A stretch of 64,000 nucleotides of DNA, from positions 9,080,001 through 9,144,000 of the forward strand of contig NZ_CP069526.1 in the NCBI RefSeq assembly GCF_016889705.1, given 5' to 3'. Position numbers and translations under genes: made by a program. Source of the DNA: Amycolatopsis sp. FDAARGOS 1241 (lineage in GTDB: Bacteria; Actinomycetota; Actinomycetes; Mycobacteriales; Pseudonocardiaceae). The notes under the pieces are model-generated. The model ran no database searches and was not told where the DNA came from. It saw only the letters and a program-made list of their open reading frames with translations. Positions 1-64,000 of this stretch are shown here, piece after piece. Within the stretch, counting starts at the first letter, position 1. The number at the start of each line of letters is the position of its first letter.

Positions 1-686
1 CCGGTGAACGACACCGCGCCGATCCGCCGGTCGGTGACCAGCGCCGAGCCCACGGTGGCGTCGCCGGTCACCAGCTGCACCATCGCCGGGATCGGCGCGA
101 GCGACCGCACGAGGTGCACCAGCCACAACGTGGCCAGCGGCGTCTGCGGCGCCGGCTTCAGCACCACCGGGCAGCCCGCGGCGATCGCCGGCGCGATCTT
201 GTGCGATGCCAGCAGCACCGGGTAGTTGAACCCGGCGATCCCGACGACGACCCCGATCGGCTTGCGCTTCCAGAACCCGACCAGCCCGTCGCCCGAGGGC
301 AGCAGGTCCAGCGGCACCGTTTCGCCGTGCAGCCGCGACACCTCTTCGGCCGCCGCTTCCCACGTGACGATCGTGCGCGCGATCTCCACCCGGCAGTCGA
401 CGAGCGGTTTCCCGGTCTCCAGCACCAGCAGCCGCTCGAACTCCTCGCGGTGCTCGCGCAGCGCGGCGGCCACGCCGTTCAACAGCGCCCGGCGCTCGCG
501 CGACGGCAGCGCCGCCACCTCGCGCGCGACGGCGCCGGCCTCGTCGATCGCCCGCGTGGCGAGCTGCGCCGTGCCGACGGGCGCGATGCCGGCCACGCTG
601 CCGTCGTAGGGGAACACGACCTCCGCCGTGTCCACTGTGGATATCCAGCCGGAGCCGATCGGCAACCCCGCGGGGTATTCAGGCAT
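1..686 (-). CDS. Aldehyde dehydrogenase family protein, C-terminus cut by window edge
   Basis: The first ~228 residues of an NAD(P)-dependent aldehyde dehydrogenase are present. The Rossmann-region hallmarks are visible: GFNYPVLLASHK, then VVLKPAP (cofactor-binding Lys-Pro), and at the edge the VSFTG strand that leads into the FTGS glycine motif. The catalytic Glu and Cys would lie beyond position 1. The ATG at 686-684 overlaps the stop of the upstream ABC ATPase by eight bases, so it is translationally coupled as the last visible gene of the importer operon. It probably oxidises an aldehyde derived from the imported compound; that role is inference. The family is clear, the substrate is not. 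Confidence 0.88.
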   Translation of the reverse strand, partial: MPEYPAGLPIGSGWISTVDTAEVVFPYDGSVAGIAPVGTAQLATRAIDEAGAVAREVAALPSRERRALLNGVAAALREHREEFERLLVLETGKPLVDCRVEIARTIVTWEAAAEEVSRLHGETVPLDLLPSGDGLVGFWKRKPIGVVVGIAGFNYPVLLASHKIAPAIAAGCPVVLKPAPQTPLATLWLVHLVRSLAPIPAMVQLVTGDATVGSALVTDRRIGAVSFT

Positions 687-1461
687 CCTCCGCACTCCCT
701 CCGCTCAGCCGGGCCAGCTCGGCGCGGAGGTTGGGCGCGGCCGCCAGCAACTCCCGGGTGTACTCGTGCCGCGGTGTCCCGTAGACCTCCTCCACGTCAC
801 CCAGTTCGACGATCTCGCCGCGCCGCATCACGGCGACGCGGTCGCACACGTGGCGCACCACCCCGAGGTCGTGCGACACGAACACCAGTGTCAGCGAGAA
901 CTCCTCGACCAGCCGAGCGAGCAGGTCCAGGATCTGCTTGCGCACGGACACGTCGAGCGCGCTCACCGGCTCGTCGGCCACGAGCACGCTCGGGTTCGGC
1001 GCGAGCGCGCGGGCGATGGAGATCCGCTGCCGCTGGCCGCCGGAGAACTGGTGCGGATAACGCGAAGCGGCGTCGGGCGGCAGGCCGACGGCCGCCAGCA
1101 GTTCCCCGACGCGCTCGGGATCGCGGTGGCCCAGCGGCTCGGAGACGATGTCGCGCACGCGCATCCTCGGGTCGAGTGAACCCATCGGGTCCTGGAACAC
1201 GATCTGCAGCGAGGTGCGCAGGAACCCCAGCTTGCGTTCGGGCTGGTCGTCGATGCGCCGGCCCTGGAACGACACCGTGCCCGACGTCGGCCGGTCCAGC
1301 GCGGCCAGCAGCCGCACCAGCGTCGACTTCCCCGAGCCCGATTCGCCGACGATGCCGAACCGCTGACCGGCCTCGACGTCGAAGCTCACGCCGCGCAGGG
1401 CGTGCACATCGCGGCGCGCGTACTTCCGGTGCAGGTCGCGGACCTCGATCAACGCGCTCAT
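679..1461 (-). CDS. Peptide-type ABC importer ATPase (OppF/DppF-like)
   Basis: A 260-aa cytoplasmic ATPase that would power the importer encoded by the upstream genes. Walker A GESGSGKST is at residues 39-47, the Q-loop at FQDP, the signature SGGQ at about 140, Walker B VLVADEP at about 159-165, and the switch His at about 197 (FVSHD). The tail YGTPRHEYTRELLAAAP is the usual C-terminal oligopeptide/dipeptide extension. ATG at 1461 overlaps the preceding ATPase stop as ATGA. It is the second of two ATPases, so the transporter uses a DppD/DppF-type heterodimer. The solute is unknown. Confidence 0.93.
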   Translation of the reverse strand: MSALIEVRDLHRKYARRDVHALRGVSFDVEAGQRFGIVGESGSGKSTLVRLLAALDRPTSGTVSFQGRRIDDQPERKLGFLRTSLQIVFQDPMGSLDPRMRVRDIVSEPLGHRDPERVGELLAAVGLPPDAASRYPHQFSGGQRQRISIARALAPNPSVLVADEPVSALDVSVRKQILDLLARLVEEFSLTLVFVSHDLGVVRHVCDRVAVMRRGEIVELGDVEEVYGTPRHEYTRELLAAAPNLRAELARLSGGSAEDA

Positions 1462-2195
1462 CGGGCCGCCCCGTCCAGATCAGAGGCGGCCAGCAGGGAC
1501 TTCGTGTACTCGTGCTGCGGCTTGGTGAGCACGTCCCGAGTCGACCCGCGTTCCACGATCTCGCCGTCCAGCATCACCAGCACGCGTTCGCACACCGACG
1601 CCACCACCGCCAGGTCGTGCGTGATGAACAGCAGCGCCGACTCGGCGGACAAGGAGCTCTTGAGCAACGCCAGGATCTGCGCCTGCACCGTCACGTCGAG
1701 GGCCGTCGTCGGCTCGTCGCAGATCAGCAGCGACGGCTCGTTGGCCAGCGCCATCGCGAGCACCACGCGCTGCCGCTGCCCACCGGAGAGCTGGTGCGGG
1801 TACGCCCGCGCGGTGCCCGGCAGCCCGACCGCCGCCAGCAGCTCCTCGGCCGGCCGCCCGCGCAGCCCGTGCACGCGGAACGGCTCCGTGACCTGCCGGC
1901 CGACGCGCATCGCCGGGTTCAGCGCCGTCATCGGCTCCTGGAACACCATCGACAACCCGTTGCCGCGCAGCTGGGACAAGTCCTTTTCGGACGCATCCAG
2001 CAGCTCGCGATCGTCCAGCCGCACCGAACCCGTCGCTCGCAGGCCTTCGGGCAGCAGGCCCATGATCGACAAAGCGGTGAGCGATTTGCCCGACCCCGAC
2101 TCGCCGATGAGCCCGACGCGCTCGCCGGCGCCGATCTCGAACGACACGTCGCGTACCAGGTCGCCGACCTGCAGGCCCTTCACTGTGAGCGTCAT
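1458..2195 (-). CDS. Peptide-type ABC importer ATPase (OppD/DppD-like)
   Basis: A 245-aa ATPase and partner of the following OppF-like subunit. Walker A GESGSGKS is at residues 31-38; LSGGQRQR, LLICDEP and FITHD complete the nucleotide-binding set. The C-terminal KPQHEYTKSLLAA segment is typical of the oligopeptide family. The chosen ATG at 2195 forms an ATGA overlap with the permease stop; the open frame runs further upstream but only as antisense to the permease. At 245 aa it is somewhat shorter than many OppD proteins, because the C-terminal region after the HEYT motif is brief. Confidence 0.92.
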   Translation of the reverse strand: MTLTVKGLQVGDLVRDVSFEIGAGERVGLIGESGSGKSLTALSIMGLLPEGLRATGSVRLDDRELLDASEKDLSQLRGNGLSMVFQEPMTALNPAMRVGRQVTEPFRVHGLRGRPAEELLAAVGLPGTARAYPHQLSGGQRQRVVLAMALANEPSLLICDEPTTALDVTVQAQILALLKSSLSAESALLFITHDLAVVASVCERVLVMLDGEIVERGSTRDVLTKPQHEYTKSLLAASDLDGAAR

Positions 2196-3028
2196 GCGCG
2201 GGCCGCCAATCGGGGGTCGAGCCGGTCTCGCAGACCGTCGCCGAGGAGGTTGAACCCGAGCACGGCCAAGGCGATGGCGACGCCGGGCACGAGCGCGAGC
2301 CGGGGGTAGGTCGTGAGCAGCTCTTGCGATTCCTGCAGCATCCGGCCCCACGACGGCGTCGGTGGCCGCGTGCCGAACCCGAGGAACGACAGCGCCGCCT
2401 CGGCCAGCACCGCGATCGCGAACGACACCGACGCCTGCACGATCAGCAAACCCGAGATGTTCGGCAGCACGTGGCGCACGGCGATGTTCGCGCGCGACCG
2501 GCCGGCCGCGCGCGCCGCCAGCACGAACTCGCTGCTCGCGACCTGCAAGGTGCCCGAGCGAGCGATCCGCGCGAACGACGGGATGGTCGCGATGCCGATC
2601 GCGATCATGGCCGTGAGCGTGTCGGCGCCGAACACCGCGCCGAACATGATCGCCAGCAGCAGCGCGGGAAACGCGAGCACCAGGTCGTTCACGCGCATCA
2701 CGAATTCCCCCAGCCACCGCGGTGCCAAGCCCGCCAGCACCCCGAGCGGAGTGCCGATGATCGCCGCGATCCCGACGGCCACCACGCCGACGTACAGCGT
2801 GGTGCGCGCGCCGACCATGATCTGGCTGAACACGTCGCGGCCGAACTTGTCGGTGCCGAACAAGTGCTTGGCGGAGAAGCCCAGCAGCTTGTCCGCCGCG
2901 TCGACCTGCACCGGGTTGTACGGCGTCCAGACGAACGACCCGAGCGCGGCCAGCACCACCAGCGCGACCAGGACCGAGCCGACGAGGAGGCTGCCGCTGC
3001 GCGTGCGGACTCGCGTGAGCGTGGTCAT
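2192..3028 (-). CDS. ABC importer permease (DppC-like)
   Basis: A 278-aa inner-membrane permease. It starts with a short N-terminal helix, then the DppC-type region HLFGTDKFGRDVFSQ, several hydrophobic helices, and a C-terminal EAA loop near AARAAGRSRANIAVRHVLPN that contacts the ATPase. The start at 3028 shares one base with the stop of the upstream permease (TGATG), giving tight coupling. With the DppB-like partner it should form the membrane channel. Family assignment is firm; substrate specificity cannot be told from the permease. Confidence 0.92.
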   Translation of the reverse strand: MTTLTRVRTRSGSLLVGSVLVALVVLAALGSFVWTPYNPVQVDAADKLLGFSAKHLFGTDKFGRDVFSQIMVGARTTLYVGVVAVGIAAIIGTPLGVLAGLAPRWLGEFVMRVNDLVLAFPALLLAIMFGAVFGADTLTAMIAIGIATIPSFARIARSGTLQVASSEFVLAARAAGRSRANIAVRHVLPNISGLLIVQASVSFAIAVLAEAALSFLGFGTRPPTPSWGRMLQESQELLTTYPRLALVPGVAIALAVLGFNLLGDGLRDRLDPRLAARA

Positions 3029-3972
3029 CACGAACCCCGCAATCTCGGGTCGAGCACGGTGTAGAGCACGTCGACGACGAAGTTCACCAGCAGCACCCCC
3101 GCCACGAGAACCAGCACGATCCCCTGCACCGTCAGCAGATCCCGCGACGACACGGCGTCGAGCAGCATGCTGCCCAGGCCCGGCAGCACGAACACGCGCT
3201 CCACCACCACCGCGCCGATCAGCAGCGTCGCGAGTTGCAGGCCCAGCACCGTGACCACGGGCACCGACGCGTTGCGCAACCCGTGGCGCCGCAACGCCTG
3301 GCCCGGCAGCAGGCCCTTCGAGCGCGCCGTGCGCAAGTAGTCCTGCCCGAGCGTGTCGAGCACGGCCGAACGCACGTACCGCGTGAGCACCGCGCCCTGC
3401 ACCAGCCCCAGCGACAACGCCGGGAGGATCAGGCCGCGGACGAAGTCGCCCGGGTTCTGGTCCGGCGGTGTCCACCCGCCGCTGGGCAGCCACCGCAGCT
3501 GTACGGCGAAGATCTGCACGAGGATGACGCCGGCGAGGAACGCGGGAATCGCCACGCCGATCTGCGACAGCCCGGAAACAGCGACGCCGCTGGTCTTGCG
3601 GTGCCGCACGGCCGCGAACGTGCCCACCGGCACGGCGATCACGAGCGCCACGACCATGCCTGCGCCGACCAGCCACAACGTGACGCCGAGCCGGTCGAGC
3701 AGCTGTGGACCGATCGCTTCGTGCGTGACGTACGAGCGGCCGAAGTCGCCGTGCAGCACGCCGCCGATCCACGTGAGGTACTGCGTGACGAGCGGTTTGT
3801 CGATGCCGAACTCCGCGCGCGTCTTCGCCAGCAGCTGCGGCGTCGCGTTCACGCCGAGGGCGACCTGCGCCGGGTCGCCCGGCAGCACGGCCATGAAGAG
3901 GAACACCACGATCGACGCCACGAACAGGCTGACCACGAAGATCACCAGGCGGCGGGCCACTTTCCCGGTCAT
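3028..3972 (-). CDS. ABC importer permease (DppB-like)
   Basis: A 314-aa permease with the DppB signature: an N-terminal helix RRLVIFVVSLFVASIVVF, the LPGDPAQ motif of the periplasmic loop, six predicted helices, and an EAA loop around LRTARSKGLLPGQALRRHGLRN. ATG at 3972 overlaps the stop of the solute-binding protein gene (ATGA). Order in the operon is binding protein, DppB, DppC, ATPase, ATPase, aldehyde dehydrogenase, all on the minus strand without gaps, so all should be co-transcribed from the promoter near 5.5 kb. Confidence 0.92.
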   Translation of the reverse strand: MTGKVARRLVIFVVSLFVASIVVFLFMAVLPGDPAQVALGVNATPQLLAKTRAEFGIDKPLVTQYLTWIGGVLHGDFGRSYVTHEAIGPQLLDRLGVTLWLVGAGMVVALVIAVPVGTFAAVRHRKTSGVAVSGLSQIGVAIPAFLAGVILVQIFAVQLRWLPSGGWTPPDQNPGDFVRGLILPALSLGLVQGAVLTRYVRSAVLDTLGQDYLRTARSKGLLPGQALRRHGLRNASVPVVTVLGLQLATLLIGAVVVERVFVLPGLGSMLLDAVSSRDLLTVQGIVLVLVAGVLLVNFVVDVLYTVLDPRLRGS

Positions 3973-5459
3973 GCCGGCGTCAGCCCAGTCAGGTCGAACG
4001 ACTCGCTCACCTGGTTGCGCGCGAACCCGGTGACCTTGGTCTTCGACACGATCACGTTGGGGTAGAGGAACAACCAGTCGGCGGCGGCATCGGTGTTGAG
4101 CTGCCGCGCCACCTGCTTCATGTCGGTGACCTGCTGCTGCGGCGTGCCGCTGTCTGCCTCGGCCAGCAGCTGCTGCACGCGCGGGTTGTCGTAACCCCAG
4201 TAGTACGTCGGTTTCCCGAACGTCGTGATGTCGCGGGCCTCCACGTGCTGGATGATCGACAGGTCGTAGTCGTGGTCGGTGAACACCTGCTTGAGCCACA
4301 CGGCCGGGAAATCGAGCGGTTCGATCGTGGTCCGGACACCGACGTCGGCCAGCTGCGACTGCACGACCTGCGCGGCCGACACGGCGTAGGGCAGGTTCGG
4401 GATCCGCAGCCGCAGGTTCAGGTTCCGCACGCCGGCCTGCGCGAGCAGCTGCTTCGCCTTCGCCGGGTCGTATGAATAGACCTGCGCCAGGTCCTCGTAC
4501 CACGGGTCCGTTGGCGGGACCATGCTGCCGATGAGCGTGCCGCGGCCGTTGAACACGAGGTCCAGCACGGCTTTCCGGTCGATCGCGTACGTCAGGGCCT
4601 GGCGCACGCGCGGGTCGTTCAGCGGCGCGCGCCGGTTGTTGAACGCGAGCGTGACCTCGCTGTTCGTGGTCCCCTGGAGCACCGAGAACCGGTTGTCACC
4701 CTGGAACTGCGGGATGGAATCGGCTGAGGTCAGCGACGAGATCACGTCGATGCCGTTGCTGAGCAGCGCGTTGTTGAGCGCCGTCGGGTCGGCGATGTAC
4801 TTGAGGACGACGGTGGAGTACGCGGGTTTGCGGCCCCAGTAGTCCGGGTTTTCCTTGAGCACGATGGAGTCCCCGCGCCGGCGCGAGGCCACCTCGTACG
4901 GGCCGGTGCCGATCGGCTTGTTCGCCAGGTCACCCACGCCGGTCGGGCTGAACATCGCGCCGAGGCGGCTGGTGAGGCTGAACAGCCAGCCGTTGCTGGG
5001 TTTCGAGAGCACCACGCGCGCGTGCTCGGGTGAGACGACGTCGACGTGGTCCACGACGTCCATGGCCGACTTGATCGAGATCGTCCAGTCGGTCTTCACG
5101 CGCATCAGCGAGAACTTGACGTCCGCGGCGGTGAACGGTGCGCCGTTGCTGAACTTCACGCCCGGCTGGAGCTGGAAGTCGTACGTCTTGCGGTCCGGGC
5201 TCACCGTCCAGGACTTCGCGAGCAGCGGCACCACGCGGCCCTGCGCGTCGAGCTTCACCAAGCCCTCGTACACGTTGTAGAGGAGAGCCTGCGGGATGGC
5301 GGTGCCGTCGGAGTGGGTGAAGTCGAAGTTCGCCGGCTCGGCCGTAAACCCCACCGCCAACGTGTCCGGCCCGGTCGAGACGCTCGCCGAGGACCCGGCG
5401 GAGCAGCCGGACACCGCGAGCAGCGCCGCGAGCGCCGCGAGGTGGAGCCGGGTTTTCAT
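3969..5459 (-). CDS. Extracellular solute-binding lipoprotein, SBP_bac_5 family
   Basis: A 496-aa substrate-binding component of the importer. The N-terminus is a lipoprotein signal with a short basic start, a hydrophobic stretch and lipobox VSGC at about residues 16-19, so the mature protein should be lipid-anchored outside the membrane. The body has family-5 features: a TFDFQLQPGVKFSNG region, IGTGPYEV, and ALTYAIDRKAVLD. Such proteins bind peptides, nickel, or other small solutes including opines and glycosides. It is the first gene of the operon and faces the GntR gene across 85 bases. Confidence 0.93.
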   Translation of the reverse strand: MKTRLHLAALAALLAVSGCSAGSSASVSTGPDTLAVGFTAEPANFDFTHSDGTAIPQALLYNVYEGLVKLDAQGRVVPLLAKSWTVSPDRKTYDFQLQPGVKFSNGAPFTAADVKFSLMRVKTDWTISIKSAMDVVDHVDVVSPEHARVVLSKPSNGWLFSLTSRLGAMFSPTGVGDLANKPIGTGPYEVASRRRGDSIVLKENPDYWGRKPAYSTVVLKYIADPTALNNALLSNGIDVISSLTSADSIPQFQGDNRFSVLQGTTNSEVTLAFNNRRAPLNDPRVRQALTYAIDRKAVLDLVFNGRGTLIGSMVPPTDPWYEDLAQVYSYDPAKAKQLLAQAGVRNLNLRLRIPNLPYAVSAAQVVQSQLADVGVRTTIEPLDFPAVWLKQVFTDHDYDLSIIQHVEARDITTFGKPTYYWGYDNPRVQQLLAEADSGTPQQQVTDMKQVARQLNTDAAADWLFLYPNVIVSKTKVTGFARNQVSESFDLTGLTPA

Positions 5460-5491
5460 TCAGCCTCCTGCGCAACCGGCCGAGGAAGTAC

Positions 5492-5506
5492 ACTGGTCTG
5501 ACCAGT
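5492..5506. promoter_or_regulatory. Perfect 15-bp palindrome, likely FadR/GntR operator
   Basis: ACTGGTCtGACCAGT is a perfect inverted repeat (7 bp arms, 1 bp centre) in the 85-bp gap between the divergent importer operon and the GntR gene. It matches the well-known FadR-type TGGTC-N-GACCA core. Position and match suggest the adjacent regulator binds here and controls both directions. Binding itself is inferred. Confidence 0.75.
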
Positions 5507-5544
5507 AGCCTGAGGTTGGCACCACCCGAGCCCGAGGTCAAGGG

Positions 5545-6285
5545 ATGAAGTTCGAACCGGTGGCGCCGATCCGCGCGTACGAGCGGATCGTGCAGCAGAT
5601 CGAGGACGCCGTGATCAGCGGCCGCCTCAAACCCGGCGAGCGGCTGCCCAGCGAACGCGAGCTGATGACGCAGTTCGCCGTCGGGCGCTCCACGGTGCGG
5701 GAAGCGCTACGCGTGCTGCAGGCGGCGGAGCTGATCCGCTCGCGGCCCGGCGACCCGCGCGGGCCCGAGGTGCTGGCCGCGTCACCAGCGGCTTTGCAGC
5801 GGTCGATGCACCGGCTGGCCCGGGCCGACCACGTCGGGCTGGCGGAGCTGCTCCAGTTCCGGATGGTGCTCGACGGCTCGGCCCACCTGCTGGCCGCGAC
5901 ACTGCGCACCGACGAGGACCTGTCCACTTTGGACACGGCGCTGGCGGCCATGCGCGCCGGCGCTTTGGAAGGGTACGAGCAGTTCAGCCGCGCCGACGTC
6001 GCGTTCCACGAGGCGATCGCGCGGGCGTCACGCAACCCGCTGCTGGTGGTGAGCGCCGAAGTCGTCCGCGGAGTGGTGCTGGAGCTGATCGAGGACAAGC
6101 TGGAGCACGCGCGGGACCGGACGTCGCTGATGGACTCGTGGTTGATCCACCACGCCCAGGTGCTGGAAGCTGTCCGCGCCGCCGACGGCGAGTCCGCGGC
6201 CAGGCTCGCGCGGCGGGCCTTGTACGACAACTACGCGGAGTACGTGCCGGAGGGCCGGCGGGCGTTGCTGACGCCGCTGCTCTGA
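5545..6285 (+). CDS. GntR-family transcriptional regulator, FadR subfamily
   Basis: A 246-aa regulator. The N-terminal winged helix-turn-helix covers about residues 8-75 (RLPSERELMTQFAVGRSTVREALR). The C-terminal all-helical FCD ligand-binding domain includes the metal/ligand His-type positions in DVAFHEAIARASRNP and WLIHHAQVLEAV. It diverges from the importer operon, and the shared gap holds a FadR-type palindrome. The simplest reading is a local repressor released by the importer substrate or a breakdown product such as an organic acid; this is inference. Confidence 0.92.
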   Translation: MKFEPVAPIRAYERIVQQIEDAVISGRLKPGERLPSERELMTQFAVGRSTVREALRVLQAAELIRSRPGDPRGPEVLAASPAALQRSMHRLARADHVGLAELLQFRMVLDGSAHLLAATLRTDEDLSTLDTALAAMRAGALEGYEQFSRADVAFHEAIARASRNPLLVVSAEVVRGVVLELIEDKLEHARDRTSLMDSWLIHHAQVLEAVRAADGESAARLARRALYDNYAEYVPEGRRALLTPLL

Positions 6286-6339
6286 ACCGCGGGCGGCGTC
6301 CGCTCGTGTTGACCTGGGGTGCTCGAGCGGAGGAGGGGA

Positions 6340-6750
6340 ATGGAACCGGCGAGTTTCCGGGTCGGCAGCGCGACGATCATGCACTTCGGCGGCCACATCA
6401 GCGATCGTGCCTGGCTGCTGAGCCGAGGGGTCGCGACCGGCCCGGAGCGGACGGTGGTGCTGGACATCCCGCCTCAGATCCCGGCCGACGCGTGGAACGA
6501 AGTCCTGAAGCACTTCCCGCGCAAGCAGGTGCGCGTGGTGGCGCCGCACGTCGCACCCGCCGAGGTCCCGCGGATGGGCCGCTGGCTGGCCAACCGGCTC
6601 GGCGCACCGGTGCTGCTGTCGACCGGCGTGCCCGACCGGACCGGCCGGCTCGGGTGGCTGCGCGTCGAGCCGGCACAGCAGCTCGGCCAAGCCGGAGAAA
6701 AGGCACAGCCCGGCCGCCGTTGGCGCCGGGCTGTGACGTTCCGTTCCTGA
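6340..6750 (+). CDS. Hypothetical protein, 136 aa
   Basis: I do not recognise this protein. ATG at 6340 has a strong ribosome-binding site (GGAGGGG) just upstream, which favours it over the ATG seven codons earlier. The product is soluble, with no signal or membrane segment, mixed alpha/beta composition and an Arg-rich C-terminus. The last ~45 bases of the frame also form an 11-bp hairpin that probably serves as terminator, so the C-terminal residues may be constrained by RNA structure. The next gene is convergent, only six bases away. Confidence 0.6.
   Translation: MEPASFRVGSATIMHFGGHISDRAWLLSRGVATGPERTVVLDIPPQIPADAWNEVLKHFPRKQVRVVAPHVAPAEVPRMGRWLANRLGAPVLLSTGVPDRTGRLGWLRVEPAQQLGQAGEKAQPGRRWRRAVTFRS
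6704..6735. terminator. Hairpin between convergent genes
   Basis: CACAGCCCGGC and GCCGGGCTGTG form an 11-bp perfect stem with a 10-base loop. It lies inside the 3' end of the 136-aa gene and just past the sortase stop on the other strand, so it can terminate both. There is no T-tract, which is common in actinomycetes. Confidence 0.6.
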
Positions 6751-6756
6751 AGGAGC

Positions 6757-7353
6757 TCAGGCCACGAGGTTCGCGTACACGATGATGTTGTCCTTGTAGC
6801 TGTGCTCGGCGTGGTCGAACACACCACCGCACGTGATCAGGCGCAGCTGCGGCTTGTCGGTGTTGCCGAAGACCGCCTGCGTCGGGAACGTGTCCTTCGG
6901 GACCTCGTCCTTGTGGTCCACCACGAACTTCAGCTTCTTGCCGTCGCTGCGTTCGATGTCGACCTCGTCGCCTGGGCTCACGTCCTTGAGCTTGTAGAAG
7001 ATGCCCGGCTGGTGGTTGCCGTCGACGTGGCCGAGGACGATGGCGGGGCCGACGTCACCCGGGACAGGCGAGAGGCGGTACCACGCGGCCTGCATCGGCG
7101 TCTTCACCGACGGCACCGAGATCTGCCCGTCCTTGTTGGGCAGCACGGTGATCAGTGACGACTTCGCGCCGATCTTCGGGATCTCCACCGACGTGGGCCG
7201 AAGGCCCGTGAAGGGCTTGGTCACCGGCACCGAGGTGGGCACCGGCTTCGCCGCGGCCGGGGCCGGGGCGGCGTCAGAGCCGCACGCGCTCAGCGTCACG
7301 GAGAAGAGCAGGGCGCCCGTGAGAACGACGCCCTGCCCGAACTTCCTGCGCAT
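6757..7353 (-). CDS. Class F sortase, lipoprotein-like N-terminus
   Basis: A 198-aa exported sortase-fold protein. The first ~24 residues are a signal with a lipobox-like LSAC, so it may be lipid-anchored. The catalytic His is in VLGHVDG and the catalytic Cys in LITCGG. The position downstream where these enzymes normally carry the third catalytic residue, Arg (YRDN), reads YKDN here. ATG at 7353 overlaps the stop of the upstream secreted protein (TGATG), so the two are coupled, suggesting enzyme and substrate or regulator. Class F enzymes attach or process surface proteins; the target here is inferred. Confidence 0.82.
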   Translation of the reverse strand: MRRKFGQGVVLTGALLFSVTLSACGSDAAPAPAAAKPVPTSVPVTKPFTGLRPTSVEIPKIGAKSSLITVLPNKDGQISVPSVKTPMQAAWYRLSPVPGDVGPAIVLGHVDGNHQPGIFYKLKDVSPGDEVDIERSDGKKLKFVVDHKDEVPKDTFPTQAVFGNTDKPQLRLITCGGVFDHAEHSYKDNIIVYANLVA

Positions 7354-8099
7354 CAGGCGGCCATGCCGCCGAAGCCGGTCTCGACGCCGCCCTTGGGCGC
7401 GTACTTGACCTGCGAGGTGCCGTCGCCGCCCGTGGTGCCCGCGGAGCCGGAGCCCGCGCCACCGGCCGGCGGCACCGGGTGGTCCTCAGCCGGCTTGCCG
7501 GCGCAGGTCCAGTCGGCGGTCACGCCGCCGGCGTCGAACGAAATGCCGTCGTGGCGCGTCACGAGCCACTCCCAGTAACGGCCGTCGGTCTCGTCCTGGA
7601 TCGGGCCCTCGACGAGGTCGAAGTCGTTCGAGTGCACGTTCGTCGGCTCGCCGGCGGCGCACGCGATCACGAAGATGCCCTGGTTGCCGTCGAGGTCGAG
7701 GCCGTAGGCGATGTCGTCCACGTACGGCGGCTCCTCCGGAGTGGTGGTCTCCTCGGAGCCCGACGTCGTCGTGGACGTCGGCTCGGTCGGCTGCGAGGTC
7801 GGCTCACCGGTGTTCGACGGCTCGCCCGGCTGGGTCGAGTCGGTCGGCTGCGCACCGGTGGTCGGGGTGTCCGAAGTGGACGGCGCGTCGGACGTCGGGG
7901 CGTCCGACGTCGGCGCGTCGGAGGTGGGCACGTCCGTGGCCGGAGTGTCCGAAGTGGGCGGAGTGGGCGGAGTCGCGACCTCGGAGGTGGTCGGCGTGTT
8001 CTCCGTGGCCTCCTGCGCCGAAGCGACCGGGGCGACGGCGAGGCCGATCAGGGCGCTCGCGAGCACGGCGCCCGCGAGTCTGCCCAGGGTCTTCTTCAC
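7353..8099 (-). CDS. Secreted Thr/Pro/Ser-rich protein paired with sortase
   Basis: A 248-aa exported protein. The GTG at 8099 is chosen because a GGGAG ribosome site sits just upstream and a clean Sec signal (KK, hydrophobic core, VASAQ cleavage region) follows; the upstream in-frame extension lacks these. Residues ~30-115 are low-complexity with repeated SDAPT units, a wall-spanning stalk. The rest is a small domain with two Cys residues (VIACAAG, DWTCAGK). The tail PKGGVETGFGG ends the protein without the LPXTG, membrane helix and basic tail of usual sortase substrates. The function is unknown. Confidence 0.78.
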   Translation of the reverse strand: MKKTLGRLAGAVLASALIGLAVAPVASAQEATENTPTTSEVATPPTPPTSDTPATDVPTSDAPTSDAPTSDAPSTSDTPTTGAQPTDSTQPGEPSNTGEPTSQPTEPTSTTTSGSEETTTPEEPPYVDDIAYGLDLDGNQGIFVIACAAGEPTNVHSNDFDLVEGPIQDETDGRYWEWLVTRHDGISFDAGGVTADWTCAGKPAEDHPVPPAGGAGSGSAGTTGGDGTSQVKYAPKGGVETGFGGMAA

Positions 8100-8123
8100 G
8101 TGATTTTCTCCCTGGAAAGAAAG

Positions 8124-8142
8124 CGCGGTGACCCCCACCGCG
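8124..8142 (-). promoter_or_regulatory. Hairpin in the 5' leader of the secreted-protein gene
   Basis: CGCGGTG and CACCGCG form a 7-bp stem around a 5-base loop, 25 bases upstream of the GTG start at 8099. A second imperfect inverted repeat (ATCACCG/CGGTGAT) lies at about 8162-8198. The leader is long and structured but matches no riboswitch I can name. A regulatory role is only a possibility. The rest of 8143-8335 shows no gene. Confidence 0.3.
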
Positions 8143-8335
8143 TGCGCTGATCCTTCCCGAGATCACCGGAAAAGGTGAAACCCTTTGACGGTGATTAAAA
8201 GCACCTGAAGGAGAAGTAACGAATGCTTGGGTCTCAGCGATGTTGTGGCTCAACGGCAGGGAAACCGGCGAGACCGTGGCCTTACTGTAACAGTTCCGGC
8301 CCGCCGGCAAACCCCCTGTGAATTGTTGGCGGAAA

Positions 8336-9367
8336 TCAGCCCAGTGCGGTGATCAGGTCGCGCCAGAGGTCTTCCGGATCTTCAAGACCCACGCTGAACC
8401 GCAGCAACCCGGCCGGCACGCGTTCCTCACCGGGCAGCCAGGCTCGGCGCTCCACCAGGCTTTCCACCCCGCCGAGGCTCGTCGCCGGGCGGATCAGCCG
8501 GACCGCGGCGCACACCTTGTCCGCGGCTTCCGCGTCGGGCAGCTCGAACGACACCATCATCCCGAACCCGGGGTAACGCACCTTCGTGACCGCCGGGTGT
8601 TCCGCCAAGCGGGAAGCGAGGAGCGCGGCCGTCTTCGACTGCTCCGCGAGGCGAACCGGCATGGTCCGCAGCCCGCGCAACGCCAGCCAAGCCTCGAGCG
8701 CGCCAGGCGTCGAACCGATCCGCGTGCGCGCGCCGCGCAGCTCGTCGGCGACCGCTTCGTCGGCCGCCACGGTGATCCCGAGCAACAGGTCGCTGTGCCC
8801 GCCGATGAGCTTGGTCGCGCTGTGCACCACGATGTCCGCGCCCAGCTTGAGTGGTTGCTGGTGCAACGGCGTCGCGAAGGTGTTGTCCACGACCACGCGG
8901 CCGCGGGTGCCGCGCGCGATCGTTTCGAGCTCCATCACCTCGAGCGTCGGGTTCGTCGGCGATTCGAGCCACAGCAGGTCGGCGTCGCAGTCGAGCCACG
9001 CCTGCGTGTCGGTGGGCTCGAGCTCGGTGACGCTGATCCGGCCCATCTTCTCCGCGTGGTGCATCGCCCCGCGCGTGACGGCGTAGCTGAACGTCGGCAC
9101 CGCGACGGACGAGCCGACCGGCAGTGTGTCCAGCACGGCCGACAGGGTCGCGACGCCGGAGCCGAAGCTGGTCGCCTGGCCGCCTTCGAGTGCGCCGACG
9201 GCCTCTTCGAGCGCGTGCCAGGTCTCCGTGCCGTCGGAGCGCGCGTAGACGAAGTCACCACCGGCTTCGAAGGTGCTCGTGGCCACGATCGGGGTGTTCA
9301 GTGGCTCGCCGGGGCCGTGCGGCCGCCCGGCCGCGATCGCGAGCGTGCGCGGTGTCCAGTCGTCCAT
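8336..9367 (-). CDS. Cys/Met-metabolism PLP-dependent lyase or synthase
   Basis: A 343-aa type I PLP enzyme of the cystathionine gamma-lyase/synthase family. Visible features are TSTFEAGG near the N-terminus, YARSDGTET, the cofactor aspartate region VVVDNTFATP, and the Schiff-base Lys in HSATKLIGGHSD. It is shorter than the usual 380-400 aa because the tail is compact, yet it keeps RPATSLGGVESLVE and the LRFSVGLED end. ATG at 9367 is used; a GTG two codons earlier is equally possible since neither has a clear ribosome site. It could act as gamma-synthase, gamma-lyase or methionine lyase; the sequence does not decide. Confidence 0.9.
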   Translation of the reverse strand: MDDWTPRTLAIAAGRPHGPGEPLNTPIVATSTFEAGGDFVYARSDGTETWHALEEAVGALEGGQATSFGSGVATLSAVLDTLPVGSSVAVPTFSYAVTRGAMHHAEKMGRISVTELEPTDTQAWLDCDADLLWLESPTNPTLEVMELETIARGTRGRVVVDNTFATPLHQQPLKLGADIVVHSATKLIGGHSDLLLGITVAADEAVADELRGARTRIGSTPGALEAWLALRGLRTMPVRLAEQSKTAALLASRLAEHPAVTKVRYPGFGMMVSFELPDAEAADKVCAAVRLIRPATSLGGVESLVERRAWLPGEERVPAGLLRFSVGLEDPEDLWRDLITALG

Positions 9368-9452
9368 CCGCACACCGTAACTTCGTAACCGCAGCCGAGC
9401 AGCCGTGATGTGGCGGTCGGCTCACCCGCGCCGTGAGCCGACCAGCTCCCGT

Positions 9453-12400
9453 CTAGTGCGCGTACACCTCGAACTCGTACAGCGAGTAGCCGTAGTTCGT
9501 GCCCCGCTGCACGCCCTGCATCCGGACGAACCGGGCGTCAGAAGGCGCGAACGACACGTTGTCCGTGCCGCCGTTGCCGTCGGTCACCACCGCGGCGTCC
9601 CACCAGCTTTCGCCGTCGGCCGAAAGCTGGATCCGGTAGCCCTTCGCATCCGCGACCTCCCACGAGAGCACCACACGCGCGACCTGCTGCACCGAACCGA
9701 GGTCGACGGTGATCGACTGGTCGTCGCTCCAGTCGCTCGCCCACCGCGTCTTCGGGTTCGAGTCGACGGCGTTGCTCGCCGGCGAGTCGTAGAAGCCCGT
9801 CTCAGCGCTCGTCGCGTTCACCGGCTTGCCCGCCGCCAGATTGCCGACGTTGTCGCCGCGGTGCGCCGGGTACTCGACGACCTGCTGGAACGTCGGACGG
9901 TTCTGGGTGCTGATCTTGCCGTGGGTGATGCCACCGAGCGGGCGCTGGATCACGGTGTCCGCGCACCACTGGTCGCCGGCCGAGCAGTCTGCGTCGCCCG
10001 GGTACACGGTGCTCGCCGGCTGGGCCGCGGCCGCCGTCAGTGAATCGACCAACGCGGCACGGCACGCGATCAGGTCACCGCCGCCGCAGAACGTCGAGCC
10101 CAGCGGGCTCGCGACCGGCTGCCCCAGCACCGTGCGCAGGTCCTTGCTGACGTAACCCCACCAGCCGTGCTGGTAGGACGAACCCTGGTGCGGCTGACCG
10201 ACGTGCTTGCCGGGCACCTCGTTCTGGAAGCCGGACGGGCTCTCGTTGATCTGCAGCACGTTCGTCATCGCGGTGAACGCGTCGTCGCCCATGGCCGGCT
10301 TGAACTCCGCGGTGACGAGCAACGGCCACCACGAGTCCATGATCCGGATGGCGTCCGCGTCGTTGTACATCTTGCTGCCCGGAGCCGACTCCACGCGCTG
10401 GTGCCCGTGTGCCAGCCACGTCTTGAGCTTCGCCTCGGCGTCGGCCGCGGCGCCGGTGAGCGGTGCCGTGTCGAGCACCTGCAGCAGCAGCGGCAGCACC
10501 TCTTCGGCCCGCAGGTCGGCGAGCGCCGCGTCTTCCATGGCCTGCGTGAGGTTCACGCGCGTGATCTTGGTGCCGCTGCCGATGAGTGCCTTCACGCGTG
10601 AGTCGAGCAGGTCGGCGCGGTGCACGGCCGACTTGTCGGCGCCACCGGACGCGTAACCCTTGGCTTGCGCGTTGTTCCAGCTGACGTAGTAGTCCTGGTT
10701 GATCGACTGCGGGTGCTGCGACATCGGCGTGTAGCTCGCCTTGTTGCCGTCGGGGTTCCAGCCCTGCCAGTCGTAGCCCTTGTCGCCCCACACCGGCATC
10801 ATCGGGTCCACAGTGGAGTTGCGGGCGGGGTTGGCGCCGGAGTTGAAGTAGGCGACGTCCCCGGAATCGGCGTAGAACCAGTTGAAGGTGAAATTGACGT
10901 CGTTCGCGGCCTTCTGGAAGTCGGCGGCGGAGTGGACGAAGCCGGGGTCGTTGAACTCCTGGAACCCGATGAGCGAGTCGACCTCGTGGAAGTAGGAGGA
11001 CCGCAGCGACGCGTACGCCACAGGCTGCCCGCCGATCGTCGCGCGGCTGAGCACCGGGCCGTACTTCGTGCGGTAGCTGCGCAGGGTGTACGAACCGGCG
11101 GCCGTGCCGTCGGCCACCGTGGGGGACCAGGAGTCCTTGCGCTCCACGACGTCCATCGGCAGGCACTGGCCCTGGTAGAGGTAGTAGTTCGAGTCCTTCG
11201 TGGCCGGTTTCCCGCTCGGGTCGCACAGTGGCAGCGCGAACGTGTCGATGATGTCCTGCGCCGACGTCGTCGCGCTCCACGAGTAGTCCTGGCCGCGGCC
11301 GAGCAGCACGTACATACTCAGGCCGGCGAACGACGCGCCGCGCGCGCTGATCCCCGGGCCCTGCAGCTCCTGCAGCAGGAGCAGTTGCGGCGCGAAGTAC
11401 CCGGTCTGTGGCCCGAACACGGCCACCGGGTGGCCGCTCGCGGTCTTCGCGCCCGACACGACGAGCGCGTTGGACATGCCGTGCTTGTCGGTCAGCAGGT
11501 CGCCGGGCAGCACGCCGTTGTCGAACATGCCCTTCGCGGCTTCCTGGCCCGCCGGCTCCGGGACCTCGACCTTCGTGGGTGTGTTCGTCGCGGCCGAACC
11601 GGTGGCGTCGTACACGAGCTGCTGCGGGGTCACGGAACCCTCGTCCGGCAACGCGAGGCCCTGCGGGTTCGCGGGCGTCAGGCCGTAGTCGAAGGTCTGG
11701 CCGTCGTGCAGCGTCTTCACGGCTTCGGGGTCGTCGGCCGAGCGCAGGCTCTGCCACACCTGTTCGCCTTGCGCGACACCGTATTTCTCCTGCAGCGCGA
11801 GCTTCGCGATCGCGTTCTGCACCTCACCACCGCCGCCGGCGCCGAACTGCGCGCCGACCACCGACGCGAGCACCACGAGGTCCGTCAGCTTGAACGGTTC
11901 GATGGTGCCGGCGTTGGTGATGGCGTCCACGTGGCCGGTGAGCACGTACTCGCCCGGGAAGTAGCGGCCGTTGTGGGCGTCGGTGATGTACTTGTTGATG
12001 CCGTCGACGTACGCCTGCGCGTCGGCCAGGCCCTGCTGCCCACGTGGTCCGCTGGCGGCCGTCGCCTCGATCTGTTGCTGCAGCTCGGCTTCGGTGTACG
12101 GCGCGGCGGCGAAGAACGACTGCTCGAGCTCGCGGTTCGCGGGCGCGCCACCGGCATACGAGGTAAGCTGGCCGCGGCCGACGCGGCGCATGATGTCCAT
12201 GAGCCACAAGCGGTCCTGCGCGGCCGCGTAGCCGGCGCCGAACTCCGTGCCCGAGCGCGTGGTCCCCTGGATGTGCGGCACGCCGGTGGCTTTGTCGCGG
12301 GTGATCGTCACGTCGGAGCGCGGCTGCAGCGTGCTCGCGACCTGGTCGGCGGGAACACCGAACGACGAATCGTCGAAGAACTCGCCGATCGTGTCCGTCG

Positions 12401-12692
12401 TCAGCGTCTTGTACCCGCCGGCGAGGTCGGCGTACTTGCCGAGCTGGTCGTCGGCGTGCGCGGGCTGGGTGCCGAACGCTTTGTTGCCGAGGATCTCGGC
12501 GAGCGTGGCGCTGCCGTTCTCCCCCGGGGGCAGGATGTCGTTGCACTGGCCGGCGCAGTAGTCGTTGCCGGGTAACGCCGCGGTGGCGGGCGGGGCGCCG
12601 CCGACCGTCTGGAGCAGGCCCGCCGCGGTGAAAGCCAGCGCGGCAACGGTCAGGGTGCGGATGCGTCGTCGCATGCCGGAGCTCCCGTCCAT
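9453..12692 (-). CDS. Secreted penicillin-acylase-family amidase with C-terminal discoidin-like domain
   Basis: A 1079-aa exported Ntn-hydrolase precursor. A Sec signal covers about residues 7-39. The alpha-chain region includes ITRDKATGVPHIQG and GAGYAAAQDRLWLMD, typical of the family. The putative autocatalytic cut and nucleophile is Ser407 in HGMSNALVVSG. The last ~145 residues resemble an F5/8 type C carbohydrate-binding module (TRWASDWSDDQSITVDLG and FVRMQGVQR). Known relatives cleave beta-lactams, acyl-homoserine lactones or lipopeptide acyl chains. The binding module suggests the enzyme is held at a glycan surface. ATG 12692 and ATG 12674 both have plausible ribosome sites. Confidence 0.9.
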   Translation of the reverse strand: MDGSSGMRRRIRTLTVAALAFTAAGLLQTVGGAPPATAALPGNDYCAGQCNDILPPGENGSATLAEILGNKAFGTQPAHADDQLGKYADLAGGYKTLTTDTIGEFFDDSSFGVPADQVASTLQPRSDVTITRDKATGVPHIQGTTRSGTEFGAGYAAAQDRLWLMDIMRRVGRGQLTSYAGGAPANRELEQSFFAAAPYTEAELQQQIEATAASGPRGQQGLADAQAYVDGINKYITDAHNGRYFPGEYVLTGHVDAITNAGTIEPFKLTDLVVLASVVGAQFGAGGGGEVQNAIAKLALQEKYGVAQGEQVWQSLRSADDPEAVKTLHDGQTFDYGLTPANPQGLALPDEGSVTPQQLVYDATGSAATNTPTKVEVPEPAGQEAAKGMFDNGVLPGDLLTDKHGMSNALVVSGAKTASGHPVAVFGPQTGYFAPQLLLLQELQGPGISARGASFAGLSMYVLLGRGQDYSWSATTSAQDIIDTFALPLCDPSGKPATKDSNYYLYQGQCLPMDVVERKDSWSPTVADGTAAGSYTLRSYRTKYGPVLSRATIGGQPVAYASLRSSYFHEVDSLIGFQEFNDPGFVHSAADFQKAANDVNFTFNWFYADSGDVAYFNSGANPARNSTVDPMMPVWGDKGYDWQGWNPDGNKASYTPMSQHPQSINQDYYVSWNNAQAKGYASGGADKSAVHRADLLDSRVKALIGSGTKITRVNLTQAMEDAALADLRAEEVLPLLLQVLDTAPLTGAAADAEAKLKTWLAHGHQRVESAPGSKMYNDADAIRIMDSWWPLLVTAEFKPAMGDDAFTAMTNVLQINESPSGFQNEVPGKHVGQPHQGSSYQHGWWGYVSKDLRTVLGQPVASPLGSTFCGGGDLIACRAALVDSLTAAAAQPASTVYPGDADCSAGDQWCADTVIQRPLGGITHGKISTQNRPTFQQVVEYPAHRGDNVGNLAAGKPVNATSAETGFYDSPASNAVDSNPKTRWASDWSDDQSITVDLGSVQQVARVVLSWEVADAKGYRIQLSADGESWWDAAVVTDGNGGTDNVSFAPSDARFVRMQGVQRGTNYGYSLYEFEVYAH

Positions 12693-12820
12693 GAGTTCCC
12701 CCAGGTGACGCAGCGCACGCTACCGGCGGGTAGCTGAAGTGTGAAGACTATTCGCGTTTCTCCCCTCTTTGGGCCTAGTCCAATCGGCGCAGTTCAGCGC
12801 CGGTATGTACGGTGAGCGCC

Positions 12821-13195
12821 ATGACCTTGGAAAAGCCCGAAATCGACCGCCCGGACGGCCCACCGCCCGCCGAACTCGAGATCACCGACCTCACGGTCGG
12901 TGACGGCGCGGAGGCCCAGTCCGGCAACGCCGTCACCGTCCACTACGTCGGCGTGTCCCACTCGACCGGCGACCAGTTCGACGCGTCCTGGGACCGCGGC
13001 GAGCCCCTGCGCTTCGCGCTCGGCGCCGGCCAGGTCATCCCCGGCTGGGACCAGGGTGTGGCCGGCATGAAGATCGGCGGCCGCCGCAAGCTCGTGATCC
13101 CGCCGCACCTCGCGTACGGCGAGCGTGGCGCCGGCGGCGTGATCAAGCCGAACGAGACGCTGATCTTCGTCGTCGACCTGGTCGGCGTGAACTGA
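12821..13195 (+). CDS. FKBP-type peptidyl-prolyl isomerase
   Basis: A 124-aa cytoplasmic single-domain FKBP. Hallmarks in order: VTVHYVGV, GDQFDASWDRGEPLRF, VIPGWDQGVAGMKIGGRRKLVIPP, LAYGERG and ETLIFVVDL. The length is that of a minimal actinobacterial FkbP. ATG at 12821 follows a GGTGAG ribosome-like sequence; a GTG at 12812 would add three residues. It would catalyse cis-trans isomerisation at proline and help folding. It stands alone, divergent from the acylase gene and followed by a hairpin terminator. Confidence 0.93.
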   Translation: MTLEKPEIDRPDGPPPAELEITDLTVGDGAEAQSGNAVTVHYVGVSHSTGDQFDASWDRGEPLRFALGAGQVIPGWDQGVAGMKIGGRRKLVIPPHLAYGERGAGGVIKPNETLIFVVDLVGVN

Positions 13196-13209
13196 GCTGG
13201 AAACCCGGG

Positions 13210-13242
13210 CAGCTGGGCTGGTCCGCAGAGGCAGCCCAGCTG
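13210..13242 (+). terminator. Hairpin terminator after the FKBP gene
   Basis: CAGCTGGGCTG and CAGCCCAGCTG form an 11-bp perfect stem with an 11-base loop, beginning 15 bases after the FKBP stop. No T-tract follows. Confidence 0.65.
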
Positions 13243-13332
13243 TCTGATCCTTCCGGGTGAACCCGGTCGTGGCTACGCTGCCCACCATCACCGGTTGTGT
13301 TGGTCTGAACCACGATCTGGGGGACAACTGAA

Positions 13333-14088
13333 ATGCGCCTTCGCGCAGTGCTTTCCGCCGCCTTGCTCACCCTCGGGGCCGCGCTGGCCACCGCTGTACC
13401 CGCCTTGGCCGTCGCCAACGGCGCGGACGTGCCGCAGGGCAAGTTCGAGTTCGCGGCGAAGCTGACGATGACGAACATCCCGCGGCCCGACGGCACGCAC
13501 TACGACAGCGGCTGCTCCGGCGCGCTCATCGCCCCGCAGTGGATCCTCACCGCGGGCCACTGCTTCCACGACGTGGACCGCAACCCGATCTCCGGCCCGG
13601 TGCCGTACCCGACGTCCGTGCTGCTCGGCACCACGGTGCAGAAGGACGACCGTGGCGTGATGCGCCGGGTCACCGACGTCGTCCAGGCCGGCACCAACGA
13701 CATCGCGCTGGCCAAGCTGGACAAGCCCGTCCGCGGAATCACGCCGCTGAAGGTCAGCCACACGACGCCGGTCATCGGCCAGCCGCTGACACTCGCCGGC
13801 TGGGGCAGCCTGAGCGCCGTGGACCCGGCGCCGTCGACGAAGTTGCAGCAGGGCACGGTCGCGGTTGGCGAGGTCGCGGCCACCACGCTCGGCGTGCACG
13901 GCGTCGCGCCGGCCGCGGACACCAGCGCCTGCCTGTACGACTCGGGCGCGCCGTACTTCGTCGCTTCCGGTCGGGGTGGGCGAATCGTCGCGGTGGAATC
14001 CGAAGGCCCGGATTGCCCGCACGCGGACGCGGAGACGACCTCGCGCGTCGACGTCGTCGCCGACTGGATCACCGACACGATCCACTAG
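13333..14088 (+). CDS. Secreted trypsin-like (S1) protein, copy 1
   Basis: A 251-aa chymotrypsin-fold protein with a Sec signal (cut after about residue 26, ALA-VANG). His76 (TAGHC), Asp123 (NDIAL) and Ser204 (YDSGAP) mark the triad, and four Cys can form two disulfides. The usual GDSGGP around the nucleophile reads YDSGAP, so the oxyanion-hole Gly is Tyr here. Mature protein would begin near VANGADV rather than the IVGG of activated trypsins. It is the first of a tandem pair of identical length. It could be a working protease of altered specificity or a proteolytically weak homologue. Confidence 0.88.
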   Translation: MRLRAVLSAALLTLGAALATAVPALAVANGADVPQGKFEFAAKLTMTNIPRPDGTHYDSGCSGALIAPQWILTAGHCFHDVDRNPISGPVPYPTSVLLGTTVQKDDRGVMRRVTDVVQAGTNDIALAKLDKPVRGITPLKVSHTTPVIGQPLTLAGWGSLSAVDPAPSTKLQQGTVAVGEVAATTLGVHGVAPAADTSACLYDSGAPYFVASGRGGRIVAVESEGPDCPHADAETTSRVDVVADWITDTIH

Positions 14089-14105
14089 CCCGACTACCAG
14101 AAACC

Positions 14106-14141
14106 AGGCCCCACGCACAGGTCGTGGGGCCTTTTTCTTTC
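14106..14141 (+). terminator. Strong intrinsic terminator between the protease paralogues
   Basis: AGGCCCCACG and CGTGGGGCCT form a 10-bp perfect stem with a 7-base loop, followed by TTTTCTTTC. It lies 18 bases past the first protease stop, so the two paralogues are separate transcription units despite adjacency. Confidence 0.92.
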
Positions 14142-14232
14142 GCCCGACAAGGGAATTCCTGACCCGGGGGTAGCTGGTTAGCGTTGAGGGTCGATCATCG
14201 GCGCCCCGCCGGTGACCCGACGAAGGGAAAGA

Positions 14233-14988
14233 ATGCGCGTCCGCGCCGCACTCACCGCAGCAGCCCTCCTGTCCCTCCTCCCCGTCCTCACTGCCGCGCC
14301 GGCGCTGGCCGTCGCCGACGGGGCCGACGTGGCCCCGGGCCAGTTCGGCTTCACCGCCAAGCTGACCATGGCGAGCATCCCGCGTCCGGACGGCAGCACG
14401 TACACGAGCTTCTGCACCGGCTCGCTCGTCGCTCCACAGTGGATCCTCACGACCGGCCACTGCTTCCACGACGCGCAGCGCAACCGGGTGTCCGGCCCCG
14501 TGCCGTACCCGACCACGGTCACGCTCGGCCTGGTCGACGAAAGCAAGGAACAGGGCGTCACGCGCACGGGGACACAGGTGCTTCAGTCGGCGGAGAACGA
14601 CGTCGCGCTGCTGCAGCTCGACAGCGCGGTCCCCGGCATCACGCCGCTCACGGTCAACCGCCTCGCCCCGGCCACGGGCCAGCGCCTCACCCTCGCCGGC
14701 TGGGGCAGCAAGACGCCGAAGAACCCCGTGCCGTCCTCGAAACTGCAGCAGGGCACGGTGCAGATCTCGACCGTCGGCAGCACGACGGTCGGCGTCCGCG
14801 GCGTCGCGCCCGCCGCGACGACCAGCGCGTGCGTCTACGACTCCGGCGCGCCCTACTTCATCCCCGCGGGCTCGGGGGGCCAGCTCGTCTCCGTCGAAAC
14901 GACCGGCCCGGACTGCCCGCACACCACCGCCGAAACGACCTCGCGCGTGGACGTGATCGCGGACTGGATCGCCGACCGCACGAAGTGA
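14233..14988 (+). CDS. Secreted trypsin-like (S1) protein, copy 2
   Basis: Paralogue of the preceding gene with the same 251-aa length and collinear motifs: signal peptide, His76 in TTGHC, Asp123 in NDVAL, Ser204 in YDSGAP. ATG at 14233 is chosen because GAAGGGAAAG precedes it and the signal peptide begins there; an earlier in-frame ATG would add seven residues. The altered oxyanion motif YDSGAP is shared with copy 1, so it predates the duplication and is conserved rather than a random lesion. It carries its own promoter region and terminator. Confidence 0.88.
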   Translation: MRVRAALTAAALLSLLPVLTAAPALAVADGADVAPGQFGFTAKLTMASIPRPDGSTYTSFCTGSLVAPQWILTTGHCFHDAQRNRVSGPVPYPTTVTLGLVDESKEQGVTRTGTQVLQSAENDVALLQLDSAVPGITPLTVNRLAPATGQRLTLAGWGSKTPKNPVPSSKLQQGTVQISTVGSTTVGVRGVAPAATTSACVYDSGAPYFIPAGSGGQLVSVETTGPDCPHTTAETTSRVDVIADWIADRTK

Positions 14989-14998
14989 GCCGGTGACC

Positions 14999-15035
14999 GG
15001 CGCGGAGAGCGATGAGCAGGCTCGCTCTCCGCGCC
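14999..15035 (+). terminator. Long hairpin after protease copy 2
   Basis: GGCGCGGAGAGCGA and TCGCTCTCCGCGCC pair as a 14-bp perfect stem with a 9-base loop, starting 11 bases past the stop. A second short hairpin, GCGGTG-TTTT-CACCGC, follows at 15044-15059. Neither has a T-tract. Confidence 0.75.
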
Positions 15036-15131
15036 CGGCCCCTGCGGTGTTTTCACCGCGAGCCCGGCTGTCGGATTAACCCGCGGATTCCGCGAGTGGT
15101 GCCACCTTCGGCGGACGCGATTGTTCCGGCC

Positions 15132-15299
15132 TTACTCGTCCTTTTTCTTCGGCAGCTGGTCGGCGGCTTTTTTACCCGCCGGACCGAGCTTGTTCAACAC
15201 CGAGCGCACGCCGCTGACCACGGCGTCGCCGACGTGATTCGGGTGGTCGTCGTCCGGGTCGCCGATGCCGCCGGCCGCGCCGCTGGAACCGGAATCCAT
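15132..15299 (-). CDS. Small acidic/basic hypothetical protein, 55 aa
   Basis: I do not recognise this protein. The ATG at 15299 has a well-spaced GGGAGA ribosome site, unlike the longer frame upstream, which runs through AT-richer leader. The product has a Gly/Asp-rich N-terminus (GGIGDPDDDHP) and a Lys-rich C-terminus (PKKKDE), with no membrane segment. It is flanked upstream by a notably AT-rich leader (15300-15380), suggesting a real promoter region. It may be a small conserved actinobacterial protein; there is no functional clue. Confidence 0.55.
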   Translation of the reverse strand: MDSGSSGAAGGIGDPDDDHPNHVGDAVVSGVRSVLNKLGPAGKKAADQLPKKKDE

Positions 15300-15439
15300 G
15301 TCTTTCTCCCCAACTTGTGGTGTTCTTCGTTTTATCGTATCCGAAAAAATCCCGACCCAATTAATGGTACGCAGCCGCTGCGGCCACAACAACCGCGCGA
15401 TTTACGCCTCCTCTGCCGGAACTGCGCCGATCGGGTTGT

Positions 15440-17383
15440 TCATCAGGTGGACGTGCTGAAAAGCCGCCCGATAGGGCGAAACACGGCGCGCCGATTCCCG
15501 GTACTTCGACCAGAACCGCTCGGCATACCGACGGCGCGCCCACGTGCTCGCTCTCCCCGGGCCACGTTTGCGCCCAGACGGCCCACCTGACGCACCGCGC
15601 CCGGGTCGTCGGGACGAGCGGTGGCGGCCGCCGGGCGACCGTCCGCGCGCCGCGCGGCCCGTACTGGTGCAGGAAGCCCACCTGCAGTTCGGAGCGGCAA
15701 CCCTTCGACGATCGCCGTGGTGCGCGCCGCGGGATGCGTGATGCGGCGAGCCGACGCGCGGCCCGCCGGCAACTGCAACGCGGTCTCGCTGCCCAGGTGC
15801 GCCATGCGCTCGGCGAACTCCACCCCGTCTTGGCCGCGGAACTTCGCCAGTTCCGGTTCATACCGGCACTTCACGACTTCGGCGCCGCGGGCGGCGAACC
15901 GCTGGTCCAGCTCCGCCTCGACGTCGGCCGCCGCTTCGGGTGCGGAACTCGGTGACGCGCCGGGCATCCGCGCGCGCCGGGCAGCGCTTCGGTGAGTTCG
16001 AGACGGCCAGGCCTTTCAGCGCCGTCCACGCCGCGAGCGGGTGGGCGAAGCTGAGCCACTGCGGTTTGCCCTGCGGGATCCCGCCCGCGGCCGGGCCGCG
16101 GACGAACACCTGCTCGGGCAGACCGTGTTGCAAGGAACATCCGGTCGGCGCGGAGGAAGTCGACGTCGGGTCCACGGGACACCGATGGGAGAGCCGACGC
16201 GGGCAGCGTCCAGCGAGCACGGCGCAGCACGAGCCGGCCGTCGATCACGCGCTCGCGGAACCCCGGTTCGCCGGCCGGCGCCCACAGGCCAAGCGACAGA
16301 ACCGGATCGAGAGCAGCCGCGGCACGCGGGCAGGTGCACGGGCACAGCGCCGAGGTAGCTCAGCGCGGCGGGACGGCCCGCCGGGTCGAGGACTTCGAGC
16401 GTGCCGGTGGCCAGGTCGTGGCACACGCGGAAGCAGTCGATCGAAACGCCGCCGTACGGCCGCGCCGTGCCCGAGACCAGCGCCGGCGCCGAGCGCACCC
16501 GCGGGCCGCTGGGTGTCGCTCCGGTCGGCGTGCGCCGTCACCTGGTACACCGCGCAACCGGGAACCGCTTCTCGTGCAACGAAGTCATCGCCGCTTCGAC
16601 GCGGTCGGCCAACCCGGGCACGCCGGCCAGCGCGCCACCGCGCCGAGGTACCCGGGGTGTACCTGGTTGACCACGAGCACGTCGCTCGCGACCTGCCAGA
16701 AGACCGAGTGCGCTGGGCGGCCGACGCTTGCGCCGGCGACGTCGCGCACCTGCGGGTCGGGCACGGCGCACCGCGGCAGCGACCGCATCGGGTCCAGGTC
16801 ACGCGGAACGCGAACTCCGCCAGGTCGGCGACACCACCGTTTCCGCAGTGGTGCAAGAAGAACCCGCACCAGGTCGAAGTAGCCCGCGCTCGGCCGAGCG
16901 CAGCAGGCCGTCGAGCCGGCCGAACTCACCGGCGACCCACGCGGGCGGCGTGGTTTCCGCTCCGGTCCGTGCGCGACGGTCTCGTGCACCAGTCCCAGCC
17001 CGTCGAGCCAGCCGGCGCGCACCCGATCGCTTTTGGCCAGTGCCCTGCGCAGCCGCCCGCGCAACGGCGAGCACCGCGTCCGCGAGCCGGCGGCCGTCCG
17101 CGCCACCGGCCGTCTCGGCCAGCGCGAGATGCCCCACTCGGTGACGTGCCGGGGCTCGGTCAGCCGCCACGGCAGCGCCAGGAGCAGCAAGCCCTGGTCC
17201 AGCAGCCGGCGCAGGTCGTCTGGCGAGCAGCCCAGCTCCGCGGCCAGCCCCCGTAGCCGCCGCGCTTTCGCGTTCACCGAGATCGCGCCAGTGCACCTTC
17301 CGCGACCACAGGAACCAGGTGTAGCGCCACCAGCCGAGCGTTCGGTTCGTCCGGGTGAGCGCGGGTGCTGCTGCGGTCCTCAC
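15440..17383 (-). pseudogene. Fragmented LanB-type (lantibiotic dehydratase) RiPP enzyme remnant
   Basis: No single frame is open here, but reading across frames on the minus strand gives a recognisable order. A GTG at 17383 starts TLGWWRYTWFLW; LAAELGCSPDDLRRLLDQG and VNQVHPGYLG follow; then YGGVSIDCFRVCHDLATG with LSYLGAVPVHLPA; then LVLRRARWTLPA, HGLPEQVFVRGP, ELTEALPGA; and finally YEPELAKFRGQDGVEFAERM. The last four resemble the C-terminal part of LanB dehydratases and the attached thiopeptide-type (SpaB_C) domain. At least five frame changes are needed. It follows directly on an ABC ATPase C-terminus. The family call is from motif memory and moderately secure; inactivity is clear unless the sequence is poor here. 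Confidence 0.5.
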
Positions 17384-17660
17384 CGCTCCTTCGCGGTCGT
17401 GGCAAGCGCTGACTCGTCGGCCACCTCGAAAACGACGTCTTCCAGCGAGTTCCGCCGCACCTCAAGGTCCGAAATCTGCCCGCCCGGTGTGCCAGTCGAG
17501 CAACGTGCGGCGGTCACCCTGCGGGTCGGTGCTGCTCGTCTCGTCGCGGCGGCCGTCTCCGGCTACGCCGGCCACCTCGACGGGGACGGCGGCGTCGCTG
17601 GTGAAGGTGATCGTCGACCCGTGATCGGCGCCGATGACCTCGAGGGTGCTGTTGGTGGCT
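17380..17660 (-). pseudogene. C-terminal fragment of an ABC exporter ATPase
   Basis: Reading the minus strand, VIGADHGSTITFTSD then (one frame change near 17480) ISDLEVRRNSLEDVVFEV ends at a stop at 17380-17382 that overlaps the GTG of the LanB remnant. This is the usual regulatory tail of drug- or antibiotic-exporting ABC ATPases (compare VRRPTLDDVFLALT). The nucleotide-binding part expected upstream on the same strand is missing; a matching piece lies beside it on the opposite strand. Confidence 0.55.
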
Positions 17661-17668
17661 GACCTAGC

Positions 17669-18130
17669 GTGGTTGGGTCCGTGAGCTGGGGTTATGAGGT
17701 TTGTCATGCGGGGGAGGTGGTGCTTCACGGGCAGGTGGTGAGGGCTGCGTCTGGGGGCGGGTCGATCCGGGCCCGGCGCCGGTTCACGGCGGAGCCGATG
17801 GGGCTCGACGAGGTCGTGGACCTGGGGGACCTGGGGGAGGTCGCCGGCACCTGAGTGGGGGAAGCTTCCGGCGGGGAACGGCGGCGGCTGGACTTGGCGG
17901 CTGCGGTGCTGGGGCGGCCGGAGCTGCTGTTCCTCGATGAGCCGACGACCGGGCTGGACCCGCGGGCGCGGGCGGCGGACGTGGCTCGTGCTGGAGAACA
18001 TGGTCAGCCAGGGCATGGCGATCCTGCTGACCACGCACTACCTGGAAGAGGCGCAGTACCTCGCCTACCGGGTGGCGATCATGGACTGCGGGCGCATCGT
18101 GAAGCACGGATCCGTCGAGGGATCCGAGGT
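17669..18130 (+). pseudogene. Central fragment of an ABC exporter ATPase, opposite orientation
   Basis: The plus strand encodes GLDEVVDLGDLGEVAGT, an in-frame TGA at 17852-17854, then [33 protein letters not shown] and, after a frame change near 17980, [18 protein letters not shown] and [13 protein letters not shown]. These are the signature, Walker B, D-loop and H-loop of an ABC-2 exporter ATPase. Walker A is absent and the frame breaks before the C-terminal tail. The missing tail type is exactly what the adjacent minus-strand fragment encodes, suggesting one gene broken by an inversion. Confidence 0.6.
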
Positions 18131-18220
18131 CACCTGCGGAACGATGCTGTGTCAGCCACCGATCGCACCGCGGGGGTCCGGGGGTCGCCCCCCGGGAAAA
18201 ATGACGACCGACAAACGGGA

Positions 18221-18252
18221 AGAGGCCCGGTTGCGCTAGCAACCGGGCCTCT
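18221..18252 (-). terminator. Terminator of the tRNA-Leu transcript
   Basis: AGAGGCCCGGTTGC and GCAACCGGGCCTCT form a 14-bp perfect stem with a GCTA loop, eight bases past the 3' end of the minus-strand tRNA. T-runs follow loosely on the minus strand. Confidence 0.85.
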
Positions 18253-18260
18253 GAACACAG

Positions 18261-18343
18261 TGCGCGAGGAGGGAGTTGAACCCTCACGTCCTTTCGGACA
18301 CACGGACCTGAACCGTGCGCGTCTGCCATTCCGCCACTCGCGC
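18261..18343 (-). tRNA. tRNA-Leu (anticodon CAG)
   Basis: On the minus strand the acceptor GCGCGAG pairs with CTCGCGC; the D region is GCGGAATGGCAGACGC; anticodon stem CACGG/CCGTG encloses TTCAGGT with anticodon CAG; a long variable arm (GTCCGAAAGGAC) marks it as Leu-type; the T arm is GAGGGTTCAACTCCCTC. It is 83 nt, discriminator A, with CCA not encoded. A tRNA-Leu at this spot next to fhaA is also seen in mycobacteria. Confidence 0.96.
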
Positions 18344-18482
18344 GAGTTGCTACGGGGTCTTCCCGTTGGCAGCCAGTGAAGCTTAGCAGGGGGTTTTCAC
18401 GGGTTTCAGCGGGGGCCGTGTCGAGGCTTCCTCTCCCGGATAGGATCGGTTCGGAAGTACACGTGCGAGGAGGTCACCCCAG

Positions 18483-19706
18483 GTGGGTCGCGTAGAGCGC
18501 TTTGACAGGCGTCTCGAGAACCTCGTGGGGAACACCTTCGCGCGGATGTTCGGTGGCAACGTCGTCACGCAGGAAGTGGCGGTGGCGCTCGAGCGGGAAG
18601 GCGAGGAGAACGTTCGTGAGCTGGCAGGCGGTCGGCAGCTCGCCCCGAATCACTACATCGTGTCTCTGGGGACGGCTGACCACGATCGTATGGCCGGTGA
18701 CGAGCAGCGGGTCACCGCGGTTCTCGCACAAGCCGTGGCGGAACACCTCGCCGAGCACGGCTGGGAGACCTATGGTGACGTCGTCGTATCACTCGAGCGC
18801 AACGAGGCGCTGCATACTGGACAGTTCAAGACCCGTTCGTCCGTCGATCCAGACGCCCGCGCGGCAAGTGGCTCGTCACGGTCGGCACGACCCAGCAACG
18901 CAGGAGACCCAGCAATGAGCCAGCCCCCCGGCTACGGCCAATACGACCAGGGTGACCCGTACGGCCAGCAAGGCCAGTACGGCTACGGACAGCAGGGTGG
19001 CCAGCAGCCCGGGTACGACCAGGGTTATGGCCAGCAGGGCGGCTACGACCAGCAGGGTTACGGCCAGCAGCCCGGCTACGACCAGTACGGCGGCCAGGGC
19101 GCTCAGCCCGGCTACGACCAGGGCTACCAGCAGGGCGGTTACGACCAGCAGGGTTACGGCCAGCCCCAGCAGGGCGGCTACGACCAGTACGGCGGCCAGC
19201 CGCAGCAGGGCGGTTACGGCCAGCAGGGCTACGACCAGGGCTACGGCCAGCCCCAGCAGGGTGGCTACGACCAGCAGGGTTACGGCCAGCCCCAGCAGGG
19301 CGGCTACGACCAGTACGGCGGCCAGCCGCAGCAGGGCGGTTACGGCCAGGCCCCGGCGGACCCGTACGGCCAGCAGGGTGGTTACGGTCAGCCCGGTGCC
19401 CCGGCCGGCGGCCGCCAGCTCGCGGCGAGCCTGCAGCTGGACGACGGCTCGAACCGGACGTACTCGCTGAAGCAGGGCGGGAACGTCGTGGGCCGCGGCC
19501 AGGACGCCGACTTCCGGCTGCCCGACACGGGTGTGTCGCGCCGGCACCTGGAGATCACCTGGGACGGCCAGAGCGCGACGCTCGCCGACATCGGGTCGAC
19601 CAACGGCACCACCGTGAACGGGACCCCCGTGCAGACGTGGCAGCTCGCCGACGGCGACGTCATCCGGGTGGGTCACTCGTCGCTGGTGTTCCGAACCCAG
19701 GGCTGA
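18483..19706 (+). CDS. fhaA: FhaA: DUF3662 plus FHA domain signalling protein
   Basis: A 407-aa cytoplasmic phosphothreonine reader. GTG at 18483 follows a strong AGGAGGT site eight bases upstream. Residues ~1-115 form the DUF3662/FhaA N-terminal domain ([17 protein letters not shown]). Residues ~140-305 are low-complexity Gly/Tyr/Gln repeats built from GYGQ and GYDQ units. The C-terminal ~95 residues form an FHA domain with [20 protein letters not shown] and STNGTTVNG. In mycobacteria the FHA domain binds phosphorylated MviN and restrains peptidoglycan synthesis. It heads the pstP-rodA-pbpA-pknA-pknB cluster. Confidence 0.95.
19141..19349 (+). repeat. Two identical 83-bp repeats inside fhaA
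   Basis: Bases 19141-19223 recur exactly at 19267-19349, within the GYDQ/GYGQ-coding tract. Shorter CAGCAGGG-type units fill the rest of ~18930-19390. Third positions are identical too, so the repeat is recent or homogenised. The tract length is likely to vary between strains. Confidence 0.9.
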
Positions 19707-19807
19707 CCAGAGGCCGGTGACGGGGTTCCCGCAGAATTGTCGTGCGGGGGGAACCGCGGTGCGCGCGCGCCGCGGCTTGCAGGCAGAGTCGGGAGCGGAC
19801 ACAACAA

Positions 19808-20269
19808 GTGCCAGAGCTGGTCGTTCAACTCACCAGAGTGGGCTTTCTCGTACTGCTCTGGCTCTTCGTGTTCGCCGCCCTGCGGGTCGTCCGTTCGGAT
19901 CTCTACGCCGCGTCCGGCCTCCGAGTGCAGGTGCCGTCGTTCCGGCGGAACAAGGAGAAGAAGCCGCGGGGCAGCAAGGCGCCGCAGCAGCTCCTGGTCA
20001 CGCACGGGGCGCTGGCCGGTACCCGCATCGCGCTCGACGGCCGGCCGATCCTGATCGGCCGCGCGGACGACTCGACGCTGGTGCTGGACGACGACTACGC
20101 GTCGACCCGCCACGCCCGCATTTCTCTGCGCGGGGAGGACTGGTACGTGGAAGATCTGGGCTCGACGAACGGGACCTACCTCGACCGGGCTAAGGTCACT
20201 GCACCCCTCCGGGTCCCGCTCGGAGTCCCCATCCGGATCGGCAAGACGGTGATCGAGCTTCGCCCATGA
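19808..20269 (+). CDS. fhaB: FhaB: membrane-anchored FHA domain protein
   Basis: A 153-aa protein collinear with mycobacterial FhaB/FipA. GTG at 19808 begins VPELVVQLTRVGF, matching the family N-terminus; the longer open frame is out of register with it. One N-terminal membrane helix (VGFLVLLWLFVFAALRV) is followed by a basic linker and an FHA domain with LIGRADDSTLVLDDDYASTRHA and DLGSTNGTYLDRAKV. The domain reads phosphothreonine on PknA/PknB substrates and links kinase signalling to division proteins. The stop overlaps the pstP start as ATGA. Confidence 0.95.
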   Translation: MPELVVQLTRVGFLVLLWLFVFAALRVVRSDLYAASGLRVQVPSFRRNKEKKPRGSKAPQQLLVTHGALAGTRIALDGRPILIGRADDSTLVLDDDYASTRHARISLRGEDWYVEDLGSTNGTYLDRAKVTAPLRVPLGVPIRIGKTVIELRP

Positions 20270-21726
20270 CTCTCGTCCTCCGCTACGCGGCCCGCAGTGA
20301 CCGGGGCCTGGTGCGTTCGAGCAACCAGGACTCCGTGTACGCCGGCCCGCGCCTGCTCGCGCTCGCCGACGGTATGGGCGGCCACGCCGCGGGTGAGGTG
20401 GCCAGCAAGGTCGTCATCGCCTCGCTCGCACCGCTCGACGACGACGAGCCGGGCGACGACCTGCTCGCCCAGCTCCGCGAGGCGGTGCAGAACGGCAACG
20501 CGGCGATCGCCGAGCTCGTTTCACAGGACCCCGACCTCGACGGCATGGGCACCACGCTCACGGCCGTGCTGTTCGCCGGCAACCGGCTCGGCCTGGTGCA
20601 CGTCGGCGACTCGCGCGCGTACCTGTTCCGCGGCGGCCAGTTCGCGCAGATCACTCGCGACGACAGCTTCGTGAACGAGCTGCTGGAGCAGGGCCGCATC
20701 ACGGCCGAGGAGGCCGCGGTGCACCCGCAGCGTTCGCTGCTGCTCAAGGCGCTCACTGGCCACGAAGTCGAACCGAGCCTCACGGTGCGCGAGGCGCGTG
20801 CCGGTGACCGGTACCTCATCTGCTCCGACGGCCTGTCCGGCATGGTCAGCGACGAGACGATGGCCGAGGCCATCCGCATCCCGGACCCGCAGGACTGCGC
20901 GGACCGGATGATCGAGCTGGCCCTCAAGGGCGGTGGTACGGACAACGTCACCGTCGTCATCGCCGACGTGGTCGACGTCGACTTCGGCGAAGACGCCCCG
21001 ATCGTCGGCGGCGCCGCGGGCGACGGCAGTGACGAACAGCACCAGGGCGATTCGCCCGCCGCGCGGGCCCGGGCGCTCACGCAGCCGCCCCCTCCGCCGC
21101 GGCCCGAGCCGCAGGCGTTCGAGGAGGATCCGAAGGCCAAGCGCCGCAAGCGGTTCCGGTGGCTCGTCGGCGCGGTCGTGGTGCTGATCGTGCTGGCCGC
21201 GGCCGCGATCGCCACGCGCTATTTCGTCCTCAGCCAGTTCTACGTGGGCGAGGGTCCCGACCAGGAGGTCGTGATCTACCGCGGGGTGCCCGGCTCCATC
21301 CTCGGCATCCAGCTGCACTCGCTCGAGCAGGGCTCGTGCCCGCCGGGTCAGCTGTGCTCCGACAAGTTACGCGTCCCCGCTCTGCAGGAGGACGCGCGCA
21401 TCGCCGTGCAGAACGGTGTGAAGCGCGACAGCCTGGACGACGCGCGCAAGTACATCGACGACTTCCTGCGGCTGAAGAAGCAGCTGGGCGACTGTTCGCC
21501 GGTGACGCCGGGCGCTCCCGGCACGACCGGGGCCCCGGCGACCTCGGCGACCTCGGCGACCTCGGTGCCGCCGTCGTCCGGCGGGGTGCCGACGGCTCCG
21601 GGTGGGCCGCCGGCGTCGTCCAGCGCCGCTGCGCCGCCTTCGGGCGGCACGTCTTCGTCGGCGAACCAGCCTGCGGGGAGGGACTGCTCGACGTCGAGTA
21701 CGGCGCCGGCAGGAGGCGGTAACTGA
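20266..21726 (+). CDS. pstP: PstP: PP2C-family Ser/Thr protein phosphatase
   Basis: A 486-aa membrane phosphatase that reverses PknA/PknB phosphorylation. The PP2C domain covers about residues 1-240, with metal-binding Asp in ALADGMGGHAAGE (34-44), LVHVGDSRAYLFR, and the C-terminal GGGTDNVTVVIAD. A juxtamembrane Pro/basic stretch leads to one helix at about 302-325. The extracellular part has two Cys and a Pro/Ser/Thr-rich tail. The length matches the mycobacterial enzyme. It is translationally coupled to fhaB (ATGA) and to rodA (TGATG). Confidence 0.96.
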   Translation: MTLVLRYAARSDRGLVRSSNQDSVYAGPRLLALADGMGGHAAGEVASKVVIASLAPLDDDEPGDDLLAQLREAVQNGNAAIAELVSQDPDLDGMGTTLTAVLFAGNRLGLVHVGDSRAYLFRGGQFAQITRDDSFVNELLEQGRITAEEAAVHPQRSLLLKALTGHEVEPSLTVREARAGDRYLICSDGLSGMVSDETMAEAIRIPDPQDCADRMIELALKGGGTDNVTVVIADVVDVDFGEDAPIVGGAAGDGSDEQHQGDSPAARARALTQPPPPPRPEPQAFEEDPKAKRRKRFRWLVGAVVVLIVLAAAAIATRYFVLSQFYVGEGPDQEVVIYRGVPGSILGIQLHSLEQGSCPPGQLCSDKLRVPALQEDARIAVQNGVKRDSLDDARKYIDDFLRLKKQLGDCSPVTPGAPGTTGAPATSATSATSVPPSSGGVPTAPGGPPASSSAAAPPSGGTSSSANQPAGRDCSTSSTAPAGGGN

Positions 21727-23219
21727 TGGGCCAGCCCCTGGCCGACCCGTTGTCGGCCCAGTTCGCCACCAATCCGCCCCGGGAGCTGCCCAAGCGCCGG
21801 GGCACCGAGCTGTTGTTGCTGGCGTTCGCCGCGTTCATCGTCACGCTCGCCCTGGTGCTGGTGGAGGCCAACCAGGAGCAGGAGCTCACGCTCTCGATCC
21901 TGTGGCTCGGCCTGGCGTACCTGGGGGTGCTCACGGCCGCGCACCTCGCGGTCCGGAGATGGGCGCCGTACGCGGACCCGGTGCTGCTGCCGTGCGTCGC
22001 GCTGCTGAACGGCATCGGGCTGGTGATCATCCACCGGCTCGACCTCGCGGAAGCCGAGCAGGCCGCGCAGCGGGGCACGGACTACAGCCCCGAGGTGACG
22101 AAGCAGGTCCTGTTCACGGTCATCTCGCTCGCGCTGTTCGTGGTCGTGCTGATCGTGGTCAACGACCACCGCACCCTCACGCGTTACGGCTACACCTTCG
22201 GTCTCGTCGGCATCATCGCGCTCGCGCTGCCCGCGGTGCTGCCCTCGAGCCTGTCCGAGGTCAACGGCGCGAAGGTGTGGCTCAAGCTGCCGTTCTTCTC
22301 GATCCAGCCGGGTGAGTTCGCGAAGATCCTTCTGATGATCTTCTTCGCCTCGTTCCTGGTGTCCAAACGGGACCTGTTCATGGTGGCGGGCAAGAAGGTC
22401 CTCGGCGTGGAGCTGCCGCGCGCCCGTGACCTGGGCCCGATCCTCATCGCGGCCGCGGCGAGCATCGGCATCCTGGTGTTCGAGAAGGACCTGGGCACGT
22501 CGCTGCTGTACTTCAGCATCATCCTCGTGATGCTCTACGTCGCGACCGAGCGCGTGATCTGGGTCGTGGTGGGGCTGACGTTCTTCGTGGGCGGCTGCCT
22601 GATCGCCTACAACCTCTTCACACACGTCCAGCAGCGCGTGGAGAACTGGCTCAACCCGCTCGGCCCGCGCTACGACGAACTCGGCGGCTCCTACCAGCTC
22701 GCCCAGGGCCTGTTCGGCCTCGGCACCGGCGGGGTCGGCGGTACCGGTCTCGGTGCCGGCCGGCCGGACATCGTGCCCGCGGCGGGCACCGACTTCATCA
22801 CCGCGTCGATCGGCGAGGAGCTGGGCTTCATCGGCCTGGCCGCCGTGCTGATGCTGTACCTGCTGATCGCGATGCGCGGCATGCGCAGCGCGCTGGCCGT
22901 GCGCGACACGTTCGGCAAGCTGCTCGGCGGCGGGCTCGCGTTCACGATCGTGATGCAGATCTTCGTGGTCGTCGGCGGCGTGACCGCGCTGATCCCGGAG
23001 ACCGGCATCACGGCGCCGTTCCTGTCCCAGGGTGGTTCGTCACTGCTCGCGAACTACATCCTCGTCGCACTGCTGCTGCGCATCTCGGACGCGGCCCGCA
23101 GGCCGGCCAAGCGCCCGAAGCCGCAGCAACCCCAGGCTCCGATCGCCGAGGCGCACACCGTGCTGGTGCAGCGCCCCGCTCCCGGCGCCGCCCCGAACGG
23201 CGACGGGAGGACACCGTGA
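21726..23219 (+). CDS. rodA: RodA: SEDS-family peptidoglycan polymerase
   Basis: A 497-aa polytopic SEDS protein. About ten to twelve membrane helices are evident. Family motifs include LKLPFFSIQPGEFAKI, FEKDLGTSLLYFSI, GTDFITASIGEELGFIG and the C-terminal TGITAPFLSQGGSSLLANY. RodA polymerises glycan strands from lipid II and partners a class B PBP; here that is the next gene, overlapping as GTGA. A cytoplasmic Pro-rich tail of ~40 residues follows the last helix. The neighbourhood argues for RodA over FtsW. Confidence 0.95.
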   Translation: MGQPLADPLSAQFATNPPRELPKRRGTELLLLAFAAFIVTLALVLVEANQEQELTLSILWLGLAYLGVLTAAHLAVRRWAPYADPVLLPCVALLNGIGLVIIHRLDLAEAEQAAQRGTDYSPEVTKQVLFTVISLALFVVVLIVVNDHRTLTRYGYTFGLVGIIALALPAVLPSSLSEVNGAKVWLKLPFFSIQPGEFAKILLMIFFASFLVSKRDLFMVAGKKVLGVELPRARDLGPILIAAAASIGILVFEKDLGTSLLYFSIILVMLYVATERVIWVVVGLTFFVGGCLIAYNLFTHVQQRVENWLNPLGPRYDELGGSYQLAQGLFGLGTGGVGGTGLGAGRPDIVPAAGTDFITASIGEELGFIGLAAVLMLYLLIAMRGMRSALAVRDTFGKLLGGGLAFTIVMQIFVVVGGVTALIPETGITAPFLSQGGSSLLANYILVALLLRISDAARRPAKRPKPQQPQAPIAEAHTVLVQRPAPGAAPNGDGRTP

Positions 23220-24679
23220 ACACCCCGCTGCGCAAGGTCGGCATGGCGATGCTCGTGATGATCGTCCTGCTGCTGGCCAACGACACCTACATCCAGGTGG
23301 TCAAGGCCGACGACTACCGCACCGACCCCCGCAACCAGCGGGTGCTCTACGACGAGTACTCGCGCCAGCGCGGCCAGATCGTGGCGCCGGACGGCACGGT
23401 GCTCGCCGGGGTCAAGCCCTCGAGCGACAAGTTCAAGTTCACCCGCACCTACACCGACGGCCCGATGTACGCGCCGGTCACCGGCTTCTACTCGATCAAC
23501 TACGGCGCGGGCGGGCTGGAGCGCGCCGAGGACGACGTGCTCAACGGCTCCGACCCGCGGCTGTTCGTGCGCCGCCTGTCGGACATGATCACCGGCCGCG
23601 ATCCACGTGGCGGCAATGTGAAGCTCACGATCGACCCGAAGGTGCAGAAGGCCGCTTACGACCTGATGACCCAGCACGGCTACACCGGCGCAGTGGTGGC
23701 GATGGAGCCGAAGACGGGCCGCATCCTCGCGATGGTGTCCACGCCGTCGTACGACCCGAACACGCTGGCCACGCACGGCAAGGACCAGAACACCGCCTGG
23801 ACGAACTACTCCAAGGACCCGAAGAACCCGATGCTGAACCGGGCGATCTCGGAGACCTACCCGCCCGGGTCGACGTTCAAGATCGTCACCGGGTCCACCG
23901 CGCTGCAGGCCGGCATCGGACCCGACACGGTCGTGAGCACCGCGCCGAACGTGAAGCTGCCGGGCACCAACACCACGCTCGAGAACTACGCCGGCGAGAC
24001 CTGCCCCGGCAACACCTTCAAGGACGCGCTGGCCCACTCGTGCAACGTGCCGTTCGCGACGTTCGCCGGGCAGCTCGGGGCCGACAAGATCAAGGAAACG
24101 GCCGCGAACTTCGGCATCGGCCAGAGCGACCTCACCGTGCCGATGAAGGTGGCGCCCTCCACGGTCGGCGCGCTCGACTCGCAGGCCGCGCTCTACCAGA
24201 GCGGCATCGGCCAGCGCGACGTGCGGCTCACGCCGCTGCAGGACTGCCTGCTCGCCGCAACCGTCGCCAACGGCGGCATGGCGATGAAACCGCAGCTCGT
24301 GCAGTCGATCCTGGCGCCGGACCTCTCGACGATCGAGGACGTCGACCCGGAGCAGGTCACCGGCACGCCGGCGCTCTCGCCCGAGAACGACCAGATCATG
24401 ACCGACATGATGATCGCGTCGGAGAGCTTCACGGCGGGCAAGGGCAAGAACCCCGCGCTCAAGATCGCGTCGAAGACCGGGACCGCCGAGCACGGCACCG
24501 ACTCGAAGAACACCCCGCCGCACGCGTGGTACACCGCGTTCGCGCCGTCGGACAACCCGCAGATCGCGGTGTCCGTGATCGTCGAGAACGGCGGCAACCG
24601 CGGCCTCGCCGCGACCGGTGGCTCCGTCGCCGCGGAGATCGGCCGCGCCGCCATCGCCGCGCACCTCGGGGGTGGATAG
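23216..24679 (+). CDS. pbpA: PbpA: class B penicillin-binding protein (transpeptidase)
   Basis: A 487-aa membrane-anchored transpeptidase that crosslinks peptidoglycan with RodA. A single N-terminal helix (about residues 8-22) precedes a dimerisation region. The catalytic set is STFK with Ser219, SCN at 275-277 and KTGT at 420-423, all intact. The length and motif spacing match mycobacterial PbpA. GTG at 23216 overlaps the rodA stop. No regulatory signal of its own is seen, consistent with operon expression. Confidence 0.96.
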   Translation: MNTPLRKVGMAMLVMIVLLLANDTYIQVVKADDYRTDPRNQRVLYDEYSRQRGQIVAPDGTVLAGVKPSSDKFKFTRTYTDGPMYAPVTGFYSINYGAGGLERAEDDVLNGSDPRLFVRRLSDMITGRDPRGGNVKLTIDPKVQKAAYDLMTQHGYTGAVVAMEPKTGRILAMVSTPSYDPNTLATHGKDQNTAWTNYSKDPKNPMLNRAISETYPPGSTFKIVTGSTALQAGIGPDTVVSTAPNVKLPGTNTTLENYAGETCPGNTFKDALAHSCNVPFATFAGQLGADKIKETAANFGIGQSDLTVPMKVAPSTVGALDSQAALYQSGIGQRDVRLTPLQDCLLAATVANGGMAMKPQLVQSILAPDLSTIEDVDPEQVTGTPALSPENDQIMTDMMIASESFTAGKGKNPALKIASKTGTAEHGTDSKNTPPHAWYTAFAPSDNPQIAVSVIVENGGNRGLAATGGSVAAEIGRAAIAAHLGGG

Positions 24680-24682
24680 CCG

Positions 24683-25981
24683 ATGCTGTCCTCGGGTCAG
24701 CTGCTGGCCGAGCGCTACAAGCTGACGAACCGGATCGCCGTCGGCGGGATGGGCGAGGTCTGGCAGGCCAGTGACACCCGGCTCGACCGGGTCGTCGCGG
24801 TGAAGGTGCTGAAGGCCGAACTCTCCGGCGACGCGGAGTTCCTCCACCGGTTCCGCACCGAGGCGCGGATGACGGCGTCGCTCAACCACGCCGGGATCGC
24901 GGCCGTTCACGACTACGGCGAGACGTTCGCCGGCGCCGAGGGCGGCAGCGAAGAAGACGCGCTGCCCATCGCGTACCTGGTGATGGAGTTCGTGGAGGGC
25001 GACCCGCTCGCGGGCATCCTCGCCAAGCACGGGCGCCTGTCGCCGGACTACACGCTCGACATCCTCGAGCAGGCCGGCAACGCGCTGCAGGCCGCGCACG
25101 AGCAGGGTCTGGTGCACCGCGACGTCAAGCCCGGCAACATCCTCGTCACCCCGGCCGGGCAGGTGAAGATCACCGATTTCGGCGTGGCCAAGGCCGCCCA
25201 CGCGGCACCGGTCACGCGTTCGGGCATGGTCATGGGCACGGCCCACTACATCGCGCCCGAGCAAGCACTGGGTCACGACGCCGAGCCGGCCAGCGACGTG
25301 TACTCGCTGGCCGTGTGCGGTTACGAATGCCTCGCCGGCCACCGCCCGTTCCTGTCGGAGAACTCGGTGAGCGTCGCCATGATGCACATCCGCGACCTCC
25401 CGCCGCCGCTGCCTCCGGACGTGCCGCCGGGTGCGCGCGCGGTGATCGAGGCGACCCTGGTCAAGGACCCACGGCAGCGCTACGCGAGCGGCGGCGAGTT
25501 CGCGGGGGCCGTCGCCGCCGTCCGCGCCGGCCGCCCCCTGCCGACACCGCTCGGCCTGGTCAACGCCGCCTACGCGGCCGGCCAGGTCGCGCCGTCGCCA
25601 CCCCCCGGGATGCCGCAGGCCGGCAGCCCCCACGTGCCCATCGGTCCTGGTTCGAACCCCGCCTTCCCGCCGCTGACGCCGGGCGCAGTGCACCCGCCCG
25701 CGTCGCGGCGGAGGAGTCAGTGGGGCTGGTGGGTGCTGCTCGCGGTGATCGTGGTCGCGGTCATCGTCGTGGCGGCGTTCGTCATCGCCAGAGCGGTGGG
25801 GTCCGGCAACGGACAGGTGCCGAGAAGCGTGGACACAGGCAGACCGGGTCCGGTCGAGCCGACCGGCCGGCCCACGGGACCGACCGCAGGCGGACCCGAC
25901 GGGCCGGCAACGAGCGAGAAGCAGGGCCTGCAAGGCATCATGACCACACCTTGGACGGAATGGAACGGCACACAGAGATGA
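24683..25981 (+). CDS. pknA: PknA: transmembrane Ser/Thr protein kinase
   Basis: A 432-aa receptor-like kinase. The kinase domain covers about residues 10-275: glycine loop VGGMGEVW, Lys41, HRDVKPGN with Asp147, DFG at 165-167, and activation segment [15 protein letters not shown] Pro-rich juxtamembrane stretch is followed by one helix (about 350-370) and a short Pro/Gly-rich outside tail without PASTA repeats, as in mycobacterial PknA. It phosphorylates division and wall-synthesis proteins and is itself activated by PknB. It starts three bases after pbpA ends and overlaps pknB (ATGA). Confidence 0.95.
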
Positions 25982-27996
25982 GCACACCCAGACTGCTCTC
26001 CAATCGGTACGAGCTGGGCGAAACGCTCGGCTACGGAGGTATGTCCGAGGTCCATCACGGGCACGACGTGCGTCTGGGCCGGGAAGTGGCGATCAAGGTC
26101 CTGCGCGCAGACCTGGCCCGCGACCCCCAGTTCCAGGAACGCTTCCGTCGTGAGGCGCAGAACGCGGCCGCGCTGAACCACCCGGCGATCGTCGCGGTCT
26201 ACGACACCGGTGAGGCCAACACCGAATTCGGCAACCTGCCCTACATCGTCATGGAGTACGTCGAGGGCCGGACGCTGCGGGACATCGTGAAGACCGAGGG
26301 CCCGATGTCGCAGAAGCGGGCCATGGAAGTCATGGCCGACGTCTGCGCCGCGCTGGACTTCTCGCACCGCCACGGCATCGTGCACCGCGACGTGAAGCCC
26401 GCGAACGTGATGATCACGAAGAACGGCGCCGTCAAGGTCATGGACTTCGGCATCGCCCGCGCGATGCACGACGGCCAGTCGGCGATGACGCAGACGGCCG
26501 CCGTCATCGGCACCGCCCAGTACCTCTCCCCGGAGCAGGCGCGCGGCGAGTCGGTCGACGCGCGTTCTGATGTCTACGCCGCCGGTTGCGTGCTGTACGA
26601 GCTCATCACCGGGGAACCGCCGTTCACGGGCGACTCGCCGGTGGCGGTGGCGTACCAGCACGTGCGGGAGGACCCGAACCCGCCGTCGTCGGTCAACCCG
26701 GCGGTGACGCCGGAGCTCGACGCCGTGGTGCTCAAGGCTTTGGCGAAGGGTCCGGCCAACCGCTACCAGTCGGCCGCCGAAATGCGGTCCGACCTCGTGC
26801 GCACGCTCTCGGGGCAGCGCCCGTCCGCTCCGATGGTCATGTCGGAGGACGAGCGCACCCAGGTCATGAACGCCGACCGCCGGCAGCCGCAGCGCTACGA
26901 GGAGTACGCCGACGAGCCGGACGAGGACCCGCGCGCCAAGCGCCGGCGCCGCCTGATCCTGGCGCTCGTCGCCGCGCTGCTCGTCGCCGGCGTGATCCTG
27001 CTGATCATGTGGCTCAACGGCGCGTTCCGCGCAGGCCAGAAGACGGCGGCGGTCCCGAACGTGGTGAACCACCCGGTGATCACCGCGAAGTCGGAGCTGC
27101 AGGCGGCGGGCTTCTCGTCGTTCGCACCGAACTCCAACGTCGTGTGCGGCATCGCGGATCCCAGCAAGAACCCCGGTGGTCAGCAGTGCACCGAGGACCA
27201 GATCGACAAGGTCATCGCGATCAACCCGAACGCCGGCGCGAACGTCTCGACCGACACGCAGATCCAGCTGACCGTGGGCGTCAAGCCCAACACGGTCCCG
27301 GTGCCCGACCTGACCGGCAAGACCCCGGACCAAGCCAGCCAGATCCTGCAGCAGGCCAATCTGAGGCTGGGCAACACCAATTCCCAGCCGGCGGACAAGC
27401 AGGAAGACGTCGGCAAGATCCTCTCGCAGGACCCGACGCCGAACTCCTCGGCCACCGAGGGCACCTCCGTGAACATCACCGTCGGTGGTGATCTGGCGCT
27501 GAAGCAGGTGCCCGACACCACGGGGCAGAACTTCGACGATGCGAAGAAGACGCTGACGGGCCTCGGCTTCCAGGTCAAGCGCAGCAATGTCGCCTCACAG
27601 CAGCCGAAGGATCAGGTCGTCAACCAGCAACCGAACGGCGGGCAAGTCGCCCCGGGTTCGACGATCACGCTGCAGGTCTCGAACGGCCCGCAGGACATCA
27701 CGATGCCGGACCTCACCGGGCAAACCGAAGACCAGGCCACCCAGACGCTGCAGAGCAAGGGCTGGTCGGGGAACATCACCGTCAAGTCCCAGAAATTCGG
27801 CGCCGGTCAGCCGGGCACCGTCGTCCGCACCGACCCGGCCGCCGGCGAGACGCTCTCGCCGACTGATCCGGTCACGCTGACGATCCTCGAGGACAACAGC
27901 GGCGGTGGTTCGTCGACCACACCGATCATCCCGCCGCCTGGTGGGGGCAGCAACAGCCCGCCGGGCTTCAGCGGCCTCCCACCCGCGAGGCAGTGA
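25978..27996 (+). CDS. pknB: PknB: PASTA-domain Ser/Thr protein kinase
   Basis: A 672-aa kinase that senses muropeptides or lipid II. ATG 25978 is used because it overlaps the pknA stop and starts at the conserved N-terminus; the open frame extends upstream only inside pknA. Kinase features: Lys40, HRD at 136-138, DFG, and activation-loop Thr171/Thr173 in [12 protein letters not shown], numbered as in the mycobacterial enzyme. A helix lies at about 322-343, then four PASTA repeats (VPNVV, VPDLTG, VPDTTG, MPDLTG) and a Gly/Pro-rich tail. It ends the operon before a UUCG-loop terminator. Confidence 0.97.
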
Positions 27997-28006
27997 GCTG
28001 CTGAAC

Positions 28007-28038
28007 CAGGGCCCGCACGGTTCGCCGTGCGGGCCCTG
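28007..28038. terminator. Bidirectional terminator with TTCG tetraloop
   Basis: CAGGGCCCGCACGG and CCGTGCGGGCCCTG form a 14-bp perfect stem closed by TTCG. It lies between the convergent pknB and the small minus-strand gene, so it can serve both. Confidence 0.93.
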
Positions 28039-28069
28039 CGTCGTTTCCGGATGTCGTTTCCGGGGTTTC

Positions 28070-28408
28070 TCAGTCCTGGTCGAGGAAGCCGCGAACGCTT
28101 TCGAGGACTTCGTCGACGTCGCTTCCCGAACCGCAGTCGACGTCGAGCTCCTCGACCGCGCCGGACCGTTTGACCTTGAGTGACACCGCCTCGTCGCCGC
28201 GGCGCTTGCGCAGCCAGCCGAAGAGGGAGCGGCACAGCGTGCCGGCCGAGCGGCTGCTCACCATCACGACCACGGCGTCGCCCGCCACGGATCTCTCCGC
28301 CACCCGCACGCGGTCTCTGAGCTCGTCCTCGGTGCGCAGCCACGAGGCGAGCTGGTGCAGCTCGCCACCCGACCCGGCCACGGTGATCGCGGCGATCCCA
28401 GCCGTCAC
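28070..28408 (-). CDS. Small EACC1-like protein (effector-associated constant component)
   Basis: A 112-aa soluble protein. GTG at 28408 with GGGGAGA upstream is chosen; the longer open frame through 28762 lacks coding character. The pattern LHQLASWLRTEDELRDRVR, a central VVVMVSS strand, LCRSLFGWLRKRR, and VSLKVKRSGAVEELDVD resembles EACC1, a small domain that Aravind and colleagues linked to conflict and signalling systems with caspase-like or other effectors. No effector partner is visible nearby. The similarity is recalled from pattern, so the call is moderate. Confidence 0.6.
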   Translation of the reverse strand: MTAGIAAITVAGSGGELHQLASWLRTEDELRDRVRVAERSVAGDAVVVMVSSRSAGTLCRSLFGWLRKRRGDEAVSLKVKRSGAVEELDVDCGSGSDVDEVLESVRGFLDQD

Positions 28409-28795
28409 GACTCTCCCCTCACGGGTGAACAGACGGCGAGAGGGTAACCGACGCACCGCCGCCGAGGAAGAGCAGCACCGTGGATTGCTGTTCGCAATTT
28501 GCACATCACTCGGAGCCACGGCGCGGAGCAGTGTGCTCCGGGCACCGGCATCCGCCGTCGGCACGGGCGCGTCATGCCGCCGACGAATGCCGGTGGACCG
28601 GTGAACCACCCGCGGCGCCGGATTGTTTCCCGACGCCGCGGGCTCTCTCCGCAGCATTGATTGCTGCCGGCCGGCACGCCTGCGCAGGCGAAGGCCAAAC
28701 GTTAGCGTGCCGGCTGTGTCGCCGGAAGATCCTGACTGTAAATTGCTGTGTGCAATTTGCAATTTTGCTCCTCGCGCACCCGAATCGCTCCGAGT
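28409..28795. other. 387-bp stretch without a convincing gene, with ATTGC/GCAAT repeats
   Basis: Open frames here have poor codon bias for this genome. A 20-bp sequence, ATTGCTGTNNGCAATTTGCA, occurs at 28484-28503 and again at 28742-28761 in the same orientation, 18 of 20 identical; each contains the inverted pair ATTGC-N5-GCAAT. They flank the presumed promoter area for the EACC1-like gene. They look like binding sites for one regulator. Confidence 0.5.
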
Positions 28796-29440
28796 TCAGG
28801 CCCGCCGGGCGGCCAGCCAGCCGGTGCCGGCGGCGCTGACGCCCAGCGCGAGCACCGACGTGATCACGGCGAGCACGAGCGGGCCGTCGTGCGGTTCGTC
28901 GCTGGTGAGCGCCCGCAGCAGCGGGTGCACCAGCGGCACCCACTGCGCCAGCAGCACCACACCGAGCACCAGCACGGCGGCGAGCACCGTCCAGCCGATG
29001 CGGCCGACGAGCAGCCGCGAGCACGGCAAGCCGATCGCGATGCCGAGCAACGCGCACGCCAGGTGCGCCGGCAGCCCGACACCGATCTTGCCCCAGTCCA
29101 GGTGGCCGGTCCGGATCGCCGACCAGGTCAGGGTGAGCACGGTGAGCACCACTGTGATGCCGAAGACCGCCACGATCGCACCACCGATGGTGCGGCCCCG
29201 GCTGCGCGCGTGGCTGAGCGTGACGAGCCGCTGCACCGGGTCTTCGATGTCGAGCAGCGCGATCGTGAGCCAGCAGCCGACGACCACGAGCGCGCCACCG
29301 CTCACGCCGTACAGCGGCAGCACCGGCGACGTCGGGTCGGAGTAGAGGATCACGCACAGCGCGAGGTAGGCGAGCAGCGCCGGCAGGTACCGCTGCGAAT
29401 GCCCCAGCAGCGCGAGGTAGTAGCGGCTCACGGCGAGCAC
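28796..29440 (-). CDS. ABC transporter membrane protein, 214 aa
   Basis: A polytopic protein of about six helices, encoded directly after an ABC ATPase gene and overlapping it by 13 bases. GTG at 29440 is chosen because GGAGGT lies six bases upstream; a second GTG at 29431 is less well placed. Sequence similarity to a named permease family is not obvious, but gene context and topology (LLAYLALCVILY, GALVVVGCWLTIALL, VLAAVLVLGVVLLAQWV) make it the membrane half of a small exporter. The exported substrate is unknown. Confidence 0.78.
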   Translation of the reverse strand: MLAVSRYYLALLGHSQRYLPALLAYLALCVILYSDPTSPVLPLYGVSGGALVVVGCWLTIALLDIEDPVQRLVTLSHARSRGRTIGGAIVAVFGITVVLTVLTLTWSAIRTGHLDWGKIGVGLPAHLACALLGIAIGLPCSRLLVGRIGWTVLAAVLVLGVVLLAQWVPLVHPLLRALTSDEPHDGPLVLAVITSVLALGVSAAGTGWLAARRA

Positions 29441-30252
29441 GGCGCCACCTCCCGCACGGACCAACCGCCGGAAAGCGCCCGCAGCAGCACCGCGTCGGCG
29501 CTCGTCGCGTCGACGGTGAGCACCACGTGCGAGCCGTCGGCGACCGCGCGGCGGACCCCGGGTTGACCTGCCCAGTCGGCGCCCGAACCGGCGAGCACGA
29601 TGCGCGTGGCCGGCTCGGTTTCGGCGGGAGTCCCGGCCGGGGCGACGACGGCTGTGAGCCGGCCGCCTTCGATGCGGTGGACGGCGTCGGCGTGCTCGCG
29701 CACGACCGCGGGCCGGTGATCGGTGAACACCACGCTCGCGCCGCGCGCCCGGGTCTCGGCCACCAGTTCGCCGAGCACCGCGTGGGTGCCGGCGTCGAGG
29801 CCCGACCACGGTTCATCGAGGATCAGCAGGTCGGGCCGCGGTAGCACGGCCTGGGCGAGGCCGACCTTCTGCGCGTTGCCCTTGGACAGCGTGCGCAGTT
29901 GCGCGTCGGGCCCGCCGACGAGCGCGAGCCGCTCCAGCAGCGGATCGATGGCCGACAAGTCGACTCCGCCGCGGATGCGCGCCAGGTGCTGCAGGTACGC
30001 CCGCGCGCTCAGCCGCTGGCCGCCGGGAAACCGGTCGGGCAGGTAGCCGATCGGCGGCGTCCCAAGGACGGTGCCGAAGCTCGCGCGCGAAACACCCGCC
30101 ATGATCCGCAGCAGCGTGGACTTCCCCGAGCCGTTCGCGCCGAGGATCCCGAGCACGCGCCCGGCGGGCACGGTCAGGTCGACGCCGTCGAGCACGAGCT
30201 CGCCGCCGCCGTACCGCTTACCGACCCCCTCGAGCCGGATCGGCGGGGTCAC
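29428..30252 (-). CDS. ABC transporter ATPase
   Basis: A 274-aa ATPase. Walker A GANGSGKST is near residue 38, the signature is degenerate (LSKGNAQKV), Walker B is LLILDEP with WSGLD, and the switch region reads FTDHRP. The C-terminal ~80 residues are an accessory domain (ADWAGQPGVRRAV) as in exporter-type ATPases. GTG at 30252 overlaps the amidotransferase stop (GTGA), so pabA-like gene, ATPase and permease form one operon. The pairing with the amidotransferase may be only positional. Confidence 0.88.
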   Translation of the reverse strand: MTPPIRLEGVGKRYGGGELVLDGVDLTVPAGRVLGILGANGSGKSTLLRIMAGVSRASFGTVLGTPPIGYLPDRFPGGQRLSARAYLQHLARIRGGVDLSAIDPLLERLALVGGPDAQLRTLSKGNAQKVGLAQAVLPRPDLLILDEPWSGLDAGTHAVLGELVAETRARGASVVFTDHRPAVVREHADAVHRIEGGRLTAVVAPAGTPAETEPATRIVLAGSGADWAGQPGVRRAVADGSHVVLTVDATSADAVLLRALSGGWSVREVAPCSP

Positions 30253-30893
30253 GCAGCGGCGGCCTTCTGCAGCGCCTTCGTGGCGCTCTCCAGCTGGTCG
30301 ACCAGCGCCGGGTCGACCGGGTACCCGGCCGAGGCCAGCCAGGTCGCGAGCATCCGGTGCCCGCCCTCGGTGAGCACCGACTCGGGGTGGAACTGCACGC
30401 CCTCCAGCGGCAGCTCGCGGTGGCGCATGCCCATCACGACGCCGGTGTCGGTCCGGCCGGTGACCTCGAAGACGTCGTCGGCGATCGTCTCCGGCAGCAC
30501 GGTCAGCGAGTGGTAACGCGTGGCCGTGAACCCGTCGGGCAGGTCCGCGAGCACGCCTTTACCGTCGTGGCGGACCTGGCTGGTCTTGCCGTGCAGCAGC
30601 TCCGGCGCGCGGTCGACGGTGGCACCGAAGTGCACGCCCAGTGCCTGGTGACCGAGGCAGACGCCCAACATCGGGGTGCGCGTCTCGGCGCACTTCGCGA
30701 TGACCTCGATGCTCTGGCCCGCGCGCTCGGGCGTGCCCGGGCCGGGCGACACGAGCACGGCGTCGAACTCGGGGACGCGGTCGAGGTCGACGACGTCGTT
30801 GCGCCACACCGTGCAGTCGGCGCCGAGCTGCGCAAGGTACTGCACGAGGTTGTAGACGAAGCTGTCGTAGTTGTCGACGACGAGTACGCGCAT
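30249..30893 (-). CDS. Aminodeoxychorismate/anthranilate synthase glutaminase subunit
   Basis: A 214-aa class I glutamine amidotransferase. The nucleophile is Cys79 in GVCLGHQALG, and His/Glu complete the triad in VQFHPES; the oxyanion strand is SPGPGTPE. It releases ammonia from glutamine for the chorismate-using partner in folate or tryptophan synthesis. In this neighbourhood mycobacteria carry the gene called trpG, which probably serves both pathways (PabA function). No partner synthase subunit is in the window. ATG 30893 diverges from fprA. Confidence 0.94.
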   Translation of the reverse strand: MRVLVVDNYDSFVYNLVQYLAQLGADCTVWRNDVVDLDRVPEFDAVLVSPGPGTPERAGQSIEVIAKCAETRTPMLGVCLGHQALGVHFGATVDRAPELLHGKTSQVRHDGKGVLADLPDGFTATRYHSLTVLPETIADDVFEVTGRTDTGVVMGMRHRELPLEGVQFHPESVLTEGGHRMLATWLASAGYPVDPALVDQLESATKALQKAAAA

Positions 30894-30945
30894 GCGGCCA
30901 GCTTAGCGGCTCCCACCTGCTGGACCGTACGCCAGATCACAGTGA

Positions 30946-30965
30946 AAGTTAGGTAGCCCTAACTT
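30946..30965. promoter_or_regulatory. Iron box (IdeR/DmdR-type) upstream of fprA
   Basis: AAGTTAGG-TAGC-CCTAACTT is an 8-4-8 perfect inverted repeat matching the actinobacterial IdeR/DmdR1 iron-box pattern (TTAGGnnnnnCCTAA). It ends 13 bases before the fprA GTG, overlapping the likely promoter, so iron-bound repressor should shut fprA off. Confidence 0.88.
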
Positions 30966-30978
30966 ACCGTGGAGTCCT

Positions 30979-32325
30979 GTGAGCCGAGTTCTTCGCGTAG
31001 CGGTTGTGGGCGCCGGTCCCGCCGGCATCTACGCCGCCGACATCCTGGACAAGTCCGACGCCGATGTGCAGATTGACCTGTTCGAGCGCATGCCCGCGCC
31101 GTTCGGCCTCATCCGCTACGGAGTGGCCCCCGACCACCCGCGCATCAAGGGCATCGTCACCGCCCTGCACAAGGTGCTGGACCGCCCGAACATCCGCCTG
31201 CTCGGCAACGTCGACTACGGCACCGACATCAAGCTCGACGAGCTGCGCGAGTTCTACGACGCCGTGATCTTCTCGACCGGCGCGAGGGCCGACCGCCCGC
31301 TCGACATCCCCGGCATCGACCTCGACGGCAGCCACGGCGCCGCCGACTTCGTCTCCTGGTACGACGGCCACCCCGACGTGCCGCGCACCTGGCCGCTCAC
31401 CGCCACTTCGGTTGCCGTGCTGGGTGTCGGCAACGTGGCGCTCGACGTCGCGCGCGTGCTCGCCAAAACGGCCGATGAGCTGCTGACCACCGACATCCCG
31501 GCGAACGTTCACGAAGGCCTCGAGGCCAGCCCGGTCACCGACGTGCACGTGTTCGGGCGCCGCGGCCCGGCGCAGGCGAAGTTCACGCCGCTGGAGCTGC
31601 GCGAACTGGACCACTCGCCGAACGTCGAGGTCGTCGTCTACCCCGAGGACATGGAGTTCGACGAGGCCAGCGTCGCGGCGCTGCGCTCGTCGAAGCAGGT
31701 CGACATGGTCGTGAAGACCCTGCAGGAGTGGGCGATCCGCGACGAGGGGTCCCGGCCGAAACGGCTGCACCTGCACTTCTTCCATTCGCCGGCCGAAGTG
31801 CTCGGCGAAGACGGCCGCGTGATCGGGCTGCGCACCGAGCGCACCGAGTACGACGGGGAAGGTGGCGTGCGCGGCACCGGCGAGTTCCACGACTGGGACG
31901 TGCAGGCGGTGTACCGCGCGGTGGGCTACCTGTCGTCGCACCTGCCGGAGGTGCCGTTCGACCACGTCGCGGGCGTCGTGCCGAACCACGCCGGCCGCGT
32001 GCTGGACCTCGACGAGAACCACATGCCCGGCGTCTACGTCACCGGCTGGATCAAGCGCGGACCGATCGGCCTGATCGGCCACACGAAGGGTGACGCGGCG
32101 GAGACCGTCGCGAGTCTGCTTGCCGACGCCGACAGGCTGACGCGGCCCCAGCACGACTCGCCCGAAGCGATCCTCGACTTCCTCACCGGCCGCGGCATCC
32201 CGTTCACCACGTGGGAGGGCTGGGGCAAGCTCGACGCGCACGAGAAGGCGCTGGGCGAACCCCACGGCCGCGAGCGCATCAAGGTCGTGGAGCGCGACGA
32301 GATGGTGCGCGTTTCGCGCAGCTGA
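30979..32325 (+). CDS. fprA: FprA-type ferredoxin/NADP reductase
   Basis: A 448-aa flavoprotein of the adrenodoxin-reductase family. The FAD Rossmann motif is VVGAGPAGIYAADIL near residue 8; the NADP site is VLGVGNVALDVARVL near 150; the C-terminal region includes GVYVTGWIKRGPIGLIG, typical of the family. It passes electrons from NADPH to ferredoxins serving P450s or iron-sulfur proteins. A consensus iron box overlaps the promoter, so expression should rise in iron limitation. GTG 30979 is the only sensible start. Confidence 0.95.
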   Translation: MSRVLRVAVVGAGPAGIYAADILDKSDADVQIDLFERMPAPFGLIRYGVAPDHPRIKGIVTALHKVLDRPNIRLLGNVDYGTDIKLDELREFYDAVIFSTGARADRPLDIPGIDLDGSHGAADFVSWYDGHPDVPRTWPLTATSVAVLGVGNVALDVARVLAKTADELLTTDIPANVHEGLEASPVTDVHVFGRRGPAQAKFTPLELRELDHSPNVEVVVYPEDMEFDEASVAALRSSKQVDMVVKTLQEWAIRDEGSRPKRLHLHFFHSPAEVLGEDGRVIGLRTERTEYDGEGGVRGTGEFHDWDVQAVYRAVGYLSSHLPEVPFDHVAGVVPNHAGRVLDLDENHMPGVYVTGWIKRGPIGLIGHTKGDAAETVASLLADADRLTRPQHDSPEAILDFLTGRGIPFTTWEGWGKLDAHEKALGEPHGRERIKVVERDEMVRVSRS

Positions 32326-32366
32326 GCCGATCTGGACTGCCGATTCAGGAGTGCCGATTCGGGAGT

Positions 32367-33035
32367 TCAGCCGGCCCCGAGGTAGGCGAGCACGGCCAGC
32401 ACGCGGCGGTTGGTGTCGTCGGACGCGGCGATGCCGAGCTTCGCGAAGATGCCGGCTGTGTGCTTGCCGACGGCGCCCTCGCTGAAGTGCAGGCGCGCGG
32501 CGATGGCGGCGTTGGAACAGCCTTCGGCCATGAGTTCGAGCACCTCGCGTTCGCGCGGGGTGAGGGCTGCGAGAGGGTCGGCGGCGTTGCCCGCCACCAG
32601 TTTCGCGATCACCTCCGGGTCCATGGCCGTGCCGCCGGTGGCGACGCGGCGCACGGCGTCGACGAACTGCTCGGCGTTGAACACGCGGTCCTTGAGCAGG
32701 TAGCCGACGGCGCCGGTGCCATCGGCGAGGAGCTCGCGCGCGTAGAGCTGTTCGACGTGCTGCGACAGCACGAGGATCGGCAGGCCGGGCACTTCCCGCC
32801 GCGCGGCCAACGCCACCTGCAGGCCTTCGTCGGTGTTGGTCGGTGGCATGCGAACGTCCACAACGGACACATCGGGCCGGTGCTCGCGCAGCGCCGCGGC
32901 GAGCTCGGGACCGGAGCCGACGGCCGCGACGACGTCGAAGCCGTGGGCGGTGAGCAGGTGCGTCAGGCCGTCCCGGAGGAGGTACTGGTCCTCGGCGACG
33001 ACGGTGGTGAGGCGGCTGCGGGGCTGAGCTGGCAC
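32367..33035 (-). CDS. NarL/LuxR-family response regulator
   Basis: A 222-aa two-component regulator. The receiver domain has the acidic pocket AEDQ, phosphoacceptor Asp60 (VSVVDVRMPP) and the conserved Lys in YLLKDRV. A LuxR-type helix-turn-helix follows (LTPREREVLELMAEGCSNAAIA). Its start lies 73 bases inside the 3' end of the kinase gene, so the pair is co-expressed. The divergent ABC exporter next to the kinase is the obvious candidate target. Confidence 0.94.
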   Translation of the reverse strand: MPAQPRSRLTTVVAEDQYLLRDGLTHLLTAHGFDVVAAVGSGPELAAALREHRPDVSVVDVRMPPTNTDEGLQVALAARREVPGLPILVLSQHVEQLYARELLADGTGAVGYLLKDRVFNAEQFVDAVRRVATGGTAMDPEVIAKLVAGNAADPLAALTPREREVLELMAEGCSNAAIAARLHFSEGAVGKHTAGIFAKLGIAASDDTNRRVLAVLAYLGAG

Positions 33036-34789
33036 GGCACCTCCACGATCGCCTCGGTCGGTCCGCCGGGTGGGCTGGTGAGCGTCAACCTACCGTCGAA
33101 ACCGCCCAGTCTCCGCTCGATTCCGCGAAGTCCCGAGCCGCGTGCGGCTTCGGCGCCGCCGGTGCCGTCGTCGGTCACGACCACGCGCAGCTCGCCGTCG
33201 GCGTGCGCGAGGGAGAGCGAAACCCGGCGCGCCCCACCGTGTTTCGCCGCGTTGCCCAGCAGTTCGCACACGGCGAAGTACACGCACGCCTCCACCGGCT
33301 GTTCGACGCGCCCGGGCACGTCGGCCGTCACGTCGACCTTGAGCGGGCTGTCGAGCGCGACCGCGCGCACGGCGTCGACGAGCCCGCGTTCGGACAGCAC
33401 CGGCGGGTGGATGCCGCGCACGAGCAGCCGCAGCTCCGTCAGCGCGTCCGACGACGCGTTCCGCAGCTCGGCCGCGAGGCATTTCGCCGCTTCGGGGTCG
33501 CTGCCGATGAGCGCCTCGATCGCACCGAGCTTCAGGCCCATGGCCACGAGCCGGGACTGGATGCCGTCGTGCAGGTCGCGTTCGATGCGGCGCAGCTCGG
33601 CGGCTTGGGCGACCGTGACGTCGGTGCGCGACTGGTCCAGTCGCGCCGCCCGTTGTGCGAGCCGCATCGCTTCCGTCGGTCCGAGCCACAGCCGCGCGAA
33701 GCGCGCCTGTTGGCGGGCCAGCCACGTTGTCGGCGCGAGGCCGCCGACGATGAGCGCGAGCGCGACCGGCGTTTGAGCGAGTGCGCCGAGGTGCGTCGCC
33801 ACCTCGGGCAGCGGGAACCACTGGACCGGTGAGGACGCGAACGGCCGCCAGGCCCAGAGCATGACCAGCCCGGTCAGGCCCCAACCGAGCAGGGCGACCG
33901 TGGGCGCGGTCAGCAGCAGCGAGAACACCGGGATCAGCGCGCCGCCGGCGAGGTCGCGCCAGGTCGCGCGGTCGTGCAGGATCCACCGCGTGCGGGCGCG
34001 CTGCACCGGCCACCACGGTTCGTCGTACAGCTGCTTGCCGACCTGGTAGAGCCCGTCCGGCCGCGGCACCGGCAGCCCGGGCGGCGGCAGGTACGGCCGC
34101 GCGATGCGCACGCCCGTCCAGTTGCCGGCCTCGCGGCGCAGCGTGTCGGGGATCGTCCGGCACGACACCACGAGCGGCGCCGCGACCGGGGCGGCGCCGG
34201 TGATCACCACGAACTGCCACACCGAGAACCCCAGGTGCACCAGCGACAGGGCGAGGAGCCCGATCTGGTGCCCGAACGATTCGGCGTGCCGGTGCAACCA
34301 CCGCTTGCGCGCGGCCCCGGCGGGTGGGCGCGGGCCGAGCCAGAAGCTCGTCCAGCGGCCGTACCAGCGCAGCGCGCGAGTTCCCGTGGCGAGCGAAAGC
34401 ACGGCCGTGACCAGCGCGAACGGTGGATTGACGAGCTGCCAGCCGAGCTCACGGCCGGTAGCCGGATCCTCCATCATCCACGTGAAACGTCGGTTCCAGC
34501 GGATCCACCACGCGCGTTTGTAGAGCTGGTTGCCGTCGCGGTACCAGCCGTCGCGCTCGCGTTCCGGATCCGGTGGCTCCGGCCGGTACGGGCTGGTCAC
34601 CTCGACGCCACACCACCGGCCGGCCAGCTCGCGGGTGCGGGCCGCGCGCCCGCGGGCCCGGTCGAGGACGGGACCGAGGAAGAAGACGAGCCCGACGCAG
34701 AGCAGCAGGAAGGCGAGCAGCTCGACGAGCGCGTCGAGCCAGCTCAGCAGCGCGAGGCCAGCGAGGGCGAACGCACGCCGTCGGGGCAC
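32963..34789 (-). CDS. Membrane histidine kinase with duplicated sensor module
   Basis: A 608-aa HisKA_3-type kinase. GTG at 34789 with GGGGGTG upstream is chosen. The N-terminal half has two similar units: GVEVTSPYRPEPP...YRDGNQLYKRAWW...W and GVRIARPYLPPPG...YQVGKQLYDEPWW...W, each followed by paired helices, suggesting an internal duplication of a membrane sensor. The phosphoacceptor His is in IERDLHDGIQSRL; the ATPase has ELLGNAAKHG and VVTDDGTGG. It phosphorylates the adjacent response regulator. The signal is unknown; envelope stress or a drug exported by the divergent ABC system are candidates. Confidence 0.92.
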   Translation of the reverse strand: MPRRRAFALAGLALLSWLDALVELLAFLLLCVGLVFFLGPVLDRARGRAARTRELAGRWCGVEVTSPYRPEPPDPERERDGWYRDGNQLYKRAWWIRWNRRFTWMMEDPATGRELGWQLVNPPFALVTAVLSLATGTRALRWYGRWTSFWLGPRPPAGAARKRWLHRHAESFGHQIGLLALSLVHLGFSVWQFVVITGAAPVAAPLVVSCRTIPDTLRREAGNWTGVRIARPYLPPPGLPVPRPDGLYQVGKQLYDEPWWPVQRARTRWILHDRATWRDLAGGALIPVFSLLLTAPTVALLGWGLTGLVMLWAWRPFASSPVQWFPLPEVATHLGALAQTPVALALIVGGLAPTTWLARQQARFARLWLGPTEAMRLAQRAARLDQSRTDVTVAQAAELRRIERDLHDGIQSRLVAMGLKLGAIEALIGSDPEAAKCLAAELRNASSDALTELRLLVRGIHPPVLSERGLVDAVRAVALDSPLKVDVTADVPGRVEQPVEACVYFAVCELLGNAAKHGGARRVSLSLAHADGELRVVVTDDGTGGAEAARGSGLRGIERRLGGFDGRLTLTSPPGGPTEAIVEVPCQLSPAAASPPSSPRTSTSSGTA

Positions 34790-34964
34790 GTGGCCACCCC
34801 CTTTCCCCTCCCGGCGAGTGTGACCGATCCGGCCGCCTCGACGCACGGGCCGCAGCACCCGGGCCGGGGTGGGCCCAGCCCCACCCCCTCGTCAGCGAAA
34901 CCCCACCTGGACTGGGATTTCAGCATCATTCTGCCGGAACCCGGGCCTGCCTAGCGTTTTTCGC

Positions 34965-35675
34965 ATGCCACTCATCGAAGTCACCGAGCTCCGCAAGACC
35001 TACGGCAAGCGGGTCGCGGTCGACGGCGTTTCGTTCGCCGTCGAGCGCGGCGAGATCTTCGGCGTCCTCGGCACCAACGGCGCCGGGAAGACCACCACCG
35101 TCGAGTGCCTGCAGGGCCTGCGCCGGCCCGATTCCGGCTCGATCTCCGTGCTGGGGCTTGATCCGGCGAAGGACGCCGTGCGGCTGCGCCGGCTCGTCGG
35201 TGTGCAGCTGCAGGACGCACGGCTGCCCGAGAAGCTGCGCGTGCAGGAGGCGCTGGAGCTGTTCGCCGCCTGCTACCCGCAACCCGCGGACCTCGCGGGG
35301 CTCCTGCGCCGGCTCGGTCTCGAAGACCATCGGACGGCGGCGTTCGGCAAGCTCTCCGGCGGCCTGCGGCAACGGCTGTCGATCGCGCTCGCGCTGGTGG
35401 GCGACCCGCAGGTCGCGATCCTCGACGAGCTCACCACCGGCCTCGACCCGCATTCGCGCCGCGAGACGTGGCAGGTGGTCAGGGACGTGCGCGACGCGGG
35501 CGTGACGGTCGTGCTCGTCACCCACTTCATGGACGAGGCCGAACGCCTCTGCGACCGCGTGGCCGTGTTCGACACCGGCCGGATTGTCGCCACCGGCACC
35601 CCGGCCGAACTCCGCGCCATCACGGGGAAATCCACTTTGGACGACGCGTTCGTCACCCTCACCGGACGGGAGTGA
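34965..35675 (+). CDS. ABC-2 type exporter ATPase
   Basis: A 236-aa ATPase of the antibiotic/drug exporter type. Walker A is GTNGAGKTT, signature LSGGLRQR, Walker B VAILDELTTGLDP, switch VTHFMDEA. ATG at 34965 begins the conserved N-terminus; it has no ribosome site and a TAGCGT promoter-like hexamer sits only ~13 bases upstream, so the mRNA may be leaderless. It diverges from the histidine kinase gene and is followed at once by its permease. The substrate is unknown. Confidence 0.93.
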   Translation: MPLIEVTELRKTYGKRVAVDGVSFAVERGEIFGVLGTNGAGKTTTVECLQGLRRPDSGSISVLGLDPAKDAVRLRRLVGVQLQDARLPEKLRVQEALELFAACYPQPADLAGLLRRLGLEDHRTAAFGKLSGGLRQRLSIALALVGDPQVAILDELTTGLDPHSRRETWQVVRDVRDAGVTVVLVTHFMDEAERLCDRVAVFDTGRIVATGTPAELRAITGKSTLDDAFVTLTGRE

Positions 35676-35680
35676 GCACC

Positions 35681-36415
35681 GTGCACACCTTCACCAAGCT
35701 CGTCGCCACCGAGGCGAAGCTCTTCCTGCGCACGCCGCTGTGGGCGCTGTTCGGCGTCGCGCTGCCGACCGCGCTGCTGCTCGGCATCGGTTCGATCCCC
35801 AGTATGTCTCGACCGAGCGCGGTGACCGGCGGTTACCGCTTCATCGACCTGTGGGTCCCTTCGCTCGTGGTGGTTTCGCTCGCGATGCTCGGGCTGCAGG
35901 CGATCCCGGCGGCCGTGGCCACCTACCGCGAGCAAGGCGTGCTGCGCCGCCTCGCGACGACCCCGGTGCCACCGGCGCACCTGTTGCTCGCGCAGCTCGT
36001 GATCCACGCGGGGGTGGCACTCGCCGGGGTGGTCCTGATGCTCGTGACCGCCCGGATCGCGTTCGACGTGCCGCTGCCGCGCCACCCGCTCACGTATGCG
36101 GTGACACTGCTGCTCGGCCTGGTGTCGGTGTTCGCGCCGGGTCTGGTCGCGGCGTCGGTCGCGCGCACGGCGAAAGGCGCTTCGGCGCTGGCGATGATCG
36201 CGTTCTTCCCGATCATGTTCCTCGGCGGCGTGTACCTGCCGCGGCCGCTGCTGCCGCAGGCGATCCAGCGGATCGGCGCGTACGTGCCACCGGGCACTCA
36301 GCCGCTGCAGGACGCGTGGGTGGGCGCCGGCGTTCAGCCGTTGCAGTTCGTCGCCTTGGCCGCGTTCGCGCTGGGCGGGACGGCGCTGGCCGTGCGGCTG
36401 TTCCGGTGGGAGTGA
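35681..36415 (+). CDS. ABC-2 type exporter permease
   Basis: A 244-aa membrane protein with six helices and the ABC-2 motif cluster around YREQGVLRRLATTPVPPAHLLLAQ, plus the MFLGGVYLPRPLLP segment before the last helix. GTG at 35681 is preferred, since GGGAG is eight bases upstream; a GTG at 35672 overlapping the ATPase stop is too close to that site. With the preceding ATPase it forms a two-gene exporter beside a kinase/regulator pair, the usual arrangement of drug- or lipid-stress-responsive efflux modules. Confidence 0.92.
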   Translation: MHTFTKLVATEAKLFLRTPLWALFGVALPTALLLGIGSIPSMSRPSAVTGGYRFIDLWVPSLVVVSLAMLGLQAIPAAVATYREQGVLRRLATTPVPPAHLLLAQLVIHAGVALAGVVLMLVTARIAFDVPLPRHPLTYAVTLLLGLVSVFAPGLVAASVARTAKGASALAMIAFFPIMFLGGVYLPRPLLPQAIQRIGAYVPPGTQPLQDAWVGAGVQPLQFVALAAFALGGTALAVRLFRWE

Positions 36416-36508
36416 TCCACCGAAGTGGTGATGAATACCGTTTTCTCTTGTGGCGCGTGCGGCGGGGCGAGTAGCCAGGAAGAGACCCACTCAATCCTGG
36501 AGGTTGTC

Positions 36509-36901
36509 TTGTCCCTGGACGTATCGCCCGCGCTGCTGGAGAAGGCCGAGCGCGGGGAGGTCTCCGACGCCGAGTTCGTCGCCTGCGTGCGGGAATCGCT
36601 GCCCTACGCGTGGGAAGTGATCACGGGTGTGATCGCCGAGGCCGACGGCGCGCCGGACGGCTTCGCCGACAACGAGACGCCGCCGCCGAGCGAGGCCGCG
36701 CGCGGGCAGTTGCTGCGCGCGCTGGCCTCCGACGCCATCCGCGGCGGTCTCGAACGCCACTTCGGTGTGAAGCTCGCGTTCCAGAACTGCCACCGGGTCT
36801 CGGTGTTCCGGGAGTCCGAAGTGGACGGTGATCGCTACCGCGCGTTCGTCTCGCCGCGCGGGCAGCTGCTGAACCAGAGCCCGGAGCTGCGCGACTGCTA
36901 A
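36509..36901 (+). CDS. SCO5389-family conserved actinobacterial protein
   Basis: A 130-aa soluble protein widely conserved in actinobacteria but without known function. The TTG at 36509 is chosen: GGAGG lies five bases upstream and the protein then begins LSLDVSPALLEKAERGEV as family members do. Conserved stretches include ACVRESLPYAWE, the LLRALASDAIRGGLERHFGV region, and the invariant end LLNQSPELRDC. The last four bases overlap the convergent oxidoreductase gene. Confidence 0.85.
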   Translation: MSLDVSPALLEKAERGEVSDAEFVACVRESLPYAWEVITGVIAEADGAPDGFADNETPPPSEAARGQLLRALASDAIRGGLERHFGVKLAFQNCHRVSVFRESEVDGDRYRAFVSPRGQLLNQSPELRDC

Positions 36902-37938
36902 TCCCGCCGGTTCCTGAGCGCGGGCAGCACTTCGGTGCCGATCCGCGTGATGTTCTCGACCGTGCCCTCCGGCGTACCGGAAGCTTCCACGAACATGATC
37001 ACGTGGGCGACCCCGGTGCGCCGGAGGCTCGTTTCCAGGGTCGCCACGCAGTACGCCGGATCGCCGACGGGATGGATCGCGCACAGGTGCTCGGTGTACT
37101 CGTGCGGATCGCGTGCCGGGCCGGGCCGGTCGTCCACCGGCACGTGCGCCGCGAGCCCGGTGGAAAGCCAGCCGGGCAAGGACTTCCGCACGGTGGCGAC
37201 AGCGTCGTCGCGGCTGGCGCCGACCTGGCAGACCACCGTGGAGACGTGGTCCGCACGCTGGCCGTACGCCTTGACCGTCGCGGCTTTCTCCTCGTCCCCG
37301 GCGTGCAGGCCGAGCAACAGCGGCAGGTCGCGTTTGGCCGCCACCCGGATGGCGCCGGACTTCGGGCCGCCGCAGGCGACCACCACGTCCGGCTTCCGGC
37401 GCGGGGCCGGCACCAGCGGCACCTCCCGGAACGCGAAATGATCGCCGTTCGCGCCGGCTTTCCCGGTGGCCGCTGCGAGCAACAGGTCGAGCGATTCTTC
37501 GAACCCGGTTTCGTAGCGGTCGAGCCCGGTCCCGAACACCTCGAGGTCCTGCCACGGCCCGCCGCGGCCGACGCCGAGCCGCAGCCGCCCACCGGACACG
37601 GCGTCGAGCAGCGACCACTGCTCAGCCAGCGCCACCGGGTGCGACGTGGACAGCACGCTCACGGCCGTCCCCAGCTTGATCCGCCGCGTGCGACCGAGAA
37701 CGTGGCCGGCGAGCGTGATCGCCGACGGGCACACGCCGTAGGGCATGAAGTGGTGCTCGGCGAGCCAGACGTCGTCGAACCCCGCCGACTCGGCGGCCTC
37801 GGCCGCGCGGACGGTCCGCTGGAGCACTTCGGCGTCCTCCTGGCCCGGGAACCGCCCGGAAACGAGGAAGACGCCGAAGCGGGTGTGCCTCAGTTGTCCA
37901 CCGACACTTCGTTGAACGGCAGCAGCGGGTCGAGCCAC
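36898..37938 (-). CDS. LLM-class (F420/flavin-dependent) oxidoreductase
   Basis: A luciferase-like monooxygenase-fold enzyme of about 330-346 aa. Features: FGVFLVSGRFPGQ start strand, FDDVWLAEHHFMPYG, IKLGTAVSVLSTSHPVALAEQ, and GGRLRLGVGRGGPW. Actinobacterial members usually use F420 or FMN. The start is uncertain: GTG 37938 lacks a ribosome site and overlaps the small membrane-protein gene by 49 bases, while the conserved N-terminus begins near 37880, where only a CTG (37893) is available. The substrate cannot be inferred. Confidence 0.85.
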   Translation of the reverse strand: MARPAAAVQRSVGGQLRHTRFGVFLVSGRFPGQEDAEVLQRTVRAAEAAESAGFDDVWLAEHHFMPYGVCPSAITLAGHVLGRTRRIKLGTAVSVLSTSHPVALAEQWSLLDAVSGGRLRLGVGRGGPWQDLEVFGTGLDRYETGFEESLDLLLAAATGKAGANGDHFAFREVPLVPAPRRKPDVVVACGGPKSGAIRVAAKRDLPLLLGLHAGDEEKAATVKAYGQRADHVSTVVCQVGASRDDAVATVRKSLPGWLSTGLAAHVPVDDRPGPARDPHEYTEHLCAIHPVGDPAYCVATLETSLRRTGVAHVIMFVEASGTPEGTVENITRIGTEVLPALRNRRD

Positions 37939-38048
37939 GGGAACACCACGAACATCAGCAGCGCGATGATGCCGAGCACCAGCGCGACCGCGATGGCCAG
38001 CTTCGCCGCGAACGGCCCGGGCAGGTGCCGCCAGATCCAGCCGTACAT
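37890..38048 (-). CDS. Small single-helix membrane protein next to sortase E
   Basis: A 52-aa protein: a short Trp-rich N-terminus (WIWRHLPGPF), one membrane helix (about residues 15-40), and a PFNEVSVDN outside tail. ATG at 38048 shares a base with the sortase stop (TGATG), so it is translated with sortase E. Similar tiny membrane proteins sit beside class E sortase genes in related actinobacteria, as I recall. A partner or anchor role for the sortase is plausible but unproven. Confidence 0.75.
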   Translation of the reverse strand: MYGWIWRHLPGPFAAKLAIAVALVLGIIALLMFVVFPWLDPLLPFNEVSVDN

Positions 38049-39424
38049 CAGGACGCGCCCCCGATCTCGGTCAGCAGCTTGCCGTAGTCCGCGGCCTGCG
38101 ACTTCGGCACCTGCTGCGTGAGCACCGACGTGATGATCAGCCGCTGCTTCGCGGAGAACTGGGGGTGGCACGTGGTGAGCGTGAGCAGCGCTGCCATCTG
38201 CGCCTTCGGCAGGACGTCCGCCGGCTTGTACGGCACCGGGTTCACGGCGTCGCCCTGGCTCGGGAGCACGACCTTCCGGCCGAACGTCTGGTCGTACGGG
38301 CCGCCGCCCGGGATGCTCGGGTTGCGCAGCGTCGACACACCCTTGCACTCCGGCTGCGCGCCCTTGCCGCTGCTCCAGCCGGAGATCTCGTCGTCGTAGG
38401 GCAGGACCTTGTAGATGTAGAAGTCGGTCTGGGTCTCGATCACGATCTGGTCGCACGAGCTCAGGTTGTCCAGGTCGTTGAACGGCGCGCCCTTGCCCAC
38501 GCGGTGGCCGGCGACGCCGAAATTACCGGGCTCGCCCGGCAGCGCCGTGCCCTTGTAGTGACCGGGGCCGATGGCCAGCGAGTCCTCGCCGGTGCCCTCC
38601 TGGATCGTGAAGTCGAAGTCCGCCCCGAACGACGGGATGTGGATGCGCGCGAACGCCTTGCCGTCCACCAGACCGGGGTGCAGCGTGCGGTCCTTCGCCC
38701 AGTCGCCCTCGAGCTGGTCGCTCGCCACCGACTGCTTCTCGGCCGAGAACAGGTCTGTCACCCAGACCTCGTAGACCATGAACAGCAGCACGATCAGGCC
38801 GAGCGTGATCAGCACCTCGCCGGCCGTCCGGATCGCCACCCCGCCCTTCCCCAGCGGCGGCGCGGGCTTGTCCGCCACGGCCGTGGCCGTGCCCCCGACC
38901 GCCGCGAACACCTCCGTCGGCTGGTCCGCCACGCCGGGCACCGGCGGCCGCCCGGGCCGGTTCGGGCCCACCGGACCGCGCCGACCGGCACCACGGCGAT
39001 CGCCAAGCCGCTGCTCGTCGTCGAGGCCGTCGGTGCCGAACTCGGCGTCCCGCCGCGCGGCCGCGCTCTGCCGGCCGTCTCGCGGACCCGCACCACGGCG
39101 ATCGCTGCCGGCACCTGACTCGAAGCCGCGCCGCGGGGCCCGGTACTCCTCTGTGCGGCCTCGCTCGGCCCGCGCCTGCTCCGTGCCGTACTGCTGAGTG
39201 GGACGGGGCTGCCGCTGTTCGGGTGGTCTGCGCTGATCAGCCTGCCGGCGCGGGGGTTCGCCCGCGGAGCCGCGAGGCGGCTCGGGTGCTCTGCGGGCGG
39301 GGTCCCCCGGGGGCTGTCTGCGTGGTCTGCCGGCGCCGGGCGGCGGCTGCCGTCGCCGCTGGCCGTCGGGGCCGGGGGCGGGTCGGCGGCGGTCGTCTTC
39401 GCCCGGCCAATCCTGCGTGGTCAC
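38048..39424 (-). CDS. Class E sortase with long disordered cytoplasmic N-terminus
   Basis: A 458-aa membrane transpeptidase. The first ~195 residues are Arg/Pro/Gly-rich and disordered, then one helix (VLITLGLIVLLFMVYEVWV) and an extracellular sortase domain. The catalytic His is in GVAGHRVG, Cys in LTLTTCHPQFS, Arg in AKQRLII, all intact. Class E enzymes join LAXTG-type surface proteins to peptidoglycan. GTG at 39424 is used; the N-terminal extension is longer than usual for the class, and the true start could be internal. It lies beside crgA, as in related genomes. Confidence 0.92.
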   Translation of the reverse strand: MTTQDWPGEDDRRRPAPGPDGQRRRQPPPGAGRPRRQPPGDPARRAPEPPRGSAGEPPRRQADQRRPPEQRQPRPTQQYGTEQARAERGRTEEYRAPRRGFESGAGSDRRGAGPRDGRQSAAARRDAEFGTDGLDDEQRLGDRRGAGRRGPVGPNRPGRPPVPGVADQPTEVFAAVGGTATAVADKPAPPLGKGGVAIRTAGEVLITLGLIVLLFMVYEVWVTDLFSAEKQSVASDQLEGDWAKDRTLHPGLVDGKAFARIHIPSFGADFDFTIQEGTGEDSLAIGPGHYKGTALPGEPGNFGVAGHRVGKGAPFNDLDNLSSCDQIVIETQTDFYIYKVLPYDDEISGWSSGKGAQPECKGVSTLRNPSIPGGGPYDQTFGRKVVLPSQGDAVNPVPYKPADVLPKAQMAALLTLTTCHPQFSAKQRLIITSVLTQQVPKSQAADYGKLLTEIGGAS

Positions 39425-39625
39425 GCGAGCTCCTCTCGCGCCCCAGCGGAACTGCCGGTGGCGCCATCATCACAGTCCGGAAATCCGACCGCTCCCGCCC
39501 GATGCTCTGGAGCCGTCGATTACGTTAACGTGTTCACGTGGCGCTGGTTGCGCAACCCGAGCTGCGGGACGCCCGCGTACAGGCACCGCCACCAGGTACA
39601 GCACGCACAGCACGCGAGGAACACG

Positions 39626-39886
39626 ATGCCGAAGTCCAAGGTCCGCAAGAAGACCGCGTACACCCCACCCGTCGACCGCCGGACGCCGGTGAAGGTCGCC
39701 GGTCCGTCGAACCTGTTCTACAAGATCGTCATGTTCGGCCTCATGCTCCTCGGGCTGCTGTGGCTCATCGTGAACTACATCGCCGGGGACAAGATTTCGT
39801 TCCTGTCCGATCTCGGGAACTGGAACTTCGGCATCGGGTTCGCGGCGATGATCGTCGGTCTTCTGATGACGATGCGCTGGCGTTGA
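39626..39886 (+). CDS. crgA: CrgA cell-division regulator
   Basis: An 86-aa membrane protein with the CrgA N-terminus MPKSKVRKK, two membrane helices (IVMFGLMLLGLLWLIVNYI and FGIGFAAMIVGLLMTMRW) and the short loop between them. ATG at 39626 follows GAGGA. CrgA bridges FtsZ and septal PBPs in streptomycetes and mycobacteria. Its place between sortase E and the PH-domain gene is the conserved actinobacterial order. Confidence 0.96.
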   Translation: MPKSKVRKKTAYTPPVDRRTPVKVAGPSNLFYKIVMFGLMLLGLLWLIVNYIAGDKISFLSDLGNWNFGIGFAAMIVGLLMTMRWR

Positions 39887-39942
39887 TCATTACGCCGAAT
39901 GGCCGCTTGACGCCGAATTACACCGGTGTGACTCATCCCCAG

Positions 39943-39964
39943 TGTGGATAACGTCTGTGGATAA
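39943..39964 (+). promoter_or_regulatory. Two tandem perfect DnaA boxes
   Basis: TGTGGATAA occurs at 39943-39951 and again at 39956-39964, both exact matches to the strict DnaA box (TTATCCACA on the other strand), 13 bp apart. The second overlaps the start codon of the PH-domain gene. No AT-rich unwinding element or further boxes were noticed, so this is not oriC itself. Confidence 0.85.
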
Positions 39965-40376
39965 CTACCCCACCTCGTGGGCGCCCCGTCAGGGGCTTGT
40001 GGTAGCGGCCTGGCTCGTCACGGTGCTCCTGCTGGCGGGCGCGGTGCTCGACGGCTTCTTCGGCGACGGCAAGGGCGCGGTCCTCATGGGCCTCGCCACC
40101 GTCGCGATCGGCGCGTTCGCGGTGCATTGGACTTTCGTGCGGCCGCGGCTGGCCGTCGACGAGCACGGCCTCGTGGCCCGCACCCTCGGCGGTACGCACC
40201 ACCTGCCCTGGGCGCACACGCGCACGCAGCTGCGCACCACCCGCCGCCTCGGCCGCGACGGCGTGACCCTCGAACTCGAACACGACGACCAGCTGTACAT
40301 CTTCGGTCGCACCGACCTCGGCGAAGACCCGCGCGACGTCCTGGACGTGCTGACCGTCCTGCGCAGCCGGCTCTAG
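39957..40376 (+). CDS. PH-domain membrane protein (Rv0010c-like)
   Basis: A 139-aa protein with two membrane helices near the N-terminus (GLVVAAWLVTVLLLAGAV and a second near 45-65) and a C-terminal bacterial PH-like domain (VDEHGLVARTLGGTHHLPWA...TLELEHDDQLYIFG). GTG 39957 is taken; a GTG five codons upstream is possible. The gene lies where mycobacteria have Rv0010c, between crgA and a rhomboid or ppiA gene. The function is unknown. Its start is overlapped by DnaA boxes, so transcription may respond to DnaA. Its stop overlaps the convergent rhomboid gene. Confidence 0.85.
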   Translation: MDNYPTSWAPRQGLVVAAWLVTVLLLAGAVLDGFFGDGKGAVLMGLATVAIGAFAVHWTFVRPRLAVDEHGLVARTLGGTHHLPWAHTRTQLRTTRRLGRDGVTLELEHDDQLYIFGRTDLGEDPRDVLDVLTVLRSRL

Positions 40377-41287
40377 CCCGCCAGCGACGAAAGCACCGCG
40401 CCGCGGTAGACGACCAGGCCCAGCAGCGCCACCACGATGATCGCCACGCCGATCGCCTGCCAACGCGCCTTGTCGCGCTCCGGCGCGTACAGGATCGCCA
40501 CGGCCACGAGCGCGCCGGTGATGAGCCCGCCGACGTGCGCGAGGATCGAGATGCCGGGGATCGAAAACGTGATGTAGGCGTTGATCGCCAGGGTGACCAG
40601 CAAACCAGTCGGGTTGAGCTTGAGCTTCACGACGATGACCGCGTAGCAGCCCAGCAGCCCGAATATCGCACCCGAGGCACCGCCAGAGATCTGCCCTGGG
40701 TTGTCGAAAAGCAGCACGGCCGTGGACGCGCCGAACACGGACACGAAGTACAGCGCGAGGAACCGGGTCTTGCCGAAGACCTGCTCCAGCGCGCGGCCGA
40801 TCATCCACAGCGAGAACATGTTGGCCGCGATGTGGATGATCCCGAAGTGCACGAACCCCGAAGTGAAGATGCGCCACCACTCGCCACCGCCCAGAGTGGC
40901 GTAGGGCTGCAGCCAGCCGAGCTGTTCGAGGGGTGCGTTGCCGTTGTCCCAGATGCTCTTCGTCTGGAGCACGGTGATCAGGAAGAAGACAACGTTGATC
41001 GTGAGCAGAGTGCTCGTGACCACGAAGGATTTGGACAGCCGCGCCCCGGCGATCGTGCGCTGGCCGAGTCCCGAGTTCTGGTACTGCCGGTGCTGCTGAC
41101 GCTGCTGCTGCGTCCCGGAGTGCACGCAGTCAGTGCACTGGAAGCCGACGGGCGCTTCACGCAGGCATTCGGGGCACGCCGGACGCCCGCAGCGCGCACA
41201 GCTGAGGCCGGTCGGGCGGTTGGGGTGCCACCAGCAACCGGGGAGCGCGGCCTGCGGCTGAACAGGGGGATTCGGCGGTTGGTTCAC
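40373..41287 (-). CDS. Rhomboid-family intramembrane serine protease with N-terminal zinc ribbon
   Basis: A 304-aa membrane protease. Residues ~18-56 hold a B-box-like zinc motif with CARCGRPACPECL and FQCTDCV. Six helices follow, with nucleophile Ser205 in GGASGAIFG and His251 in ILAHVGG, giving a complete Ser-His dyad; the HIAANMFSLW helix carries the conserved Asn. It would cut transmembrane substrates; mycobacterial relatives affect envelope and biofilm. The four-base convergent overlap with the PH-domain gene is CTAG. Confidence 0.94.
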   Translation of the reverse strand: MNQPPNPPVQPQAALPGCWWHPNRPTGLSCARCGRPACPECLREAPVGFQCTDCVHSGTQQQRQQHRQYQNSGLGQRTIAGARLSKSFVVTSTLLTINVVFFLITVLQTKSIWDNGNAPLEQLGWLQPYATLGGGEWWRIFTSGFVHFGIIHIAANMFSLWMIGRALEQVFGKTRFLALYFVSVFGASTAVLLFDNPGQISGGASGAIFGLLGCYAVIVVKLKLNPTGLLVTLAINAYITFSIPGISILAHVGGLITGALVAVAILYAPERDKARWQAIGVAIIVVALLGLVVYRGAVLSSLAG

Positions 41288-41324
41288 GATGCCACCAACC
41301 TACCGAAATCCCCCCGGTGCGGCC

Positions 41325-41849
41325 TCAGGCCTCGATGGTGACCTTCTCGATGACGACGTCGGCCAGCGGACGGTCCGCCGGGCCGGTCGCCGCGTGCGCG
41401 ATGGCATCGACGACGTTGCGGGAGTCCTGGTCCGCGACCTCGCCGAAGATCGTGTGGCGGAAGTTCAGGTGCGTCGTGGGCGCGACGGTGATGAAGAACT
41501 GCGAGCCGTTGGTGCCCGGCCCGGCGTTGGCCATGGCCAGCAGGTACGGCTTGTTGAACTGCAGCTCGGGGTGGAACTCGTCGCCGAACTTGTACCCGGG
41601 CCCACCGCGGCCGGTGCCGGTTGGGTCGCCGCCCTGGATCATGAAGCCGTCGATGACGCGGTGGAAGATCGAACCGTCGTAGAACGGGCCGGAGTTCGTC
41701 CCCTGCGCGTTCGGCTGCGTGTACTCCTTCGAGCCGGTGGCGAGCCCGACGAAGTTCGCGACCGTCTTCGGCGCGTGGTCGGGGAGCAGGTTCACGTGGA
41801 TGTCACCCTGATTGGTGTGCAGGGTGGCCTTGCGGGCGCTTTCAGTCAC
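41325..41849 (-). CDS. ppiA: PpiA cyclophilin-type peptidyl-prolyl isomerase
   Basis: A 174-aa cytoplasmic cyclophilin. Motifs: TVANFVGLATG, FHRVIDGFMIQGGDPTGTGRGGPGY (catalytic Arg and Phe/Gln set), LAMANAGPGTNGSQFFIT, and TIFGEV. GTG at 41849 is the only reasonable start. The length equals the mycobacterial PpiA, whose gene lies at the same chromosomal place. It follows the rhomboid gene in coordinate but is transcribed upstream of it, so the two may be an operon. Confidence 0.95.
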   Translation of the reverse strand: MTESARKATLHTNQGDIHVNLLPDHAPKTVANFVGLATGSKEYTQPNAQGTNSGPFYDGSIFHRVIDGFMIQGGDPTGTGRGGPGYKFGDEFHPELQFNKPYLLAMANAGPGTNGSQFFITVAPTTHLNFRHTIFGEVADQDSRNVVDAIAHAATGPADRPLADVVIEKVTIEA

Positions 41850-42055
41850 GCCGCCATCGTGCCATCCCTTCGCACATTTGGGGGGTTCAGGGGCGGCGCC
41901 GCGGGCGAAGCGACTGGTCTGACCGCAGGAAGAAGCCCCTTTCCTGAAGTTTCACCGGTTCCCGTTGGGGGAAGACACAGCGTTACGCCGGGAAAAAGGG
42001 CACGATAGGTTACAGGCAACGGAGCGATATCAAAACGATTGATGAGGTGAAGGCC

Positions 42056-42679
42056 ATGACCCGGGCCGCAGATTCGGTGAGCGAGTCGGTGAAGTCCGGC
42101 GCGCTCGGCCTGCGCAAGCGAGCTACCGACGCGGGCAAGGCGGGTGCCGAAGCCGCCGCCAAGGCCGCCGAAGCCAGTGCCGAAGAGTTCGCGAAGCAGA
42201 GCCGCCGGGCCCGCAAGAAGCTCGCGAAGAAGACCGAGCTGACCCGCAAGGAGCTCAAGAAGAGCTCGGCCGCGGCCCGCAAGGAGGCCCTGGCCCGCAT
42301 CGCGGAGCTGAAGAAGCCAGGCCGCAAGGCGAAGAAGGCCGCCATCAAGGCCGCGAAGTCGGCCGGCGAGTCGAAGCGCCGCGGCAAGAAGGACTTCAAG
42401 GCAGCGAAGAAGGACTTCCGGGCCGCTCTCGTCGAGGCGAAGGCGGCGGCCAAGGGCACGCGCAAGCGTCGCCGCTGGCCGTGGCTGCTCGGCCTGGGTG
42501 CCGTGGCCGTCGGCACCGCCGTGGCGCTGAAGTCGCGCCAGCAGGAGCCGCCGGTCGCCCCGGCGCCGCCGAAGGCCACCCCGCCGGCTCCCCCGGCCCA
42601 GCCCGCGTCGGAGACCACGCCGTCGCCCGCGAGCAACGGCAAGGCGCCGAGCACGCCGGCCGCCGAGAAGAAGAACTGA
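42056..42679 (+). CDS. Lys/Ala-rich helical protein with membrane anchor
   Basis: A 207-aa protein. ATG at 42056 follows GAGG at eight bases. Residues ~1-135 are almost pure Lys/Ala/Arg/Glu helix with histone-H1-like character (KKPGRKAKKAAIKAAKSA). A basic-flanked helix (RRRWPWLLGLGAVAVGTAVAL) and a Pro/Ala-rich tail follow. It could bind DNA or polyphosphate at the membrane, or be a coiled-coil scaffold. The family is not recognised. It ends before a strong bidirectional terminator. Confidence 0.72.
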   Translation: MTRAADSVSESVKSGALGLRKRATDAGKAGAEAAAKAAEASAEEFAKQSRRARKKLAKKTELTRKELKKSSAAARKEALARIAELKKPGRKAKKAAIKAAKSAGESKRRGKKDFKAAKKDFRAALVEAKAAAKGTRKRRRWPWLLGLGAVAVGTAVALKSRQQEPPVAPAPPKATPPAPPAQPASETTPSPASNGKAPSTPAAEKKN

Positions 42680-42685
42680 GGACGA

Positions 42686-42722
42686 GAAGAGGGCCCCGGG
42701 ACTGCACCCCGGGGCCCTCTTC
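42686..42722. terminator. Bidirectional terminator, 15-bp stem
   Basis: GAAGAGGGCCCCGGG and CCCGGGGCCCTCTTC pair perfectly around a 7-base loop between two convergent genes. A-rich and T-containing flanks lie on the two sides. Confidence 0.93.
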
Positions 42723-42740
42723 CGTTGTCGCCTAGGCGGT

Positions 42741-43193
42741 TCAGGCCATCGCGGCGTGCTTGTCGATCAGCTGGCCGAGGCGGGGCAGCGCCTCCTCGAC
42801 GTTCTTCTTGCCGTTCGGGCGCAGCTTGGAGTAGACCTTCTTGATGCTGTCGCGGCTGCTGCGCTCAGCGCGCGAGTCGGTGACGCTCAGCAGCGCGTCG
42901 GCGGCCGCGTCGGAGCGGCTGGTCAGGTAGGCGCCGAAGTCGTTGCCGCCCTGGGCCCGGTAGTCGCCGTAGAACGGCTCGAGCGCACCGGCGAAGTCGT
43001 CCAGCAGGCTGTCGACCGCCGAGGGGATGATGCCCGGCTTGATCTTCTTGACGGCAGCGAAGCCCGTCTTCACGACGGCGCCGGAAACCCCGCCCTTGTC
43101 GGAGACCTCGGCGTCGACCAGACCCTCGAGGTCGGTCACGACCGACGGGCGCCGGCTGGAGTCGAGCAGGATTTCCTTGAGGGTGTCAGCCAC
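42741..43193 (-). CDS. Conserved actinobacterial protein (DUF6918-like)
   Basis: A 150-aa soluble helical protein. GTG 43193 is chosen since the conserved N-terminus VADTLKEILLDSSRRPSVV starts there; the longer frame is non-coding leader. Other conserved parts are LVDAEVSDKGGVSGAVVKTGFAAVKKI and LLSVTDSRAERSSR. Homologues are common in mycobacteria and nocardiae without a known function; I recall the family label DUF6918 but could not check it. It has a convergent partner downstream and faces the lipoprotein gene upstream. Confidence 0.75.
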   Translation of the reverse strand: MADTLKEILLDSSRRPSVVTDLEGLVDAEVSDKGGVSGAVVKTGFAAVKKIKPGIIPSAVDSLLDDFAGALEPFYGDYRAQGGNDFGAYLTSRSDAAADALLSVTDSRAERSSRDSIKKVYSKLRPNGKKNVEEALPRLGQLIDKHAAMA

Positions 43194-43331
43194 GAATCTT
43201 GTCCTTGTCGTCGAGATGGCGAAGTGCTGGTGGTGCCGGACGGGCACCCGCCCGCGCGAGTGCTCCTGGCCTGCGCGTGCCGCATAGGGTAATACAAGAT
43301 CAACTTCACTCACCCATGCGGAGGTCACTAC

Positions 43332-43868
43332 TCAGAGTTCGAGGGCCGCGATAGCCTTCTTCGCCACTGTGCGTGCCTTGATGCTCTGCTTCTGGTTACT
43401 GGTCACGATGACCGCGTCGCCCCCCTTCGCGACGGCGTACACCACTCCGTCACCGGTCGGCTGGTAGCCGCCCTTCCAGCCCGCGGGGTCCGACGCGGGG
43501 TTCGACGTGTCGACGGGAGCGGCCCGGTTGACCAGCTTCGTCGCGACGTCCTGGCTGCCCACGTAGACCTGGACGGTCACCTGCAGGCCACCGTCGGGCC
43601 GGTAGAAGAAGCACGCGGGGTGCGGCTCGTCGGCGGACACGCGCACGGTCGTCACGTGCTGGCCGTTCGCGTCCTGCACCGTCTCGGCCGAGAGGTATGG
43701 GCACTTCGCTTCGCGCGCGGGCTGGGGGTCAGGCGGGAGACCGGGGGCCGGGGCCTTGGACGTCGCCGCGGACGGGGGTTCGGGCTGGGGCGTCCCGGTG
43801 ATCGGGGTCGGCGCGCCGCAGCCGGCGAGCAGCACCACGGCGGGCGCGAGAGCGAGGATTCGTCGCAT
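43332..43868 (-). CDS. Secreted lipoprotein, DUF2020 family
   Basis: A 178-aa exported protein. ATG 43868 gives a compact lipoprotein signal with lipobox LAGC at about 14-17; TTG or GTG starts up to five codons earlier are possible. A Pro-rich linker precedes a folded domain with CPYLSAETVQDANGQHV, PACFFYRPDGG and NRAAPVDTSNPASDPAGW, typical of DUF2020. Members are anchored wall-side proteins of mycobacteria and relatives with no known role. The gene diverges from the DoxX gene; a TCACAC-N9-GTGTGA repeat at 43894-43914 lies between. Confidence 0.8.
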   Translation of the reverse strand: MRRILALAPAVVLLAGCGAPTPITGTPQPEPPSAATSKAPAPGLPPDPQPAREAKCPYLSAETVQDANGQHVTTVRVSADEPHPACFFYRPDGGLQVTVQVYVGSQDVATKLVNRAAPVDTSNPASDPAGWKGGYQPTGDGVVYAVAKGGDAVIVTSNQKQSIKARTVAKKAIAALEL

Positions 43869-44027
43869 AGCGCGCACAGTCAATCATGTCCAGTCACACG
43901 AGAGTGAAGTGTGAAAGGGTCGAGTTTCAGTGAGTAAGGGAGACATCACCCATTGTGGTTAAAGTTCGAGTGTTGGTCTACCTACCCTGACGGTCGCGTA
44001 TTTCCGACTGCCAGGGAGATGACAGCC

Positions 44028-44429
44028 GTGAAACTCTTCGACCGGGGGCGTGACCACGTCCTCACACTCTTCCGCATCGTGCTCGGGTTCCTGTTCTTCT
44101 GCCACGGCGCTTCGATGGTCTTCGGGCTGTGGGGCCACCACGCCGCACCGACCGGCCAGTGGCCCGGGTGGTGGGCAGCGCTGATCCAGCTCGTCGGCGG
44201 CGCGCTCGTCGCGCTGGGGATCGGCACGCGCGCCGCCGCCGTGATCTGCTCCGGTTCCAGGGCTTTCGCGTACTTCGCCGTGCACGCCGGCTCGGCCGTG
44301 CTGCCCATCGAGAACGGCGGCGAGCAGGCCGCGATCTTCGCGTGGGCGTTCCTGCTGCTCGCCTTCACCGGCGGCGGCACCTGGTCGCTCGCCGACGCCT
44401 TCCGCCGCGCGCCGCTGCCCGCGAGCTGA
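44028..44429 (+). CDS. DoxX-family membrane protein
   Basis: A 133-aa protein with four membrane helices: LTLFRIVLGFLFFCHGASM, WWAALIQLVGGALVALGI, a middle helix, and AAIFAWAFLLLAFTGGG. DoxX proteins in mycobacteria sit in redox-related membrane complexes. GTG at 44028 is chosen because GGGAG is nine bases upstream; ATG 44019 is too close to that site. It stands alone and diverges from the DUF2020 lipoprotein. Confidence 0.88.
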   Translation: MKLFDRGRDHVLTLFRIVLGFLFFCHGASMVFGLWGHHAAPTGQWPGWWAALIQLVGGALVALGIGTRAAAVICSGSRAFAYFAVHAGSAVLPIENGGEQAAIFAWAFLLLAFTGGGTWSLADAFRRAPLPAS

Positions 44430-44493
44430 GTCCCCACCGCCTGGCGTGCGACGATGGACACCGGGCGGTTTTCTCGGTTTTGGGGAGTTCGGC

Positions 44494-45210
44494 TTGTTCA
44501 CTCCGGAGCAGTACCTGCAGGTGGTCGCCGAACGCGTGCAGCGCAGCGGCGGGCAGCTCAACACCGTCCAGATCGGACCGGTGACCGCCGCCGTGGGCCT
44601 GTTCGCGGAGTCGATCATGTTGTCCACCATGAACTTCTGCGTCGTCGCGGCCGCGTACCCGGAGATCGACGCGCAGACGTTGGTCCAGTTCACCGGGCTC
44701 GCCACGCAGCACGCCCGGGCCAACGTGCAGGGCACCATCGGCTGGACCGCCGCGTCGGTCGTCATCGCGGGCCTCGTGGGCCGCGTCCACCCCGACGCCG
44801 CCGCGGCCGCCTCGGCCAAGTCCGCCAACCAGTTCGGCGGCGAAACCCGCATGGTCGCCGTCGACCCGTACGCCGGCCTGACCTACGCCTGGGCGGGCGG
44901 GAAGTTCTGGGGCGCGGCCGTGCAGGGGTCGGTGAACGCGAAGCTGCTGTTCTGCTTTCCGCAACCGGCGGAGGCTTACCAGCAGGTGCTGTGGCAGGCG
45001 CAGTGGCAAGCCAGGCAAGCGGGCGATGCTGCTCCTCAAGGCGGCTACGGCCAGGCGCCCGCGCCTGGCGCCCCCGGTCCAGGCGGCTTCCCCGGCCGGC
45101 AGATCCCGCCCGGCTGGCAAGCTCAGACGCCGCCGCCTCCGGCCGCCGGCCCACCCGGGCCCCAGCCGCCGCACTACCCGCCACCGGGCCATCCGCCGTA
45201 CGGTCAGTGA
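44494..45210 (+). CDS. Hypothetical protein with Pro-rich tail
   Basis: A 238-aa protein I cannot name. TTG 44494 follows GGGGAG at six bases and begins MFTPEQYLQVVAERV. The first ~185 residues are an Ala-rich globular region with possible amphipathic or membrane-associated helices (IGPVTAAVGLFAESIML, GTIGWTAASVVIAGLVG). The last ~50 are Pro/Gly/Gln-rich, like many surface or scaffold proteins. It is followed after one base by the PdxH-like gene, so they share a transcript. Confidence 0.7.
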   Translation: MFTPEQYLQVVAERVQRSGGQLNTVQIGPVTAAVGLFAESIMLSTMNFCVVAAAYPEIDAQTLVQFTGLATQHARANVQGTIGWTAASVVIAGLVGRVHPDAAAAASAKSANQFGGETRMVAVDPYAGLTYAWAGGKFWGAAVQGSVNAKLLFCFPQPAEAYQQVLWQAQWQARQAGDAAPQGGYGQAPAPGAPGPGGFPGRQIPPGWQAQTPPPPAAGPPGPQPPHYPPPGHPPYGQ

Positions 45211-45211
45211 C

Positions 45212-45850
45212 ATGATCTCCCTGCGCGGCTGGCAATCCTTCCCGGAAGACCTCCCGTCCTTCGACCCGGACACGGCCCCGGACACCCCGGAAGACTTGTT
45301 CCTCGAGTGGCTGACCGAGGCCGGCGAACACGTCCTCGCGCCCCACGCCGTCACCCTGTCCACAGTGGATGAGGACGGCTTCCCGGACGCCCGCGTGGTG
45401 ATCCTCAAGGACGTGGAACCCGACGGCTGGGCGGTCGCCACCAGCTCCGAAAGCCCAAAGGGCCGGCAGCTCGCGGGCGACCCGCGCGCCGCCCTCACCT
45501 TCTTCTGGCCCGGCCGCGGCCGCCAGGTCCGCGTGCGGGGCACCTTCCGGCAGGCCACCCCCGAAGTCTCCGCGGCCGATTTCCTGGCCCGCCCGCCGGC
45601 CTCCCGCGTCGAGGCGTTCATCGGCCACCAGTCGGAAGTCCTCCCGGACCCCGCCAAACTCACCGAAGCCGCCGAGGCCGCGGAGCTCTGGGTCGCCGAA
45701 AATCCCGACACCGCCCCGGAAACCTGGACGCGCTACCTCCTGACGCCCACGACGGTCGAATTCTGGCAAGCCTCCCACGACCGCCGCCACCTGCGCGTGC
45801 GCTACCACCGCGACGGCGGCACCTGGACCCACGACCGCCTCTGGCCCTGA
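45212..45850 (+). CDS. Pyridoxamine 5'-phosphate oxidase (PdxH-like)
   Basis: A 212-aa FMN-binding split-barrel enzyme. Motifs: LSTVDEDGFPDARVVILKDV (FMN site), ALTFFWPGRGRQVRVRG, and the C-terminal VEFWQASHDRRHLRVRY with WTHDRLWP, the substrate-phosphate-binding end of PNP/PMP oxidases. The full set supports vitamin B6 oxidation to pyridoxal phosphate rather than an F420 or heme role. Some actinomycetes have several paralogues, so a different amine substrate is possible. Confidence 0.87.
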   Translation: MISLRGWQSFPEDLPSFDPDTAPDTPEDLFLEWLTEAGEHVLAPHAVTLSTVDEDGFPDARVVILKDVEPDGWAVATSSESPKGRQLAGDPRAALTFFWPGRGRQVRVRGTFRQATPEVSAADFLARPPASRVEAFIGHQSEVLPDPAKLTEAAEAAELWVAENPDTAPETWTRYLLTPTTVEFWQASHDRRHLRVRYHRDGGTWTHDRLWP

Positions 45851-46115
45851 CCCGCAACCGCCCACCAGCTTGCGGGCGCCGAAGCCTTCTGCGCCCGCAA
45901 CCCGATCGAGCCCGAACCCGGCCGACCCACGCACTCCGGGCCGGCGTCTGACACCGCCGACCCCGGCCGGACCCACCCGGGCGCGGCCCCGGTTGTACCG
46001 CACACTCCAGCGCCCCCTCCGGCGCGGACCTCAGCCCGCCGCCACTTCCCGAACGCGCACTCGCCCCTCACCGCGCACTCCCCCTTCGGCCCGGCAGAAC
46101 AGGCCCCCGCCCGCC

Positions 46116-46568
46116 TCAGGGGGGCGTCCCCGACTCCATTTTACCGAGGTGAGGCCCCAAAAACCGGCACCGGCTGAACCTGTGGAGAACCGTCGTGACA
46201 GAAGGTCGGGTGTGGACAAGTCGGAGGGTTCGGTGGCAAGAGCCAAAGAGATTTGCTAACGGCGGCCGCCAGCACGAGCGTCCGGTGCCGCCGGCGCCGA
46301 AAAGTAGTGCGGAGTGCGGGCCGGGTGAAAGCCGCAGGAAGACGTTGAGGAGCGCCAGCACGCCGTCCGCGCGCAACCGCACGCGGAAGTGCTCGGGCAG
46401 GTGCGGGCGGACCGGCTCGGGGATCAGCCACGGGGTCAGGTCGGCGTGCTCGGTGAAGGCCGGCGACGGCAGGCCGAGCTCCAGCGCCCGCTCGCACGAG
46501 CGGACCATCGATCCGGTGACCGTGTCCCACGACCACTCGGTGTGGACGTGACTGTCCTGGGGCAGCAC
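46116..46568 (-). pseudogene. Truncated PHP-domain phosphatase (histidinol-phosphatase-like)
   Basis: GTG 46568 opens VLPQDSHVHTEWSWDTVTGSM and EHADLTPW, the first metal-binding His motifs of PHP phosphatases (usual length ~270 aa). After about residue 70 (RLRADGVLALLNVFLR) family similarity stops and the frame continues for ~80 residues of unrelated sequence to a stop at 46116. Only a third of the domain is left, so this is a remnant. The 265 bases between it and the PdxH-like gene (45851-46115) show no gene. Confidence 0.65.
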
Positions 46569-46578
46569 GCCACCGACA

Positions 46579-47457
46579 CTACGAGTTGGCCCGCAGCACC
46601 GAAACCGCGCCAACGGTGGCGTAGCCGCGCCATTCGAGCGACGCCTGGGGCGAGTAACTCGCGAAGTCGACGCTCCAGCCGCCGTCGTCGTGCTGCTGGG
46701 ACTCGAGACGGGTGAGCTCGGCAGTGATCGCGGCGGGGTCGAACAGCTTGCGCGCGGGGCCCGGGAGCGGCGAGAAGTTGAGCGGGCGCAGCACCTCGCC
46801 GGCGCGGCCGCCGGCGACGGAGACGATCCCGTCGGGCGGTAGGAACCGGCCGAGGTGGTCGAGAAGTTCGCCCGCCTCCGGCCGCGTCGCGTGCGCGGCG
46901 TCGAGGAACCGGATCGCGAACGACAGCTCGATCGCGTGCGGCTGCGTCTCCACGCGGCGGACGGCTTCCAGGCACGTCTCCGTCGCGGCCCGCACCCACG
47001 GGTGTTCCGCCACCGCCTTGTCGTGCCGCGCGACGCGCAACGCCGTGGAAGCGACGAAGGCCGTGCTCTGCAGGGAGAACTTCGCCGGGTCGGCGTCCGT
47101 CCAAAATGGAGCGCTGCCCGCGCGGTCCGCCACGGGGAACGCGAACGGCAACCCGCCGCCCGCGAGCGAAACGGACTCCAGCCAGTCGCACAGCTCCACC
47201 GCCAGCGGCGTCGTCGCCGGCGCGATGTCCTCGAACACCTCGAACGCGTGCAGCGCCCCGCCGGGCTGGCTCTCCGGCGCGCGCAGGTCGGGTTCGAGGC
47301 CCCAGCCGTACCCGCCGTCGGCGTTGCGGTACGCCGCGACGGCCGCGAGCACGGCGTCCGCATCACCGTCGCCGAAGAGCAGCTCGAAGCGGCGGCGGTC
47401 GAGCAACCGCCCGTGCGTGGCGAGGAAGGACGCGGCAGCGGCGAGGTTCACAGTCAT
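46579..47457 (-). CDS. Alpha/alpha-toroid (prenyltransferase/cyclase-like) protein
   Basis: A 292-aa soluble protein with squalene-cyclase/prenyltransferase-type repeats: YRNADGGYGWGLEPDLRAP near the start and QQHDDGGWSVDFASY near the end, with FSLQSTAFVASTALRVA between. ATG 47457 is chosen; the open frame upstream is antisense to the kinase gene. It lacks an obvious DXDD acid motif, so cyclase activity is unlikely. The fold is clear, the function unknown. It begins 63 bases from the divergent APH-type gene. Confidence 0.75.
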   Translation of the reverse strand: MTVNLAAAASFLATHGRLLDRRRFELLFGDGDADAVLAAVAAYRNADGGYGWGLEPDLRAPESQPGGALHAFEVFEDIAPATTPLAVELCDWLESVSLAGGGLPFAFPVADRAGSAPFWTDADPAKFSLQSTAFVASTALRVARHDKAVAEHPWVRAATETCLEAVRRVETQPHAIELSFAIRFLDAAHATRPEAGELLDHLGRFLPPDGIVSVAGGRAGEVLRPLNFSPLPGPARKLFDPAAITAELTRLESQQHDDGGWSVDFASYSPQASLEWRGYATVGAVSVLRANS

Positions 47458-47520
47458 ACGATCACCGTCGCACGCCGCGACGGGCTCGTCTTGAACAGTT
47501 CGGACACCGGGGGACCGCTC

Positions 47521-48340
47521 ATGACCGAAGACCTCATCCGCGCACTTCTGCGCGAGCAGCACCCCGACCTCGCCGACCGGCCGCTGCAACGCGCCGCCAC
47601 CGGCTGGGACAACCAGCTCTGGCGCCTCGGCGACGACCTGGCCGTCCGCCTCCCCTTCGCGACCGAACGCGCGTCCGGCCTGCTCGCCAAGGAACGCCGC
47701 TGGCTGCCGTCGCTGGCCCCACACCTCCCCTTGCCGGTTCCGACGCCCGTTCGCCTCGGCCGGCCGGCCGAACGGTTCCCGAAACACTGGACCGTCGTCA
47801 CCTGGGTGCCCGGCGAGCCCGCCGACGGCGTCCCGATCACCCGCGCCGACGCCGCCGGCGCCCTCGCCGCGTTCCTCACCGCGCTCCACCGCGAAGCACC
47901 CGCCGACGCCCCGACCCACTCCGACCGCGGCGGCCCACTCGCGCTCTTCACCGCCACCCTCGACAGCCCGCCCCACCGCGAGATCTGGGCCGACGCCGTC
48001 GCCGCCCCCTGCCTGGCAGGGCCCACCGGTCTGGCTCCACGCCGACCTCCACCCGGCGAACGTCGTCGTGCGCGACGGCACCCTCACCGGCATCCTCGAC
48101 TTCGGCGAACTCTGCGCCGGCGACCCCGCGACCGACCTCGCCGCCGCCTGGGTCCTCCTCCCCGACCCGACGCGGTTCTTCACCGCGTACGCCACCGACG
48201 ACGCGACCTTCCGGCGCGCCCGCGGCTGGGCCCTGCTGACCGCATCCCGCCTCATCGCCATCGGCGAAGCCGGCCCCCCGGGCGGCAAGCCGAGCTGGGC
48301 TCCGGCCGGCCGCGCGGCTTTGGCGCGGATTCGCGCCTGA
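47521..48340 (+). pseudogene. Aminoglycoside phosphotransferase (APH)-family kinase, single frameshift
   Basis: ATG 47521 opens a typical APH N-lobe: RAATGWDNQLWRLGDDLAVRLP and KERRWLPSLAP, then WTVVTWVPGEP. Near 48005-48009 (five Cs) the frame changes by one base; the new frame gives WLHADLHPANVVVRDG (catalytic loop), ILDFGELCAGDPATDLAAAW (metal Asp) and a normal C-terminus ending at 48340. With one base removed the protein would be full length (~272 aa) and have all catalytic motifs. It is either a recent lesion or a homopolymer base-calling error. Confidence 0.85.
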
Positions 48341-48442
48341 CGCGGCGGGTGGCGGCGGGTGGCGTCGGTGGCGTCGGATGACGGCGGATCGAAGCGCTCG
48401 ATGCCGCCGGAGAAACGCCGGCGGCAGGTCTGCAGGCGTCCG

Positions 48443-49078
48443 TCAGGCCTGTGGCAGCACGGGCGCCAAGCCGTGCGACAGCAGGTCGAAGGCCTGTTCG
48501 GCCGCGGCGACAGCGCCGGGGTAGGCAGTGGTGGCGGGGACGCCGGTGGCCACGCGGTCGTGGTTCTCCATGGAGAGCCGCCACTGGACGGAGGCGATCT
48601 GGGCGGCGGCGAGGCGCGCGGTGAGAGGTGCGACGCCCGGCAGATCGCCCAGTTCGGCGGCGAGCGCGTGTTCGGCGCTCTCTCGGAAGCGCAGCATGCC
48701 GGCGACCAGGCTGGGGGTGCTCGTGATCAGGCGGTAAAGCGCCAGGACCTCCGGCAGGTCGCAGAGCCCGGCGATCGGGTCGTGGCGGGCGAGGCCGTCG
48801 AGGAAGTGGGCGCGGAGGGCGGTGAGCGGGGCGGCCGGGTAGGCGCGCACGACCCGCGCGCTCTCCGTCCCGTGGTCGGCGACGCGGTGCAGGACCAGGT
48901 CCTCCTTCGCCGGGAAGTAGGCGAAGAGGGTGCGCCGCGAGACTTCGGCGGCTTCGGCGACCTGTGAGATCGAGACCGCGTCGAAGCCGTGCTCGAGGAA
49001 GAGGTCGATGGCCGCGTTGGAGATGGCGTCGTGGGTGCGCTGCTTCTTGCGTTCCCGCAGGCCGGGCTGGTCGTCCAC
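48443..49078 (-). CDS. TetR-family transcriptional regulator
   Basis: A 211-aa repressor. The helix-turn-helix is at residues ~12-58 (THDAISNAAIDLFLEHGFDAVSISQVAEAAEVSRRTLFAYF), followed by an all-helical ligand domain. GTG 49078 is the start. It diverges from the FAD monooxygenase gene across 80 bases, the classic arrangement for a local repressor induced by the enzyme substrate. That gap includes a GCAC-N13-GTGC inverted pair (about 49117-49137) that could be its operator. Confidence 0.92.
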   Translation of the reverse strand: MDDQPGLRERKKQRTHDAISNAAIDLFLEHGFDAVSISQVAEAAEVSRRTLFAYFPAKEDLVLHRVADHGTESARVVRAYPAAPLTALRAHFLDGLARHDPIAGLCDLPEVLALYRLITSTPSLVAGMLRFRESAEHALAAELGDLPGVAPLTARLAAAQIASVQWRLSMENHDRVATGVPATTAYPGAVAAAEQAFDLLSHGLAPVLPQA

Positions 49079-49158
49079 GAACCAATCCTACCGCTCTGCT
49101 GCACCCAGGGCTAAATTGCACTCAGTATATTTGTGCACCGAGGGAGAGTTCTGGGGAC

Positions 49159-50548
49159 GTGATCGTGGTGGGAGCGGGCCCGACCGGCCTGATGCTGGCG
49201 CACGAGCTGGCCCTGGGCGGCGCTGAGGTCTGGTGGTGGAGAAGCTGGCCGAGCGCATCGAGCAGACAAAGGGCGGCACCATCCAGCCGCGCACTGCCGA
49301 GCTGTTCGACGCACGCGGGTTGCTCGACGCGATCCTGGAGCACCAGGTCGATCGAGCCGCCGTCGGCGGGCACTTCGCGGGGCTGCCGGTGCCGCTCGAC
49401 AACAGCCCCTGGCAAACCAGGTATCCGCATCCGATCGGCATTCCACAGTGGAAGGTCGAGGAAATCCTGGAATCCGCCGCCACCGCCCGCGGCGCGCGCG
49501 TGTTGCGCGGCCACGACGCCACGGCGATCGAGCCGGACGACACCGGCGTCACCGTGACCACGACCAGACCGACCTCCGGGCCCAGTACGTCGTCGCGTGC
49601 GACGGCGCGCACAGCACCGTGCGGAAGCTCCTGGACCTGCCGTTCCCCGGCCGCCCCGGCACGTACCGCGCGGTGCTCGCCGACGTGCGGCTCTCCGCCG
49701 TCTCCGACCTCGTGCCCGCGTGGGCCGGGCACCTGAGCACGCTGACCCGGGCCACCGAGCACCACTGGGGCATGGTCGTGCCGATCGGCGGCGACCGGTA
49801 CCGCTTCACGTTCGGCAAGCTCGGCGAGCACGAAACGCCGATGTCCGCACAAGCCGTGCGGCAGGCGTTCACCGAGCTCTACGGCGAACCCACCACCCTC
49901 GCCGAAATCCTCACCATCTCCCGGTTCAGCGACGCCACCCGCCAGCTCGAGAACTACCGCCACGGCCGCGTCTTCTTCGCCGGCGACGCCGCCCACATCC
50001 ACCCGCCGCTCGGCGGCCAGGGGCTCAACCTCGGCGTGCAGGACGCCCTCAACCTCGGCTGGAAGCTCGCGGCGACGCTCGCGGGCTGGGCACCGGAACG
50101 GTTGCTCGACACGTACCAGACCGAACGCCACCCGAAGGCCGCGCGCGTGCTGCACCACACTGCGGCGCAACGGGTTCTGGCAGCGCCACACCCGGATCCG
50201 GACGTGCTCGCCCTGCGTGACATCTTCACCGACCTCATGCGCCTGCCCGACACCAACCGCCACCTCGCGGGAATGATGTCCGGTTTGGACGACCCGACCC
50301 GGTTGCCCGACCTCGACCTCGTGACCGCCACCGGTCCCACCCGCGTGGCCGAACTCCTCCGCGCCGGCCACGCTGTGCTCCTGGACCTCACCGGCGACGT
50401 CCAACTCCCGCCCGGCTGGGCTGACCACGTGGATCTGGTGCGGGCCAAGGCCGACGCGGACTTCGCGGCCGCGCTGATCCGGCCGGACGCGGCTGTCAGC
50501 TGGCGCGGCGAGACCCCGCTGGATCTTCAGACGTCCTTGGGCGCGTAG
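49159..50548 (+). pseudogene. FAD-dependent aromatic monooxygenase with two frameshifts
   Basis: Three frames are needed. GTG 49159 gives VIVVGAGPTGLMLAHELALGGAEV (FAD Rossmann motif); after a one-base loss near 49232 the next frame gives VEKLAERIEQTKGGTIQPRTAELFDARGLLD; after a second shift near 49560 the third gives LRAQYVVACDGAHSTVRKLL, FFAGDAAHIHPPLGGQGLN and a full C-terminus to 50548. Joined, this is a complete ~460-aa class A hydroxylase of the rifampicin monooxygenase/aromatic hydroxylase group. Its stop overlaps the convergent reductase gene. Confidence 0.85.
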
Positions 50549-51198
50549 CGGATCAGCACGACGTCGCCGACCGCGCGCGCTTCCGGCAGCTGCATCCGCC
50601 GCGTCGACCCGCCGGGGTAGTGCGCGGGCAGCAGGAACTTCGGCGCGGCGGCGTCCCCGACGACGAGCGGCGCGACGGCGAGGTGGATCTCGTCGGCCAG
50701 GCCCTGCGACAGGAACGCCGTGTGGATCTGTCCGCCGCCCTCGACCATCAGCCGGCGAACCCCGCGGTGGCCGAGGTCGTCGAGCAGTGCGCCGAAGTCC
50801 ACAGTGGTCCCGAGCGGGACGACGCCGGCCAGGTCCCCCAAGCGTTGCCGAACGAGCCGCGCACCGGATTCCGTGGTGTACACGAGCTTTTCGCCGCCGT
50901 GGTGCCAGAACTTCCAGTCCGGATCGACGTCACCGGACACCGTCACAGTCACCTTCAAGGGATACGCGGGCTTTCCTTCGCGGACGCGCTCGGCGCGGCG
51001 GTCTTCGCTGTTGACGAGGAGCCGCGGGTTGTCAGCGCGGATCGTGCCGGCGCCGATGAGGATCGCGTCGGATTCCGCGCGCTCTTGGTCGACGCGGTCG
51101 AAATCCTCGGCGTTGGAGAGCAGTAGCCGGTTCGGTGTCGTGTCGTCGATCGCCCCGTCGACGCTGGTCGCGACGCTGAGCAGGACGTACGGACGCAT
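50527..51198 (-). CDS. RibD C-terminal/dihydrofolate-reductase-like pyrimidine reductase
   Basis: A 223-aa NADPH-dependent reductase. Features: MRPYVLLSVATSVDGAID, AILIGAGTIRADNPRL (substrate/NADPH loop), RRLMVEGGGQIHTAFL and VVGDAAAPKFL. It matches the stand-alone pyrimidine-reductase form seen in actinomycetes, some of which reduce riboflavin intermediates and some unknown substrates. No other rib gene is nearby, so a role outside riboflavin synthesis is possible. It overlaps the monooxygenase 3' end by 22 bases. Confidence 0.87.
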   Translation of the reverse strand: MRPYVLLSVATSVDGAIDDTTPNRLLLSNAEDFDRVDQERAESDAILIGAGTIRADNPRLLVNSEDRRAERVREGKPAYPLKVTVTVSGDVDPDWKFWHHGGEKLVYTTESGARLVRQRLGDLAGVVPLGTTVDFGALLDDLGHRGVRRLMVEGGGQIHTAFLSQGLADEIHLAVAPLVVGDAAAPKFLLPAHYPGGSTRRMQLPEARAVGDVVLIRYAPKDV

Positions 51199-51216
51199 CG
51201 GCGCTCCTGGGAATTC

Positions 51217-52245
51217 GTGGGATTTCGGTTGACCGGCCGGGCAGAGTGGATCTTCGTGGGACGCACCGACGACGATACGAGCTCGCTCCTGCGCATGGCC
51301 GGGCTGGCGACACCGATGGCGCTGCGGGTCGCCGTGACCCTGGACCTGCCGAAACGACTACGCGACGCCGCGTCCGCCGCCATCCTGGCCGACGAACTCC
51401 ACGTGAACGCCGTCGCGCTCGGGCTGCTGCTCGAGCACCTCGCGACGCTGGACATCCTCGAACGCACGGGCGACGGCTTCCGCACCACCGCGTACGGCAG
51501 CAACCTCTGCGACGACAACCTGATCACGACGCTGCTGCGCCTGGACACCGCCGGCGGCCGCGCCGAACTGGCGTTCGTCGAGCTCGCGCACAGCGTCGCC
51601 ACGGGCGAGGCGGCGTATCCGCGCCGCTACGGCGCCGGCTTCTGGGCCGACCTCGCCGAACACCCACACCTGCGCGAGTCCTTCGACCGGCAGATGACGC
51701 TCCGGATCCGCGCGCAACTGCCCCACCTCGTCGCTGCCTTCGAGTGGTCGCGCTTCGACTCCCTCGTCGACGTCGGCGGCGGCAACGGCGAAGTACTGGC
51801 GGCGATCCTCGCGGCCCACCCGCGGATGCGCGGCCACCTCGTCGACCTCGACTCGACCGCGGCGCTCGCCACCTTCCGCGCGCACGATCTCGCCGAACGC
51901 ACACAAGCCACGGCCAGCAGCTTCTTCGACCCGCTCCCACTCGGCGCCGACGCCTACCTGCTCGTCGACATCCTCCACAACTGGGAAGACGCGCACGCCG
52001 GGCGCATCCTGGCCCGCTGCGCCGAAGCCGCGGGCCCGACCGGCTGCATCCTGGTCGTCGAGCACGTCGCCGACCGCGGCACCAACACCGAGCTCAACCT
52101 GTCCATGCTCACGATGTTCGGCGGCCGCGACCGTCACGTCGCTGAGCTCGAGTCGCTAGCCGCGCCCCAGGGTCTGACCCTGGACGACGCGATCGACCTG
52201 ACGAGCGAGCGCAGTCTCCTCGAATTCCGCCGGACAGCCGGCTGA
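51217..52245 (+). CDS. SAM-dependent O-methyltransferase (family 2)
   Basis: A ~340-aa small-molecule O-methyltransferase of the plant-COMT-like group common in secondary metabolism. An N-terminal winged-helix dimerisation domain (LRMAGLATPMALRVAVTLDLP) precedes the SAM site LVDVGGGNGEVLAAIL; the catalytic His region is LLVDILHNWEDAHA. The start is uncertain: GTG 51217 or a later GTG near 51256, which would remove 13 residues before the conserved start. Neighbouring hydroxylase and reductase genes hint at natural-product modification or detoxification. Confidence 0.88.
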   Translation: MGFRLTGRAEWIFVGRTDDDTSSLLRMAGLATPMALRVAVTLDLPKRLRDAASAAILADELHVNAVALGLLLEHLATLDILERTGDGFRTTAYGSNLCDDNLITTLLRLDTAGGRAELAFVELAHSVATGEAAYPRRYGAGFWADLAEHPHLRESFDRQMTLRIRAQLPHLVAAFEWSRFDSLVDVGGGNGEVLAAILAAHPRMRGHLVDLDSTAALATFRAHDLAERTQATASSFFDPLPLGADAYLLVDILHNWEDAHAGRILARCAEAAGPTGCILVVEHVADRGTNTELNLSMLTMFGGRDRHVAELESLAAPQGLTLDDAIDLTSERSLLEFRRTAG

Positions 52246-52442
52246 CCGCCACCGTCTCGGACGCCCGCGGCGGTCGAGCCGGCCAAGCGCATGTCTGCCT
52301 CAGTCGGTCCGGCCGCGTCGCGGATCCGGCCCGTTACCGGTCCCGCGGCGCATCCGTCAATGTGATGCGGAACAAGAAGACGGTCAGCTCACGAAATCCT
52401 GCTTATCGTGGCGTATCCCCGCTGCGTTTTTCAAGGAGAACC

Positions 52443-52679
52443 ATGATCTGCATCGACTGCGCGACACAAGGCATGAGCGAACCGGCCGTCGGGGTCTGTG
52501 TGCACTGCGGCGCCGCGACCTGCCTCGTGCACGTGGCCATCCAGGCGTTCCCGGCCTCGACGCCGGGTGTCGTGGCACCGCGCCGGGCCCGGCGCATGAT
52601 CGCCTGCGCGCACTGCGGCGAGCCGCGGCCCACTCCGACCCGCGCCCGCTACAAGGAGGCCAGTGCGGTCCGCGAGTGA
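52443..52679 (+). CDS. Small zinc-ribbon protein, DUF2180 family
   Basis: A 78-aa protein. ATG 52443 follows AAGGAG exactly where expected, so the longer frame upstream is discarded. CIDC, CVHCG and a final CAHCGE make three Cys-X2-Cys units able to bind zinc. DUF2180 proteins are small, archaeal and actinobacterial, of unknown function. A 12-bp-stem terminator follows. Confidence 0.82.
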   Translation: MICIDCATQGMSEPAVGVCVHCGAATCLVHVAIQAFPASTPGVVAPRRARRMIACAHCGEPRPTPTRARYKEASAVRE

Positions 52680-52701
52680 GCCTCGTCGCAGCAGGCCCCG
52701 T

Positions 52702-52728
52702 AGGAGCCGCCGGACACCGGCGGCTCCT
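52702..52728 (+). terminator. Hairpin terminator after the DUF2180 gene
   Basis: AGGAGCCGCCGG and CCGGCGGCTCCT pair as a 12-bp perfect stem with a 3-base loop, 23 bases past the stop codon. Confidence 0.85.
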
Positions 52729-52775
52729 GGTGCTTCTGAGGGCCCTGGGATACGAGAAACGCTGGTGAGCTGATG

Positions 52776-52820
52776 TGGAGCTGAGGGGAATCGAACCCCT
52801 GACCCCCGCCTTGCAAAAGC
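52776..52820 (-). pseudogene. 3' half of a tRNA-Ala gene (anticodon loop to acceptor end)
   Basis: The minus strand reads TTTTGCAAGG (anticodon TGC loop), then the variable region GGGTC, an intact T arm AGGGG-TTCGATT-CCCCT, and acceptor 3' strand CAGCTCCA. The 5' half (acceptor, D arm) is absent; instead GGAGATGGTGTTGACCAGCGC precedes it. This is the usual product of integration at a tRNA 3' end. It abuts the left copy of a 133-bp repeat that recurs at 63.2 kb. Confidence 0.85.
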
Positions 52821-52941
52821 GCTGGTCAACACCATCTCCGGCGTCCGCGGCAGGTCACACTGATCCTGCTGTTGTCTCCCGTGGCTTACATGGATGGCGC
52901 AGACATCATTTCGCACCCACCGCGGCTCCCATTGATCAACT
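52809..52941 (+). repeat. Left copy of a 133-bp direct repeat bounding an island
   Basis: Starts CCTTGCAAAAGCGCTGGTCA and ends CATTGATCAACT. It aligns without gaps to 63222-63354 at roughly 80% identity (counted by eye), with blocks of exact match at both ends and in the middle (CCTGCTGTTGTCTCC). The first ~10 bases are the anticodon-loop end of the tRNA-Ala fragment. 52942-53184 shows no gene. Confidence 0.85.
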
Positions 52942-53184
52942 AGCCCGCCCCAGCACCGCTGGCGTCTAGATCGCCGTAGCAAACCCCTCGGCGCGAGCGA
53001 TTAGAACTCATGTCGTCGTCGCGCATGTCCGATCCGAATGGTGCGAGGACAGGGGCCGGCTGCAGATCGCGGCAGGCGAATACCGGAATCTGCTACGCGT
53101 CTCCAGCACGCTGCGCTCCACCCCGGGCGCCCCCGGTGCAACGGGATCTATTCCCCGGGGGCGCCGCAGAACGGGCCGGATATC

Positions 53185-53949
53185 TCAGCTGCCCATTCCG
53201 AGCCGGGCACCACCGGCGACGTCGAGGCTCAACCCGGTGAGGTAACGGTTTTCCGGGTCGGTGAGGAAGGCGATGGTCGCCGCGACTTCCTCCGGTTCGG
53301 CGAACCGGCCCATCGGGATCTGCGCGGCCCGAGCTTGGCGGGCGCGCCGGTCGCCGTCGGGGTCGCCGCCAGCGGCGCGGGTGGCGAGCTGGTCCCACAT
53401 GGCGGTGTTGACCGGGCCGGGGCAGACGCAGTTGACCGACACGTTGTCCGGGCCGAGCACCAAAGCCAGCGACCAGCACACATTCAGTACGGCCGCCTTG
53501 CTGGCGTTATAGGGCACATACGCGCGCCGGGCCTCTTTCGCGGCGACGGAGGCCACCGCCACCATCGCGCCGGAGCGCTGGGCCTGCATGACCAGCCCGA
53601 CCTCGCGCAGCACAGAGAATGCGCCTGTCGCGTTGATGCCCATCACACGCGCGAATTCGGCGCTCGGCGTGGCGAGCAGATCGGGTACGGCGCCGAGAAT
53701 TCCCGCGGCGTGCACGAGAACGTCGATCGCTCCGAACTCCTGCCGAATCCCAGCCACGACGGCCTGCACGGCCTGTTCGTCGGTGATGTCGAGCTCGCGG
53801 AAGTCCGCGAGCCACCCTGGGCGGCTGTCTGGTGCGGTGCGGTCGCAGCCGATGACCACGGCGCCCGTTGCGTGCAGACGTCGTGCGGTGGCGGCACCGA
53901 TGCCTCCGCTGGACCCAGTGACCAGCGCGACGCGGGAGGGGCCGGTCAT
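53185..53949 (-). CDS. Short-chain dehydrogenase/reductase
   Basis: A 254-aa classical SDR. TGSSGGIG at ~11-18 binds NAD(P); the catalytic set is Ser in VAVASVA, Tyr-Lys in YNASK; the NINATGAF-type Asn motif (GINATG) and PGPVNT are present. ATG 53949 overlaps the transporter stop (ATGA). It is the last gene of the seven-gene island operon and would oxidise or reduce a hydroxyl/keto group of the imported compound. Confidence 0.93.
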   Translation of the reverse strand: MTGPSRVALVTGSSGGIGAATARRLHATGAVVIGCDRTAPDSRPGWLADFRELDITDEQAVQAVVAGIRQEFGAIDVLVHAAGILGAVPDLLATPSAEFARVMGINATGAFSVLREVGLVMQAQRSGAMVAVASVAAKEARRAYVPYNASKAAVLNVCWSLALVLGPDNVSVNCVCPGPVNTAMWDQLATRAAGGDPDGDRRARQARAAQIPMGRFAEPEEVAATIAFLTDPENRYLTGLSLDVAGGARLGMGS

Positions 53950-55322
53950 CGGACGTCCTCCGTCGCCGTCGGCGCGGCGGTCGCGGTGGCGCGCTTGCCG
54001 GAGGCGCCGGTCTCCGGCAGCGTCAGGTACACGACGAGGCAGAGCGCGACGATGATCGTCATGTACACCGCGACACCCATCGGGTGCCCGGCGTCGAGGA
54101 AGGCGCTGGCGATGAGCGGAGCTGTCCCGCCGAGGGCAGCGATCACGAGCTGGTGGGCCACGCCAATGCCGGACACGCGCACGGCCGCCGGGAACAGGTC
54201 GGCCTGGATCGTCGGGTAGACCGCCTGCCAGATCGCCAGAACCACCCAGCCCGACGCGGTCACGATCACGTACACGCCGAATCCGGGCTGCCGCAACAGC
54301 AACAGCAACGGATAGAAAGCCACGACCATGCCGATTGCCCCAATGATCGGGAAGGGCTTGCGCCGGCCGAGGCGGTCGGACAGCGCACCGCATAGCGGCA
54401 CGATGACCACCAGCAGGCCCAGCCCAATGGCGTTTCCGGTCAGGGTGGAGGCCAGGGCGCGTCCCGTGGTGACATGCGCGTAGGTCGGGAGGAAGGTCGC
54501 CCACGTGTAATAGGCGACGGTCGGGGCCGATAGCGCCGCGGTCTGCAGCAGAGCTTTGGGGTGGTTGCGCAGCAGTTCCCGCAGCCTCGAGCGGGCCGGC
54601 TGCCGGACAACGGAGGTGTTTTCCACCTCCGCCTCGAATTCCGGGGATTCGTCGGCGCGCGAGCGCACGAGCAAGCCCACGACACCAAGAACGCCGCCGA
54701 TCGCGAACGGGATGCGCCATCCCCACGCCGCGAGGTCGTGGCTGTCGAGGGTCGAGGTCATGATCGCCGCGATGCCGGTGGCGGCCAGCGTCGCCAGACC
54801 GCTGGCCATGTTCGACAGGGAGCCGAACAGCCCGCGCCGGTTGGTCGAGCCGTTTTCGACCATGTAGGCGATGGCGCTCTGCATCTCGCTGCCGGACGAG
54901 ATGCCCTGCAGGACGCGCGCAAGGACGAACAGCAGTGGCGCCCCGTAGCCGATGACGGAGAACGGCGGCGTGAGCGCGATGATCAGGCTGCCGCCTGCCA
55001 TGCCGCCGATGGTGGCGGCCAGAATGACGCGACGGCCGTAGCGGTCAGCCAGAGGTGAGATGACGAAGCCGCTCAACGGCCGCACCACGAACCCGATCGC
55101 ATAGGTGACCAAGGCTGAGACCAGCGGCGTGAACGCGGTGCTCGGGAAGATCTGATCGGCGAAGACGGCGGCCAGGACGCCGTAGACGTACCAGTCGTAC
55201 CACTCGACGAAATGGCCGATGGTGCCCGCCAGCATGTTGGTCGCCGTGCGGCGGGGCGCGACGGCCGGGTGGCCGGTGGGCTCGACGGCCCTGGGCGGGC
55301 TGTTCTTTCGTGCGGTCGCCAT
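53946..55322 (-). CDS. MHS-family (MFS) metabolite:H+ symporter
   Basis: A 458-aa twelve-helix transporter. The metabolite-H+ symporter signature is strong: IGHFVEWYDWYVYG near the N-terminus, PLADRYGRRVIL in loop 2-3, and SDRLGRRKPFP in loop 8-9. Relatives carry shikimate, citrate, 2-oxoglutarate, proline or betaine, that is, small acids. ATG 55322 follows GAGGAG. It is the only transporter in the island, so it probably imports the pathway substrate. Confidence 0.93.
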   Translation of the reverse strand: MATARKNSPPRAVEPTGHPAVAPRRTATNMLAGTIGHFVEWYDWYVYGVLAAVFADQIFPSTAFTPLVSALVTYAIGFVVRPLSGFVISPLADRYGRRVILAATIGGMAGGSLIIALTPPFSVIGYGAPLLFVLARVLQGISSGSEMQSAIAYMVENGSTNRRGLFGSLSNMASGLATLAATGIAAIMTSTLDSHDLAAWGWRIPFAIGGVLGVVGLLVRSRADESPEFEAEVENTSVVRQPARSRLRELLRNHPKALLQTAALSAPTVAYYTWATFLPTYAHVTTGRALASTLTGNAIGLGLLVVIVPLCGALSDRLGRRKPFPIIGAIGMVVAFYPLLLLLRQPGFGVYVIVTASGWVVLAIWQAVYPTIQADLFPAAVRVSGIGVAHQLVIAALGGTAPLIASAFLDAGHPMGVAVYMTIIVALCLVVYLTLPETGASGKRATATAAPTATEDVR

Positions 55323-55396
55323 TGAACGCTCCTCGGTCGGTGAGGGGTGGGTCGGCGCCAGGCCGCCGCTTGCGGCGAGGCTGGGTTTCTAACGGG

Positions 55397-56374
55397 TCAG
55401 CGGGTCGCGTGGCTGGACCAGGCCCGGCCCTCTTGCTCTTGCACCGGAAGCCCGGCTGCTTGCAGGATCTGGTCGAGAAGTGCTTGTGTGCGTGCGGCTT
55501 CCCGCCCGGACGTCAGCGGTGCGCCACGGTCGCGGACGCGGTCGAGGAAGTGGTGGACGGCCGCGGCGAAGCCGAAGGTGTTCGTCGCGGTGGCCCAGCC
55601 GAACGCCTCGGGACTCATGGAGCGCACGGTGCTCACGCCGTCCCGGGTCAGGGTCACGGTGTCCGGTGCGACCACCTCGGCCGAGCGCTGTGCTCCGTAG
55701 GCGTCGAGTTTCTCCGCCCACGAGCCCGCGTTCCGCGCGGCTGTCAGGACGCCGGTGCCGCCGCCGGCGAATCGCACCAGGGCGGACACTCCGTCTTCCT
55801 GCCAGGGGTCGTCGCCGGCGGCGTGCGCGGACACGTCGACCGGTTCACCCGGGCAGAACCAGCGCAGCAGATCGACCATGTGGATGGCGTTCTCGAACGT
55901 CGCGCGGTACTCGCTGCCGCGCCGGTTCTTCTGCGCGACGCAGAATCCCGCGCCCGCATCGCCGAACTGCTCGCGGGCGGCGACGTAGGTCGGGGCGAAC
56001 CGACGGTTGAACCCGACCATCAGCACCCGGCCGCGCTCGTCGGCGATGTCCGCAAGCCGCTCCGCGTCGGACGTCGCGGTCGCGAGGGGTTTCTCGCAGA
56101 AGACGTCGACGTTCGCCTCCAGTGCACAGCGCACGCCTGCGACATGCTCTGATCTGGGCGTCAGGACGAACATCGCATCCAGGTCGCGCTCGAGCGCGTG
56201 CTCAACCGTCGGCACCGCCGCGGCGAATCCCCAGCGACGCACGAGGTCGGATGGATCCTCGCGCCGGGACACCAGGACCTCGAGCACGACGTCGTCCCGC
56301 TCCGCCAGGGTGGGCAGCTGCGCGATGTGCGCGATGTTCCCGGCACCGACGACCCCGACCCGCAGCCGGCTCAT
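55397..56374 (-). CDS. Gfo/Idh/MocA-family oxidoreductase 1
   Basis: A 325-aa NAD(P)-dependent sugar or cyclitol dehydrogenase. Rossmann motif VGVVGAGNIAHIAQL; the family EKPLA motif (VFCEKPLATAT); GFNRRFAPTY; and substrate-site HMVDLLRW with the conserved His-x-x-Asp. ATG 56374 shares a base with the TIM-barrel gene stop (TGATG). Together with that isomerase it is the typical pair for cyclitol or 3-keto-sugar pathways. Confidence 0.92.
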   Translation of the reverse strand: MSRLRVGVVGAGNIAHIAQLPTLAERDDVVLEVLVSRREDPSDLVRRWGFAAAVPTVEHALERDLDAMFVLTPRSEHVAGVRCALEANVDVFCEKPLATATSDAERLADIADERGRVLMVGFNRRFAPTYVAAREQFGDAGAGFCVAQKNRRGSEYRATFENAIHMVDLLRWFCPGEPVDVSAHAAGDDPWQEDGVSALVRFAGGGTGVLTAARNAGSWAEKLDAYGAQRSAEVVAPDTVTLTRDGVSTVRSMSPEAFGWATATNTFGFAAAVHHFLDRVRDRGAPLTSGREAARTQALLDQILQAAGLPVQEQEGRAWSSHATR

Positions 56375-57279
56375 CAGGACTCCCCCGCCGGTGCGAGCCC
56401 GGCTTCGGCGACGAGCGAACGCAGCGCGCGGGCGGATCGGGCGAACCCCTCCGCCGGAGGCGGCAAGTCCTGTGGGTGCCAGCGGTACTCGTACTCGAGG
56501 CTGAGGACCTCGTCATAGCCCTGGTGCCGGATCGCGCGCAGGATCTCGGCCCAGGGCAGGATTCCCTCGCCCACGACGCGGGAGCGCACGGCGCGTTCCT
56601 CCGGTTTCACCCGGGCCGTCTCGGACGCGACGAACGGCGCGTCCGGATCGGTGAAGACGAGGTCTTTGACGTGGACGTGCCCGATCAGGTCGCCCTGCTC
56701 CTGCAGCGCCTCCGGCCACGCCTCGTCGTGGGTGAAGGCGAGGTTCGCCTGGTCGTAGAGGACGCGCACAGCCGGCGAGCCGACCTCGCGCACCAGCCGC
56801 GCGGTCCCTGCGGCCGATTGCGTCATAGTTCCGAAGTGGTTTTCCACGCACAACCGCACTCCCGCGGCGGCGGCGCGAGGCGCGAGTTCCAACAGCCCGG
56901 AGCGGAGGCGCTCCCAATGTCCGGCGTGGTCGGTCCGGTCCGGGGCCCAGGACCCCGCGTACACCCGGATCCTGGTCGCGCCCACGCGGTGAGCGCAGTC
57001 CACGGCCGCGCGCAGCTCGTCGAGCGCGGCCCGCCGCTGCGCCGGATCCGCATGGTTGATCCCCGTGGTGTAGGGAGCCAGCCCCACCACCGGCACACCG
57101 AGACCGTCCGCGACACGGGCCGCTTCGTCCGCGGCGGCCTCATCCCCGACCGCAAGCCCGCTGCGGTACCCGTTCTGGTAGATGACTTCTGCGCCGTCGA
57201 GACCCGCGGAGGCGAACAGCTCCAGCGCCTCGGGAACGGTCTGTTCCGGAGTGCCGAGGGTGTGGCCGGCGATGCGCAT
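56374..57279 (-). CDS. Xylose-isomerase-like TIM-barrel protein (sugar isomerase/epimerase)
   Basis: A 301-aa AP-endonuclease-2/xylose isomerase-fold enzyme. ATG 57279 overlaps the VOC gene stop (TAATG); the longer open frame is antisense. Metal-site residues are visible in LCVENHFGT (Glu), VLYDQANLAF (Asp), IGHVHVKDL (His) and VLSLEYEYRW (Glu). Family members isomerise or epimerise sugars or cyclitols, eliminate from 3-keto-glycosides, or dehydrate dehydroshikimate. The direct neighbour VOC protein and Gfo/Idh enzymes fit any of these. Confidence 0.9.
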   Translation of the reverse strand: MRIAGHTLGTPEQTVPEALELFASAGLDGAEVIYQNGYRSGLAVGDEAAADEAARVADGLGVPVVGLAPYTTGINHADPAQRRAALDELRAAVDCAHRVGATRIRVYAGSWAPDRTDHAGHWERLRSGLLELAPRAAAAGVRLCVENHFGTMTQSAAGTARLVREVGSPAVRVLYDQANLAFTHDEAWPEALQEQGDLIGHVHVKDLVFTDPDAPFVASETARVKPEERAVRSRVVGEGILPWAEILRAIRHQGYDEVLSLEYEYRWHPQDLPPPAEGFARSARALRSLVAEAGLAPAGES

Positions 57280-57818
57280 TACAGGTCCTTTCCGGTTCGG
57301 GAGGGGCCGGCCCAGTCGGCGGGCTCGACAAGCGGGGGCGGGTTGTGGACGCGGGATCTGTCGACCAGCTCCAGCATCAAGCCCCACGGGGCCCTCAGGT
57401 AGGTCCACCGGTTCCCGGCGACGAGCGGGCTGTCCGGTCCGACTTCCTTGGTCCCGCCGAGCACGCGGGCGCCATGCGACTGAAGGTGCTCGACGGCCGC
57501 GTCGACGTCCTCCACGGCGAAGCACAGGTGGTGGCCACCGGCATCTGAGTGCCGCGGATGGTCCGACTGGCGGTCTGCGCTCCACCACTGGAACAGCTCG
57601 ACGTTCAGGTTGGGCGGCATGCGCAACATCGCCAGTTCCAGCCGCGCGTCGGCCGGTACCTCGAAATGCTCGGGCATGAACTCGGGGTCTGGCCCGCGCG
57701 CTGACCGGTACAGTTCCTCCGCGCCCAGTGCCTCGACGAAGAACGCGACCGCTTCGGCGAGGTCGGGCACGGTGAAACCGACGTGGTCGACGTAACGGAA
57801 CCCGGCAGGCAGGCTCAT
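57279..57818 (-). CDS. VOC-superfamily (glyoxalase/dioxygenase-fold) protein
   Basis: A 179-aa protein with two beta-alpha-beta-beta-beta units: YVDHVGFTVPDLAEAVAFF with metal His, and HHLCFAVEDVDAAVEHL with the second His, then LMLELVDR with the Glu. A full metal triad argues for an active enzyme: lyase, isomerase, epimerase or dioxygenase. It overlaps LacI (ATGA) and the TIM-barrel gene (TAATG). VOC domains fused or adjacent to TIM-barrel partners are known in dehydroshikimate dehydratases, a useful comparison. Confidence 0.87.
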   Translation of the reverse strand: MSLPAGFRYVDHVGFTVPDLAEAVAFFVEALGAEELYRSARGPDPEFMPEHFEVPADARLELAMLRMPPNLNVELFQWWSADRQSDHPRHSDAGGHHLCFAVEDVDAAVEHLQSHGARVLGGTKEVGPDSPLVAGNRWTYLRAPWGLMLELVDRSRVHNPPPLVEPADWAGPSRTGKDL

Positions 57819-58813
57819 CGCGGCGCCTCCGCGGTCGACGCCCGGACCAGCAGGTCCGGGGAAAGTACGACGTGCCGCGCCTCCCCGTCTGCCAGGAGCT
57901 TCTCGGCGAGGTCGATGGCGATCGCGCCCATGTCGGCGATGGGCTGGCGCACCGTGGTCAGCCGCGGGTTGAACCGCGCGCCTAGCTCCAGACCGTCGAA
58001 GCCCATGACGGACACCTCGTGCGGGACCGACACGCCTCGTGCGCCGAGCGCGGAGACGAACGCGAACGCGACCATGTCGTTGGCCGCGATCACTGCGGTC
58101 GGGCGCTGCCCGCGGGTCAGGCCAGCGAACCGCTCGGCGGCGCGCTCGCCCGCTTCCGGCCCGCTACCGGTGTCCAGGACTGTCGCCGGCATCTCCAGCT
58201 CCGCTGCGAGCGCCTCGTAGGCCGCCAACCGGTCCCGGGAGGTGTACGTCCCGGAAATCCCCGACACGTAGGCGATGCGCCGGTGCCCCAGTTCGCGCAG
58301 GTGCTCCACCGCTAGCGCGATCCCTGCCGCGCTGTCCACCGTCACCGTCGGCACGCTCGCCTGCTCGACCCGGTCGACGACGACGACCCTGCTGCCGAGC
58401 GCGACGTTCTGCAGCTCGTCGAGATCCACGCTGGTCGACGGCGCGACTATCCCGAATGGCGCGTACATCCCTTCCAGCGCCGTCAGATACGCGTTGGTCT
58501 GGGCCGACTCGCCGCCGGACACGCACAAGACCAGCTGGTATCCCCGCTCGGCCGCGGCCGACGCCATGGTCTTGGCCAGCTCCCCATAAAACGGGTTGGT
58601 GATGTCCGGGACAATCAGCGGGATCAGGTTGCTCGTCTTGCGCCGCAACGCCTGCGCCAGCGGGCTCATGCGGTAGCCCAGGCTCTCGGCCACTTCCAGG
58701 ACGTGCTGCCGGGTTTTCGCATTCACGGCTTCCGGCCGGGAGAACGCGCGCGACACCGTCGAACGGTGCACCCCCGCCCGCGCCGCGACGTCGTCGATGC
58801 TCACCTCAGCCAA
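57815..58813 (-). CDS. LacI-family transcriptional repressor
   Basis: A 332-aa regulator. The TTG at 58813 is chosen: GGAGGT lies five bases upstream, and the frame then reads LAEVSIDDVAARAGVHRSTVSRAFS, the canonical LacI helix-turn-helix and hinge. The periplasmic-binding-type sugar domain follows (LIPLIVPDITNPFYGEL, VSGGESAQTN, VMGFDGLELG). It lies inside the operon and should control it from tandem sites near 59.88 kb. It overlaps the end of the oxidoreductase gene by 13 bases. Confidence 0.93.
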   Translation of the reverse strand: MAEVSIDDVAARAGVHRSTVSRAFSRPEAVNAKTRQHVLEVAESLGYRMSPLAQALRRKTSNLIPLIVPDITNPFYGELAKTMASAAAERGYQLVLCVSGGESAQTNAYLTALEGMYAPFGIVAPSTSVDLDELQNVALGSRVVVVDRVEQASVPTVTVDSAAGIALAVEHLRELGHRRIAYVSGISGTYTSRDRLAAYEALAAELEMPATVLDTGSGPEAGERAAERFAGLTRGQRPTAVIAANDMVAFAFVSALGARGVSVPHEVSVMGFDGLELGARFNPRLTTVRQPIADMGAIAIDLAEKLLADGEARHVVLSPDLLVRASTAEAPR

Positions 58814-59802
58814 GGCTGACCTCCTGAAACCGCAACGGAGGACTGCTCGTAGGCAGCCCAGATCAGGCGCATTGTCTCGCTGAGCTCGCTCAGCGTGGGC
58901 AGCCCGGCGAATCCCTCGGTCCACGTCTGCGACACCCGCCGGACGAACACGTCGTACAGCGGGTCGCTGTCCACCTCGACGAAGCTCGACTCCGCGGCGC
59001 CATCCGCCGCCCGCGTGAACGAGACCTGGCCGGTGGTGCCGATGTCGACGTAGCCCTCGCCGCCGGCGCTGGTGTAGGAGCAGTACCGCTTGGCCGCACT
59101 CGCCGGGAAGGCGTAGCCCACCTCGATGATCGCCTCGCTGCCGTCATCGCCGGCCAGCACGAGCGTCGCGTGATCCTCGACGTCCCCGCGGTGCAGGCTC
59201 GCGGACAGACGAGCCGCCGCGAGTTCGACACGCCGGGCGCCGCTGCGCCGCAGAAAGAGGTCCACGAAGTGCGGCCCGAGGTTGACCAGGCATCCCCCGC
59301 CGGAGCGGGCGGGATCGAGCATCCATGGGCAACCCGCGTCCAGGTAGCGCTCCGGCGGACCGGCCACGAAACTCGCCCGTTGGTAGGTCGGCGCGCCAGC
59401 CAGGGAAAGAGCCTGGTCCACCGGCCCCCCGCGCTGGACGAACGGAACGGTCGCCGCGACACCTGCCGACGCGGCCGCGTCCCGGATCCGCTCGACGTCG
59501 TCGGGCCCCAACCCGCCCGGCTTCTCGACCACGAACGGGACGTCGCGGTCGACCAAAGCCAGGCAGATCTCGGACATGCGATCGTGCGACCCGAACACAT
59601 AGGCCAGATCCCACGGCCCGGCGTCCAGCGCCGCGGCGACCTCCCCGGTGACCGAAGCGCCGAGGCGCCGGGCAATTCCCGCGACCTGATCGGGTGCGTC
59701 GTCCTGGACCAGCACGACGTCGTGCGTCTCTGCCCAGGCGTCCACGTACAACGGCACATGCCAATGCCGAGCGCCTAGAACGACTGTTCGCGGACGTCTC
59801 AC
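58801..59802 (-). CDS. Gfo/Idh/MocA-like oxidoreductase 2, atypical nucleotide motif
   Basis: A 333-aa protein, first gene of the island operon. GTG 59802 follows GGGAGG at six bases. VVEKPGGLGPDD is the family Lys-Pro motif and NLGPHFVDLFL matches the substrate-site helix. The N-terminal strand, VVLGARHWHVPLY, lacks the usual GxGxxG cofactor loop, so cofactor binding may differ or activity be reduced. It shares little with the other Gfo/Idh copy, so it is not a recent duplicate. Confidence 0.85.
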   Translation of the reverse strand: MRRPRTVVLGARHWHVPLYVDAWAETHDVVLVQDDAPDQVAGIARRLGASVTGEVAAALDAGPWDLAYVFGSHDRMSEICLALVDRDVPFVVEKPGGLGPDDVERIRDAAASAGVAATVPFVQRGGPVDQALSLAGAPTYQRASFVAGPPERYLDAGCPWMLDPARSGGGCLVNLGPHFVDLFLRRSGARRVELAAARLSASLHRGDVEDHATLVLAGDDGSEAIIEVGYAFPASAAKRYCSYTSAGGEGYVDIGTTGQVSFTRAADGAAESSFVEVDSDPLYDVFVRRVSQTWTEGFAGLPTLSELSETMRLIWAAYEQSSVAVSGGQPWLR

Positions 59803-59876
59803 CGCGCGCCTCCCGCCTCGATCCGGATCGCCTTCCGCGGCTTCCACCGCTCCCGTCCGACCTCGGCACCAACTTA

Positions 59877-59902
59877 TGAGATCGGTTGCTGAGATCGGTT
59901 GC
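59877..59902. promoter_or_regulatory. Tandem 13-bp repeats, probable LacI-family operators
   Basis: TGAGATCGGTTGC occurs twice back to back (59877-59889, 59890-59902) in the gap between the divergent island operon and the aldolase gene. The second copy continues into TCGGT-TGCAAT-ACCGA, an inverted pair. Position fits control of both directions by the island LacI protein. This is inference from layout. Confidence 0.6.
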
Positions 59903-59971
59903 AATACCGAAGCAGAGGGTCCTAAGCTTTGTCAACACCAACCCCCCGCCCCGACCCCGTGAGGTGACTTG

Positions 59972-60613
59972 ATGCGCAAGCTGCGCACCCTGACGACCGT
60001 GTACGACACAGGCACCGTGCTGATCGTGCGCCTGCCCACCGCCGAAGCGTCGTACGAGGTGGCGCGCGAGGCCGTCGCCGGCGGGATACGTGCGGTCGAG
60101 GTCACGCTCACGACGCCGGGCGCCCTCGACGTGATCCGCCGGTTGAACGCCGAATGCCCCGAAGCCGAGGTGGGCGCCGGCAGCGTGCTGGACGCCGAGT
60201 CCGCCTACGCCAGCATCCAGGCCGGCGCCCGATTCCTCGTCAGCCCTCACGTCGACCGCGGCATGCTCGAAACCGCTGGGCGCTACCAGGTCGTCAGCAT
60301 CTGCGGAGCGGCGACACCGACGGAAATCGTCCAAGCGGCCAGCGCCGGAGCCGACATGGTCAAGCTGTTCCCCTCCTCGTTCCTCAACCGCGACTACGCC
60401 CGGGCGGTCCTCGAACCGCTCGCCCACATCCCCCTCGTCCCGGCAGGCGGCGTCTCCCCCGGCAACCTGTCCGACTGGTTTGACGCCGGGGTAACAGCGG
60501 TCGGAGTCGGCAGCTTCATCACCAAAGCGGCACGACGAGAAACCACCGAGCAGTACCCGGTGCGCGCAGCGGCCCGCACATTTCTCCAGGCGGTCGCCGA
60601 TGCCCGAGCCTGA
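59972..60613 (+). CDS. KDPG/KHG-type aldolase
   Basis: A 213-aa class I aldolase. The Schiff-base Lys is in ADMVKLFPSS, the catalytic Glu in VEVTLTTPGAL, and phosphate/carboxylate contacts in GAGSVLD and PAGGVSPGNL. It cleaves a 2-keto-3-deoxy acid (6-phosphate) to pyruvate and an aldehyde, or acts on a related keto acid. ATG 59972 follows GAGG. It is divergent from the operon and shares the operator region, so it should be co-regulated and supply the final cleavage step. Confidence 0.92.
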   Translation: MRKLRTLTTVYDTGTVLIVRLPTAEASYEVAREAVAGGIRAVEVTLTTPGALDVIRRLNAECPEAEVGAGSVLDAESAYASIQAGARFLVSPHVDRGMLETAGRYQVVSICGAATPTEIVQAASAGADMVKLFPSSFLNRDYARAVLEPLAHIPLVPAGGVSPGNLSDWFDAGVTAVGVGSFITKAARRETTEQYPVRAAARTFLQAVADARA

Positions 60614-61220
60614 CCCCCTGACCGCCGAGCCGCCGCCGGCTTTCGTCACGATCGGCCCTGCCGGCTCTGGAAAGTCTTACGTGGCAAAAAAGCTCGCGCA
60701 ACGACTGCGCGCCGCCTACCTCGACAAGGACTCCATCGCTGGAGAACTCGTGGACGCGGCACTAGAACTGGCCGGCCGCCGAGCGGGCGGCCGCGAAGAC
60801 GACGCCACCTATCTCGAGCGGCTCATGCCAGCCGAATACGCTGCCGTGTTCACGACAGCCGCCGACAACCTGCGGCTCGGCCTTCCCGTAGTCCTCGATG
60901 CACCATTCGCGGCTTACCTAGGCGACCCGGACTTCCTGACCACCTCCGCCAACCGAGCCCAATGGCCCGCAACAACACCAATCGTCGTGGTCGAAGTACG
61001 AGCTTCCGCCCAGACCGTCCACACGCGACTGACTCAGCGAGGCCTCACTCGCGACCGCGCCAAACTCGCCGACTGGCCCACGTTTTGGACACAACTGGGA
61101 ACCCAGGACTGCGTCTGGTCCGGCACACGACACGTCGCCGTCGACAACGAGGGAGAACCGGACCTCGGCGTCGTCACGGAGATTGCCGGGCGTGCCGGGT
61201 TCGGTGGCAGCACCACCTAA
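60600..61220 (+). CDS. P-loop kinase / AAA-type ATPase, 206 aa
   Basis: A small P-loop protein overlapping the aldolase gene by 14 bases. Walker A is IGPAGSGKSYVA; YLDKDSIAGEL gives the Asp typical of sugar or small-molecule kinases of the gluconokinase/zeta-toxin/chloramphenicol-phosphotransferase type; VVLDAPFAAYL is the Walker B-like strand; TRLTQRGLTRDR is a basic lid. With the aldolase it might phosphorylate a keto-deoxy acid or gluconate-like sugar, but a stand-alone role is equally open. Confidence 0.8.
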   Translation: MPEPDPLTAEPPPAFVTIGPAGSGKSYVAKKLAQRLRAAYLDKDSIAGELVDAALELAGRRAGGREDDATYLERLMPAEYAAVFTTAADNLRLGLPVVLDAPFAAYLGDPDFLTTSANRAQWPATTPIVVVEVRASAQTVHTRLTQRGLTRDRAKLADWPTFWTQLGTQDCVWSGTRHVAVDNEGEPDLGVVTEIAGRAGFGGSTT

Positions 61221-61530
61221 GTCAGGCTCGCGGCGACGCGTCCTCTGCGCCCGCGGCACCGATTCCCACCACGGCGCCGCCGGGTGGTGTGCCGGTCGCA
61301 GGTCACGCATCGTCAGCAGGCCGGTACGCCATTCTGCGAACGACCACCTGCGCGCGCGTCAGGTCGGCGGCGACGCCGAGCGGGATTCTCCTCCTTCGGC
61401 GCACTCGTCTACTACGCCATCCCCAGCGCCAACGCCGCGGCTCTCGCCCAGCACGCCCCGAACCGCCGCTGACTGCACGTCCTCGGCGTAACCACCAAAC
61501 CATGTTAGACAGTTAGCCCGGGAGCATGGC
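61221..61530. other. 310-bp stretch with no supported gene
   Basis: Only short overlapping open frames with poor coding character between the kinase gene and the IS element. No hairpin terminator, tRNA or clear promoter was noticed. Confidence 0.5.
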
Positions 61531-61531
61531 C

Positions 61532-62617
61532 CTAGTGTCGTGAGTCGTTAATTAGTTGGCAGTATGCGGAGAGGGTTTCCAGGATCTGGTCGGCTGGCTT
61601 GGTCCAGACGAACGGTTTCGGGTCGGCGTTCCATTCGTTGATCCAGCACCGGACGTCGCGTTCGAGTTCGGTGACGCTGCGATGGGCTGAGCGGCGCAGC
61701 TTGCGGTTGGTCAGTTCGGCGAACCATCGTTCGACCAGGTTCAGCCAGGAACTGCTGGTCGGTGTGAAGTGCAGGTGGAACCGCGGGTGCCGGATCAGCC
61801 ATTCCTTGACCTTGGGTGTCTTGTGGGTGGCGTAGTTGTCCAGCACCAGATGCAGGTCCAGGTCTTTCGGGACCGCGGCATCGATCAGCTTCAGGAACCG
61901 CAGGAACTCCTGATGGCGATGTCGACGGTAGTGCTGTGCGATCACCGAGCCGCTGGAGATGTCGAAGGCGGCGAACAGGCTGGTGGTGCCGTGCCGGACG
62001 TAGTCGTGGGTCATCCGTGCCGGGGTGGTGGGCATGATCGGCAGAATCGGTGCGGTGCGATCGATCGCCTGCATCTGGGATTTCTCGTCGACCGCGAGGA
62101 CCAGCGCGTTCTCGGGTGGGCTCATGTAGAGGCCGACGACATCGCGGACCTTGTCCACGAATTGCGGGTCCGTGGACAGTTTCCAGGTCTCGATCGCGTG
62201 CGGTTTGAGCCCGAATGCCCGCCAGATCCGCGAGATCGCTGACTGCGACATCCCCGTGGCCGAGGCCATCGAGCGAGTCGACCAGTGCGTGTCCTGGCCC
62301 GGCGTTTCCTCCAGCGTCTTGGTGATCACCGCGTCCACCCGCTCGTCAGTGATCAGGCGCGGCCGGCCAGGGCGAGGCTCATCCGACAAACCCTCCAGCC
62401 GGTCTTCGGCAAACCGCGACCGCCATTTCGACACCGTGTTCCGTGAGACACCCACATCCCCGGCGACCTCGCCGATCGACCCGCCCTCGGCGCAGCGCAA
62501 CACAATCCGGGCTCGCAACGCCAGCGCCTGCGCGGTCTTGCGGCGACGCGCCCACCCGGTCAACACCGACCGTTCCTCATCAGAGAGCACCACGGGGTCA
62601 AGCTTCGGGCTCGGCAT
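61532..62617 (-). CDS. IS630-family transposase
   Basis: A 361-aa DDE transposase (ATG 62617; two GTG codons upstream are alternative starts). The N-terminal helix-turn-helix regions include SIGEVAGDVGVSRNTVSKW and RPRLITDERVDAV. The catalytic set is Asp in LAVDEKSQ, Asp in LVLDNYATHK, and Glu in SSSWLNLVERWFAEL. It is uninterrupted and probably active. Its TAG stop is completed by the duplicated TA target and one flanking base outside the inverted repeat. Confidence 0.95.
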   Translation of the reverse strand: MPSPKLDPVVLSDEERSVLTGWARRRKTAQALALRARIVLRCAEGGSIGEVAGDVGVSRNTVSKWRSRFAEDRLEGLSDEPRPGRPRLITDERVDAVITKTLEETPGQDTHWSTRSMASATGMSQSAISRIWRAFGLKPHAIETWKLSTDPQFVDKVRDVVGLYMSPPENALVLAVDEKSQMQAIDRTAPILPIMPTTPARMTHDYVRHGTTSLFAAFDISSGSVIAQHYRRHRHQEFLRFLKLIDAAVPKDLDLHLVLDNYATHKTPKVKEWLIRHPRFHLHFTPTSSSWLNLVERWFAELTNRKLRRSAHRSVTELERDVRCWINEWNADPKPFVWTKPADQILETLSAYCQLINDSRH

Positions 62618-62660
62618 CACCACACCCTACAGCTGCCCACGAACTACCGACTCAGGACAC
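61535..62660 (-). mobile_element. Complete IS630-family insertion sequence, 1126 bp
   Basis: Terminal inverted repeats GTGTCGTGAGTCGTTAATT (left) and, on the other strand, GTGTCCTGAGTCGGTAGTT (right) match at 16 of 19 positions. TA is duplicated on both sides within CTAG (61532-61535 and 62660-62663), the usual IS630 target. One full-length transposase fills it. Confidence 0.92.
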
Positions 62661-62662
62661 TA

Positions 62663-63221
62663 GTTGCCTCTCCGTCCATGTGTGATCACGGCTGGAGATC
62701 GCAATCGAGGTGGACGGGTGTAACAGGATCGTGGTGCCCGTGATGCAACGGTTACCACGATCGTTTTGAGGTTCCACCTACAAGTGAGTGGCCTCTTCGC
62801 CATCTCGTCGACCTGGCGTAGCCCGATCACGTCGTGTCAAGGGGGCGCCTTCACGGGGTCCGCAGCGTGCCGGCTGAACTGCCCCCTTGACGCGGCGTGA
62901 TAGCCCTCGGGGAGGTCGGCGAGATGGCGACAGGTCACTCACGGACGCAACGTGCCTGCGCTTCTCGACCATCTCGGAGACCTGCCCGTCCGGCGAGGAC
63001 ATGTTCTTTTTTCTTGTCGTCGGCCCCCGGTGCAGCCGCCGGCCGGTCGCGTGGGTGCCGGAGGCGGGCCCCGCGCGTGCCGGCCGAAAGCGGCGCGGCC
63101 CCGCAGGGGCCGCCTTGAACAGGTATGGAAACTCTGAACACAGAGGGCTGCTCCACGCAGAGATCGGCCCATTGCCGGCCAAGCTTCCGTAGCCGCAGCG
63201 CGGGCGCAATTTCGAACACCA
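62663..63221. other. 560-bp non-coding stretch with inverted repeats
   Basis: No convincing gene. GATCGTGGT at 62727-62735 pairs with ACCACGATC at 62754-62762. GTCAAGGGGGC at 62836-62846 pairs with GCCCCCTTGAC at 62881-62891 (11-bp perfect stem, 34-base loop). GGCCCC-GCA-GGGGCC lies near 63097-63111. The area may be an old element end. Confidence 0.45.
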
Positions 63222-63354
63222 CCTTGCAAAAGCGCTGGTCAACGCCATCTCCGGCGCCCGCTGCTGGTCAGCCTGACCCTGCTGTTGTCTCCGCTGCCTC
63301 GCGTGGATGGTGCAGACATGGTTTCGCAGTCATCATGACCGTCATTGATCAACT
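63222..63354 (+). repeat. Right copy of the 133-bp direct repeat
   Basis: Starts CCTTGCAAAAGCGCTGGTCA and ends CATTGATCAACT, the same length and orientation as 52809-52941 with about 80% identity. Unlike the left copy it is not followed by a tRNA 3' half: similarity stops exactly at the anticodon-loop TTGCAAGG. The two copies enclose ~10.3 kb. Confidence 0.85.
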
Positions 63355-63368
63355 TTGTGGAGCCGGAA

Positions 63369-63509
63369 CTACTGATCCGGCTTCGCGCGCACGACGGACA
63401 CTCGATGCCGGTAGCGGCCCAGCTCAAAGGCACGGTCCGCGCGTGCTTCGACCACCACGCCGGGCTCGACCGGCCAGTACGTGAAGTCCTCGGCACCAAG
63501 AAGGCCGGC
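63369..63509 (-). pseudogene. C-terminal fragment of an ATP-dependent DNA ligase-like protein
   Basis: The minus-strand frame reads FTYWPVEPGVVVEARADRAF then ELGRYRHRVSVVRAK and a stop at 63369. This resembles the C-terminal strand of the OB-fold in actinobacterial ATP-dependent DNA ligases (VVEV.AD.A...GRWRH..R..R.R). Only ~45 residues remain, with no upstream ligase body, because the CRISPR array begins 64 bases away. Confidence 0.5.
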
Positions 63510-63572
63510 GAGAATCCCGGACCTCGCTGGGGGCCGCCCTCGGCGATGCGGCACGTTCCGCTCCTTCGCCGA

Positions 63573-64000
63573 CGGATCATCCCCGCGTCCACGGGGAACA
63601 CTCACCTCACGAAGTGGCTGATTCCGAACTCACGGGATCATCCCCGCGTCCGCGGGGAGCACGTCGGCGAGGACTTCGGGAGCGACCGGCTTCACGGATC
63701 ATCCCCGCGTCCGCGGGGAGCATCAGTGCCGCGGCGCGGACGGCGCCACGCCGGACGGATCATCCCCGCGTCCGCGGGGAGCACGCCGAGCGGGTCGGCT
63801 TCGGCGGAATCGTCGCCGGATCATCCCCGCGTCCGCGGGGAGCACCGCCGTCGTCCCACCGTTCGTTGACCCACTGCGGATCATCCCCGCGTCCGCGGGG
63901 AGCACACGAGGTCGCGGTACTCGGCGGCGGACAGCTGCGGATCATCCCCGCGTTCGCGGGGAGCACCGCTCACAGCACGACAAGCGGCGCTCCAGCGCCG
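63573..64000 (-). CRISPR. Type I-E-like CRISPR array, trailer end; continues past window
   Basis: Seven 29-bp repeats begin at 63573, 63634, 63695, 63756, 63817, 63877 and 63938. On the minus strand the consensus starts GTGCTCCCCGCGGACGCGGG and ends GATGATCCG, typical of actinobacterial I-E arrays. Spacers are 32 bp (one 31). The leftmost repeat has two changes (ACGGGGAACAC on the plus strand) and the third and seventh have one, so the degenerate trailer is on the left and the leader plus cas genes should lie to the right, outside the window. Confidence 0.95.

Follow-up and report, generated by a model that had tools for sequence, protein, structure and literature searches.

A conserved, putatively LacI-controlled gene cluster of soil actinobacteria and its possible role in the catabolism of a polyhydroxylated organic acid

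In the levoglucosan (LGDH) pathway, LgdA-LgdB1-LgdB2-LgdC proceed by oxidation, elimination, hydration and reduction, often together with ABC transporters, as reported in PMC7676230 and PMC10066097. The cluster analyzed here lies in a 64,000-nucleotide stretch of the genome of Amycolatopsis sp. FDAARGOS 1241 (the window) and, like the LGDH pathway, combines two Gfo/Idh enzymes with xylose-isomerase-like TIM barrels; in contrast to that pathway, it adds a VOC protein, a kinase, a KDPG-type aldolase, an SDR or AroE-like dehydrogenase, an MHS carrier and a LacI regulator. The term aldolase is absent from the main text of PMC10066097, and one of the two induced regions of that study may overlap the present cluster. 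QuiC/protocatechuate catabolism likewise features an MHS carrier, an SDR or AroE-family dehydrogenase and a TIM-barrel enzyme, and one such cluster, in Blastococcus (L041), holds a Gfo B relative (44%) among its QuiC-like, AroQ, MHS and AroE-like genes. However, no AroQ or QuiC-like match (E 1e-10) occurred in the stretches of 6.9-25 kb around the 45 full clusters outside the window, and the present cluster would end with a kinase and an aldolase and no aromatic ring. A PF01081/TIGR01182 aldolase adjoining a kinase recalls an Entner-Doudoroff-type ending; here, by contrast, the kinase is of the P-loop type, none of the nine genes matched one of the usual sugar-acid dehydratase families in Pfam or NCBIfam, and 9/9 aligned aldolases carry Ala where the PDB KDPG aldolases compared have Thr. 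A rhizobial/agrobacterial plasmid cluster (L111/L112), for which we know of no assigned pathway, shares SDR2 (75%), TIM2 (64-65%), Gfo B (30%), a sugar-type ABC importer and shikimate-dehydrogenase-family enzymes (two shikimate dehydrogenases), but a DHDPS-family aldolase and a 2-keto-4-pentenoate hydratase replace the KDPG aldolase and kinase, and in L111 an IclR-type regulator is annotated beside the ABC genes, whereas the present cluster has LacI. No paper matching the gene set was among those listed in literature searches, in line with the initial annotation, which had suggested a possibly unreported route.

Open reading frames and Pfam matches confirmed the nine genes of the initial annotation (53185..61220), which lie, together with an operator and a probable promoter element, at these window positions:

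53185..53949, minus strand: SDR dehydrogenase (PF13561, 175.5 bits)
53946..55322, minus strand: MHS-type metabolite:H+ symporter of the MFS (TIGR00883, 314.3 bits, below its cut-off of 443.45)
55397..56374, minus strand: Gfo/Idh/MocA oxidoreductase A, Gfo A (PF01408, 70.4 bits)
56374..57279, minus strand: TIM1, a xylose-isomerase-like TIM barrel of ketose-epimerase/IolE-like fold (PF01261, 153.8 bits; model pLDDT 89.6; fold matches)
57279..57818, minus strand: VOC protein of glyoxalase-I-like fold (PF13669, 61 bits; model pLDDT 80.1; fold matches)
57815..58813, minus strand: LacI-family regulator (PF00356, 45.5 bits; PF13377, 119.8 bits)
58801..59805, minus strand: Gfo/Idh/MocA oxidoreductase B, Gfo B, the cluster marker (PF22725, 38.5 bits)
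59877..59903, minus strand: tandem LacI-type operator (two units of 13 bp each), located between the divergent gene sets (sequence pattern, recurrence across clusters)
59930..59935, minus strand: TTGACA, probable -35 element of the Gfo B operon promoter (from sequence)
59972..60613, plus strand: KDPG/KHG-type class I aldolase (PF01081, 120.8 bits; TIGR01182, 156.2 bits)
60600..61220, plus strand: P-loop (AAA_33) small-molecule kinase (PF13671, 54.6 bits)

Same-strand neighbors overlap by 1-14 bp, except that the MHS and Gfo A genes lie 74 bp apart; the earlier description of seven overlapping minus-strand genes was therefore nearly right. For the LacI gene, TTG at 58813 is the preferred start, because GGAGG lies upstream. 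The only one of the nine proteins to pass a curated cut-off in NCBIfam was the aldolase, and the model concerned describes a general subfamily of aldolases.

The enzyme families are identical to those of known Gfo/Idh-TIM pathways for levoglucosan, inositol (iol) or C-glycoside/3-keto-glycoside breakdown, and assignment to one of these would also fit the presence of IolE structures and the 2-hydroxy-3-keto-glucal hydratase 8ro4 among the fold matches of the TIM1 model, and the DgpA matches of Gfo A (56 bits to DgpA1 9m3d, confined to residues 1-134). Searches with the predicted structures of TIM1 and VOC yield folds, not substrates. Against such an assignment, Gfo A reached 42.1 bits with the LgdA equivalog (cut-off 650) and 91.8 bits with IolG (cut-off 355), TIM1 reached 40.6 bits with IolE (cut-off 290), and Gfo B matched none of the NCBIfam profiles, that of LgdA included. 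Moreover, Paenarthrobacter LG01, isolated on levoglucosan, carries its LgdA-passing gene on contig C12 and the cluster on C67. A role in any of these known pathways is poorly supported and highly improbable.

The survey of neighborhood conservation suggested in the initial annotation revealed a seven-gene core: Gfo B, LacI, VOC, TIM1 and Gfo A on one strand and, opposite them, the KDPG-type aldolase and the P-loop kinase. All seven genes were found in 46/46 full clusters, which span roughly twelve genera of actinobacteria; since a full cluster by definition holds the core, the unbiased figure is the 41 of 43 loci returned in the scan keyed on Gfo B, which has 316 homologues among the scored candidates. 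Conservation of the gene set is far above chance. With gene presence across the 46 clusters defined by per-gene identity thresholds chosen at 38-60%, the MHS carrier was present in 42, TIM2 in 30 and SDR2 in 30. The count excludes L041 and L046, whose core is incomplete, and two further plasmid records with cluster genes lie outside it (the near-twin Herbiconiux KACC 21604 and Rhodococcus opacus NZ_CP130956). TIM2 and SDR2 were dropped as required parts: the Amycolatopsis genome holds no close copy of either (top SDR matches of 36-37%; the TIM2 query retrieved TIM1 alone, at 27%), and both are therefore accessory. VOC relatives at four loci outside the cluster shared no theme (beta-hydroxyaspartate cycle, ketoacid dehydrogenase and mixed loci). 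The genes are kept together in many soil actinobacteria, and the cluster has probably spread horizontally.

The operator region that the minus-strand genes and the two divergent genes had been proposed to share is borne out by the 27-bp tandem operator at 59877-59903. The motif TGCAACCGATCTCA agrees with a LacI-type palindrome of the TGNNANCGNTNNCA type. The operator recurred in 43/46 clusters (91 sites), whereas five block-shuffled versions of these loci contained 0, and a pattern search of the whole Amycolatopsis genome returned one site. Further operators were located upstream of the MHS carrier, a CUT1 ABC importer and a third Gfo/Idh gene; in 7/7 extra promoters of the ABC solute-binding gene the operator lay ~170-185 bp upstream, and in L092/L093 it lay between the MHS gene and an aldolase-kinase-AroE-SDR2 operon. 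The spacer between the Gfo B and aldolase genes was compared in 41 clusters, L037, L043, L077, L092 and L093 being without a short spacer. Both the HTH (PF00356) and the sensor domain (PF13377) of the LacI protein scored above cut-off, and it presumably binds the tandem operator. The nine genes, and the cluster at large, almost certainly constitute one functional regulon, which upholds the earlier view of one co-regulated, uncharacterized catabolic system with an MHS-type carrier and a KDPG-type aldolase. The LacI regulator, missing from the title of the initial annotation, proved key to the regulon.

The pathway probably ends with a 2-keto-3-deoxy-acid aldolase step. The aldolase exceeded the PF01081 cut-off (120.8 versus 27.8 bits) and, narrowly, the curated TIGR01182 cut-off (156.2 versus 156.05 bits), and the motifs (V/L)E(V/I)TL and (V/L)K(L/V)FP, presumably the catalytic Glu and Schiff-base Lys positions, were kept in 9/9 aligned members. 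The top family matches of the kinase were weak and fell among gluconokinases (24.4 bits versus 113.75); kinases of this type phosphorylate a primary alcohol. These matches favor a serious rival, possible rather than probable in our estimate, in which a C6 sugar acid, uronide or glycoside is degraded: the Gfo/Idh pair, TIM1 and VOC would convert a hexonate or uronate into a 2-keto-3-deoxy-hexonate by redox-assisted isomerization/dehydration, the kinase would form KDPG or a stereoisomer, and the aldolase would release pyruvate and glyceraldehyde 3-phosphate. Consistent with this sugar-acid route, the TIM1 fold resembles ketose 3-epimerases, a sugar-type ABC importer belongs to the same regulon (sugars are the usual cargo of CUT1 importers), an altronate-dehydratase-family gene occurs at three of four Burkholderiales Gfo B loci (L084, L085 and L086, absent from L079), and the AroE family includes a 5-ketofructose reductase. 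Nevertheless, a usual-family sugar-acid dehydratase is missing from the nine genes, and this route leaves unexplained why some clusters have, in place of the SDR, an AroE-like enzyme with relatives often beside QuiC-like, AroQ or pca genes. The aldonic/uronic acid or aryl glycoside suggested in the initial annotation is thus far only a candidate substrate, and the reading given there is partly supported.

This replacement was observed across the 46 clusters: 39 carried the SDR, six the AroE-like enzyme, none both and one neither (L029, on a 6.9-kb contig and labelled SDR in the tree), and well-supported branches force at least two changes on the tree. The AroE-like protein has the family fold (Pfam Shikimate_dh_N, 53.4 versus 27 bits) but falls below the equivalog cut-offs for AroE (125.5 versus 200.2) and quinate/shikimate dehydrogenase (76.8 versus 349); its nearest solved relative, 4k28, is named just 'shikimate dehydrogenase family protein', and its second structure match is the 5-ketofructose reductase, a sugar enzyme. 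Its relatives (59-65%) had QuiC-like, AroQ and/or pca genes ≤8 kb away at six of the nine loci read and none of these genes at the other three; L099 has AroQ alone, and the AroQ match of L100 is split in two pieces. In favor of a quinate-type reading, a gene annotated 'shikimate dehydrogenase' directly precedes the Gfo B relative (32-33%) at 4/4 Burkholderiales loci read, and the gene contents of L041 and L111/L112 point the same way. Against it, no shikimate dehydrogenase lies within the stretch at two Agrobacterium loci that contain a Gfo B relative.

The initial annotation had likened the TIM barrel plus VOC to dehydroshikimate dehydratase. Taken literally, this would mean a classical quinate/shikimate route to protocatechuate with TIM1 and VOC as a split 3-dehydroshikimate dehydratase, in keeping with the MHS carrier, the SDR/AroE pair, the distant QuiC likeness of TIM1 and the TIM barrel/HPPD fusion 5hmq among its fold matches (rank 50). 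The split dehydratase is not supported, because TIM1 scored 21.5 bits with QuiC NF042435, far below a cut-off of 1200 that is itself strict (the QuiC-like protein of L041 reached 615.7 bits and that of the Amycolatopsis genome 591.2), and because an aromatizing route would leave the conserved kinase and aldolase idle; together with the lack of AroQ/QuiC-like matches (E 1e-10) in the 6.9-25 kb stretches of the 45 other clusters, this makes the route very unlikely. The hint at dehydroshikimate chemistry is indirectly supported by the six of 46 clusters in which an enzyme of the shikimate dehydrogenase family takes the SDR's place.

We tentatively propose that this LacI-repressed regulon serves the breakdown of a polyhydroxylated organic acid of quinate type, a proposal that, taken whole, is somewhat less likely than not; that a quinate-type compound serves as substrate or intermediate is, taken by itself, only slightly short of an even call. 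From the observed gene set, conservation, operator, enzyme families and SDR/AroE exchange, we infer the substrate, the step order and all intermediates as follows. The substrate would most likely be quinate or else a closely related cyclohexane-polyol acid, of which shikimate and dehydroquinate are examples. It would enter via the MHS carrier (193.9 bits with the shikimate transporter ShiA NF007414, below the cut-off of 538) or, in other clusters, the CUT1 ABC importer, and a derived inducer would free the tandem operator from LacI. The SDR, or the AroE-like enzyme elsewhere, would oxidize one ring hydroxyl, whereupon Gfo A and Gfo B, with TIM1 and VOC as two metal-type enolizing enzymes, may convert the keto intermediate, by ring opening or rearrangement and without aromatization, into a 2-keto-3-deoxy-4-hydroxy acid with an open chain. 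A chemically natural option would be for 3-dehydroquinate to open by a retro-aldol reaction, giving 4,5-dihydroxy-2,6-dioxoheptanoate. The open-chain acid, or a reduced form of it, would be phosphorylated by the P-loop kinase, and the product would be split by the KDPG-type aldolase into pyruvate and a phosphorylated aldehyde. The more specific claim of a non-aromatic quinate/shikimate route, running by oxidation, opening, phosphorylation and aldol cleavage to pyruvate, not protocatechuate, with parallel versions with other endings in rhizobia and Burkholderia, is likewise possible rather than probable.

Further points count against a quinate route. The kinase usually needs a primary alcohol, which opened dehydroquinate would lack, and the Amycolatopsis genome already carries a QuiC-like gene and a DSD-AroQ-SDR-MHS cluster (L109, with a divergent LacI gene). 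The SDR and MHS genes were rejected as close paralogues of those in L109, which ranked twelfth and seventeenth, respectively, in own-genome searches (the query being first). An ending by reverse dehydroquinate synthase to DAHP and erythrose 4-phosphate was also dropped; by our own estimate it would be strongly uphill, because it reverses a diol dehydration. On paper, this ending had appeal, dehydroquinate plus water equaling 3-deoxy-heptulosonate. The term 'KDPGal aldolase' was absent from the literature matches listed on this aldolase with DAHP, and a term search of PMC10992092 gave nothing on it.

Plants are rich in quinate and shikimate, and all catabolic routes for these acids known to us pass via protocatechuate or gallate. 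If the proposal is true, a second, non-aromatic route in several soil genera would alter the modelling of root- and litter-derived carbon, and the cluster would provide new ring-opening enzymes for cyclohexane-polyol acids. Even with a sugar-acid substrate, it would represent a widespread, tightly regulated and unassigned pathway, whose operator eases inducer screening.

The nine genes proposed in the initial annotation at 53185-61220 of the window (contig 1, 9,080,001-9,144,000, of a 9.8-Mb assembly) were borne out, and the claim even strengthened, by ORF listing, translation and Pfam:

Within 53185-61220, minus strand: SDR, MHS carrier, Gfo/Idh A (Gfo A), xylose-isomerase-like TIM barrel (TIM1), VOC, LacI and Gfo/Idh B (Gfo B), by ORF and Pfam
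Within 53185-61220, plus strand: KDPG-type aldolase and AAA_33 kinase, by ORF and Pfam
61532-62623: DDE_3/HTH_32 transposase gene just past the kinase, by Pfam
63573-63969: CRISPR-type array near the window end, in which a 32-nt GGATCATCCCCGCGTCCGCGGGGAGCAC-like repeat occurs seven times, spaced 60-61 nt

Neighbouring genes on the same strand overlap, as had been described, here by 1-14 bp; the exception is a 74-bp gap between the MHS and Gfo A genes. The aldolase, passing the TIGR01182 cut-off by 0.15 bits, is the sole cluster protein over any curated NCBIfam cut-off; Gfo B had zero matches to NCBIfam models, and the MHS carrier fell below specific family cut-offs. The remark that no named pathway with this exact set was known agreed with a literature search for the set or route, in which titles and abstract starts held nothing matching. 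The nearest published work concerns levoglucosan (PMC10066097, PMC7676230); the levoglucosan-isolated strain LG01 holds the cluster (L028), but its levoglucosan dehydrogenase gene, LgdA, lies on a different contig.

Homologues of Gfo B, the cluster marker, numbered 316 among 7,995 scored candidates, and identities among the 120 matches listed stepped from the window's own protein to 72-80% and then to about 55-60%. A gene-neighbourhood survey of the kind proposed earlier, based on 43 loci from a Gfo B profile scan of GTDB r220 contigs, found the core kept in 41: tblastn placed Gfo B, LacI, VOC, TIM1 and Gfo A in the same order with the aldolase and kinase divergent, some L013, L037 and L038 genes being two-piece matches and L037 and L043 having ABC and third Gfo/Idh genes interposed. 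The exceptions were L041 (Gfo B 44%) and L046 (Gfo B 36%, 6.7-kb contig). Plasmid loci L077 and L088, the relatives L092 and L093 and the window bring these 41 to 46 full clusters. Every one contains the seven-gene core; the operon of aldolase and kinase is placed on the opposite side of Gfo A in L092 and L093. According to record names, the cluster occurs in Streptomyces, Sinomonas, Arthrobacter, Pseudarthrobacter, Paenarthrobacter, Specibacter, Rothia, Luteimicrobium, Paractinoplanes, Rhodococcus, Herbiconiux and the window's own genus.

Among 298 relatives of the window genome (itself, G000, included), 170 had some Gfo/Idh match to Gfo B at E 1e-3, and only G000, G037 and G050 reached E < 1e-80, so the distribution is patchy. 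When four core proteins were joined for a quick tree, the window clustered with Streptomyces loci, and G037 and G050, of the window's genus, clustered with a Herbiconiux plasmid. This patchiness and grouping point to probable horizontal transfer of the cluster, with which the transposase gene beyond the kinase would fit. Two copies each were present in Arthrobacter P2b (L008, L014), Pseudarthrobacter GA104 (L018, L031) and Arthrobacter ISL-85 (L034, L035); those of GA104 differ, ABC and TIM2/SDR2 genes lying near one copy only. The accessory proteins SDR2 (82-90% relative to the copy in L020, L077 being lower at 71%) and TIM2 (74-92% to the L007 copy), both present for example in L007, L020, L088 and L092, look unusually conserved across genera, only a hint that they may form a separately moving module, as the core genes were compared with a different query, the window.

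The operator region that the divergent units were proposed to share was recovered as a tandem site, TGCAACCGATCTCA then GCAACCGATCTCA, in the Gfo B/aldolase spacer (59877-59903 in the window). With two mismatches allowed per unit, 43 of the 46 clusters contained it, at 91 sites (overlapping ones counted apart), and no tandem site arose when these loci were block-shuffled (five copies); its commonest 10-mers were common to 39/41 comparable spacers. It was absent from L037, L040 and L043, L040 retaining one exact unit. Tandems lay no more than 300 bp upstream of Gfo B and the aldolase in 42 clusters, of MHS in 32, of a third Gfo/Idh in 5 and of an ABC solute-binding gene in 3; at 7/7 further whole-genome promoters they stood about 170-185 bp before an ABC solute-binding gene, and in L092 and L093 between MHS and the aldolase-kinase-AroE-like-SDR2 operon. 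The single unit TGNAAYCGATCTCA occurs once in the window's own genome, which alone among 394 class genomes carries the 26-mer pattern; in the subset of cluster-bearing genomes or records examined, 22/26 carried it (47 sites). The LacI repressor is the obvious putative reader of this site.

The SDR, present in 39 of the 46 clusters, is replaced by an AroE-like protein of the shikimate dehydrogenase family in six (L008, L011, L014, L042, L092, L093); the two never co-occur, and L029 (6.9-kb contig) has neither. On the core-protein tree, in which L029 carried the SDR label, strongly supported branches force at least two changes between them, and the most parsimonious count is three. The AroE-like gene follows Gfo A in Arthrobacter loci and lies between the kinase and SDR2 in L092/L093. 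This mutual replacement suggests that both enzymes may catalyse the same step. The AroE-like protein fell below AroE and quinate dehydrogenase cut-offs, retains a lysine and an aspartate that we take to be catalytic, and is closest among solved structures to 4k28, a 'shikimate dehydrogenase family protein', followed by 5-ketofructose reductase. QuiC-like (3-dehydroshikimate dehydratase), AroQ and/or pca genes lay within 8 kb of its relatives (59-65% identity) in six of nine loci read, drawn from the best 20 of 550 matching records and three of them, lacking annotation, judged by tblastn alone (with: L089, L090, L099 [AroQ alone], L100 [AroQ match in two pieces], L102, L104; without: L091, L101, L103). 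The exchangeable step and these neighbours point to a quinate-type acid.

Gfo B relatives also occur in other settings, the plasmid matches being the best 20 of 32 records. In L041, a Blastococcus MAG, Gfo B adjoins QuiC-like, AroQ, MHS, AroE-like, second Gfo/Idh and LigB-type dioxygenase genes. In all four Burkholderiales loci read (L079, L084, L085, L086), Gfo B (32-33%) comes immediately after a 'shikimate dehydrogenase' within a conserved plasmid block of MFS, IclR, FAH-family and 2-keto-4-pentenoate hydratase genes, joined in three by an altronate-dehydratase-family gene. The block also adds a 231-aa protein, which had no Pfam match in L079, the one tested. Agrobacterium L078 and L087 hold Gfo B, a sugar-type ABC importer, Gfo and SDR, and shikimate dehydrogenase was not found in these stretches. 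Two rhizobial/agrobacterial plasmids carry a putative parallel pathway:

L111, 8259-25225: parallel plasmid cluster
L112, 4952-20486: parallel plasmid cluster

Both encode Gfo B (30%), TIM2 (64-65%), SDR2 (75%), two shikimate dehydrogenases, a DHDPS-family aldolase, 2-keto-4-pentenoate hydratase, a sugar-type ABC importer and an SMP-30 lactonase. The constant kinase and KDPG-type aldolase, with the parallel DHDPS-family aldolase and FAH-family endings, point to a 2-keto-3-deoxy acid as the common intermediate.

For a quinate-type substrate, the SDR or AroE-like enzyme would convert quinate to 3-dehydroquinate, which on chemical grounds could open by retro-aldol cleavage to a 2-keto-3-deoxy-4-hydroxy acid, the presumed substrate class of this KDPG-type aldolase family. 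Predicted structures show TIM1 as a ketose-epimerase/IolE/keto-glucal-hydratase-type barrel (pLDDT 89.6) and give VOC a fold like that of glyoxalase I (pLDDT 80.1); members of both families typically use a metal to enolise carbonyl substrates. The kinase is the weak point of the quinate reading: it would be better suited to a primary alcohol, a mismatch that gives a sugar-acid route nearly equal weight, and the regulon also includes a sugar-type ABC importer, which argues for a sugar-like molecule. The shortfall of the MHS carrier and the AroE-like protein against specific cut-offs counts against quinate as well. Also against it, the genome already holds a QuiC-like gene scoring 591.2 bits, besides a distinct quinate/shikimate-type cluster:

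L109, 7935-12520 (own genome 1,687,934-1,692,519): dehydroshikimate-dehydratase-like TIM, AroQ, SDR, MHS, divergent LacI

Neither the window SDR nor the window MHS carrier is a particularly close relative of its L109 counterpart. An excerpt of PMC7144000 describes conversion of quinate to protocatechuate.

The earlier interpretation is partly supported: the set reads as a catabolic cluster of the redox-assisted kind with an Entner-Doudoroff-like ending, and its substrate may plausibly be a non-aromatic, quinate-type acid.
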